Positions 1 through 36,947 of a stretch of 36,947 nucleotides of DNA are shown here, piece after piece (the stretch's first letter is position 1; each line of letters opens with the position of its first letter). Made by a program: the position numbers and the translations under genes. The DNA lies in contig JAHBWH010000074.1 of assembly GCA_019637115.1 (NCBI GenBank), forward strand, positions 1 to 36,947. Direction: 5' to 3'. The notes beneath the pieces were generated by a model that saw only the letters and a list, made by a program, of their open reading frames with translations, searched no databases and had not been told where the DNA came from. This DNA comes from Myxococcales bacterium. GTDB taxonomy: Bacteria > Myxococcota_A > Polyangia > Polyangiales > Houyiibacteriaceae.

Positions 1-49
1 CGTGTCCTCCCCCGCCGTGAGCCAAACGGAGAGTTCGATCACGTCTGCG

Positions 50-141
50 AGTCCGAGACCGGGTCCGAGACCGGGTCCGGGTCCGAGACCGGGTCCGAGA
101 CCGGGTCCGGGCCCGAGACCGGGTCCGAGACCACGCCCCGA
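50..141. repeat. 6/12-bp tandem repeat downstream of the ECF operon
   Basis: Degenerate tandem array built on the 12-mer GGGTCCGAGACC, interspersed with GGGTCCGG-type hexamers. It lies just past the stop of the Cys-rich lipoprotein gene (minus strand, ending at 158). The core GTCCGAGACC recurs at 10614-10673, and a related hexamer pattern occurs at 36867-36947. It is open in several frames as a Pro-Gly-Arg repeat but shows no sign of being coding. The rest of 1-157 holds no gene that I can support. Confidence 0.85.
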
Positions 142-157
142 CCGCACGACGAACCGC

Positions 158-670
158 TCAGGGGCACGTCGACGCGACCCGCCGGCGCGCGTCCGCGCAG
201 CGCGCCTGGCCGTCGTCGCAGCGCTCGCGCGTGCTCGAATCCGTCGACCGCTCCTCCGCGATGTCACACACCCGGCGGCTCAGATCGCAGATGCGATCGC
301 GCAGGTCGCGCGCCGCACCGCAGTCCACCGCGCCGAGCGCGCGCAGCTCGTCGTCGTAGCCGATCAGCTCCCCCCACAGGCGCCGCGCCTCGGTGCGCGA
401 AGGCCCGAGCGTGGACACCGACGTCGTCTCGCTGACCGTGTGGACGCGATCGACCGACACACCAGCGGCCGATGGCGCCGGGGCGGCCGAAGGCGCCTCC
501 GATGACGCCCCATCGTCCGACTCGGCGCGCCCCACGCTCAGCGGGATCGCGCCGCCCTGCTCGCGCGCTGCCTCCGGCGCCGCTCCCGCGCTCGGCGGCG
601 GCGGCCGGTGCGCCGCGCAGCCCCCCACGAGCCCGACGACCCACACCCAGAAGAAGACCCGCACGCTCAT
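158..670 (-). CDS. Cys-rich lipoprotein, last gene of the ECF operon
   Basis: A 170-residue predicted lipoprotein. The N-terminus MSVRVFFWVWVVGLVGGC is a short charged, hydrophobic leader ending in a lipobox (LVGGC). A low-complexity Ala/Pro/Ser/Glu linker of about 90 residues follows. The C-terminal ~60 residues are charged, probably helical, and carry six cysteines (DCG, RIC, VC, ERC, ARC, TCP), which suggests disulfides in an extracytoplasmic domain. The start ATG overlaps the stop of the upstream TPR-like lipoprotein gene by four bases (ATGA at 667-670), which fixes the start and implies translational coupling. I do not recognise a named family. By position it may be a sensor or effector of the envelope response run by the sigma factor at 1667-2308 (inference). 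Confidence 0.8.
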   Translation of the reverse strand: MSVRVFFWVWVVGLVGGCAAHRPPPPSAGAAPEAAREQGGAIPLSVGRAESDDGASSEAPSAAPAPSAAGVSVDRVHTVSETTSVSTLGPSRTEARRLWGELIGYDDELRALGAVDCGAARDLRDRICDLSRRVCDIAEERSTDSSTRERCDDGQARCADARRRVASTCP

Positions 671-1137
671 CGCGCCCCCTCCAGCACCCGATCGAGCAGC
701 ACCTCGTTGAGGAGGAGCGCCTCGTGATAATCCTCGGTCGCCTCGACCGGCTGGCCGAGCGCTTCGCGCGCGCGCCCGCGCGCCACGAGCAGGTTCGCGG
801 TGAAGACGTCCTCGCCGCGCCCGAGCGCCAGCCCGAGCTCCGCCCAGCGCAGCGCCTCCTCGGGCTCGTCGCGCTCGAACGCGAGGCTCGTGAGCCGGAA
901 GGCCACGTCCTGCCGCACGACGCGCGCGTCCTCGGGCGCGATCGTGCGAGGCGCGACTCGCCCGAAGGCCGCGCGGAGGGCGACCTCGGCGGCCTGCACG
1001 TCCCCCGCCGCGAGCGCCTCGTCCGCGCGCCGATGCGCCACCTCGGTCTGCGCGAGCCACTCGGCGGCGCCCCCATCGCCACAGGCGACGAAGAGGAGCG
1101 CGACGATCGCGAGCGCGGCCGAGAGGAGACGAGTCAT
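667..1137 (-). CDS. TPR-like lipoprotein of the ECF operon
   Basis: A 156-residue predicted lipoprotein. The leader MTRLLSAALAIVALLFVAC ends in the lipobox FVAC, followed by GDGG. The mature part is almost entirely amphipathic helices with TPR-like spacing: ADEALAAGDVQAAEVALR, an Ala/Glu-rich middle, then LLVARGRAREALGQPVEA and EDYHEALLLNE near the end. It probably scaffolds protein contacts on a membrane surface. The start at 1137 overlaps the stop of the anti-sigma candidate by four bases (ATGA), and its own stop overlaps the next gene in the same way. This places it firmly inside the sigma/anti-sigma operon. No enzymatic motif is visible. The specific role is unknown. Confidence 0.8.
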   Translation of the reverse strand: MTRLLSAALAIVALLFVACGDGGAAEWLAQTEVAHRRADEALAAGDVQAAEVALRAAFGRVAPRTIAPEDARVVRQDVAFRLTSLAFERDEPEEALRWAELGLALGRGEDVFTANLLVARGRAREALGQPVEATEDYHEALLLNEVLLDRVLEGAR

Positions 1138-1667
1138 CGCCCGTATCGATCCCCCAGCGCCGCCAAGACCTCGCCCCGGTACGCGCCCATCGCGGCGTCC
1201 AACGCGCGGCGCTCTTCGTCGCCACGCGCGGCGGCGGCCTGCGCCCGCAAGAGCGCGACGTCCGGGGTCGGGAGCGCGCTCGGCAGCCCCGCCTCCGACG
1301 GCACGAGCACCAGCGCGAGCGCCGCCGCCGTCGCCCCCACGAAGCCAAGCGGCAGGATCCAGCGCCGCCACCACGGCACCTCGGGCTCGGGCTCGCGTGG
1401 ACGCGCCTCCGCGAGCACCGTCTCGAAGATCGCGTCGAGCCGCGCGTCGTCGAGCGCGCCACCATCACGCGAATACGCGACGAGGCCCGCCGCCTCGAAG
1501 GCGTCCTCGGGGAAGACCTCGCGCAGCTCGGCCGGCACGGTGCCGCGCTCGAGCGCGCGCGCCAGCGCCGCGGCCTCGGCCAGCTCGTCCGGGTCGAGCG
1601 CCCCGTCGAACCCGTCGAGCCCGTCGAGTCCCTCGAGCTCGTCGTCGATGTCGCGTTCGTCGCTCAT
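1134..1667 (-). CDS. Probable membrane anti-sigma factor (no zinc motif)
   Basis: A 177-residue protein encoded directly after an ECF sigma factor. The N-terminal ~100 residues are acidic and presumably cytoplasmic. They open with a repeat (LEGLDGLDGFDG) and contain helices rich in Ala, Glu and Leu. A single membrane helix follows WWRR (about residues 101-123, ending LVLVP), and a ~50-residue helical tail would be extracytoplasmic. This one-span topology and gene order are typical of anti-sigma factors. The HxxxCxxC zinc anti-sigma motif is absent, so assignment rests on context and topology. The ATG at 1667 overlaps the sigma stop by one base. A GTG at 1670 would instead give a four-base overlap and one extra residue. 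Either way the two proteins are translationally coupled, as expected for a stoichiometric pair. Confidence 0.7.
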   Translation of the reverse strand: MSDERDIDDELEGLDGLDGFDGALDPDELAEAAALARALERGTVPAELREVFPEDAFEAAGLVAYSRDGGALDDARLDAIFETVLAEARPREPEPEVPWWRRWILPLGFVGATAAALALVLVPSEAGLPSALPTPDVALLRAQAAAARGDEERRALDAAMGAYRGEVLAALGDRYGR

Positions 1668-2308
1668 CACTCCTCACCATCCATCATGGCGCCTTCACCC
1701 TCGGCGCGCCCGGCGTCCCGCTCGAGCTCCCGGCGCAGCGCCTTCAGCGCGCGCAAGATGAGCACGTCGAAGGTCCCGAGCTTCACCTCCATGAGATCCG
1801 CGCAGTCTTGGCGCTCGCGCTCGTCGAAGAAGCGGAGCTCGATCGCGCGCCGGTAGCGGGGGTTGAGCGCGTCGAGCGCCGCCCCCATCCGGGCACGCAG
1901 CGCCGCCAGCTCCCGCTCTTGCTCGAGCAGCGTGTGCGGGGCGTCGGGCCCGCTCACGATCGGCCCGAGCATCTCCTCGAGGCTCGTGAGCGCGCGCCCC
2001 GTCCGCTGCTTCACGCGGTGCATGTCGGTCGCCTTGTTGACCGCCACGCGGGCGAGCCAGAAGTAGAATGAGACCCCGCGGCTCTCATATTGGTGGAGGC
2101 GCTCGAGGGCGGTCCGAAAGGTCTCCGCGAGCGCGTCCTCGGCCGCCGCGCGGTTGCCGAGGCGTGGCAGCAGGACGCGCGCGAAGATCGCGGGCGCGTA
2201 CTCGCGGTAGAGCTCGCCAAACGCGGCGCGGTCACCCGACCGCGCGCGCTGGAGGCGCTCGTCCTCCCAGCGTCGTCGCGCCTCGCTCTGCAGGTCGTCG
2301 CTCCGCAC
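1667..2308 (-). CDS. ECF-family RNA polymerase sigma factor
   Basis: A 213-residue sigma-70 family protein of extracytoplasmic-function size. Sigma region 2 spans roughly residues 20-105 (AAFGELYREYAPAIFARVL, then AAAEDALAETFRTALERLH, then SFYFWLARVAVNKATDMHR). A ~30-residue linker follows. Region 4 spans about 135-195 (LDALNPRYRRAIELRFFDER, then a helix-turn-helix ending LILRALKALRREL). It would recruit RNA polymerase to an envelope-stress-type regulon. The start is a GTG at 2308, with a purine-rich GGCGGAG directly upstream. It is first in a four-gene operon with an anti-sigma candidate and two lipoproteins. The region-4 recognition helix (DLMEVKLGTFDVLILR) departs from the usual S-xxT/V-x-SR-hxRAR pattern, so the ECF subgroup is uncertain. 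Confidence 0.88.
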   Translation of the reverse strand: MRSDDLQSEARRRWEDERLQRARSGDRAAFGELYREYAPAIFARVLLPRLGNRAAAEDALAETFRTALERLHQYESRGVSFYFWLARVAVNKATDMHRVKQRTGRALTSLEEMLGPIVSGPDAPHTLLEQERELAALRARMGAALDALNPRYRRAIELRFFDERERQDCADLMEVKLGTFDVLILRALKALRRELERDAGRAEGEGAMMDGEE

Positions 2309-2559
2309 CCTCCGCCTCGCCCGGCGCTTGTCGTACGTTCTTCCATGGGATTCAAGCCCAGAACGCGCGATGGGGTCGTGCGCTTACAGCGCCCTCGAAC
2401 GTTCGCGCGCGTCGGTGAGGCCCGCGCGCTCGTGCGCGTCCCTCGCCTCGTCTCGCATCCCACGCCCCGACGTCGGGTCGCGCCGCCGCCCTACTCGATC
2501 GCTCGCACGCCCCGTGTCTCGGCGTGCCAGCCCGGTCCCGACACCCCGCGAGTCCGTGC
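2309..2559. other. 251-bp spacer: ECF operon promoter side and pilus operon end
   Basis: No supportable gene. It should contain the promoter of the sigma operon and the 3' end of the pilus operon, both on the minus strand. Two perfect palindromes are visible: CGAACGTTCG at 2396-2405, about 90 bases upstream of the sigma GTG, and CCCGACGTCGGG at 2466-2477. Either could be a regulatory site. I could not find a convincing -35/-10 pair of standard or GGAAC/GTCT ECF type. Confidence 0.45.
2505..2527 (-). terminator. Hairpin downstream of the pilus operon
   Basis: A 7-bp perfect stem GCACGCC/GGCGTGC encloses a 9-nt loop, 33 bases past the stop of the last pilus-operon gene (2560). There is no U-tract, which is common for hairpins in very GC-rich genomes. 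Terminator function is inferred from position. Confidence 0.4.
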
Positions 2560-3078
2560 TCAGTCGAGCCGCCGCTGCTCCTCGTCGAAGCGCCGCATCA
2601 GCTCCTCGGGCGGCGGCTGGTTCTGCGGGACGGGCGGGAGCTCGTAGATCTCCACGCGGGCGCCGCCGCGGGGCACCGGGTACACGCCGACGTCGAGGTG
2701 GACGACCCCGCCGCGCGCCTCGCGCGGGACGGCGCGCCGGAAGACGGCGCCCGCGCCGACCCGATCGACCTGGCCGGTGATGAGCCGCGGTCCGAAGTAC
2801 GCTTGGACCTTGGCGAGCGGCACCTGCGTGACGTAGACGTGGCGTCGCTCGCCCGCGAGCGGGCGCTTCGTCAGCCCGCGCGGGAGCGTGAGCCCCGCCA
2901 CCACCTCGCGGGAAGGGAGCAGGTCGCCGTTCGCGTCGTAGAGCGGCTCGCCCTGCGCGCCCGCCGGCGCCTCGGGGTCGGGCGCTTCGCTCCGAGGGGT
3001 GCCCTCGTCGGTCTGCACGCCGCCGCAGCGCCCACAGCCGAAGCAGGCGATCGCGACGAGCACGGTCCAGCGCAACAT
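2560..3078 (-). CDS. Small secreted/lipoprotein at the end of the pilus operon
   Basis: A 172-residue protein of unknown family. The N-terminus MLRWTVLVAIACFGCGRCGG is a hydrophobic leader with several cysteines. Lipidation is likely, but the lipobox is weak (AIAC or CFGC). A Pro/Glu/Ala linker follows, then a compact beta-rich region with PLYDANGDLLPSREVVAGL and YVTQVPLAKVQAYFGPRL. A Pro-rich stretch (ELPPVPQNQPPPEELMRRF) ends the protein. The gene starts 29 bases after the pilY1 stop on the same strand with no room for a separate promoter, so it is probably co-transcribed with the pilus genes. A pilus-related periplasmic or outer-membrane role is an inference from position alone. Confidence 0.7.
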   Translation of the reverse strand: MLRWTVLVAIACFGCGRCGGVQTDEGTPRSEAPDPEAPAGAQGEPLYDANGDLLPSREVVAGLTLPRGLTKRPLAGERRHVYVTQVPLAKVQAYFGPRLITGQVDRVGAGAVFRRAVPREARGGVVHLDVGVYPVPRGGARVEIYELPPVPQNQPPPEELMRRFDEEQRRLD

Positions 3079-3107
3079 GGCCCCGAGGAGTACCGTGTTT
3101 CGACGGA

Positions 3108-6100
3108 TCAGTCGATGCTGCCGGCGACGCCGGTCACTCGGGTGAAGGCCGCAGGTGCGGGTAGGCGCTGCTGGTACTCGGCGATCGACGAGCCCGTGAC
3201 GCCTGCGGTCCCGCCGCCGCTGACCTGCGCGACGAGCATGAACTCACCGCGCGCGGCCTGCGTGACGCGCTGGTAGGTGCGCGCGCCAAAGTAGGGATCC
3301 GTCTCGGTCGCCTCTTGGAGCGTCGAGCAGGTCGGCCGCTGGGTGACGCGCACACCCATCACCACCTGGTTGGGGATCGGCGGCAGGTGGCGCAGGAAGG
3401 TGCCCGGCGCGTCCGGATCCTCCATCGCCCCAACCGGGATTGGGGTCGGCTGACCCGCCGTCATCTCGCTGTCGACGTACTCCACCGCCCAGATCTTGCT
3501 GTGGCCGTAGGCGCAGGCGTTCGTGATGTCGTTCGTCGAGGTGAACGAGCCGAAGTAGACTTTGCCGTCGAAGAGCTCGAGCGGGCCGGTGACCTGCTCG
3601 CCCTCGGCGAGGCGGATCTCCCAGTTGAGGAAGCCCTCGACCTCCTGCACGACGCCGTTCTCGTCGAAGGTGATGTCCTCGCGCAGCGAGACCACGCGGT
3701 TCTCTCGGAGGCCGTCGAGCTCGTCGATGTTGCCCGTCGCCTGGATGACGATGACGCGGCCCTGCTCGTCCGAGCTGAGGATGGGCGGGAAGTAGGCAGG
3801 CTGGCCCTCCGTCGCCGTCAGGTCCCAGAACATGTCGAAGAAGGGATCCGCGTCCCAGTTGGCCGGGTTCGGGTCGCTGAAGTCGATCCGCCAGAGGACG
3901 CCGTCGGCGTCGGTCATGAACGCGCGGGTCGCGATGGTGCCGACGTCGCCCGTGAAGAACGAGACGCCGCCCGTCACCGGCGAGTTGAAGACGCTGCTGT
4001 CGAGCATCGAGAGCACTTCGCCCGTCGCGGGATCGATGAAGTACATCGACCGCCCGCGGGTGCTCCAGCAGCGCATGTTCTCGCGCGCGTTCAGGGTGCC
4101 AGCGTTCGCCGGCGGGCGGCCCTTGCCACGCGAGGGGCAGCCGAGGGGCTTGGTGAGCCGCCCATCGGGGCCGACCTCGGCGACGCCGCCGCAGGTGGAG
4201 GTCGAGAGATCCTCGCCCGCCCCGCCGGGGAGGAGCGCCATCGCGATCTCGCGGAGGTTGCCGGTGCTGTCGCGGACGAGCACCTGGCCCATGCCGGGGA
4301 TGCCATAGGTCAGGCCGAGCTCGTCGTGCGCGAGCTGCCACAAGAAGCGAGGCTCGAGCGGGTCCGTGACGTCGAGCGCGAGGTAGGCGCCGCCGCCCCC
4401 GCGGAGCCCGAAGATCATCACGGTGTGGTACTGCCCCCCGTCGGGCGACTCGCCCGCGCCGCGGCGGAAGAAGATGTCCTTGACGACCGGCGTTCCGTCC
4501 ACGGTGTAGACGTGGCCGCTGCGGGCTGCGTTGAGGCTCTTGAAGACGGCGGGCGGCACGAAGCCCCAGAGCTCGTGTCCCGCCTGGTAGGTGCCCGCGT
4601 AGGGGCCGCTCTCGACGGTGTGATCCTCGGCGAGGAAGGCGTGCATCACCCCATCGTTCGTGCCGACGTAGACGACCTTCGGGCGGCTCGCGACCTCGGG
4701 CCGCAGGCGGAAGGCGTTGTACGACTCGTCGGCGAGGTCCTCGAGGGGCGGGCCCACCACGACCGGCGACGAGTGGTAGATGTCTCCCATCTTGCTGGGG
4801 CGGCCCACGCCGTGGACCCAGTTGATCACCTGGTTGCGGAGCGCGTCCGTGCCCACCCCGAGGTGCTGACGCGAGAGCGCGCCGTTGGTGGTCGCGAAGG
4901 CGCTGAGCGTGAGCCCCGTCTGGACGGGCGCGATGCCGGGCGGGCCGGCGCCGGGCGGCGGCCCAGTCGTGCACGACCGGCCCCCTGGGCCCGAGCCGCG
5001 CCCGCCGCGTGGGCGCGCGCCGCCGCCCCCGCCGATCGGCGCGATGCCGCCCGCGTCGCCGACGAGGTATTGGTCCGTGTGGTTCGCGTTGTTCGGCACG
5101 ACCGTGAGCAGGCGTCGCGGCGTGCTGCGCGCGTCGAGCACCTCGTGGAAGCGGTCACGCGGCTCGACCGCCTGCTCGACGGGCACGTTCGTCTCGTCGC
5201 ACTCGAAGCGGCGCCGCTCGAGCACGCCCGTCCACGGCTCCCCATGACCCTGGATCCGGAAGCCCGTGTTGAACTGCGCCTGTCCGCCACGCGTGATGCC
5301 GGGCGTCGCGCCCGCGAAGGCCGAGACGGTGCGCGTCGTCGTGCCGGGCGCGGCGCGGTCGAGGATGGCCGAGAGCGCCTCGCGTAGCCGCGCGGTCTCG
5401 TCGCCGCCCGAGCCCACGAGGAAGGCGCAGTTGCCGCCCGGGCTCGCGCACGTGCCGCCCGCCTCGGCGATGGTGTTCAGCTCGCCGACGGCTTGCGGGT
5501 CGTCGACCGCGAAGCCGACGACGAAGAGCCCGCCGATCTGACCGTCGCACTCGCCCCCCGCGCCAGCCGCGCAGAGGCGCGCCGCGGTCTCGGAGGGGCG
5601 GTCGTAGGGGCAGAAGGCGTCGGGGGTGGCGGCGTCGCAGTTGTAGGGCGCGCCGCGCATGTCGGCGTTGGGGTAGCCGTCCGAGAGCAAGATGGCGTAG
5701 CGCGGCCGGCACTGCTGGAAGGCGTCGCCCGCGCCGCCAGGGGTCGAGATGCGCGCCACGTCGGGGTGGTGGTTCAGGTAGTACTCGAAGTCGGCGAGCA
5801 TCCCCGAGATGGGCGTCGGCCCAAAGGGACGGGTGCGCAGGAGCGTGTCCTGGATGCGCGCGTTGATGAGATCGAAGTCGGCGAGATCGCTGCCGACGCT
5901 GACGAGCGTGCCGCCGGGCGCGTCGCTCTGCGCGCCGTTGTCGATCATGTAGGGCTCGCCGCAGCCTGGGAAGCCGAAGGGTCGCGGCTCGCCGTACGAG
6001 AAGCCGCCCATCGCGCCCGCGGAGTCCGAGAGGTACGTCGGCACGTTGAAGATTCGCTCGGGCACGAGCATCGAGTCGTCGCGGCGGGTCGAGACGCCAT

Positions 6101-6569
6101 CGAAGGTCATCAGGCCGAACTTCACGCGGTCGGCGTAGCTGTCGAGGATTCCGTCCGCGCGCTGCGTGATGGTGGGCGCGAAGACGGTCCCGCCGATGAG
6201 CCGCGTCTCACCAGGGTGGAGGATGTGCGGGATGAAGTAGCGGTAGTCGGGCTGACCGGCGTACGACGAGTGTCGGCGATCCTCCTGGAGGCATTGGAAC
6301 CCGTCCCACGAGCCCGTGAGCGCCTCGAGCACGGTGGCCCAGCGGTTGCGCTGCGAGCTCGCGCCGCAGGAGGGGAGGCACTCGCTGCAGCTCGCCGTCG
6401 TGCAGACGCAGTCACCACGCCGCTCCATCGACCCCGACGAGTCGACCAGGAGCATCACGATCGGGCGCACGTCGCGCACGTCCGGACCTTGCGCGTGGGC
6501 GCGCGGCGCGAGCGATGCGAAGGCGGTCAGACCGAGGAGAGCGGCGAGGAGGTGGTGGTGACGTGCCAT
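3108..6569 (-). CDS. pilY1: PilY1-type type IV pilus tip adhesin/assembly protein
   Basis: A 1153-residue secreted PilY1 homologue. A signal peptide (MARHHHLLAALLGLTAFASL, ending at AHA before Gln) is followed by a von Willebrand A domain with a MIDAS motif (DSSGS, about residues 43-47) and numerous cysteines. The C-terminal half is the PilY1 beta-propeller, marked by YVGTNDGVMHAF starting near residue 634 and an Asp-rich loop (TDADGVLWRIDF, about 885) where calcium sites occur in the family. PilY1 caps or primes the pilus together with minor pilins and acts in retraction control and adhesion. A Gly/Pro/Arg-rich insertion near residues 505-545 separates the halves. The start at 6569 is preferred because AGAGG sits 9 bases upstream; ATG 6578 is an alternative with that motif abutting it. 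It follows the four minor pilin genes in one operon. Confidence 0.92.
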   Translation of the reverse strand: MARHHHLLAALLGLTAFASLAPRAHAQGPDVRDVRPIVMLLVDSSGSMERRGDCVCTTASCSECLPSCGASSQRNRWATVLEALTGSWDGFQCLQEDRRHSSYAGQPDYRYFIPHILHPGETRLIGGTVFAPTITQRADGILDSYADRVKFGLMTFDGVSTRRDDSMLVPERIFNVPTYLSDSAGAMGGFSYGEPRPFGFPGCGEPYMIDNGAQSDAPGGTLVSVGSDLADFDLINARIQDTLLRTRPFGPTPISGMLADFEYYLNHHPDVARISTPGGAGDAFQQCRPRYAILLSDGYPNADMRGAPYNCDAATPDAFCPYDRPSETAARLCAAGAGGECDGQIGGLFVVGFAVDDPQAVGELNTIAEAGGTCASPGGNCAFLVGSGGDETARLREALSAILDRAAPGTTTRTVSAFAGATPGITRGGQAQFNTGFRIQGHGEPWTGVLERRRFECDETNVPVEQAVEPRDRFHEVLDARSTPRRLLTVVPNNANHTDQYLVGDAGGIAPIGGGGGARPRGGRGSGPGGRSCTTGPPPGAGPPGIAPVQTGLTLSAFATTNGALSRQHLGVGTDALRNQVINWVHGVGRPSKMGDIYHSSPVVVGPPLEDLADESYNAFRLRPEVASRPKVVYVGTNDGVMHAFLAEDHTVESGPYAGTYQAGHELWGFVPPAVFKSLNAARSGHVYTVDGTPVVKDIFFRRGAGESPDGGQYHTVMIFGLRGGGGAYLALDVTDPLEPRFLWQLAHDELGLTYGIPGMGQVLVRDSTGNLREIAMALLPGGAGEDLSTSTCGGVAEVGPDGRLTKPLGCPSRGKGRPPANAGTLNARENMRCWSTRGRSMYFIDPATGEVLSMLDSSVFNSPVTGGVSFFTGDVGTIATRAFMTDADGVLWRIDFSDPNPANWDADPFFDMFWDLTATEGQPAYFPPILSSDEQGRVIVIQATGNIDELDGLRENRVVSLREDITFDENGVVQEVEGFLNWEIRLAEGEQVTGPLELFDGKVYFGSFTSTNDITNACAYGHSKIWAVEYVDSEMTAGQPTPIPVGAMEDPDAPGTFLRHLPPIPNQVVMGVRVTQRPTCSTLQEATETDPYFGARTYQRVTQAARGEFMLVAQVSGGGTAGVTGSSIAEYQQRLPAPAAFTRVTGVAGSID

Positions 6570-6591
6570 GCTGTACATCCTCTGGATGCGG

Positions 6592-7296
6592 TCAGAACGG
6601 GCCAGAGACGCCGCGCGCGCGCGCGTCGCTCGAGGCTTCGTGGAAGAGCTGGGGATCGCCCTCGATCGGGACCTCCGCGACCGGCGCCCCGGTGGCGTCG
6701 GTCAGGCGGAGCCGCCCGCGAGAGGTGTAGGTGGCGCTGAGGAAGCGAAGGAGGCTGTGGCCATCGCTCCGGAAGCCAGCGAGGACGCCCGTGAAACGAT
6801 AGGAGTCGTAGACGTCGACCACGACCGTCGGGGCGTAGAGTCGGCTCGTCCCGCCGAGGTCGCGGGGGCTCATCAGCGGCGCGTCGAGATCGACGGCGCC
6901 AGGGCGCGTGCGCATGAGCTGGACGAAGTCGGTGGGATAGAGGCGATAGCCCTCTTGGTCGAGACGCAGCGCGGGCTCGTAGGGTTGCGGCACCCGATGC
7001 GGGTTGGCGCCGCCGATGCGCGTGGAGCCGGCCATCGCCGCCTGGAGCGACTCGGGCCCGAAGATGTCGATCCAGGCGTGCGCGGCGACGACGCCGGACT
7101 CGCCGACCTCCTGCGCCTGGGCGCTCATGCGGTGATAACCCGCCGCGCGCACCTCGGTCGTCGTCGTGTGGATCGCGAAGACCGCGAGCGCCGTCGTGGT
7201 CAGCAGCACGAGCATCACGACGAGCATCACGGCGCCCTCCTCGGAGGCGCGGCGACGGCGGGCGGAGCGCCGGGTGGGTGCGGTGGGTCGCGTCAT
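6592..7296 (-). CDS. pilX: PilX-like minor pilin assembly protein
   Basis: A 234-residue protein. A basic leader (MTRPTAPTRRSARRRRASEE) is followed by GAVMLVVMLVLLTTTALAVF, a hydrophobic prepilin-like helix with likely cleavage after Gly. A helical stretch (AQEVGESGVVAAHAW) then leads into a mostly beta globular end. This layout matches PilX-type proteins encoded between pilW and pilY1. PilX-like minor pilins join the priming complex under PilY1. The start overlaps the stop of the pilW-like gene by four bases (ATGA, 7293-7296). The next gene, pilY1, begins about 22 bases downstream. The canonical Glu at position 5 of the mature pilin is not evident, as often seen in PilX/GspK-type subunits. 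Confidence 0.78.
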   Translation of the reverse strand: MTRPTAPTRRSARRRRASEEGAVMLVVMLVLLTTTALAVFAIHTTTTEVRAAGYHRMSAQAQEVGESGVVAAHAWIDIFGPESLQAAMAGSTRIGGANPHRVPQPYEPALRLDQEGYRLYPTDFVQLMRTRPGAVDLDAPLMSPRDLGGTSRLYAPTVVVDVYDSYRFTGVLAGFRSDGHSLLRFLSATYTSRGRLRLTDATGAPVAEVPIEGDPQLFHEASSDARARGVSGPF

Positions 7297-8540
7297 GGCC
7301 TCAAGTTCCGGCTCGCCACGTTGGGCAGGAAGATCTCGGTCTCGACGGTGCGGACGCGCGCCGCCGGCCGCCCCGCGCCGTCACCGTTGACGTCGTAGCG
7401 GGTGAGCGGCTCTTCGCGGGACGCGCGCGGGACGAAGGGGAAGCTCGACTCCTCGGCCGCCGTCCGCGCCGAGAGGCGCAAGATGACGCTCCGGACGCGG
7501 TGCGGGACGGCCGCGGGGTTGGTGTTCAGGTTGGCGAGGAGGTTCGCCGACTGCGGACCGTCGACGCGCTGCAGGTTCGGGACGACGCCTGGTGCGGTCT
7601 GCTGGTCGAAGATGAACTCGTAGTCCACCTCGGCGACGTGCTCGAGGATCACGCGCGTGCTCCCGGCGATGGGCGCGCCGGTGACGAAGTCGAGCTCGCG
7701 CCGGACGAGCACGGCGTTGGTGCGGCCGGTCGCGCGGTCGAGCGCCGCGTCGCTGCCGACCTGCAAGAGCGCCTGCAGGCTCGGCTCGTCGCGGGGGTCG
7801 AGGACGATGTACTCGATGCGCGAGAGCGGCGCGATCATCGCCCCGTCGGCGAGCCCGCCGACGCAGACCCCGCCCACCGACATGCCGGGCGCGAAGTTGA
7901 CGAGCGGGAGCGTGCCGGCCGGGGTCACGCCCGTGATCCGCTGGTAGAAGTGGTTGCCCTGCATGGTCTCGATGTGGACCATCCGGCCGGTCCGGAACGC
8001 CGCTTGGAAACGTTCGGCGTCGGTCACGCGCGCGGCGAGCGGCCCCGTCGCGAGCAGCTCGGTCGGGCCCCACTGAGTGAAGTCGCGCTGAAAACCGTGC
8101 CAGCCCGCCTGCAGGAACGCGCCCTGGCCCGTGGCCTGGAGGGTGCTCACGAGGTAGACGTCGCTCGTCGCGTAGTTGCCGGTCAGGCGCAGCGTGTCGG
8201 CCTCGACCAGGTTGTTCGCCGCGTTCGGGAGGACGACCGTCTGGTGGTTGTCGAGGAACTCCACCGCCTGTACCTCGCGCGGCGGAGTGGCGCAGCGCTG
8301 GTCGCGCATGCTGTTCGGCGTCGCGAGGTAGCCAGCGCGGGCGATGTCGCGGCGCATCTGCTCGAGCGCCATCCGCAGCGCCGTCTGGGTGTGCGCGACG
8401 CGCTGCTGCTCGTGGAAGTGCCGCGCGGACGCGCTGCTGACGTAGTAGATCGCGCCGATCGCGATGAGGCCGGCGACGAGCGCGACCATGAGCTCGAGCA
8501 GCGTGAAGGCCGCGCGCGAGCGATGAAGGCGCCGCCTCAT
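7293..8540 (-). CDS. pilW: PilW-like minor pilin
   Basis: A 415-residue type IV pilus minor pilin. The N-terminus MRRRLHRSRAAFTLLELMVA carries a type III prepilin signal, with Phe12 as mature residue 1 and Glu16 as Glu5. The residue before the cleavage site is Ala rather than the usual Gly. A long hydrophobic helix (ALVAGLIAIGAIYYV) and a large beta-rich globular domain follow, including SRIEYIVLDPRDEP and VDYEFIFDQQ, features typical of PilW. The ATGA overlap with the pilV-like stop (8537-8540) supports this start; an in-frame ATG at 8552 would add four residues. PilW works with the FimT-, PilV- and PilX-like subunits and PilY1 at the pilus tip (known for the family). Confidence 0.85.
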   Translation of the reverse strand: MRRRLHRSRAAFTLLELMVALVAGLIAIGAIYYVSSASARHFHEQQRVAHTQTALRMALEQMRRDIARAGYLATPNSMRDQRCATPPREVQAVEFLDNHQTVVLPNAANNLVEADTLRLTGNYATSDVYLVSTLQATGQGAFLQAGWHGFQRDFTQWGPTELLATGPLAARVTDAERFQAAFRTGRMVHIETMQGNHFYQRITGVTPAGTLPLVNFAPGMSVGGVCVGGLADGAMIAPLSRIEYIVLDPRDEPSLQALLQVGSDAALDRATGRTNAVLVRRELDFVTGAPIAGSTRVILEHVAEVDYEFIFDQQTAPGVVPNLQRVDGPQSANLLANLNTNPAAVPHRVRSVILRLSARTAAEESSFPFVPRASREEPLTRYDVNGDGAGRPAARVRTVETEIFLPNVASRNLRP

Positions 8541-9166
8541 AGCGGCCTCCATCGGATGAGCGTCGACGAGGTGACGGCGCGGAAGCTCGGGGTCGCCGAC
8601 GCGAGGTCGGCGGTGATCGCCGCCGCGTTGGAGCTGCACTGCTGCGAGAGCGCGAACTGGGTGCCGTTCTGGCGATGGAAGACCGTGCGCGAGCGCGCGC
8701 GGATCACGTCCCCGACGACCGCCCACTCGAGCTCGACGTGGGTGCAGAAGACGGCGCCCGCGTCGGTCGGCATGTCGCGGCCTGCGAAGTCCGCGGTGGC
8801 CGAGAGCCAGCGCGACGCGCCCGCGACCGGCTCGTCGATCGGGACGACGAGCGGCGGGCGCCAGCCGGTGTTCACCTCCCGCAGGAAGCGCGTGAAGGCG
8901 CGGGGCGCGTCCTCCTGGCCCGCGCGGTTCCAGAGCAGCGCGTCGCGCTCGAGGCGGTCGAACCACGTCCGGTTGCGCTGAGTGGCGATCGACATCATCC
9001 GCGCCTCGGAGTTGCCGCGGATGGTCGCCGTCTGCATCGCCAAGATGCCGAGCGAGCCGACCGTGATGATGCCGACGGCGATCATCACCTCGATGAGCGT
9101 GAAGCCGCGCTCACGGCGGTGGGTACGGACGCGCGTCCGTCGGGCCACGGGGTGGCGCGCGCTCAT
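8537..9166 (-). CDS. pilV: PilV-like minor pilin
   Basis: A 209-residue prepilin. A basic leader ends at RERG (Gly21), followed by FTLIEVMIAVGIITVGSLGI, which is a canonical prepilin peptidase site with Glu26 as mature Glu5. The globular domain is short and contains two well-separated cysteines (FCTHVELEW and SQQCSSN) that could form a C-terminal disulfide loop. Length and motif match PilV-type minor pilins. The start at 9166 overlaps the stop of the upstream FimT-like gene by four bases (ATGA, 9163-9166), and its stop overlaps pilW in the same way, so the subunits are translationally coupled. Cleavage by PilD and assembly into the tip complex are expected from the family. Confidence 0.86.
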   Translation of the reverse strand: MSARHPVARRTRVRTHRRERGFTLIEVMIAVGIITVGSLGILAMQTATIRGNSEARMMSIATQRNRTWFDRLERDALLWNRAGQEDAPRAFTRFLREVNTGWRPPLVVPIDEPVAGASRWLSATADFAGRDMPTDAGAVFCTHVELEWAVVGDVIRARSRTVFHRQNGTQFALSQQCSSNAAAITADLASATPSFRAVTSSTLIRWRPL

Positions 9167-9771
9167 CGGAGCACCCTCGCGTCCCCGCCGAGCGGGACGA
9201 CGACCTGGCGGGTCACGCCGTCGCCGTCGTTGCGTCGGATGTCGAAGACCACGCCACCCTGGAGGAAAGCGTCGGTGCTCTGGTCGGAGAAGCGGGCGCC
9301 TGCGTCGGCGCTCCAGAGGACCCGGCCCGAGGGCTCGAAGCAGACGTCGAGGTTGCCGCCACCGCCGACCCGCAGCACGCGCAGCTGCTGCCCGACGGTC
9401 GAGCGCTGGGCGGCGTCGACCCACCCCCGGCAGAGCCGGTTCTCGGCCGTGCAGCCTGGCGCCGTCACCGTCGCCCAAGGCACCGACCCGCAGCGATTGC
9501 TCGTGCCGCGGTGCAGCTCGAACGAGCCGTTGCCGGCGTTGTTGAAGCGGAGCAGGTGCGCGCGCCCGAAGCCGACCGCCTCCGAACGTCCCTGGCGGGC
9601 GAGCCGGACGATGTCGAGGGAGAGCTCGTTCGCCTTCCGCTCGCCGGAGGCGGCGCCGACGCTCGGGGCCGCGAGCGCCGCCACCACGCCGATGATGGCC
9701 ACGACGATCATCAGCTCGAGCAGGGTCAGGCCTGCCTCGCGCCGGTGCTGCCGTCGGGGGTGGGAGCTCAT
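9163..9771 (-). CDS. FimT/GspH-like pseudopilin, first gene of the pilus operon
   Basis: A 202-residue pseudopilin. The leader MSSHPRRQHRREAG is followed by LTLLELMIVVAIIGVVAALA, a type III signal with cleavage after Gly14 and Glu19 as mature Glu5. The first mature residue is Leu rather than Phe. The C-terminal half resembles GspH/FimT domains: RLARQGRSEAVGFGRAHLLR, a four-cysteine globular region, and a closing GGDARVLR. It heads the priming-complex operon. ATG 9771 gives a normal leader and codon use, but has no ribosome binding site. ATG 9810 has AAGAGGA about 11 bases upstream and would add 13 residues with poor third-position GC. The choice between them is open. Confidence 0.83.
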   Translation of the reverse strand: MSSHPRRQHRREAGLTLLELMIVVAIIGVVAALAAPSVGAASGERKANELSLDIVRLARQGRSEAVGFGRAHLLRFNNAGNGSFELHRGTSNRCGSVPWATVTAPGCTAENRLCRGWVDAAQRSTVGQQLRVLRVGGGGNLDVCFEPSGRVLWSADAGARFSDQSTDAFLQGGVVFDIRRNDGDGVTRQVVVPLGGDARVLR

Positions 9772-9925
9772 CTCGAAATCGGAGGAATGCAAGGGACGTT
9801 CCCTATCCATGAGTAGGCGTATCCTCTTGGAATCGTGTCGCATGCGGGCGATTTCCTGGCGAGCGGGCGTAGAAGTGCCTGCGAGGATAAGAAAAGTTTT
9901 CCAGCCGGGCGAAACTACTGCCGAA

Positions 9926-9939
9926 GGTCACCGTTGACC
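9926..9939. promoter_or_regulatory. Inverted repeat upstream of the pilus operon
   Basis: GGTCA-CCGT-TGACC is an inverted repeat in the divergent region between the pilus operon and the gene at 10177. An AT-rich tract (GAAAAGTTTT, 9891-9900) lies between it and the pilus genes and stands out from the local GC. This is plausible promoter/operator DNA, but no confident -35/-10 or sigma-54 -24/-12 pair could be read. Confidence 0.35.
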
Positions 9940-9974
9940 GCTCGCGGCCCTTCGGTGGCGAGAACGGTTGGGCA

Positions 9975-10150
9975 GAGAAGATGGTCGGCGCGGAGAGGAC
10001 CGTCGGCCGCGGAGATTGGTGCCGAGAGGACCGTCGGCCGCGGAGAAGACCGTCGGGCGCGGAGATCGGGCGCCGAAAGGACCGTCGGCCGCGGAGAGGA
10101 CCGTCGGGTGCGCAGAGGACCGCGCACCGCGAGGACAGTCGGACGTGGGC
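9975..10150. repeat. 19-bp direct repeat array in a divergent intergenic region
   Basis: About seven imperfect copies of the 19-mer GAGAGGACCGTCGGCCGCG (variants GAGAAGACCGTCGGGCGCG, GAAAGGACCGTCGGCCGCG). Two units are followed by an extra 12-13 bases (GAGATTGGTGCC-like). The array fills most of the space upstream of the plus-strand gene at 10177, so it occupies that gene's promoter region. No spacers of constant length are present, so it is not a CRISPR array. Confidence 0.85.
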
Positions 10151-10176
10151 GCGCACCCGGTGTAGGATGCGCGGAG

Positions 10177-10614
10177 ATGAGCGAGCTGCATCGGTACTGG
10201 ACCCGCGAGTTCACCGAAGTCTACCTGAAGGCGCTGAACGCCGACCCCGCCTTTCAGAAGGCCGCGTCGAAGATGGACGAGACGATCGTCCTGCGCTGCC
10301 TCGACGATCCGGACGGGCTCGACAAGCTCGTCGCGTACCGCATCCACCACGGGCGGATGGACGCCGTCGACGAGCGCGAGGCGAAGGCGCCCTCGGCGCT
10401 GCGCGACGAGCCCTTCGACGCGAGCCGTCACCTCGCGCGGGCGACCGCCACCTACACCTTCTGGCGACGCCTCGACGCCAAGGAGATCGGGGTGCTGCAC
10501 ATCATCACCTCCCCCGACTTCCGCTTCGAGGGCGCGAAGCTGCGCGCCCTCAAGCACATCAAGGCGTTCACGCGCATGGGCGACCTGCTGAGCGAGCTAC
10601 CGAAGCGGTACTGA
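10177..10614 (+). CDS. Small soluble protein, possibly SCP2-like
   Basis: A 145-residue protein with no signal peptide or membrane segment. The opening ELHRYWTREFTEVYLKALNA (a helix with a conserved-looking Trp and LNAD), the middle beta strands, and the end FTRMGDLLSELPKRY resemble the order in SCP2 sterol-carrier-like proteins, where small hydrophobic ligands are bound. This is a fold-level guess, not a motif match. The ATG at 10177 is preceded by GCGGAG with tight spacing. The gene stands alone between the divergent pilus operon and the convergent PQQ-propeller gene. Short tandem repeats lie on both sides (9975-10150 and 10614-10673). Confidence 0.6.
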   Translation: MSELHRYWTREFTEVYLKALNADPAFQKAASKMDETIVLRCLDDPDGLDKLVAYRIHHGRMDAVDEREAKAPSALRDEPFDASRHLARATATYTFWRRLDAKEIGVLHIITSPDFRFEGAKLRALKHIKAFTRMGDLLSELPKRY

Positions 10615-10673
10615 GTCCGAGACCGCGTCCGAGACCGCGTCCGAGACCGCGTTCGAATCCGACTCCGAGTCGT
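10614..10673. repeat. 12-bp tandem repeat between convergent genes
   Basis: About four copies of GTCCGAGACCGC, decaying to TTCGAATCC/GACTCCGAG, start at the stop codon of the plus-strand gene and run to within 10 bases of the minus-strand stop at 10683. It shares GTCCGAGACC with the array at 50-141. Confidence 0.85.
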
Positions 10674-10682
10674 CGAGCGGGG

Positions 10683-12884
10683 TTAGCGCGCGCCGCCTCG
10701 GATCATGCGGAGCTGCGGGGCGGGCGCGTAGGCCGCCACGTGGCCGCTCTCTTCGGCGACGTAGACCCAGCCGCGCTCGTCGACGCGGACGCGGTCGGGG
10801 ACGAGGTCGCTCGGGAGCTGCCCGAGGTGCGCGCCGTCCGAGGGCCGCAGGACGTGCACGCCGCCCGCAGGGACGAAGAGCGCGCCGCCTCGGAGCACGG
10901 GCTCGAGGCTGCGCGGGACCTCGTCGGCGAGCGGATCGGCGAGGAGTGACGACCAGCGCACCTCGCCGCTGGCGAGGTCGATCGCGCCGACCGCGCCGCC
11001 GGGCGCGTTGACCACCAGGAGCTCGTCCACGACGAGCGCCGCGCCGGCAGCGATCCCCGGATCGCGACCAAGCCAGCGCGCGCTCCCGTCGACGCCGTCG
11101 AGGGCGACGAGCTGGTCGCGGCTGAGCGGGACGAGCGCGAGACCGGGCGCCGCGAGCGGGTCGGCGCTCGGCGCGCCCGAGAGGCGCTCTCGCCAGCGAC
11201 GCTCTCCCGTGAAGAGGTCGATGCCGTGCGCTTGCGGCGCGCCGCCCTCGCTGACGGCGACCACCGTGTCACCGACGACCACGGGGCGGCGCGAGAAGCG
11301 CCCGCGCGCGGCGTAGCGCCAGAGCTCTTCGCCGCTCGCGACGTCGAGCGCGTGCACCGCGCCCTCGCGCGCGACGAGCAGGACCCTGCCCGCGCGGGTC
11401 AGGCTCGGGGTCCCCTTCCCCGTCGGGTAACGCCAGCGCGGCTCGCCCGTGCGCAGGTCGAGCGCGACGAGGTGCGCCGAGCCGTCCGCGAGGATCGCGA
11501 GCGGCGGCAGCCCGTCGTCGCCCGCGGCGACGCCGATGCCCGGCCCGGGCGCCGGATCGTCCAGGCGCGCGAGCGCGCCCGGCTCTCCGTCACCGACCTC
11601 GCAGATCTCGAGCTCGCCATCATAGACGACGCGCAAGAGCGCCGTGCCCGCCATCCACGAGCGCCGTGCGCCCTCGCGGGCCCAGAGCACCTCGCCGGTG
11701 CCGCGGTCGACCGCGACGGTGTGCTGCGCGCCCGCGATCACGAGGCGGTCGCCGCAGAACCAGGTGGACGTCGCGTCGAGCTCGCCCATGTCGATGCGCC
11801 ACCGCTCCTCGTAGCGGAGCTGCCCCGCGGGCGCCGAGGTGGGCGCGACGGGCGGCGGCTCGACGCTCGCGGCGACGCGCACGCGCTCGGGCTCGTCGTT
11901 CACGAAGCCATCCTCTCGCGCGTGGTCGCGGACGATCCGGCGCAAGGTGCGCACCTCGTCGCGGAGCGCGCGGACGCGCAGGTTCTTGGCTTGGCCGCGG
12001 TCGACGGAGACGAGCGCGCGCATCGCCTCGCTCGCGAGGCGGAGCACCGGCATGGCGACGGCGGGGACGTCGAGCCCTTGCGCGCGCACCTCCTCACGAC
12101 CCGCCTGGAGGCTCAGGGTCACCTGCTCCTGCAGCGTGAGGCGCAGGCCGATGGCGAAGGGGCCGCTGCGCAGGCGGACGTTCGCCGCGCGGCCCGCCTC
12201 CCAGGCGTCGACCAGCGCGCGCACTGCGCAGACCATGCGCTGCACCGTGAGCATGAAGGGGCCGCGGCCGAGACCGAGGCGACGCCCGCGGACGAAGGCC
12301 CAGAGCTGGCCGTCGAAGAGCAGCGCGTGCACGTCGGCGCGCGCGGCGCCGCCGCGCACGCTCGCTTCGGGGCCCGGCGTGAGGGTGGCCTCGAAGCCGA
12401 AGGCGAGCGGCTCGTCCTCTGGCGCGTCGAAGGCGCCCGCGCGCTTGATGACCGGCTCGAGGTCTTCGAGATCAGGCAGCAGCTCGGTGCGCTCGATCCG
12501 CTCGGCGAGGCGCTCGGCGATCTGACCGTCGAGACCGCCGCGCGCGCGCCCCTCGGCCCGCGCCGCGGCCGCGCACCGCGCGAGCAGGGTCGCGAGCGAG
12601 ACCTCGCGATCGAGCTGGTGGACCTCGGGAGCGCCGAGCGTGTCGTAGGCGCTGACGAGCACGCGCTCGTCGCGACGCACGAAGGCGTACTCGGTCGGCG
12701 CGCTCGCGAGCGGCAAGAGCGCCTTGCGCCGGGCGCCGCGCGCGAGCGCGATGAGCGCCGCGCCGAGGTCGGCCAGCGAGGGGAGCTCGAGGTGCTCGCG
12801 GCCCGGAGCGAGCAAGAGCGCGCGGAGCGCGTCTTCCTCGCTTCGCGTGCGCACGGCGGCTTCGCGTTCGTGAATGAGGTCCAT
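10683..12884 (-). CDS. PQQ-like beta-propeller protein, no signal peptide
   Basis: A 733-residue protein in two parts. Residues 1 to about 375 are helical and Arg/Ala/Glu-rich, with no domain that I recognise. Residues ~385-730 form a repeat-rich beta-propeller of the PQQ/BamB type, with blades such as AVDRGTGEVLWARE, VALDLRTGEPRWRYP, HALDVASGEELWRYA, GIDLFTGERRWRERL and AIDLASGEVRWSSLL. Each blade carries the A-x-D-x-x-(S/T)-G-E-x-x-W hallmark. There is no signal peptide, although such propellers are normally exported; this one would be cytoplasmic. The start MDLIHEREAAVRTR at 12884 is preferred because upstream codon use is poor. The gene converges on 10177-10614 and diverges from the Nudix gene. 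Function is unknown; ligand sensing or scaffolding is an inference. Confidence 0.82.
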   Translation of the reverse strand: MDLIHEREAAVRTRSEEDALRALLLAPGREHLELPSLADLGAALIALARGARRKALLPLASAPTEYAFVRRDERVLVSAYDTLGAPEVHQLDREVSLATLLARCAAAARAEGRARGGLDGQIAERLAERIERTELLPDLEDLEPVIKRAGAFDAPEDEPLAFGFEATLTPGPEASVRGGAARADVHALLFDGQLWAFVRGRRLGLGRGPFMLTVQRMVCAVRALVDAWEAGRAANVRLRSGPFAIGLRLTLQEQVTLSLQAGREEVRAQGLDVPAVAMPVLRLASEAMRALVSVDRGQAKNLRVRALRDEVRTLRRIVRDHAREDGFVNDEPERVRVAASVEPPPVAPTSAPAGQLRYEERWRIDMGELDATSTWFCGDRLVIAGAQHTVAVDRGTGEVLWAREGARRSWMAGTALLRVVYDGELEICEVGDGEPGALARLDDPAPGPGIGVAAGDDGLPPLAILADGSAHLVALDLRTGEPRWRYPTGKGTPSLTRAGRVLLVAREGAVHALDVASGEELWRYAARGRFSRRPVVVGDTVVAVSEGGAPQAHGIDLFTGERRWRERLSGAPSADPLAAPGLALVPLSRDQLVALDGVDGSARWLGRDPGIAAGAALVVDELLVVNAPGGAVGAIDLASGEVRWSSLLADPLADEVPRSLEPVLRGGALFVPAGGVHVLRPSDGAHLGQLPSDLVPDRVRVDERGWVYVAEESGHVAAYAPAPQLRMIRGGAR

Positions 12885-12923
12885 GTCTGGGGAGCCGCGG
12901 CGAGTGCCGGCGACGCGAGAGGC

Positions 12924-12953
12924 ATCGTAGAGAGGTGATCCTCCGCGGATCAA
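12924..12953 (-). promoter_or_regulatory. Candidate sigma-70 promoter for the PQQ-propeller gene
   Basis: On the minus strand, TTGATC (12953-12948), an 18-base spacer and TACGAT (12929-12924) lie about 40 bases upstream of the start at 12884. Each hexamer matches the consensus at four of six positions. A run of six A (12952-12957, plus strand) adjoins it and is conspicuous in this GC-rich DNA. Confidence 0.4.
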
Positions 12954-13013
12954 AAAAGCATGCGCGCCGCACACGAAGTTGACCGGAGGCGCGCGATCCG
13001 GATCCCGCCGCCG

Positions 13014-13029
13014 TGACGCTGGCGCGTCA
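13014..13029. promoter_or_regulatory. Inverted repeat upstream of the Nudix gene
   Basis: TGACGC-TGGC-GCGTCA, a perfect 6-4-6 inverted repeat, lies 67 bases upstream of the Nudix ATG in the divergent promoter region. It could be an operator or an mRNA hairpin; no regulator is encoded next to it. Confidence 0.35.
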
Positions 13030-13095
13030 GCCCCACACGGGAGACACTGCACCTCGGACGGGGACGCGCGAGGGCACGCGCAGCCAGGAGCAGCG

Positions 13096-13551
13096 ATGAC
13101 GAGCGGGGGAAACGCCGAAGAGATCTTCACGGGTGGCCAGGTCGTCGCGGTCGCCGTCGTGATCGTCGAGGACCGCAAGCTCCTGGCGCTCCGGCGCGCG
13201 CGCTGGCGCGACGCAGGGGCGGGGCTCTGGGAGGTCGTCTCGGGCCGCGTCGGCCCGGGAGAAGACCCGGCCGCGGCAGCCATCCGCGAGACGCGCGAGG
13301 AGACGGGCCTCGAGATCGACATCGTCCCGCGTCCGATGGACTGCTACGCGATGCGCCGCGGCGCGCAGCCGATGGTCGTGATCGTCTACGGCGCGCACGT
13401 CGTGCGCGGGAACTTCCGCCGCTCGCGCGAGCACGACGACCACCGCTGGGTCACCCTCGACGAGCTCTCCGCGCTCGGCACGCCGCCGCGCCTCGTGGAG
13501 GCGGCGCGCCGCGCGTACGGCGAGCTCGTGGGGACGACGACGGGCTATTGA
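13096..13551 (+). CDS. Nudix hydrolase
   Basis: A 151-residue Nudix-family hydrolase. The Nudix box GX5EX7REUXEEXGU is complete at residues 50-72 (GRVGPGE, seven residues, RETREETGL), supplying the Mg-binding glutamates. Beta strands flanking the box (VVAVAVVIVEDRKLLALRRA, MVVIVYGAHVV) and the end (HRWVTLDELSAL) fit the fold. Such enzymes cleave nucleoside diphosphates linked to another group; the substrate cannot be read from sequence. ATG 13096 has AGGAG 7-8 bases upstream. The gene is monocistronic, diverges from the PQQ-propeller gene and converges on the PEGA gene. No membrane segment or fused domain is present. Confidence 0.9.
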   Translation: MTSGGNAEEIFTGGQVVAVAVVIVEDRKLLALRRARWRDAGAGLWEVVSGRVGPGEDPAAAAIRETREETGLEIDIVPRPMDCYAMRRGAQPMVVIVYGAHVVRGNFRRSREHDDHRWVTLDELSALGTPPRLVEAARRAYGELVGTTTGY

Positions 13552-13574
13552 GCTCGTTCGCGCGCGCCGAGCTC
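13550..13574 (+). terminator. Hairpin at the Nudix stop
   Basis: A 7-bp perfect stem GAGCTCG/CGAGCTC encloses an 11-nt GC-rich loop and begins within the Nudix stop codon. There is no U-tract. Terminator function is inferred from position. Confidence 0.45.
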
Positions 13575-13609
13575 ATGAACACCGAGCGCGGATCCTCTGT
13601 CGCGCGGTA

Positions 13610-13740
13610 GCGGCGCCGCGACAGCGACGCCGCGACAGCGGCGGCGCCACGGCAGCGACGCCGCAACAGCGGCGGCGCCACGGCAGCGACGCCGCAACAG
13701 CGGCGGCGCCACGGCAGCGACGCCGCAACAGCGCCGCCGC
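13610..13740. repeat. 31-bp minisatellite between convergent genes
   Basis: Three identical 31-bp units (13638-13668, 13669-13699, 13700-13730), each containing GGCGCCACGGCAGCGACGCC, are flanked by a degenerate partial copy on the left (13610-13637) and a short partial copy on the right. Exact identity among the units suggests recent expansion or homogenisation. No spacers are present, so this is not CRISPR. It lies between the Nudix gene and the PEGA gene stop. Confidence 0.92.
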
Positions 13741-13752
13741 GCTCGTTCCCGC

Positions 13753-13781
13753 CGCCCTGCGGCCACGCGCGCCGCAGGGCG
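13753..13781 (-). terminator. Strong hairpin downstream of the PEGA gene
   Basis: A 10-bp perfect stem CGCCCTGCGG/CCGCAGGGCG with a 9-nt loop lies 11 bases beyond the minus-strand stop at 13792. It is a good candidate intrinsic or bidirectional terminator between the convergent genes, again without a U-tract. Confidence 0.55.
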
Positions 13782-13791
13782 ATGGGGCTGG

Positions 13792-15954
13792 TCAGTCGGT
13801 GCGGGCGACGTCGAACTTGTAGGTCACGCCGAGGCGGAAGTAGAGCTGCAGATCCTCGTTGCCGCCACCGAAGACGTCACCGAGGATGCGCCGCGGCTGA
13901 CCGAACGCGCCCTCGAACGAGCCCCAGGCGTTCCAATGCTTGGTGAGGATGAACTCGAGCGAGCCACCGAGGCGGAAGCGCGCGAGGTTCTGGCGGCCGG
14001 CGATGGTGTTGACGCTGCCGTCGACGCGGATGGGCGTGCCGTCGTCCATGCACCCGTTCGCCGACCGGCAGTCGCTGTCGCGGGCGTTCCAGCCCCAGCG
14101 GTCGCTCGTGAAGTCGAAGCCCGCCCAGAGCGTGAAGTTGCCGGCGTTCAAGAAGTGCAACGAGAGCAGGCCCTCTACGCTCGTGAAGAAGCTGTTGGTC
14201 GGGTGGTTGGGCGCGTCCGGGTTCACCATCTCGTCGCGCGCCGTTGGGCTGCGGTTGGGCCCGATGCCGCCGCCGAAGCGGACCTGCGCGCCGAAGCTGA
14301 ACTGCGGGACGGGACGCCAGCCCGCCTTCACGCGGCCCTCGAACTCGGTGAGCCGGAAGAACGTGCGCATGCCGACGCCCGCCTCGAGCCAATCGAAGAT
14401 GCCGATGCCGAGCCGCCCCTCGAGCAGGTGCGGCCAGCCCGCGCTGAAGTCGAGGAGCGCGAGATCATCGGGCAGCGTGGCGGCGGAGCGCGCCACCGCT
14501 TGCCGGTGACGCTCGCGCCGCGCCGCGTTGCGGGCGGCGATCTCCTCCTCGGTGAGCTCGCCCTCGCGCACGAGGAAAACCTCGATGACCCGCGCCTCGT
14601 CGCTCGGCGCGAAGATCGACTGCTCGGTGTGCTCCCGGTAGCCGTCGGCGCGCACGGAGAGGACGTGTGATCCCGAGGGGATGTCCCCCTCGAAGGGCAC
14701 CGGCCCGACCGGCTCGCCGTCGACGTAGAGCTGCGCCCCGCGCACGTTCGCGACGACACGCACCGGCGCGCCCACGACGCTCAGCGTAGCGTCGATCTCG
14801 CAGTTCTGTCCCGGCGCCGTGTCGCACGTCGTGCGGAACTCACGATGCCCGCGCGCGCGCACGATGATCGCGTGCGTCCCCGGGGCCACCTCCGAGAGTA
14901 CCACCGGCGCGACGCCTCGCTCCTCACCGTCGACCAGCACGGTCGCGCCCTCGACGTTCGCGTTCACCACGATGCGCCCGGGCGGGAGCGCGACCCGCTG
15001 CAGCTCGATGCTGAGCACCTGCTGGCGCCCCTGCTCGATCGTCACGGTCCGCTGCACCGGCTCGTAGCCCTCGGCGCGCGCCTCGACGATGTGCTCGCCC
15101 GGCGCGACGTCGGTCGCGGTGGCGGGGGCCTCGCCGACCGCCTCGCCGTCGAGGAAGACGATGGCGCCGCGGGCGTTGACGAGCACCCGGAGGCTCCCGC
15201 CCGTCGACGGCGCGGGCCGCAGCGTCGCGTGCACGACCGCGCGCTGCATCGCGATCACGCGGACGGTCTCGCGGTGCGGGTTCTGCCCCTCCGCCGTCGG
15301 GCGGACCTCGATGACGTGGTCGCCCTCTTCGAGGCCCTCGATGATCGCGGGCGTCTGTCCGCGAGACTGGCCATCCACGAAGACCTCGGCCCCGCTCACG
15401 TCGGCGGCCACGAGGATCGAGCCCGTGCGCGGCGCCTCGCGCTCGAGGATCACGGGCAGCGTGAGGACCTGCCCGCCGGAGACCTCGACCCACTGCGTGA
15501 ACGTGACGTAGCCCTCGCGGCTGACCTGCACCATGTGCCGGCCCGGCTGGACCTGGTTGGTCGTCGGGACGTTGCCGACCGGCTGTCCGTCGATGCGCAC
15601 GGCTGCGTTCGCGACGTCCGGGTTGCCCGCGAGCACCGTGATGGTGCCGAGGGCCGGCAGCGTGGCCCGGAAGACCTCGCCCGCGCGGCGGACGTTGATC
15701 GGCAGGCGCGTGGTCTCGTGGCCTTCTTTCTTGAAGATCAGCGTGCGCTGGCCCCGCAGGATCCGAACGCGCCGCAGCGGCGTGGTCCCGATCGGGTTGC
15801 TGCTCTCGTCGTCGACGAAGACCTGCGCACCGGCGGGGGTGCTCTCGACGTTGACGGCGATCGTGCCGCGCTGCGCGTAGGTGGTCGAGGAAGCCGCGAC
15901 GATGCACCCAAAGAGCGCGAGGGCGGCGAGCACGGGAAGACTCGTTCGATTCAT
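13792..15954 (-). CDS. Six-PEGA-domain protein with C-terminal outer-membrane barrel
   Basis: A 720-residue exported protein. A signal peptide (MNRTSLPVLAALALF, ending STTYAQ) is followed by about six PEGA repeats of ~70 residues. Each has a strand, a V(F/Y)VDG turn (AQVFVDDE, AAVRIDGQ, AEVFVDGQ, AIVFLDGE, ATVLVDGE, AQLYVDGE), a Pro-Gly-x-H turn and an x-GY/GH end. A charged helical segment (TEEEIAARNAARRERHRQAV) leads into ~220 residues of alternating beta strands ending LQLYFRLGVTYKFDVARTD, typical of an outer-membrane barrel. PEGA modules are thought to bind peptidoglycan or cell-surface material. The ATG at 15954 has GGAGGAA about 5 bases upstream. It is a single-gene unit flanked by a strong hairpin. 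The role is unknown; envelope anchoring is an inference. Confidence 0.86.
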   Translation of the reverse strand: MNRTSLPVLAALALFGCIVAASSTTYAQRGTIAVNVESTPAGAQVFVDDESSNPIGTTPLRRVRILRGQRTLIFKKEGHETTRLPINVRRAGEVFRATLPALGTITVLAGNPDVANAAVRIDGQPVGNVPTTNQVQPGRHMVQVSREGYVTFTQWVEVSGGQVLTLPVILEREAPRTGSILVAADVSGAEVFVDGQSRGQTPAIIEGLEEGDHVIEVRPTAEGQNPHRETVRVIAMQRAVVHATLRPAPSTGGSLRVLVNARGAIVFLDGEAVGEAPATATDVAPGEHIVEARAEGYEPVQRTVTIEQGRQQVLSIELQRVALPPGRIVVNANVEGATVLVDGEERGVAPVVLSEVAPGTHAIIVRARGHREFRTTCDTAPGQNCEIDATLSVVGAPVRVVANVRGAQLYVDGEPVGPVPFEGDIPSGSHVLSVRADGYREHTEQSIFAPSDEARVIEVFLVREGELTEEEIAARNAARRERHRQAVARSAATLPDDLALLDFSAGWPHLLEGRLGIGIFDWLEAGVGMRTFFRLTEFEGRVKAGWRPVPQFSFGAQVRFGGGIGPNRSPTARDEMVNPDAPNHPTNSFFTSVEGLLSLHFLNAGNFTLWAGFDFTSDRWGWNARDSDCRSANGCMDDGTPIRVDGSVNTIAGRQNLARFRLGGSLEFILTKHWNAWGSFEGAFGQPRRILGDVFGGGNEDLQLYFRLGVTYKFDVARTD

Positions 15955-16375
15955 CTCGTTCCTCCAGCGGCCACGGGCCGCCTCGGCGACACTACCAAGG
16001 GAGTCGATCGGTGTTTCCGAAAAACGAACCCCCGCGCATCGACGCACGGCTTCACGCAAACTTCACGCCATCGCCGCCGCGTGCCACGGCACCTTCCAAG
16101 CGGCGCTCGGGCCGGAGGAGATCCGTCGAGATCCACGCATGACGGCGGAAAAGAACAGCGCCACCGTGTACCTCCACGAGGCGATCACTCCGCGCCTCCG
16201 ACGAAGCGATCACTCCGCGTTCGCGCAGAGCCCCGTCCGCGGGCGCGGTCCAGAAACACCACGTTGGGCCTCTGGGCGCTGGGAGATCTTCCGTCTCGCG
16301 GCGATCGCTCGCCGATCGCGCAGCACCCCTCGGGTGGGGCTTCTGGGCGCTACGAGACCTTCCATGTCGAGGCGA
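15955..16375. other. 421-bp spacer holding the PEGA promoter region and decayed repeats
   Basis: No gene that I can support. The half nearest the PEGA gene should carry its promoter; the 8-base direct repeat GCGTGAAG, in GCGTGAAGTTTGCGTGAAG (minus-strand reading), lies around 16050-16070. The half nearest 16376 is filled with decayed copies of the lipoprotein 3' end, described as a separate repeat feature. Confidence 0.5.
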
Positions 16376-16395
16376 TCACTCTCCGATTGCGCAGA
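16181..16395. repeat. Decayed duplications of the lipoprotein gene's 3' end
   Basis: The string GCGATCACTC or GCGATCGCTC recurs at 16181, 16206, 16301 and 16372. The last copy overlaps the lipoprotein stop codon. Segments 16271-16323 and 16342-16394 align over 53 bases with about nine mismatches, a 71-bp tandem duplication. Read on the minus strand, the copies reproduce the end of the gene (LCAIGE then stop) as diverged pseudo-copies downstream of the real stop. Confidence 0.75.
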
Positions 16396-16603
16396 GACCG
16401 CCGCTGCACGCGCGCCCAGCCGGGCACTCTTCTTCGGACGCGCAGGGTTGCTCGCACGAGCGGGGGCACTCTCCGCCGACGCAGGGCCACGTGACGCACT
16501 CGAGCCCGCTCGCGCAGTCGGAGTCCGTCCCGCAGCGCTCACCGAGCTCGGCGCCCCCGCAGCCCAGCGCGGCGACGAACGCCAGCATCCAAAGGCGCCT
16601 CAC
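16376..16603 (-). CDS. Tiny Cys-rich lipoprotein coupled to the M3 peptidase
   Basis: A 75-residue predicted lipoprotein. MRRLWMLAFVAALGC is a short leader with lipobox AALGC (Cys15), and the mature part contains ten further cysteines in C-x(4-5)-C patterns (GERCGTDSDCASGLECV, GGECPRSCEQPCASEEECP, GRACSGGLCAIGE). This resembles small disulfide-rich repeat modules common in myxobacterial surface lipoproteins. The GTG start at 16603 overlaps the M3 peptidase stop by four bases (GTGA, 16600-16603), so translation is probably coupled. An ATG at 16588 is a weaker choice because it leaves no basic leader residues. The function is unknown. Its pairing with a normally cytosolic oligopeptidase is unexpected. 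Confidence 0.72.
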   Translation of the reverse strand: MRRLWMLAFVAALGCGGAELGERCGTDSDCASGLECVTWPCVGGECPRSCEQPCASEEECPAGRACSGGLCAIGE

Positions 16604-18627
16604 GCGGCCCTCAGACCGGCGCGCTCGAGCAAGGCGTCGAGCTTCGGCTCGCGCCCCATGAACGCTCGGTAGAGCTCGCTCGGCTCGGCGCTGTCGCCCT
16701 TCGCGAGCACCTCGGCGCGGAAGCTGCGTCCGACCTCTTCGCTGAGCACGCCCGCCTCCGCGAAGCGGGTGAAGGCGTCGGCGTCGAGCACCTCCGCCCA
16801 TTTGTAGCTGTAATAGCCCGCGGCGTAGGCGGTCGGGGACGCGAAGAGGTGCGTGAACGCGCAGATCATCGCGTAGTCGCGCGGCAGGGGCGTCGCGGCG
16901 TGTGGCTCGAGCACGTCGCGCGCGAACGCGACGACCGCGTCGGGATCGCCGAGCGGCGCGCCCTCACCGCCGAGCTCGCGATGCAGCCGCAGGTCGACCG
17001 TGGCGAAGCCGAGCTGGCGCATCTGCGCGCTCGCCGCGCGGAAGGTGCGCGCGCCGCGCATCTTCTGGAAGAGCCCCTCGGGGATCGGCGCGTCCGTCTC
17101 GAAGTGACGCGCGAAGAGATCGAGCGAGGCGCGCTCCCAGCAGAAGTTCTCCATGATCTGCGAGGGAAGCTCGACGAAATCCCACGCGACGTTGGTCCCC
17201 CCGAGGCTCTCCACGGGGACCTCGCTGAAGGCGTGGTGCAGGAGGTGCCCGAATTCGTGGAAGAGGGTCTCGACCTCGGCGTGGGTCAGCAGCGCGGGCT
17301 TGCCGCCGACGGGGCGCGTGACGTTCGCGCAGAAGAGCCCGAGGTGGGGCCCCATCGGCTCTTCGGACGCGCCGCTGAGCAGCGGGCTCATCCAGGCGCC
17401 GCCGCGCTTGTTCTCGCGCGGGTAGAGGTCGACGTAGAAGGCCGCGATCATCCGCCCGTTCTCGTGGATCCCGAAGCAGCGCACCGCCTCGTCCCAGGCC
17501 GGCGCCGAGCGCTCCTTCACGGTGACGCCGAAGACCTTCTCGGCGAGCTCGAAGAGGCCGCGCAGGACCTTGTCGACCGAGAAATACGGGCGCAGCGCCT
17601 CTTCGTCGAAGTCGTGCCGCGCGAGCCGCAGCTTCTCGCTGTAGTAGGCGACGTCCCAGGGCTCCAGCGCGCGACCGACGAAGGCCTCGAGCTCGGCGTT
17701 CTCGGCGCGGAACGCGGCCTCGGTGCGCCCGCGCAGGTCGTCGACGAAGGCCATCGCTTGCGCGCCGCTCTTGGCCATGCGCTCCTCGAGCACGAAGTCG
17801 GCGAAGTCCGCGTAGCCGAGGAGCTCGGCCTTCTGCCGGCGCAGCCGGAGGATCTCGACCAGCAGGGCCCGGTTGTCGTGCTCGCCCGAGGCCGCGCGCT
17901 GGTTGTACGCGCGCCAGACCCGCTCGCGGACGCTCGCGTCGTCGAGGTAGGTCATCACGGCGAGGTAGCTCGGCCCCTGCAGCGTGAAACGCCACCCCTC
18001 CTTGCCCTTCGCCTCCGCGTCGTGCTTCGCCATGGCGCGCGCGGTCTCGGGCAGACCCGCGAGCTTCGCCTCGTCGGTGATCACGATCTCGAAGCGGTTC
18101 GTGTCGTCGAGGACGTTCTGGGAAAACTTGGTGGTCTTCATCGCCAGCTCGACGTCGAGCGCCCGGAGCCGATCCTTCTGCTCGGCGGGGAGCTCGGCGC
18201 CGTGGCGGCGGAACTCGCGCAGCGTCTTGTCGAGCAGGCGCGCGCGGGGGCCTCGCAGCGCCTTGGCGTCGTCGGTCGCCGCGTACGCGACGAGGGCCGC
18301 GTAGAGCGCGGCGTCGAGCGCGATGCCGCTGTAGAACGCGCTCACCTTCGGTTGCACCGCCTCGTAGGCCGCGCGGAGCGCTGGCGTCGTGGCGACCGAC
18401 TCGAGGTGGCCGACGATCGTCATGGCGGTCCCGAGGCGCGAGGTCGAGCGCTCGAGGGCGCCGAGCGTGTCGGCGTAGGTCCGCGGCCCTTCGTGCGCCG
18501 AGATCGCATCGAGGGCCGCGCGGGCCTCGGCGAGGAGGGCGTCGACCGCCGGCTCGACGTGCTCGGCGCGGATGCGATCGAAGGGGAGGTCGAAGGTTCG
18601 CTCGAGGAGAGGGTTCTCCGTGGTCAT
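16600..18627 (-). CDS. prlC: M3-family oligopeptidase (oligopeptidase A-like)
   Basis: A 675-residue zinc metallopeptidase of the M3A (thimet/oligopeptidase A) family, full length. The opening MTTENPLLERTFDLPFDRI matches the oligopeptidase A start. The catalytic HEFGH is at residues 457-461 and the third zinc ligand is Glu486 in WDFVELPSQ. The C-terminal region has the family segment AAGYYSYKWAEVLDADAF. These enzymes degrade short peptides in the cytosol, including cleaved signal peptides. There is no signal peptide. The start at 18627 is preferred because the frame upstream has poor coding character. Transcription diverges from the yceI gene, and a small lipoprotein gene is translationally coupled downstream. 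Confidence 0.93.
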   Translation of the reverse strand: MTTENPLLERTFDLPFDRIRAEHVEPAVDALLAEARAALDAISAHEGPRTYADTLGALERSTSRLGTAMTIVGHLESVATTPALRAAYEAVQPKVSAFYSGIALDAALYAALVAYAATDDAKALRGPRARLLDKTLREFRRHGAELPAEQKDRLRALDVELAMKTTKFSQNVLDDTNRFEIVITDEAKLAGLPETARAMAKHDAEAKGKEGWRFTLQGPSYLAVMTYLDDASVRERVWRAYNQRAASGEHDNRALLVEILRLRRQKAELLGYADFADFVLEERMAKSGAQAMAFVDDLRGRTEAAFRAENAELEAFVGRALEPWDVAYYSEKLRLARHDFDEEALRPYFSVDKVLRGLFELAEKVFGVTVKERSAPAWDEAVRCFGIHENGRMIAAFYVDLYPRENKRGGAWMSPLLSGASEEPMGPHLGLFCANVTRPVGGKPALLTHAEVETLFHEFGHLLHHAFSEVPVESLGGTNVAWDFVELPSQIMENFCWERASLDLFARHFETDAPIPEGLFQKMRGARTFRAASAQMRQLGFATVDLRLHRELGGEGAPLGDPDAVVAFARDVLEPHAATPLPRDYAMICAFTHLFASPTAYAAGYYSYKWAEVLDADAFTRFAEAGVLSEEVGRSFRAEVLAKGDSAEPSELYRAFMGREPKLDALLERAGLRAA

Positions 18628-18902
18628 CGGGCGGACGATAGCTCGCCGCACGCGCGAGGGCGACGGCTCCGAGCGACGAAGGCCGGCGCAGCCGCGTGCG
18701 GCGACGAAGCCGACGCGCGGTTCGATGCGCCAAGGCGGTCGAGGCCCGGTCGCCCCGCGATCGTCCGTCCTCCCGCTCCTCGGTCCGCTACTGGACAAGC
18801 GCTCAGCTCCGCAGTCGGTCGCAGACCTGGGGCTGCGCGGCGCGCAAAGGCGTCTTGCGCGACGAGGAGCGGGGCGCAGCACGTGATCGGCGAACGTAGG
18901 TG
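18628..18902. other. Spacer upstream of the M3 gene, no gene seen
   Basis: This is part of the 419-bp divergent region between the M3 peptidase and yceI. Frames remain open on both strands because of high GC, but none has a credible start, length or protein character. The M3 promoter should lie here; I could not pick it out. Confidence 0.4.
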
Positions 18903-18931
18903 TTGACCCGATCCGGGTGGGTTGCTGTACC
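18903..18931 (+). promoter_or_regulatory. Candidate promoter with overlapping inverted repeat for the yceI gene
   Basis: TTGACC (18903-18908), a 17-base spacer, and TGTACC (18926-18931) make a plausible sigma-70 promoter (-35 five of six). The inverted repeat ACCCG-ATC-CGGGT (18906-18918) overlaps the -35 element and could bind a repressor. Confidence 0.45.
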
Positions 18932-18946
18932 TCGTAGACGTACGAG
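18931..18946. promoter_or_regulatory. Candidate operator downstream of the yceI promoter
   Basis: CTCGTA-GACG-TACGAG is a perfect 6-4-6 inverted repeat immediately after the candidate -10, where it would overlap the transcription start. Three GAATCT copies follow at about 18957-18986. The position suits a dimeric repressor; none is encoded next door. Confidence 0.45.
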
Positions 18947-19046
18947 CCTCGCGGGCGAATCTACAGATGAATCTGGCGGATGAATCTCGGCGGGGCGTCG
19001 TTCGTCCCACCGCCCGCGAGGCGACCACCACGACGAGGAGTCGAAG

Positions 19047-19625
19047 ATGCCGAAGCTGATGATGAAGGGGCTCGTGATGACGGCGCTGGTGATGCTCGCG
19101 GGGGTGGCGGAAGCGCAGCCCCGCGACGCCGAGATCTCGCGCGGCCGGGCCACCTTCCGCTCCGAGGCGCCGCTCGAGACGATCAACGGCGTCTCCAACG
19201 CCGTGAGCGGGAGCTTCCGCTTCGATCCCTCGAACCTGGCGGGGACTCGAGGGCGCATCGTGATGCGCATCGACAGCCTCCGCACCGGCATCGAGCTGCG
19301 CGACGAGCACCTCCGCAGCGGCGAGTGGCTCGACGCGGGGCGCCACCCCGAGGCGGTCTTCGAGATCACGGGCGTCACGGGGGCCACGGCGCTCGCTGCC
19401 GGCCGGGAGGTCACCGTGCAAGTCCGCGGGCGCTTCACGCTCAAGGGCCAGACCAAGGACATCACCGCCGAAGCGCGCGTGCGCATGGATGGCTCGAACC
19501 TGCGCGTCCGCGCCCGCTTCAACATCCGGCTCAGCGACTACAACGTCACGATCAACGAGGCGGTGCGGCTGAAGGTGGCGAACGAGGTGGCGGTGACCGT
19601 CGACCTCCGCGTCGGCGAGGGCTGA
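19047..19625 (+). CDS. Secreted YceI-family protein
   Basis: A 192-residue periplasmic YceI-like lipocalin-fold protein. The signal peptide MPKLMMKGLVMTALVMLAG ends at AEAQ. The domain spans about residues 30-190, with family features: an opening RGRATFRSEAPLETINGVS, a strand pair SGSFRFDPSNL, the SGEWLDAGRHPEAVFEITGV segment (the family's (L)xxxxFFDxxxxPxxxF region), RGRFTLKGQTKDI, and the end VTVDLRVGEG. YceI proteins bind long polyisoprenoid lipids and appear in acid or envelope stress responses (family knowledge). ATG 19047 has GAGGAG 8 bases upstream. It is monocistronic, with a promoter overlapped by inverted repeats, and converges on the receiver/TPR gene across a hairpin. Confidence 0.92.
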   Translation: MPKLMMKGLVMTALVMLAGVAEAQPRDAEISRGRATFRSEAPLETINGVSNAVSGSFRFDPSNLAGTRGRIVMRIDSLRTGIELRDEHLRSGEWLDAGRHPEAVFEITGVTGATALAAGREVTVQVRGRFTLKGQTKDITAEARVRMDGSNLRVRARFNIRLSDYNVTINEAVRLKVANEVAVTVDLRVGEG

Positions 19626-19627
19626 CC

Positions 19628-19644
19628 GACCCCTGCCGGGGGTC
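19628..19644. terminator. Bidirectional hairpin between convergent genes
   Basis: GACCCC-TGCCG-GGGGTC is a perfect 6-bp stem, two bases after the yceI stop and overlapping the minus-strand stop at 19643. It could serve both converging genes. Confidence 0.5.
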
Positions 19645-22600
19645 AGCGACCGAGCCGGCTGCGCGCGGCGGAGTGCCGTGGGTTGACGCGGACGGCGTCC
19701 TCCCACGCGCGCCGGGCGCCTGCGCGATCGCCAGCGACCATCAGGGCGTCGCCCAGCAGGACGTGGTTCGCGGCGTTGTTCCGGTTCACGTTCACGAGCC
19801 GCCGCGCGAGCGCCACCGCCTCCGACCCGCGCCGCTCGGCGATCGCGACCTTCGTCAGCCCCGCCAGCGCGGGCCCGTACTGCGGCGCGATCGCGAGCGC
19901 GCTCTCGTAGGAGCGGCGCGCGCGGTCGAGTCGCCCGCGTCCTCGGAAGAAATTGCCAGCGCTGACCAGGTTCTCGAGTCGGCCGCGCCGGCTCGTGTCC
20001 CCGTCGTCGACGGGCTCTGCCGAGTCCCCGGTGGTGGGTTGGTGACCATCGTCATCGTCGTCGTCGTCGGCCGCTGCCTCATCGGGAACGACCTCGGTGA
20101 CCCCGCTCGTCTCGCCAGGGTCGTGATCATCCACGCCGCCAGCCGTCGGAGAGTCGGCAGGACGGTCACCCGCAGGCTGCGCAGGTTCCACCGCCTGCTC
20201 CGGGGTGGGGGCGACGTCGGTGACCGCGGTCGCGATCGCCTCGGCGCCCTCCCGCGCCGGCCCTCCAGCGGCCACGTTGGTCACGGGGAGGACCTCGGCG
20301 CCTGGGCCGCGCGTGAAGTACCACGCCGCCCCCCCGCCGAGCAGGGCGACCGCGGCGAGCGCCGCGAGCACCCCGATCCCGCGGCGGCTAGGTGCCCGCA
20401 CCTCGATCGCGTCCAGCTCGCTGGTCCCGCTCGGCGCGACGACCTCGAACGCCGCGGGCACGGGGGCAGGTGGCGGCGCGACGGCCCGAGGAGCGTCGAC
20501 GGCGTCGAGCTCGAGCGCGTCGAAGCTCTGGGTCGGCCCCGTGACCTCGGGCACATCGAGCATGTCGATCTCGAGCGCGTCGAAGCTCTGGGTCGGCCCC
20601 GTGACCTCCGGCGCCTCCGCCTCCTCTCGGGCCGCCGCGAGCGGCACGAGCCCGGCCGCGCCGAGCGGCTCGGCGCCACCCATCGATCGAGCAGGCAGAA
20701 CGTCCGGCGAGCCGCCGGCGAGCGGACCGAGCGCTGGCGCCGACGCACCATCCGAGGGCGCCGACGCGGCCTCGGGGGACGTGGCGCCGGACGCCCCCGG
20801 CTTGGCTGGGGCTTTCGCCACCGTGGGGACGACGGCCTTCGGCGTGGGCACCGCGAGCTTGGGGGTCGCGGGTGGAGCGAGCTTCGGCACCACGACCTTG
20901 GGCGCCGCGACCTTGGGTACCGCGACCTTGGGCACCGCGATCTTCGGGGTCGGAGCCGGCTTGGGGAGCGAGATCTCGGACGTCGTCTCCTCGAGCGGTC
21001 GCTCGGAGCGACCCGGGACGTGGTCCTCGAAGGGCAACGATGGCGCTGGCATCCCGACGAGCGTCTGCTTGCGGCGCGGACCCGAGGGGACGGCCTCGCG
21101 GGTGGAGGTGGGGGCCTCGTCGAGCCCGCTGATGTCGTGCTCACCGCTGTACATGTCGGAGAGCAGCTCATCGGCGAAGCCCTCCTCCCGGAGGCGCTCG
21201 AGCACCCGCCGTAGATCGTTCATGAGCGCGGGCGCGGGCGGCACGCTCGGCGCGCCGGGCGACCAGCTCGCGCTGGGCGCGTGACTGGGCGCGTACGAGG
21301 CGCCGCGCGGGACCATCGAGAGCGGCGGGATCGACGGCCGGATCGGCGGCACCTCCTTGGCGGCGGCGACGATCGCGTCCCCCACGGGCATCAAGAGGTT
21401 CGCGGTCGCGGGCGCCTCGCGGGGCTCGACGCTCACCCTCCCAGACCCGAGCGCGAGCAGCGCCGAGATCGCCGCCGTCCCAGCGACGCGCGGCGCGGCG
21501 CCCCCCATCGGCATCGCCTCGGCGCCCGCAACGAGCCCCTCGGCGACGTCGAGCTCGACGACGGCGCGCGGGTGCCGCACCACGAGGTGGAAGGTCTTAC
21601 CGCTCGTCGCGAGCGCGCGCAGGAGCCGGGAGGCGCCGAGCGACTCGAGGCGCGCCTCGAAGCGCTCGCCTCGTTGCGCGAGCTCCTCGATCTCGCGGTC
21701 GGGCGCCAGGAGCGGCGCGAGCGAGCCCGCGAGGCGGTCCATGCGCGGGGCAGTGTCCGAGGGAAAGAGCTCGCGGAGGCGCGCGACGAGGATGGACGCC
21801 CAGCGCAGGGCGAGGTCGCGGCGGACCGTCCGAAGGACCGCGTAGCCATCGCCGTCGAGGGCGGCCTCGTCGACGAGGATCACCTCGGGATCGAGGGTGT
21901 GCGCGCGCTCGAGGCCGCCTCCTACGCTCGTGCAGACGGCCACGATGGAGCCCTGCGCGCGGAGCTCCTGCGCGAGCGCGTCGGCGGTCGCGGCGTCGTC
22001 CTCGACGAGCAAGATGCGCCGCCCTCGGAGGATCGAGCGGTCGCCGTCGTCACCGTCCTCGTCGAGCACGGCGAGCCTGCCGGTGCCCGGGTCGTCGAGC
22101 TCGTAGTGGAGCGGCCGCGACTCGCGCAGCAGCGGCTTGATGCGCTTGACGAAGTCGCGGATCGCGACCTCGACGTTCCGCCCCGGCCGCAGCACGAAGC
22201 GGGCCGAGCGCGCGCCCTCCCCCTCTTGACTGACCGAGAGGATGCCGCCTTGGAGCTCGCGCTTGAGGATGTCGAGCAGCTCCTCGAGCGTGCCCTCGCC
22301 GACCGCGCCGCCCGATTGCGCCGGGCGCTCGGGCATCTCCCGCGCGAGGCGGGCGATCTGCCCCGCCATCTCGTCGGCGCTCGCCGTCCGCGGGACGAGC
22401 GCGACGCCGAAGCGCGCGGCCGAGAGCCGCACGTCGAGCCCCTCGGGCGTGAGCAGCGCGACCGGGGTCCCCGCCGTGAGCGCGTTCGCCGCGAGCTTGG
22501 TCAGGATGGCCGCGTGGGCGCGAGCGGCGTCGCCCACGAGGACGACGAGGTCGGGCGCCGCGGCGAGCACCGCCGCGACCGGGGAGCTCCCGTCCGCGAC

Positions 22601-22708
22601 GTCGGCCGCGACGACATAGCGCGCGAGCGCCTCCTCGAGGGCGTGCCGCATCGGCTCACCCTGTCCGAGCATCAAGAGAGTCGGTCGATCGTCCACCACG
22701 CGCTGCAA
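19643..22708 (-). CDS. Large receiver-like/TPR membrane protein
   Basis: A ~1021-residue multidomain protein. Residues ~8-125 form a receiver-like fold without the acceptor aspartate (PDLVVLVGD). About 135-210 resembles a DUF4388/PatA-N segment. About 228-340 is a second receiver with acidic pair (LLVEDD) and acceptor Asp280 (ILVDE), but no obvious conserved Lys. Another DUF4388-like region follows to ~430. Then come a Pro/Lys/Val linker (KVAVPKVAAPKVVVPKLAPP), a 20-residue duplication, one membrane helix (~775-797), an acidic stretch with seven consecutive Asp, and C-terminal TPRs (~920-1021). The layout suggests cytoplasmic signal input and an extracytoplasmic scaffold. The start is uncertain: TTG 22708 opens the frame and GTG a few codons later is possible; neither has a clear ribosome binding site. 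Confidence 0.75.
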   Translation of the reverse strand: MQRVVDDRPTLLMLGQGEPMRHALEEALARYVVAADVADGSSPVAAVLAAAPDLVVLVGDAARAHAAILTKLAANALTAGTPVALLTPEGLDVRLSAARFGVALVPRTASADEMAGQIARLAREMPERPAQSGGAVGEGTLEELLDILKRELQGGILSVSQEGEGARSARFVLRPGRNVEVAIRDFVKRIKPLLRESRPLHYELDDPGTGRLAVLDEDGDDGDRSILRGRRILLVEDDAATADALAQELRAQGSIVAVCTSVGGGLERAHTLDPEVILVDEAALDGDGYAVLRTVRRDLALRWASILVARLRELFPSDTAPRMDRLAGSLAPLLAPDREIEELAQRGERFEARLESLGASRLLRALATSGKTFHLVVRHPRAVVELDVAEGLVAGAEAMPMGGAAPRVAGTAAISALLALGSGRVSVEPREAPATANLLMPVGDAIVAAAKEVPPIRPSIPPLSMVPRGASYAPSHAPSASWSPGAPSVPPAPALMNDLRRVLERLREEGFADELLSDMYSGEHDISGLDEAPTSTREAVPSGPRRKQTLVGMPAPSLPFEDHVPGRSERPLEETTSEISLPKPAPTPKIAVPKVAVPKVAAPKVVVPKLAPPATPKLAVPTPKAVVPTVAKAPAKPGASGATSPEAASAPSDGASAPALGPLAGGSPDVLPARSMGGAEPLGAAGLVPLAAAREEAEAPEVTGPTQSFDALEIDMLDVPEVTGPTQSFDALELDAVDAPRAVAPPPAPVPAAFEVVAPSGTSELDAIEVRAPSRRGIGVLAALAAVALLGGGAAWYFTRGPGAEVLPVTNVAAGGPAREGAEAIATAVTDVAPTPEQAVEPAQPAGDRPADSPTAGGVDDHDPGETSGVTEVVPDEAAADDDDDDDGHQPTTGDSAEPVDDGDTSRRGRLENLVSAGNFFRGRGRLDRARRSYESALAIAPQYGPALAGLTKVAIAERRGSEAVALARRLVNVNRNNAANHVLLGDALMVAGDRAGARRAWEDAVRVNPRHSAARSRLGR
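20511..20608. repeat. 60-bp internal duplication within the receiver/TPR gene
   Basis: A 38-base exact match links 20511-20548 and 20571-20608, a period of 60 bases. It encodes two near-identical 20-residue units (EVTGPTQSFDALE) in the linker region. The exact nucleotide identity points to recent duplication. Confidence 0.9.
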
Positions 22709-22820
22709 CAGATCTACGAGGGTAACCGACCGCTCCTACGAGGGGCACTTCGTGACGAGGCCACGAGGACTTTCCCCGACGTCAGTCCACTTTCGGCGGA
22801 ATTCCACGCACTCTCGTAGT

Positions 22821-23897
22821 TCAGCGAGTCTGGCCCCACACGAGCACCCCGCCCGCGCTGGCCGTCGCCCACGGGCTGAGCCGGATCGCCCGCCCCGCGC
22901 TCCGATCTCGCCGCAGGCTGAGCGCCAACCACGTCACCCCTGCGACGAGGGCGGCGGCGCCGAGGACGAGGCCGATGTCGGCGACCAAGGTGCGTCGGCG
23001 CAGACTCGCGACATCATCGTCGGAGCAGGTCATGGTGGTGTTCGCCCCACAGTCGTCGGCGAGACGGGCGTTCTCGCGGGCGGCGAGCGCGCCGCTGGTG
23101 ACGAGCATGAGCCCCCCCACTGCCGACACCCCGAAGAGGACGAGCGGGCCGACCATGCTCGAGCCGCCTGTGGCGAGGCCCGCGGTGACGTCCTCCGTCA
23201 CCACCACTGGGGCCTCCGCGCTGGCCGATGAGGTCGGCTCGGGAACCAACGAGATACTCAACGGCTCGCGCGCCCCCGCGACGACCGCCACCTGCTCGGC
23301 GAACGCTTCATAGCCCGCGCGTCGAACGACGATCGCGTACCTTCCTGGCGCGAGCAGGAGCGAGCCCTCGCGAAGGTCGGCCGCGCGGCCATCGACGGTC
23401 AGGATGGCATCGGCGGGCTCGAGCGTCACGACGAGCTCGGCGACCCGCCGCTCGACGGCGGGCAAGAGCACGTCTTCGACTTCGCGGCGGCGGGCAGGCG
23501 GGAGCGGGTGCCCTGCATCGGGCACCTCGAGCGCCAAGCGAAACATCCGAACGGCGACCACGTCGTCGCCGAGCTCGAACGCGACGCGGCCGAGGAGCCG
23601 ATAGATCCGTGGGTTCGGGGCGAGGCTCCGGGCGTGCTCCCAGAGCCGCTGCGCCTCCTCGTAGCGCCCCGCGTTGAACGCCTCTTGGCCGGCGGTCGCA
23701 ACCTCTCGGTACCGCGCGGTCGCGTCCTGCTGCGCAGAGACGGGCGGCGAGCCGACGTGGACCAGGGCGACCAGGACGACGAGGGCGACGAGGACGCGGC
23801 TGAACCGGGTACCACGCGCGCAGCAGGAGCTTCGCGTGGGTGCTTCGGACGTCGGATCGAGGAGTGCGATGCGCCAAGACATAGGTTCAAATCTCAT
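22821..23897 (-). CDS. TPR-PEGA membrane protein of the kinase operon
   Basis: A 358-residue exported or membrane protein. An N-terminal hydrophobic segment (RVLVALVVLVALVHV, ending PPVSAQQ) is a probable signal peptide. A TPR-like region follows (YREVATAGQEAFNAGRYEEA, IYRLLGRVAFELGDDVVAVR), then a PEGA-like beta domain (VTLEPADAILTVDGRAADL, APGRYAIVVRRAGYEAF). Two C-terminal hydrophobic helices (GPLVLFGVSAVGGLMLVTSG and ADIGLVLGAAALVAGVTWLA) flank a loop with DDCGANTTMTCSDDD. This gene follows the kinase directly. ATG 23897 overlaps the kinase stop by 11 bases; ATG 23882 begins 4 bases after it and is about equally good. It may be a partner or target of the kinase on the periplasmic side (inference). 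Confidence 0.78.
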   Translation of the reverse strand: MRFEPMSWRIALLDPTSEAPTRSSCCARGTRFSRVLVALVVLVALVHVGSPPVSAQQDATARYREVATAGQEAFNAGRYEEAQRLWEHARSLAPNPRIYRLLGRVAFELGDDVVAVRMFRLALEVPDAGHPLPPARRREVEDVLLPAVERRVAELVVTLEPADAILTVDGRAADLREGSLLLAPGRYAIVVRRAGYEAFAEQVAVVAGAREPLSISLVPEPTSSASAEAPVVVTEDVTAGLATGGSSMVGPLVLFGVSAVGGLMLVTSGALAARENARLADDCGANTTMTCSDDDVASLRRRTLVADIGLVLGAAALVAGVTWLALSLRRDRSAGRAIRLSPWATASAGGVLVWGQTR

Positions 23898-25578
23898 CGC
23901 TCGAGACGACGGGCCGGAGGCTCACCTCGGACGGTCTCATCGGTGGCGCCTCGACAGGCGGCGTCGGAGGCCGCGCACGCCCTGCCCCACCTCGCGCCGG
24001 ACGCGTCGCGGGGGCTGCGCCGAGGAGCGGCGCCTCCGCTCGGACGATCTCAGGGGCACGAAGGCCCTCCAAACGTTCGAGGCGGCGCACGCGCAGGAGA
24101 GGGATCACGCGCTCTTCTCCGCCGACGGTGGGATACACGTGGGTCCCCTCGAGCACCCCCTCGACCCGCACCGCGCTTCGATCCTCGAGCCGCGGTGTGT
24201 CGGCCAACGCGAGGACGCACGCGCGCTCACCTCCGCAACCGTCGGCGACGACGACCACCAACACCCGCGGCTCCGACGCACGTTCGTCCGTCGCGACGAT
24301 GGTCGCCTCGAGCTCGACGACCGCGCCGAGGTGGCCCTCGAGGTCCGCGACGACGGTGCGATAGTCGAGGAGTGGTAGCGGCTCCCCGGTGAGTCCCGCG
24401 GGCGCACCTGCGAGCGCGACACCCGCGGGGACGTCGCCCGCGAGATCGTCACCAACGTCATCAGCGGACACCTCGTCCGCGTCCGCCACGACATCACTCG
24501 CGTTGGCGCTCGGGCGCTCAGCGGGCGTCCGGCGCGCGACCACCGCCACTCCAGCAAAGACGAGGGCCGTCACGACGACGGCGAACGCGGCGATCCGAGA
24601 GCGCGAGGAGGCGCGCGACGCGCGTTCGTCGACGCGGCCCGGGACGGGCGAGCGGGCCGCCACGGTGTCCGCCAGCGACAACCCGGCCGCCGTGGTGTCC
24701 TGCGCGAAGGGGCCGATGGCGCCCGCGAGCTCGTCCATGGAGGCGAAGCGAGCGTTGGGGGCTTTCTCCATGGCACGCATGACGACGTCGACGAGCTCGG
24801 CCGGCAGATCGGTGCGAATCGTGTCTAGGCGCGCGGGCGAGTCGGCCGCGATCATGAGCGCGAGCTCGGGGAGCGTCGACGCTTGGAACGGCACCCGACC
24901 GCTCAGACATTCGTAGAGGATGACACCCAAAGCGTACACGTCGGCGCGCGCATCGACGCGGCTCGCGTCCCGAAACTGCTCCGGCGCCATGTAGTAGGGC
25001 GTGCCGAGGATGGAGCCCGTCTTGGTCCCGACGCCGCTCTGATCGAGCGACGCGAACTTCGAGATCCCGAAGTCGAGCACCCTCACGTCGTCTCCACGCA
25101 AGAGGAAGACGTTGTCCGGCTTGAGGTCGCGGTGAACGATGCCCTTCTCGTGGGCGGCACCGAGCGCTCCCGCGATCTGCAACGCGATCCGCACGGCCCG
25201 CGCGACCGGCAGGACGCCCTCGCGACGGATGACCTCGTCGAGGGCGTCGCCTCGCAAGAGGTCGAGCACCAGGAAGGGCGCGCCGTCGTCTGCCTGCCCC
25301 ATGTCCGTGCACTCGAGGATGTTCGGGTGGCCGATCATCGCGGCAGCCCGCGCCTCGTTGAGGAAGCGGCGCACGGTGGCCGCGTCGGCCGCGAGCTGCG
25401 GGTGGAGGAGCTTGACGGCGACGCGGCGCCCGATGACGAGGTGCTCCGCCTCGTAGACGGTGCCCATTCCGCCGCCGCCGAGCCGGCGCAGCACCCGGTA
25501 CCGCCGAGCCAACGTCGCGCCGAGGTAAGGGTCCTCGCGCGGCGCGAGGTCCTCGAGCGAGTCCGTCGCGGACGTCAC
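23887..25578 (-). CDS. Hanks-type Ser/Thr protein kinase with extracytoplasmic domain
   Basis: A 563-residue transmembrane kinase with an apparently intact catalytic domain (about residues 27-295): Gly-rich loop GGGGMGTVYEAE (34-45), Lys56 (AVK), Glu75 (FLNEA), HRDLKPDN (149-156), DFG (169-171) and APE in YYMAPEQF. A low-complexity stretch and one membrane helix (~355-375, AAFAVVVTALVFAGVAVVA) follow, then an Asp/Val-rich linker. An extracytoplasmic domain then follows with OB-fold-like strands (VVADLEGHLGAVVELEATIV, VRVEGVLEGTHVYPTVG) and a DGCGGERAC cysteine pair. The tail is Pro/Ala-rich. GTG 25578 overlaps the Kelch gene stop by four bases (GTGA), fixing the start. Between a Kelch lipoprotein and a TPR-PEGA protein, it likely senses envelope state (inference). 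Confidence 0.9.
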   Translation of the reverse strand: MTSATDSLEDLAPREDPYLGATLARRYRVLRRLGGGGMGTVYEAEHLVIGRRVAVKLLHPQLAADAATVRRFLNEARAAAMIGHPNILECTDMGQADDGAPFLVLDLLRGDALDEVIRREGVLPVARAVRIALQIAGALGAAHEKGIVHRDLKPDNVFLLRGDDVRVLDFGISKFASLDQSGVGTKTGSILGTPYYMAPEQFRDASRVDARADVYALGVILYECLSGRVPFQASTLPELALMIAADSPARLDTIRTDLPAELVDVVMRAMEKAPNARFASMDELAGAIGPFAQDTTAAGLSLADTVAARSPVPGRVDERASRASSRSRIAAFAVVVTALVFAGVAVVARRTPAERPSANASDVVADADEVSADDVGDDLAGDVPAGVALAGAPAGLTGEPLPLLDYRTVVADLEGHLGAVVELEATIVATDERASEPRVLVVVVADGCGGERACVLALADTPRLEDRSAVRVEGVLEGTHVYPTVGGEERVIPLLRVRRLERLEGLRAPEIVRAEAPLLGAAPATRPARGGAGRARPPTPPVEAPPMRPSEVSLRPVVSSDEI

Positions 25579-27443
25579 GGCAGCACCCTCAGCTCCCACA
25601 GATCCCCGAAGGTCTCGTGGGTCGGCAGTCCGGAGCGACCTCCGAAGACGAGCAAGCGCTGGCGTGCTTCGTCCCAGCCCGCGACGTGGAAGATGCGTCC
25701 GGAGGGTCGGGTCCCCGGTGGCTCGAGGCGCGTCCACCGCGCGGACGCTGCGGACGTGTCGAGCGACCAGAGCTCGCTGGAGCGCCCCCCCTCCCGCGGG
25801 CTCGCGGCGAAGAACGACCCCCCGAACATCAACGCACGGCTCGCGTCGACACGCGTGAGAGTGTGCCCCCCGCGTCCCCCTGGCGTCGCGCCGCTTACCG
25901 AGACGGACGACCACGTCGGTCCGGACGCGCCGCATGGCCGCGCGGTTGTATGGAGCGACGAGGGCAACGGCGAGATGTTGGCGTAGCCTCCCCAGAGCAC
26001 GACGCGGTCGGCGCCGCCCACGTTCATCCGCGTCGACGCCGAGAAGCCGCGACCAGGCTCTGGAGCCGGCGCGCTTCCTTCGCGGAACGCACAGGTTGTT
26101 CCGCAAACGAGCACCTGCGAGCTCGTGTACCAGTCTGACATCGCGCCGCCGCCCGTCACGCCGATCGGCGTCGAGCCGTCGCAGCCTTCGAACGCGGTCG
26201 CCCCCGAGAACGCCGGGATCGAGCCGTCGTTGAGCCGGCGCGAGGACAACGTGGTAGAGGACGCGGCGGTGAGCTCGTAAGCGGTCCCGCCCGCGAAGAG
26301 CGCGAGTCGGTCACCGCTCGGCACGGCCTGGGACGCGTCCGCGCCAGCGGCCGGCGGGGTGCCTGTCCACGCGATGGGTGACCATCGATCTCGGTCGAAC
26401 ACCCAGGCGTCGAGGTGACGAGCGTTCGATGGGGAGGAGCCGAGCAAGACGTACCAGCGTTCGGAGAGCGTCCCAGACGCAGCTCGTTCGAGCGCGGGCG
26501 GCGCGTGTACTCCGACCCCGTGAAGCAGCTCCCCGGCGCCGCCCTCAGCGATCCGCCAAGCGGAGACCCCCGAGGAGATCGCTTCCCCTCGGCTCGTCAC
26601 CACCAGCGCATCATCCCCCCAAACGAACGCGCTCGGCCGGGGGCTCGAGGGTGGACCGTCCCCCGCCAGCTCCGAGACCTCGAAGTCCGACAACCTCACC
26701 CGCGTCGGCCCAGTGGTCCCGTCGAGGTGCCAGACGAGCAGCGCATCTCCTCGAGCGACCATGGCCTGACCGATCACTGCGCTCGACAGCGCGATGGGGA
26801 GCGACGCGAAGCGATCCGTCGCGAGCTCGAGGGCCCAAGCGTCGAGCAGCGGCGTCGCGTCGCGCCCGCCGAGGAGGTAGAGCCGCTGCGTCGTCGTGTC
26901 GATCGCGATCGAAGCGTCGCGCCGCGGAGCAGGTCGAATCCCTCCGACGTCGACCTCCGCCCACTGCGGCGGGTCAGCGAGCGTCACCGTCGCCAACCCA
27001 TCGAGGATCTCCCCCTCGACCTCCCCCCCGAAGAGCAGGAGTCGATCCCGAGCTGCGTCGTACGCCATCGAGGCGCCGACCCGCCGTGCGCTCTCGGGGA
27101 GCGTGATGGACGCCCATCGCTCGTGCCCACGGGCGCGCAGGTCGAGCACGTGGAGGGTCGGTGGCGACGCTGTGCCTTCGAAGACGAAGAGCCTCCCTCG
27201 CTCGTCGGACGCGACGCTCGGCTCCTCCAGAAGCGGGGGCGCCGTGGCGCCCGTGTCGAGCGCGACCCACCGCGGCTCACGGGCGTCGAGGGGCAGCTCC
27301 CAAGCGAGGCCTCGGTTCGCGCCGAGGCCTTCGACGAGGACGAGACGCCGCCCCGGCGTGTCGAGGCCGACCACGGGGTGGGACGGAGGCCACGGTCGGG
27401 ATCGTCGGCCCGCCATCAGGAGGCGCGTCCGTCCCAGCATCAC
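25575..27443 (-). CDS. Kelch-repeat protein (body of a frameshifted lipoprotein)
   Basis: A 622-codon open frame encoding a Kelch-type beta-propeller. Repeats end in the Gly-Gly hallmark: RLLLFGGEVEGE, RLYLLGGRDATP, LALFAGGTAYEL, RVVLWGGYANIS, ALMFGGSFFAA and RLLVFGGRSG. The closing FGDLWELRVLP is a typical Kelch end. Kelch propellers usually mediate protein or glycan contacts. As it stands this frame has no signal peptide and begins with GTG/ATG codons in a basic segment (MMLGRTRLLMAGRRSRPWPP) that looks like out-of-frame sequence. A lipoprotein leader with an Asp/Ala-rich linker lies in the +1 frame just upstream (see 27386-27627). The intact gene was probably 25575-27627. Its stop overlaps the kinase GTG by four bases. 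Confidence 0.8.
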   Translation of the reverse strand: MMLGRTRLLMAGRRSRPWPPSHPVVGLDTPGRRLVLVEGLGANRGLAWELPLDAREPRWVALDTGATAPPLLEEPSVASDERGRLFVFEGTASPPTLHVLDLRARGHERWASITLPESARRVGASMAYDAARDRLLLFGGEVEGEILDGLATVTLADPPQWAEVDVGGIRPAPRRDASIAIDTTTQRLYLLGGRDATPLLDAWALELATDRFASLPIALSSAVIGQAMVARGDALLVWHLDGTTGPTRVRLSDFEVSELAGDGPPSSPRPSAFVWGDDALVVTSRGEAISSGVSAWRIAEGGAGELLHGVGVHAPPALERAASGTLSERWYVLLGSSPSNARHLDAWVFDRDRWSPIAWTGTPPAAGADASQAVPSGDRLALFAGGTAYELTAASSTTLSSRRLNDGSIPAFSGATAFEGCDGSTPIGVTGGGAMSDWYTSSQVLVCGTTCAFREGSAPAPEPGRGFSASTRMNVGGADRVVLWGGYANISPLPSSLHTTARPCGASGPTWSSVSVSGATPGGRGGHTLTRVDASRALMFGGSFFAASPREGGRSSELWSLDTSAASARWTRLEPPGTRPSGRIFHVAGWDEARQRLLVFGGRSGLPTHETFGDLWELRVLP

Positions 27444-27627
27444 CCGAGTCGACGCCCCCGTCCTCGTTCATCGCGTCGAGCGCGGCGTCGACGGCCCCGT
27501 CTCGCCCGCCCATGTGGGCGCTCGCGTCGAAGAGGAGAGAGCAGCCCGCGAGCGCGATCACCGCCGCGATGAGGCCGACCCGCGCGTACCCCTCGACCGC
27601 GCAGGGAGCTCGTCGTGTAGGTCCCAC
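27386..27627 (-). pseudogene. Out-of-frame lipoprotein leader of the Kelch gene (frameshift)
   Basis: In a different frame from the Kelch body, a lipoprotein leader is read: VGLIAAVIALAGC with lipobox LAGC, then a mature start SLLFDASAHMGGRDGAVDAA and an Asp/Gly/Ala linker (DSGDAGTDAPPDGG) typical of lipoproteins from this lineage. This frame then turns into meaningless Arg/Pro-rich sequence. The Kelch frame picks up propeller sequence (HPVVGLDTPGRRLVLVEG) in the same stretch. One surplus base between about 27375 and 27420, where there are CCC and CCCC runs, would explain both. It may be a true frameshift, a sequencing error, or programmed. GTG 27627 is a tentative start. Confidence 0.65.
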
Positions 27628-27684
27628 AGCGTCCGGAAGATACCCTCTTCTCGTGAGCGACGACAATCCCGACGCCATCACTCA

Positions 27685-27696
27685 CGGGACGTCCCG
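27685..27696. promoter_or_regulatory. Palindrome between the Kelch gene and prfC
   Basis: CGGGACGTCCCG, a perfect 12-bp palindrome, lies in the divergent region, upstream of the candidate prfC promoter and about 58 bases from the Kelch-gene start. Operator function is possible but unsupported beyond symmetry and position. Confidence 0.35.
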
Positions 27697-27706
27697 ACGC
27701 GCGCGG

Positions 27707-27735
27707 GTGACAGTCCGGAGGTGGGCTGCTACGTA
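27707..27735 (+). promoter_or_regulatory. Candidate promoter for prfC, suggesting a leaderless mRNA
   Basis: GTGACA (27707-27712), a 17-base spacer and TACGTA (27730-27735). The ATG is only 9 bases past the -10, so transcription would begin at or near the start codon. This agrees with the lack of a ribosome binding site before 27745. Confidence 0.35.
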
Positions 27736-27744
27736 GCGCGACCC

Positions 27745-29331
27745 ATGCGCGAGCACCTGAAACGGCGAACCTTCGCCATCATCAGCCATCCGGACGCGGG
27801 CAAGACCACGCTGACGGAGAAGCTCCTCCTCTACGGAGGCGCGATCCACGTGGCGGGCGCGGTGAAGTCGCGGAAGGCGAAGCGCGCGGCGACCTCGGAC
27901 TGGATGGAGCTCGAGAAGCAGCGCGGCATCTCGGTCACGAGCTCGGTGCTGCAGTTCGAGTGGGATGGCATCCACTGGAACCTGCTCGACACCCCCGGCC
28001 ACAACGACTTCAGCGAGGACACCTACCGGACGCTGACTGCCGCCGACTGCGCGATCATGATCCTGGACGCCGCCAAGGGCGTCGAGCCGCAGACGCGCAA
28101 GCTCTTCCACGTCTGTCGCATGCGGGGCATCCCCGTCGTCACCTTCATCAACAAGCTCGACCGGCCCTCACGCGATCCGCTCGAGCTGATGACGCAGGTC
28201 GAGGAGGTGCTCGGGATGCAGAGCATCCCCTACACGTGGCCGATCGGCAGCGGCGACCTCTTCCAGGGCGTCTACGACCGCCACGGCAAGAAGGTGCTGC
28301 GCTTCGAGCGAGGCGAGAAGGGCAACGCCTCGAAGGCCGAGGTGAAGGTGGCCGACCTCGAGAGCCCCGAGCTCGACGCGATGCTCGGCGCCGAGGCCGC
28401 CGAGGGCCTCCGCGGCGAGATCGAGCTGCTCGACGGCGCCGGCGAAGAGTGGGACTTCGAGCGTTTCCGCGACGGCGAGCTCACGCCCGTCTTCTTCGGC
28501 TCGGCGCTCAACAGCTTCGGCATCGAGCCCTTCCTGAAGGCCTTCGAAGATCTCTGCCCGACGCCGGGTCCGCGGGTGGACGCGCAGGGCGAGACCGTCG
28601 AGCCCACCGACGAGCGCTTCAGCTGCTTCATCTTCAAGGTGCAGGCGAACATGGACGCCTCGCACCGCGACCGGATCGCCTTCGCGCGCATCGTCAGCGG
28701 CAAGTTCGAGGGTGGCATGCGCGTCCACCACTACCGCCTGGGCAAGGAGATGCGCCTCAACCGGGCCGAGCAGTTCTTCGCCCAGGAGCGCGAGTCGATC
28801 CTGGAGGCCTACGCGGGCGACATCGTCGGCCTCTACGATCCTGGCCTCTTCCGCATCGGCGACACGCTCAGCACTGGCGGCGTGATGAGCTTCGACGCGG
28901 TGCCGCGCTTCTCCCCGGAGCACTTCGGGCGCGTGGTGCTCCTCGACCCGCTCAAGCGCAAGCAGCTCCAAAAGGGCATCCACGAGCTCTCCGAAGAGGG
29001 CACCGTGCAGCTCTTCAGCGAGCCCGGCCGCGAGAAGGATCCGATCTGCGGCGTGGTCGGCCAGCTGCAGTTCGACGTGCTCATGTTCCGCCTGCAGCAC
29101 GAGTACGGCGCGAAGGTCAGCTTCGACCGCCTCCCGTTCGCGCACGCGCGCTGGGTCGAGGGCGCGACGACGCCCGAGGAGCTGCTCGCGGCTCGCATTC
29201 CCCTGGCCGTGCACGACCAGGACGGCGCGCTCGTCGCGCTCTTCCGCGACGACTGGGAGCTCGAGCGCGCGATCCGCGACAACGGCGAGTGGACCTTCCT
29301 CGAGACCGCCCCCATCCGCGCGGGCGCGTGA
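27745..29331 (+). CDS. prfC: Peptide chain release factor 3 (RF3)
   Basis: A 528-residue translational GTPase of normal RF3 length. G1 is SHPDAGKTTL (residues 14-23), the switch region is QRGISVTSS, G3 is DTPGHNDF and G4 is NKLD. RF3-specific segments include the AGAVKSRKAKRAATSDWMEL stretch, PEHFGRVVLLDPLKRKQLQK, and the C-terminal domain GVVGQLQFDVLMFRLQHEYG. RF3 recycles RF1/RF2 from the ribosome after peptide release and has quality-control roles. ATG 27745 gives the typical N-terminus MREHLKRRTFAIISHPDAGK. It is monocistronic and divergent from the Kelch-kinase operon; a hairpin follows. Nothing unusual is seen in the protein. Confidence 0.97.
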   Translation: MREHLKRRTFAIISHPDAGKTTLTEKLLLYGGAIHVAGAVKSRKAKRAATSDWMELEKQRGISVTSSVLQFEWDGIHWNLLDTPGHNDFSEDTYRTLTAADCAIMILDAAKGVEPQTRKLFHVCRMRGIPVVTFINKLDRPSRDPLELMTQVEEVLGMQSIPYTWPIGSGDLFQGVYDRHGKKVLRFERGEKGNASKAEVKVADLESPELDAMLGAEAAEGLRGEIELLDGAGEEWDFERFRDGELTPVFFGSALNSFGIEPFLKAFEDLCPTPGPRVDAQGETVEPTDERFSCFIFKVQANMDASHRDRIAFARIVSGKFEGGMRVHHYRLGKEMRLNRAEQFFAQERESILEAYAGDIVGLYDPGLFRIGDTLSTGGVMSFDAVPRFSPEHFGRVVLLDPLKRKQLQKGIHELSEEGTVQLFSEPGREKDPICGVVGQLQFDVLMFRLQHEYGAKVSFDRLPFAHARWVEGATTPEELLAARIPLAVHDQDGALVALFRDDWELERAIRDNGEWTFLETAPIRAGA

Positions 29332-29356
29332 TCGGGCGGCGACTGATGGCCCTCAC

Positions 29357-29377
29357 GCGGCGCCGTGCGAACGCCGC
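29357..29377 (+). terminator. Hairpin after prfC
   Basis: GCGGCG and CGCCGC form a 6-bp stem with a 9-nt loop, 25 bases past the prfC stop and before the next plus-strand gene. There is no U-tract. A weak candidate. Confidence 0.3.
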
Positions 29378-29403
29378 GCGCGTGAATTAGGGTGGCCGCG
29401 ATC

Positions 29404-30315
29404 ATGAGGTGGGGCTGGTCACTCGCGCTCGCGCTCGTCGCAGGGTGCTCGGTGGATCCGAGCGGCCTCGCCACGCGCGACGTCGGCGACGGGGGCCTGG
29501 ACGCGGGCTCGGACGCCGGGTCTCCGCCCCTCGACGCGCGGACGCCCGACGTGGCCGAGGTCCGCGACGACGCGGGGCGCGACGCGAGCGAGCCCGACGC
29601 CTACCTCGACGCGGGCGCGGACGGCGGCCCCCGCGACGCGGGCTGCAGCGTCCCACCGCCCCCCGACGCCTACGTCGCCCCAGCGCGGCTGATCCAGGTC
29701 GACGGCGAGCACATCGACTGGTCGCCGGGGCTCTTCGTCGAGATCGACGTCTGGGACACCGTGACGCTCGCCGCCGCGCCGACGGCGGCCGATCTCTCGG
29801 CGCGCTTCGCGGTCGCTTGGCAGCCCGACGCGCTCTACGTCGCCGTCCACGTCCGCGACGACGTGCACTCGGGTCATCTCGGCGACGCGGCGGGCCTCTG
29901 GATGGGCGACTCGGTGCAGATCGGCTTCGACGTCGGGGCGAACGCGGTGCCGTTGCTCCACTACGACGCGGTCGACGACTTCGAATATGGCGCCGCCCTC
30001 GGCGGTGACGCGGTTCAGCTCGCGCACCGGTGGATCGCGCCGAACGGTCAAGCCGCGTCGGGCATGGTCCACCGCGTCGTCCGCGAGGGTGACCGAACCC
30101 GCTACGAGCTCGCCCTCCGCCCCGAGGATCTCGGCCTCGTCGCCTTCGAGGCGGGCACGCGCCTGCGCATGGGCCTCATCGTCAACGAGCGCGACCACGG
30201 CGGCCGCGACGGCTGGCTCGAGTGGGGCGGCGGCATCGGACGGACGAAGCAGCCGGCGCTCTTCCGCGACCTCTACCTCGACTTCGTCCCCTGCGACGCC
30301 CCCACAGCCCCCTGA
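29404..30315 (+). CDS. Lipoprotein with CBM9/DOMON-like domain
   Basis: A 303-residue predicted lipoprotein. MRWGWSLALALVAGC has lipobox VAGC (Cys15). About 65 residues of Asp/Ala/Gly-rich linker (GLDAGSDAGSPPLDARTPDV) follow. The C-terminal ~210 residues form a beta-sandwich: IQVDGEHIDWSPGLFVEIDV, FAVAWQPDALYVAVHVRDD, then LWMGDSVQIGFDVGANAV and GTRLRMGLIVNERD. This strand order and the GDSVQIGFD motif fit family 9 carbohydrate-binding (CBM9/DOMON-like) modules, which bind sugars or haem. It is likely a surface binding protein. GTG 29392 is an alternative start adding four residues. The gene is monocistronic and converges on the dehydratase-like operon across a long palindrome. Confidence 0.8.
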   Translation: MRWGWSLALALVAGCSVDPSGLATRDVGDGGLDAGSDAGSPPLDARTPDVAEVRDDAGRDASEPDAYLDAGADGGPRDAGCSVPPPPDAYVAPARLIQVDGEHIDWSPGLFVEIDVWDTVTLAAAPTAADLSARFAVAWQPDALYVAVHVRDDVHSGHLGDAAGLWMGDSVQIGFDVGANAVPLLHYDAVDDFEYGAALGGDAVQLAHRWIAPNGQAASGMVHRVVREGDRTRYELALRPEDLGLVAFEAGTRLRMGLIVNERDHGGRDGWLEWGGGIGRTKQPALFRDLYLDFVPCDAPTAP

Positions 30316-30317
30316 CG

Positions 30318-30347
30318 CGTCAGGGCCGCCTCGAGGCGGCCCTGACG
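30318..30347. terminator. 30-bp perfect palindrome, bidirectional terminator candidate
   Basis: A perfect 30-bp palindrome centred on CCTCGAGG begins two bases after the lipoprotein stop (30315) and ends 26 bases before the minus-strand stop at 30373. It would fold into a 13-bp stem with a TCGA loop in either transcript. Confidence 0.65.
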
Positions 30348-30350
30348 ACG

Positions 30351-30372
30351 ACGCTCAGGCGACGACCGACGC

Positions 30373-30386
<14 letters not shown>
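30351..30386. repeat. 18-bp tandem duplication at the dehydratase gene stop
   Basis: Two exact copies of ACGCTCAGGCGACGACCG (30351-30368, 30369-30386). The second contains the stop and last codons (VVA) of the minus-strand gene; the first repeats them just downstream. This is a minor, probably recent slippage duplication. Confidence 0.85.
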
Positions 30387-32307
<1,921 letters not shown>

Positions 32308-32370
32308 GATCGCCTTCCCTCCTCAACCGAACCTTCGAAACGAACCCTCGAGACGTGACCGCGAGCGGCC

Positions 32371-35300
32371 TCAGACCTGCGCCCGGACGGGCTTCTTCTT
32401 GAGCTGCACGAGCCCCTTCGGCGCCTCCGGCGCCGGCGCGGGCGCCACGTAGCGCGCGAGCTTGTCGCGGATGGCGGCGATCTGCGCCTCCACCGCGGGG
32501 TCCTGCACGCGGCGCGCGGCGAGCTGCTCCTGCTTCATCTCGAGCAGCTGCAGCCGCTTCTCGTCGAGGCGCCGCGCGAGCTCCTGCTTCTTCTTGCCGA
32601 TGTCCTCGAGCCGCTCGCGGTAGAGCTTCAGCGAGTGCGCGTAGGTCTTCACGCGGATCTTGATGCTGCCGCCCGGCTTGTTGGCGTCGATGTCGTGCAA
32701 GGTGGAGTGCGGCACGGCGCTGCGCTCGACGATGCGGTCGATGATCCCGTAGGTGGGCGCGTCGTGGCCGCATTTGAAGCTCGAGAGGTCGAGCAGGACC
32801 ACGTTCGGGTGCCGCGCCGCGAACTTGGCCGCCCAGACCTTCGCGGCGCTGTTGGCCGAGTAGTTCTCGGGCCAGACGTCCATGACGCTCAGGGGGTTGT
32901 CGCTCTCGTCGTAGAAGCGCTGCAGCCACGCCTTGTCTTTGGGGATCGAGCGCATCGAGAGGATCGGGTAGCCGAGCACCTGGAACTCGTCGGGGATGCC
33001 GTGGTGCAAACCGGGATCGAGGTGGTAGGGCCGGCCGACGACGAGGATGGCCACCTCGTCGTCCATCTCGACCTGCTCGAGGATCGCGCGCCCCTTCTCC
33101 TGCACGTCCGCGTCGAAGCGATCGAGCGCGGCGAAGCCCTGCTCGGCGGCGAAGTTGCTCTCGTCGCGCGTGAGGCCGAGACGCTCGCCGAAGGTCTGGT
33201 AGAGCACCTCCTTCATGCGGGTCGGCTCGGCGAAGCTGAACGCCGGGTCGAGGTACTCGATGGCGCGGTCGGCGAAGAAGTCCTTCTCCTTGGTGAACGC
33301 CGCCTTGATGACGTCGGGGGTGCCCGCGACGATCGGGCAGGTCGCCGTGTCCTGGATCTCCTCGAGGAAGCTCGGCACGTGCGTGAGGATCGGGAAGAAG
33401 ATCGCGTCGAGCGGTGTCTTCGGGTGCGTCTCGAAGAGCAGCTCGTGGACGTGCGCCTGCACGACCTTCGCCGGATAGCAGGGATCGACCGAGCCGTACT
33501 TTCCGCCCGCCGCGAACATCTCCTCGCTGGACGGGCCGCTGAAGAGGACGTTGCGCTTGTCGACGCCCGCGACCTCGAAGTAAGTCCGCCAGAAGGGCGC
33601 GGTCGAGTACATGTTGAGCACGCGCGGCATCGCGACGCGATAGGCCTTCCGCTTCGCCGCGGCCTCCTCGCCCGAGCGCTCGAACGCGCGCTCGATGGTC
33701 TGGTACTCGATCTGCCCCCAGAAGTTGCGCTTGGGGACCGGCTCGGTGACCGGCGCGCCGGCCTGCGGCATCGGCGCCGCGCCGCGCTGATGCTGGAAGG
33801 CGACCCGCCCCTCGTACTCCACGAGGTTCGGGAACTCCTTCATGATGGCCTTGCGCTTCTTGACGACGTCGAGCATCGCCTCGTGGCTCTCGACCATCCC
33901 CTTCTCGCACGAGAAGCCGCTGATGTAGCGCGAGGTCGAGCCGTCGGGGCGGAAGGCGTCGATGAAGGTGCGCGAGCAGTGGTTCGCGCAGAAATGGCAG
34001 GTCGTCGACTCGTCGTTCTTCGTCGTGTACTCGAGGTCGATCGCCGCATCGAGCCCGATGAAGGTGGAGCTGCCGCGGCGCTGCACGACGCGGAGCGTCT
34101 CCATCGCCGCGCCGATGGCGCCCGCCTCGCCGGTGTGCGGGTGGACGTAGACCTCGGCGCCCGGCACGCGCTGCTTGATGTAGTCGACCTGCGCCTTCAC
34201 GGCGGCGAGGTTGTATTGCGTGCCGCCCTGCAGGACGAACTTGCGGCCGAGCGCGGCGAGGCGCGGCACGCCGACGACGTACTGCCAGACGTTCTTCGGG
34301 AGCACCTGCGCGAGCCCCGCGAGGAGCTCCTCCTTGCTGTAGCCTTCCTTCTGGAAGTTCACGCGATCGGTGTCGAGGAAGACGGCGCAGCCGTAGCTGA
34401 ACTTCGGCGCGAGCTCCGCCTCGAAGGCGGTCTCGGCGTACTTCGTCACCGGCAGACCAAACTGGTCGGCCATCGCCTGCAGCAGCATTCCGTTGCCGGC
34501 CGAGCATTGGTTCGAGAGCTTGAAGGACTTGATGTCCCCGTTCTCCATGAACAGGACCTTGATGTCCTGCCCGCCGATGTCGCAGATCACGTCGACGTCG
34601 CCGAAGAGGCTCGTCGCGCTCATCATGTGCGCGACCGTCTCGACGACGTTCACGTCGGCCTTCACGCACTCTTCGAGTACGTCGGCGGCGTAGCCCGTCG
34701 CGCCGAAGCCCATCACGTCGAGCGTCGCGCCCTCGCGCGTGACCTGCTCGCGCAGCTCGGCGAGCAGATCCTTGGCGTCCTGGATGGGGTTGCCCTTGCT
34801 CAGCGTGTACGCCTTGCGGAGGATCGTCCCGTCCTCACCGAGCAGCACCGCCTTGCTCGACGTGCTGCCACCGTCGAGCCCGATGACCGCGCGCACGACC
34901 TGGCCGGGCTCGAAGGGCGGCGGCGCGAACCTCGGGATCGCGTAGGCGTCGCTGAAGTCTCGCAGCTCTTCGCCGCCCTTGGCGACGAGCGGCGGCCCCG
35001 CGCTCTCACCGAGGCGCTCCTTGCGCCCCTCGTTGATGTAGCGCTTGAGCCCCTCGAGCCCCGCGTAGCGCCCGACCTCCGGCGCCTCGTGCAGGCCATA
35101 CATCACGGCGCCGAAGGCCGCGTAGAGGTCGGCGTTGTCGGGGACCTTGATGATCTCCTCGAGCGGCACGTCGGTCGGGTAAGCCCAGCCGCGCTGCTCC
35201 CACGTCTCCGGGATGCGCTTGCGCCAGCATTGCTGCAAGAACTGGAGGTAGGTGTTCGGGCCCCCGAGCAGGATCACCTCGTGCCGCAGCGTGTTCCCGC

Positions 35301-35991
35301 GCGTGAGCACCGAGAGGTTCTGCATCACGATCGCGTCGGCGAGCGAGCACATGATCTCGGGCGCGGGGATGCCCGTCTTCACGAGGTTGACGATGTCCGT
35401 CTCGGCGAAAACCCCGCATTTGGCGGCGACGTGGTGCAGCTTGCTGTCGTCGAAGGGGAGCTTGGCGGCCTCGTAGGGGTCGATGCCCGCCTTGATCATG
35501 CACTTGTCGATCGTCGCGCCCGTGCCCGACGCGCATTTGTCGTTCATCGAGCAGGTCGCGGTCTTCTCGCCCTGCTCGTTCTCCTTGAAGATGATGATCT
35601 TCGCGTCCTGGCCGCCGAGCTCGACGACGGATCCGGCCGCCGGGTGGAGCTTCTCGACCGCCAAGGTCACCGCGTTGACCTCTTGGACGAACTTCGCGCC
35701 GAGCGGCTCGGCGAGCGGGCCCGCGCCGCTGCCCGTCATGAAGACGCGGATGCGCTCGCGCGGGATGTCGCCGAGCGCCGCCCCGATGCGCACGAGGAAG
35801 TCCATGACCGTCTCGGGCTGCTTGGTGTGGTGGCGCTGGTAGTCGCTCCACAGGATCCGGTGCGTCGCCGGGTCGACGACCACCGCCTTCACGGTCGTCG
35901 AGCCGACGTCGATGCCGAGCACGACCTCGTCGAGCCCGACCCCGATGCGCTCCACGCCCTGCACGCCCGCTTGCGATCCGTCCGCTGCCAT
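32371..35991 (-). CDS. Tandem BcrA/BadF-type activase fused to DUF2229-like domain (COG1924/COG3580)
   Basis: A 1206-residue fusion. Two ASKHA activase domains of the BadF/BadG/BcrA/BcrD type lie at about residues 20-320 and 370-640. Each has a phosphate loop (GIDVGSTTVKAVVV; GLDGGSTSSKAVLL), a second one (ELGGQDAKIIIF; DIGGQDIKVLFM), and the paired cluster cysteines (NDKCASGTG with AAKCGVFAETD; SNQCSAGNG with SYGCAVFLDTD). The rest (~650-1140) is a DUF2229/COG3580-like domain with CHFCANHC, GFSCEKG, DPCYPAKVV and SSFKCGHDAP. A Lys/Glu coiled tail ends the protein. The activase uses ATP to lower the potential of an electron passed to a dehydratase or reductase, encoded next. ATG 35991 has GAGGGGG upstream. 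A TetR gene diverges, with a palindrome between. Confidence 0.9.
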   Translation of the reverse strand: MAADGSQAGVQGVERIGVGLDEVVLGIDVGSTTVKAVVVDPATHRILWSDYQRHHTKQPETVMDFLVRIGAALGDIPRERIRVFMTGSGAGPLAEPLGAKFVQEVNAVTLAVEKLHPAAGSVVELGGQDAKIIIFKENEQGEKTATCSMNDKCASGTGATIDKCMIKAGIDPYEAAKLPFDDSKLHHVAAKCGVFAETDIVNLVKTGIPAPEIMCSLADAIVMQNLSVLTRGNTLRHEVILLGGPNTYLQFLQQCWRKRIPETWEQRGWAYPTDVPLEEIIKVPDNADLYAAFGAVMYGLHEAPEVGRYAGLEGLKRYINEGRKERLGESAGPPLVAKGGEELRDFSDAYAIPRFAPPPFEPGQVVRAVIGLDGGSTSSKAVLLGEDGTILRKAYTLSKGNPIQDAKDLLAELREQVTREGATLDVMGFGATGYAADVLEECVKADVNVVETVAHMMSATSLFGDVDVICDIGGQDIKVLFMENGDIKSFKLSNQCSAGNGMLLQAMADQFGLPVTKYAETAFEAELAPKFSYGCAVFLDTDRVNFQKEGYSKEELLAGLAQVLPKNVWQYVVGVPRLAALGRKFVLQGGTQYNLAAVKAQVDYIKQRVPGAEVYVHPHTGEAGAIGAAMETLRVVQRRGSSTFIGLDAAIDLEYTTKNDESTTCHFCANHCSRTFIDAFRPDGSTSRYISGFSCEKGMVESHEAMLDVVKKRKAIMKEFPNLVEYEGRVAFQHQRGAAPMPQAGAPVTEPVPKRNFWGQIEYQTIERAFERSGEEAAAKRKAYRVAMPRVLNMYSTAPFWRTYFEVAGVDKRNVLFSGPSSEEMFAAGGKYGSVDPCYPAKVVQAHVHELLFETHPKTPLDAIFFPILTHVPSFLEEIQDTATCPIVAGTPDVIKAAFTKEKDFFADRAIEYLDPAFSFAEPTRMKEVLYQTFGERLGLTRDESNFAAEQGFAALDRFDADVQEKGRAILEQVEMDDEVAILVVGRPYHLDPGLHHGIPDEFQVLGYPILSMRSIPKDKAWLQRFYDESDNPLSVMDVWPENYSANSAAKVWAAKFAARHPNVVLLDLSSFKCGHDAPTYGIIDRIVERSAVPHSTLHDIDANKPGGSIKIRVKTYAHSLKLYRERLEDIGKKKQELARRLDEKRLQLLEMKQEQLAARRVQDPAVEAQIAAIRDKLARYVAPAPAPEAPKGLVQLKKKPVRAQV

Positions 35992-36043
35992 GGTGCCCCC
36001 TCAGGCTCTCCGTGCTCCAACGCCCCGCGCCAGGCCATGCCCA

Positions 36044-36059
36044 ACACTGACGTCAGTGT
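36044..36059. promoter_or_regulatory. Palindromic operator between activase and TetR genes
   Basis: A perfect 16-bp palindrome ACACTGACGTCAGTGT lies 52 bases upstream of the activase ATG in the divergent region. Length and symmetry are typical of TetR-family operators. On the minus strand, CTGACA overlapping its edge could be a -35, so binding may block transcription of the dehydratase operon (inference). Confidence 0.6.
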
Positions 36060-36108
36060 CAGTTGAATAGTGGGAACGAGGTTCGAAGGCCAAGCGAAAT
36101 CGGCAAAC

Positions 36109-36123
36109 ATGACGCTACGTCAT
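36109..36123. promoter_or_regulatory. Second candidate TetR site
   Basis: ATGACG-CTA-CGTCAT is a 6-3-6 inverted repeat sharing the TGACG half-site with the 16-bp palindrome. A third TGACG half-site occurs at 36176-36180. A regulator binding all three would explain the repeated half-site. Confidence 0.45.
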
Positions 36124-36266
36124 CATCGACCGCGCGTTTGGCGCGCTATCTTCAGGCGAGCCACATGCCGTTACGTGACGTTCGCCGAGCGGGGACGCCG
36201 ACCTCGGGACGCGCCTCCGGAAAACCCCGTCGTCCCGCGAGCTTGCGGCGTGCTACGACCGGCCGC

Positions 36267-36854
36267 GTGACCCCGCGCCGAGAGAAGCGCCGGCGAGAGC
36301 TCCTCGACGCGGCCCGCGACATCTTCGCCGAGAAGGGCTTCGTCGCGGCGACGGTGGACGACATCGTTGGGCGCACGGGCGTCGCGCGCGGCACCTTCTA
36401 CCTCTACTTCGACGACAAGCTGCAGGTCTTCGGCGAGCTGGTCAGCGACTTCTTCGCGCGGGTCGCCGGCAGCATCCGCCCGATCGAGCTCGGCGCGGGC
36501 GCCCCCACGCCGCGCGAGCAGCTCCGCGCCAACCTCGGGCGCGTCGTGAGCCTCTGCCTCGCGGAGCCGGGCAACGTGAAGATCGCGTTCAGCACCGCGT
36601 TCGGCGTCGACGCCGCGCTCGACGAGCGCCTCGCGAGCTTCTACGCCTCGCTGCACACCTTCATGGACGAGACGCTCGAGACCGGCCAACGCATCGGCCT
36701 CATCCGCGCGGGTGATCGGCGCTTGATGGTGAGCATCGCGATCGGGGGCTTCGAGCAACTGCTCCAGGACGCCGTGAGCGGCGCGGTCCCGAGCGACGAG
36801 GCCGAGCTGGTCGACGCCCTGATGGCGTTCTTGGAGAGCGGCCTGCTCGTCTGA
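36267..36854 (+). CDS. TetR/AcrR-family transcriptional regulator
   Basis: A 195-residue TetR-family regulator. The N-terminal DNA-binding domain is clear: KRRRELLDAARDIFAEKGF, then AATVDDIVGRTGVARGTFYL and YFDDK. The C-terminal helices (residues ~65-195) form the ligand-binding/dimer domain, of no recognised subfamily (LRANLGRVVSLCLAEPGNVK, FYASLHTFMDETLETGQRIG, MVSIAIGGFEQLLQDAVSG). GTG 36267 is preferred because third-position GC jumps at this point. ATG 36165, with AGGCGAG upstream, would add 34 residues with poor codon bias. It diverges from the activase/dehydratase operon across a palindrome, so it likely controls that operon and itself. The inducer is unknown, perhaps an acyl-CoA or aromatic compound. 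Confidence 0.92.
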   Translation: MTPRREKRRRELLDAARDIFAEKGFVAATVDDIVGRTGVARGTFYLYFDDKLQVFGELVSDFFARVAGSIRPIELGAGAPTPREQLRANLGRVVSLCLAEPGNVKIAFSTAFGVDAALDERLASFYASLHTFMDETLETGQRIGLIRAGDRRLMVSIAIGGFEQLLQDAVSGAVPSDEAELVDALMAFLESGLLV

Positions 36855-36866
36855 CCAGGGTTTGGC

Positions 36867-36947
36867 TGCGTCCGGCTCCGTGTCCGGCTCCGTGTCTGGC
36901 TCCCGGTCCGTGTCCGGCTCCGGGTTCGGCTCCGTGTCGGGCTCCGT
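36867..36947. repeat. 6/12-bp tandem repeat after the TetR gene
   Basis: Tandem GTCCGGCTCCGT units with variants (GTCTGGCTCCCG, TTCGGCTCCGTG) start 13 bases past the TetR stop and run to the window end. It has the same 6-base period as the arrays at 50-141 and 10614-10673. The array may continue beyond the window. Confidence 0.85.

Follow-up and report, generated by a model that had tools for sequence, protein, structure and literature searches.

A predicted outer-membrane barrel with a periplasmic arm of six PEGA modules in a myxobacterial group, in which most relatives are encoded beside a cell-wall polymerase

The outer-membrane protein OmpA consists of a small barrel and a periplasmic part by which the cell wall is held; the barrel comes first in the chain and an OmpA-like wall-binding domain last. 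LpoP is, like LpoA and LpoB, an outer-membrane activator of peptidoglycan synthases. LpoA and LpoB are anchored in the outer membrane and are proposed to cross the wall to an inner-membrane polymerase (PMC4111904, PMC9593243), with LpoA forming an elongated protein about 145 Å long and about 30 Å wide (PMC4111904). In the OmpM/SlpA proteins of the Terrabacteria, an N-terminal periplasmic part and a C-terminal barrel together join the outer membrane and the wall (PMC10628300, PMC9388160), SlpA itself combining SLH domains and a coiled-coil stalk with trimeric barrels of 30 strands (PMC10628300 / PMC9388160). Adindla and Guruprasad (2004, PMC2447325) described the PEGA domain in archaeal and bacterial cell-surface proteins, and their abstract contains no barrel-fused array of six modules.

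The gene analysed here lies in a window of 36,947 nucleotides (the whole stretch of DNA that was studied, contig JAHBWH010000074.1 of the Myxococcales assembly GCA_019637115.1) and encodes a protein that resembles each of these systems in part. Like OmpM/SlpA, it is predicted to have an N-terminal periplasmic part and a C-terminal outer-membrane barrel; however, SLH is absent from the families listed at E 0.01 for 25 members, there is no long coiled coil, and the barrel is a small one of ten strands. Whereas OmpA begins with its barrel, here the arm comes first, and no OmpA-like peptidoglycan-binding domain was matched among the families listed for the 25 members. A parallel to the Lpo activators is that the family shows linkage to a polymerase gene (31 of 41 genomes, but not for the window copy). 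Lpo proteins, however, are lipoproteins with TPR-like or other folds, whereas here there is no conserved lipobox Cys and PEGA modules are joined instead to a predicted barrel anchor; and whereas the partner of Lpo is a bifunctional PBP, the linked enzyme in this case is a GT51 domain fused to an AsmA-type groove. As in the PEGA surface proteins, PF08308 is found in an extracytoplasmic protein. The best NCBIfam match is to the LIC10124 family lipoproteins (NF047815, best stretch residues 250-363), which are envelope proteins that match the PEGA region, at 79.6 bits, far below the cut-off of 650. Since lipobox, SLH and OmpA-like domains are all lacking, the family falls outside the Lpo, OmpM/SlpA and OmpA families; by analogy, it may work like the Lpo activators or the OmpM/SlpA tethers, if our reading of its function is right, as a member of none of them. 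Neither a barrel-fused PEGA array nor an AsmA-GT51 fusion is described in the titles and abstracts of the literature searched, from which subscription journals mostly fall outside.

The gene and its PEGA array

The open frame at 13792-15954 on the minus strand of the window is stop-free and encodes 720 amino acids, and because full-length relatives at 44-73% identity are found in other genera, it is not a chance reading frame. It begins with the ATG at 15954, which has GGAGG a few bases 5' of it and matches the start positions of relatives; an in-frame TTG upstream, at 16059, was considered as a start and set aside, as it would leave the signal peptide buried. Scans for promoters and terminators turned up no signal above chance. 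The protein begins with a signal peptide; six PEGA modules and a short helix then lead to a C-terminal domain of about 220 residues. The Sec signal peptide (residues 1-28; 15871-15954, minus strand), judged by eye from the sequence and the alignment together with the start codon and GGAGG, is of type I, with AxAQ-like ends in relatives, and is probably cleaved after TYA or AQ. A lipoprotein reading was also considered, in which Cys17 (in FGC) would form a lipobox-like motif, but this residue is not conserved in the aligned relatives and the signal peptide is thus taken to be without a lipobox.

Pfam PF08308 matches six stretches of the protein (E 5.6e-68; 225.2 bits against a cut-off of 20.8), and a profile search of the genome likewise yielded six separate PEGA matches in the frame, each above the cut-off. 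The preliminary description had proposed a signal peptide followed by about six PEGA modules and suggested a profile count as a check, and the sequence, Pfam and the genome search all bear this out; its statement that PEGA domains usually occur singly or in pairs fails here, as arrays of three or four are common in the same genome. The six modules (residues 31-459), all encoded on the minus strand and all beta-sandwiches in the AlphaFold2 model, comprise residues 31-98 (module 1, 15661-15864), 103-168 (module 2, 15451-15648), 177-243 (module 3, 15226-15426), 253-316 (module 4, 15007-15198), 328-389 (module 5, 14788-14973) and 395-459 (module 6, 14578-14772), delimited by the model together with a profile match or, for module 4, the best Pfam stretch. 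In the model a helical linker (residues 469-485; 14500-14550, minus strand) then leads from the arm to the barrel. The fold of module 2 (103-173) resembles the transthyretin-like domain of carboxypeptidases, including carboxypeptidase D (Z 9.7-9.9 over 71 residues). As a separate observation, 90 PEGA matches reach E 0.001 or better in the 8.9-Mb genome.

Compared with one another, the modules of the window protein are 21-39% identical, whereas the same module compared position by position in relatives is 31-78% identical. The modules are thus unlike each other but kept by position, so that the array did not arise by recent tandem expansion, and these comparisons indicate that it is old and nearly fixed in length: 28 of 39 family members have six modules and 11 have five, nine of the latter forming one clade that is without module 1. 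By our own estimate, six modules of about 35 Å each would reach about 200 Å when fully extended.

The C-terminal domain and its orientation

The AlphaFold2 model, built from an input alignment of 25 sequences, has a mean pLDDT of 85 (mostly above 90 in the strands of the barrel) and a pTM of 0.44, meaning that the individual domains are confident and their relative arrangement is not. On the strength of this model, fold matches and the alignment, residues 496-715 (13810-14469, minus strand) are predicted to form a ten-stranded outer-membrane beta-barrel, the ten strands spanning residues 498-715. The best match found with Foldseek and VIA-align is a designed ten-stranded barrel, TMB10_163 (Z 15.8, 1.9 Å over 133 residues), followed by OpcA (Z 15.7), Pla (Z 15.4), pOmpT (13.9) and OmpT (12.9); the top Z values are tied, so no single natural barrel family is picked out. 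At E 10, Pfam has no family for the C-terminal 270 residues, and a sequence search for solved relatives returned none that was convincing. Most of the barrel strands show hydrophobic alternation, which is weak in strand 1, and in the last strand Y705, G709, T711, K713 and F714 are invariant in 25 of 25 sequences (Y...G.T.KF). A C-terminal aromatic beta-signal is therefore present, and its F is the final residue in several members; in the window protein, six residues follow F714.

Outer-membrane barrels usually have long, variable loops on the outside and short turns on the inside. Here the odd-numbered gaps between strands (1, 3, 5, 7 and 9) measure 3, 4, 15, 33 and 19 residues and the even-numbered ones (2, 4, 6 and 8) measure 2, 2, 3 and 4, and all barrel indels among the 25 sequences fall in or beside odd gaps, with none in even gaps. 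Taken with the usual rule, the long and indel-bearing odd gaps place both termini, and with them the PEGA arm, in the periplasm. The preliminary description had suggested an outer-membrane barrel at this end of the protein, with a soluble domain as the alternative, and PEGA repeats presented in the periplasm. Modelling confidently gives a transmembrane barrel of ten strands rather than a soluble domain, and the confinement of indels to odd loops in 25 relatives supports the predicted periplasmic side for the arm. An architecture of a six-PEGA arm and a ten-stranded outer-membrane barrel is, as a prediction, well supported.

Elsewhere in the same genome, four other PEGA proteins, L003, L010, L012 and L013, also end in Phe after a C-terminal stretch of 113-172 residues, and may be further PEGA-barrel fusions.

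Family members and the AsmA-GT51 polymerase gene

When genomes were searched for the family, all 57 gave some match, the weaker ones through PEGA regions, and 41 of the 57 carried a strong member (E 1e-50 or better); of 140 genomes of the phylum, 12 gave a match to the barrel domain searched alone. A search of named genomes with the single protein gave nothing, and the same search with an alignment recovered relatives. The window's own genome has two members, the window gene and a second copy at G000:C1:56923-59031, which are 60% identical. In a quick tree, with SH-aLRT support only and with long branches for L107 and L113, the window copy clusters with L061 and L063 (SH-aLRT 96) and then with L065 (98), and this group adjoins the clade that contains the genome's other copy. 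The two members and their placement in the tree identify the window gene as one of two paralogues, and the comparison indicates that it is a relocated duplicate of a polymerase-linked copy, which the same genome keeps elsewhere.

What is new here is the linkage of this family to a polymerase gene. In 31 of the 41 genomes with a strong member, a count that omits the 16 of 57 genomes whose best match is weaker than E 1e-50, a member lies just downstream of a gene for an AsmA-GT51 protein of about 790 amino acids, linkage being defined as the same strand and within 10 kb (the median gap between matches is 247 bp). The gene is also linked in 21 of 27 named loci, a set that largely overlaps the 31 of 41 genomes and is not independent of it. 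An example is L064:560-2899 (plus strand), and for the second copy in the window's own genome the corresponding gene is at G000:C1:59413-61677 (minus strand), 382 bp away. The encoded inner-membrane protein starts with a membrane helix, continues with an AsmA-clan groove and ends in a GT51 peptidoglycan polymerase domain. By profile search, GT51 is present in 18 of 18 of these neighbour proteins and DUF748, which we take to belong with the AsmA clan, in 17 of 18, with YdbH-like matches in three and YhdP in two. The groove region (residues 49-407) resembles the lipid-transfer groove of LPD-3 (Z 10.3) and that of TamB (Foldseek E 0.007), and the GT51 domain resembles the Aquifex enzyme (Z 18.1, 2.4 Å), with E559, D560 and E616, presumably the active-site acids of GT51, invariant in the alignment.

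The exceptions are of several kinds. Three genomes (G004, G011 and G035) carry the two genes on different contigs, and in six (G024, G026, G030, G039, G048 and G053) there are contig edges or no long polymerase match. Among the 27 named loci, six are without the polymerase gene (L061, L063, L068, L069, L065 and L070), the last two having almost no upstream sequence in the data. Conversely, no PEGA gene was found nearby in any of the 11 loci examined (all of a set of 12 but L132) in which the polymerase gene occurs without the PEGA barrel or is unlinked from it. In some lineages the linked member is directly followed by tmk, a gene for a PDZ protein and Cox15, and because tmk and the PDZ gene travel along, the linkage may reflect inherited gene order. 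The PDZ protein of this conserved block (L075:10426-11037) is weakly similar to GspC of type II secretion.

The window copy has no AsmA-GT51, ECF/FecR, tmk, PDZ or Cox15 genes alongside, and none for the secreted protein of about 370 amino acids that accompanies the ECF/FecR genes in other lineages. Its neighbours encode an M3 peptidase, a NUDIX protein and a PQQ-propeller protein (Pfam), the last of which is shared with L063. At L063:2-10163, the window-type gene stands directly downstream of mreB-mreC-mreD-PBP2-rodA-mscS. The idea that window-type copies generally adjoin the mre operon was considered and rejected, as it holds in one of seven genomes examined: in five others the mre operon has no PEGA-barrel neighbour, and in the sixth the contig ends after rodA.

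Other features of the window are recorded here in their own right. A 31-bp tandem repeat (13610-13740, 4.2 copies, 95% matches) was found by a repeat scan in the gap that separates the NUDIX gene from the 3' end of the PEGA-barrel gene. Related repeats of a GTCCG-rich 12-bp unit occur at 48-132, 10615-10669 and 36870-36947, two of them at contig ends, where they are perhaps the cause of the assembly break. A type IV pilus tip cluster at 3108-9843 (minus strand) encodes PilY1-like and PilX-like proteins and two proteins with prepilin methylation motifs, and a tandem repeat with a unit of about 50 bp lies at 9984-10122, upstream of the prepilin-like genes.

Possible roles in the envelope

Our preferred reading, to which we assign a probability of roughly 0.4, is that the protein, anchored in the outer membrane, provides a periplasmic arm for the synthesis or attachment of the cell wall. 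The ten-stranded barrel would hold the protein in the outer membrane, and the N-terminal arm of six PEGA modules would reach from it into the periplasm, cross the wall mesh and contact the wall or wall-building enzymes; wall synthesis or attachment would thereby be coupled to the outer membrane, as Lpo does with PBP1A/B in E. coli. That the sister gene adjoins a cell-wall polymerase gene in most relatives suggests, from gene order, that the family links the outer membrane to wall growth. This wall context consists of GT51 for the linked paralogues and of one mre operon for the window type, and the window gene, as a moved duplicate, would most likely have a related job with another partner. Several findings count against such a coupling. 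There is no wall-synthesis gene beside the window copy, and its clade (window, L061 and L063) is unlinked from GT51; linkage is absent in ten of the 41 genomes, several of them at contig edges; in the single-contig genome G043, 938 kb separate the two genes; the AsmA-GT51 gene, which occurs across the order, is widespread without a PEGA barrel; and no PEGA module has a known peptidoglycan-binding fold.

Another possibility, which we regard as somewhat doubtful, is that the arm is a passive spacer or tether that only sets a distance or keeps the outer membrane near the wall, as OmpA, OmpM and SlpA do through other domains, leaving the enzymes unaffected. The near-constant number of modules despite large divergence would fit this, as would the two invariant cysteines of module 5 (C377 and C385, invariant in alignments of relatives and probably joined in a disulfide) and the lack of any match between the arm and an enzyme family in Pfam. 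However, no SLH, OmpA-like or other wall-binding domain is listed for any of the 25 members, and a pure spacer would leave the polymerase gene next door in relatives unexplained.

Other flanking genes would be accounted for if the protein were the sensor of an ECF sigma/FecR surface-signalling system, in which the barrel senses something in the membrane or outside it and the arm relays this to an inner-membrane FecR-like protein. Downstream of the linked member in many relatives outside one clade are genes for a secreted protein of about 370 amino acids and then for an ECF sigma factor and a FecR-TPR protein, the last two for example at L064:6604-8818 and L108:11800-13618, and the window itself has an ECF sigma gene 11-12 kb from the PEGA-barrel gene. 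We nevertheless consider this role quite unlikely: unlike in the FecA-type TonB-dependent transducers, no plug or STN signalling domain is matched and the barrel is of ten strands; the nine members of one clade, together with L071, L080 and L109, have no FecR gene in the available flank and yet keep GT51; and there is no FecR beside the window copy. It is also unlikely that the barrel is the working part, as a small channel, enzyme or adhesin carrying the PEGA array as periplasmic decoration. In favour of this are the matches to the adhesin OpcA and the omptin Pla and a barrel conserved as much as the modules (44-77% against 31-78% identity); against it, the likeness is to barrels in general, with a designed barrel tying, and the long loops vary in length, as those of a conserved active site or ligand-binding pocket would not.

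Within the preferred reading of an arm that serves the wall, a more specific and, to our minds, unlikely form can be put forward. The linked pair would be a trans-envelope wall-synthesis module, in which the inner-membrane polymerase, its GT51 domain borne on an AsmA-type lipid-transfer groove, works with a barrel whose six-PEGA arm of almost constant length passes through the wall to the polymerase and reports outer-membrane distance or gaps in the wall to it, and the window gene would be a free second copy serving another synthase, for example the MreB/RodA elongasome. If true, this would be a wall-synthesis module so far undescribed.

The coordination of the outer membrane with wall growth is known in detail mainly for Lpo lipoproteins of the E. 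coli type. If the proteins described here do the same work, this myxobacterial group would use a barrel-anchored PEGA arm together with a polymerase that is joined in one protein to a lipid-transfer fold. We know of no established role for the PEGA domain, and PEGA arrays would gain a concrete hypothesis, as modules for reach within the periplasm.
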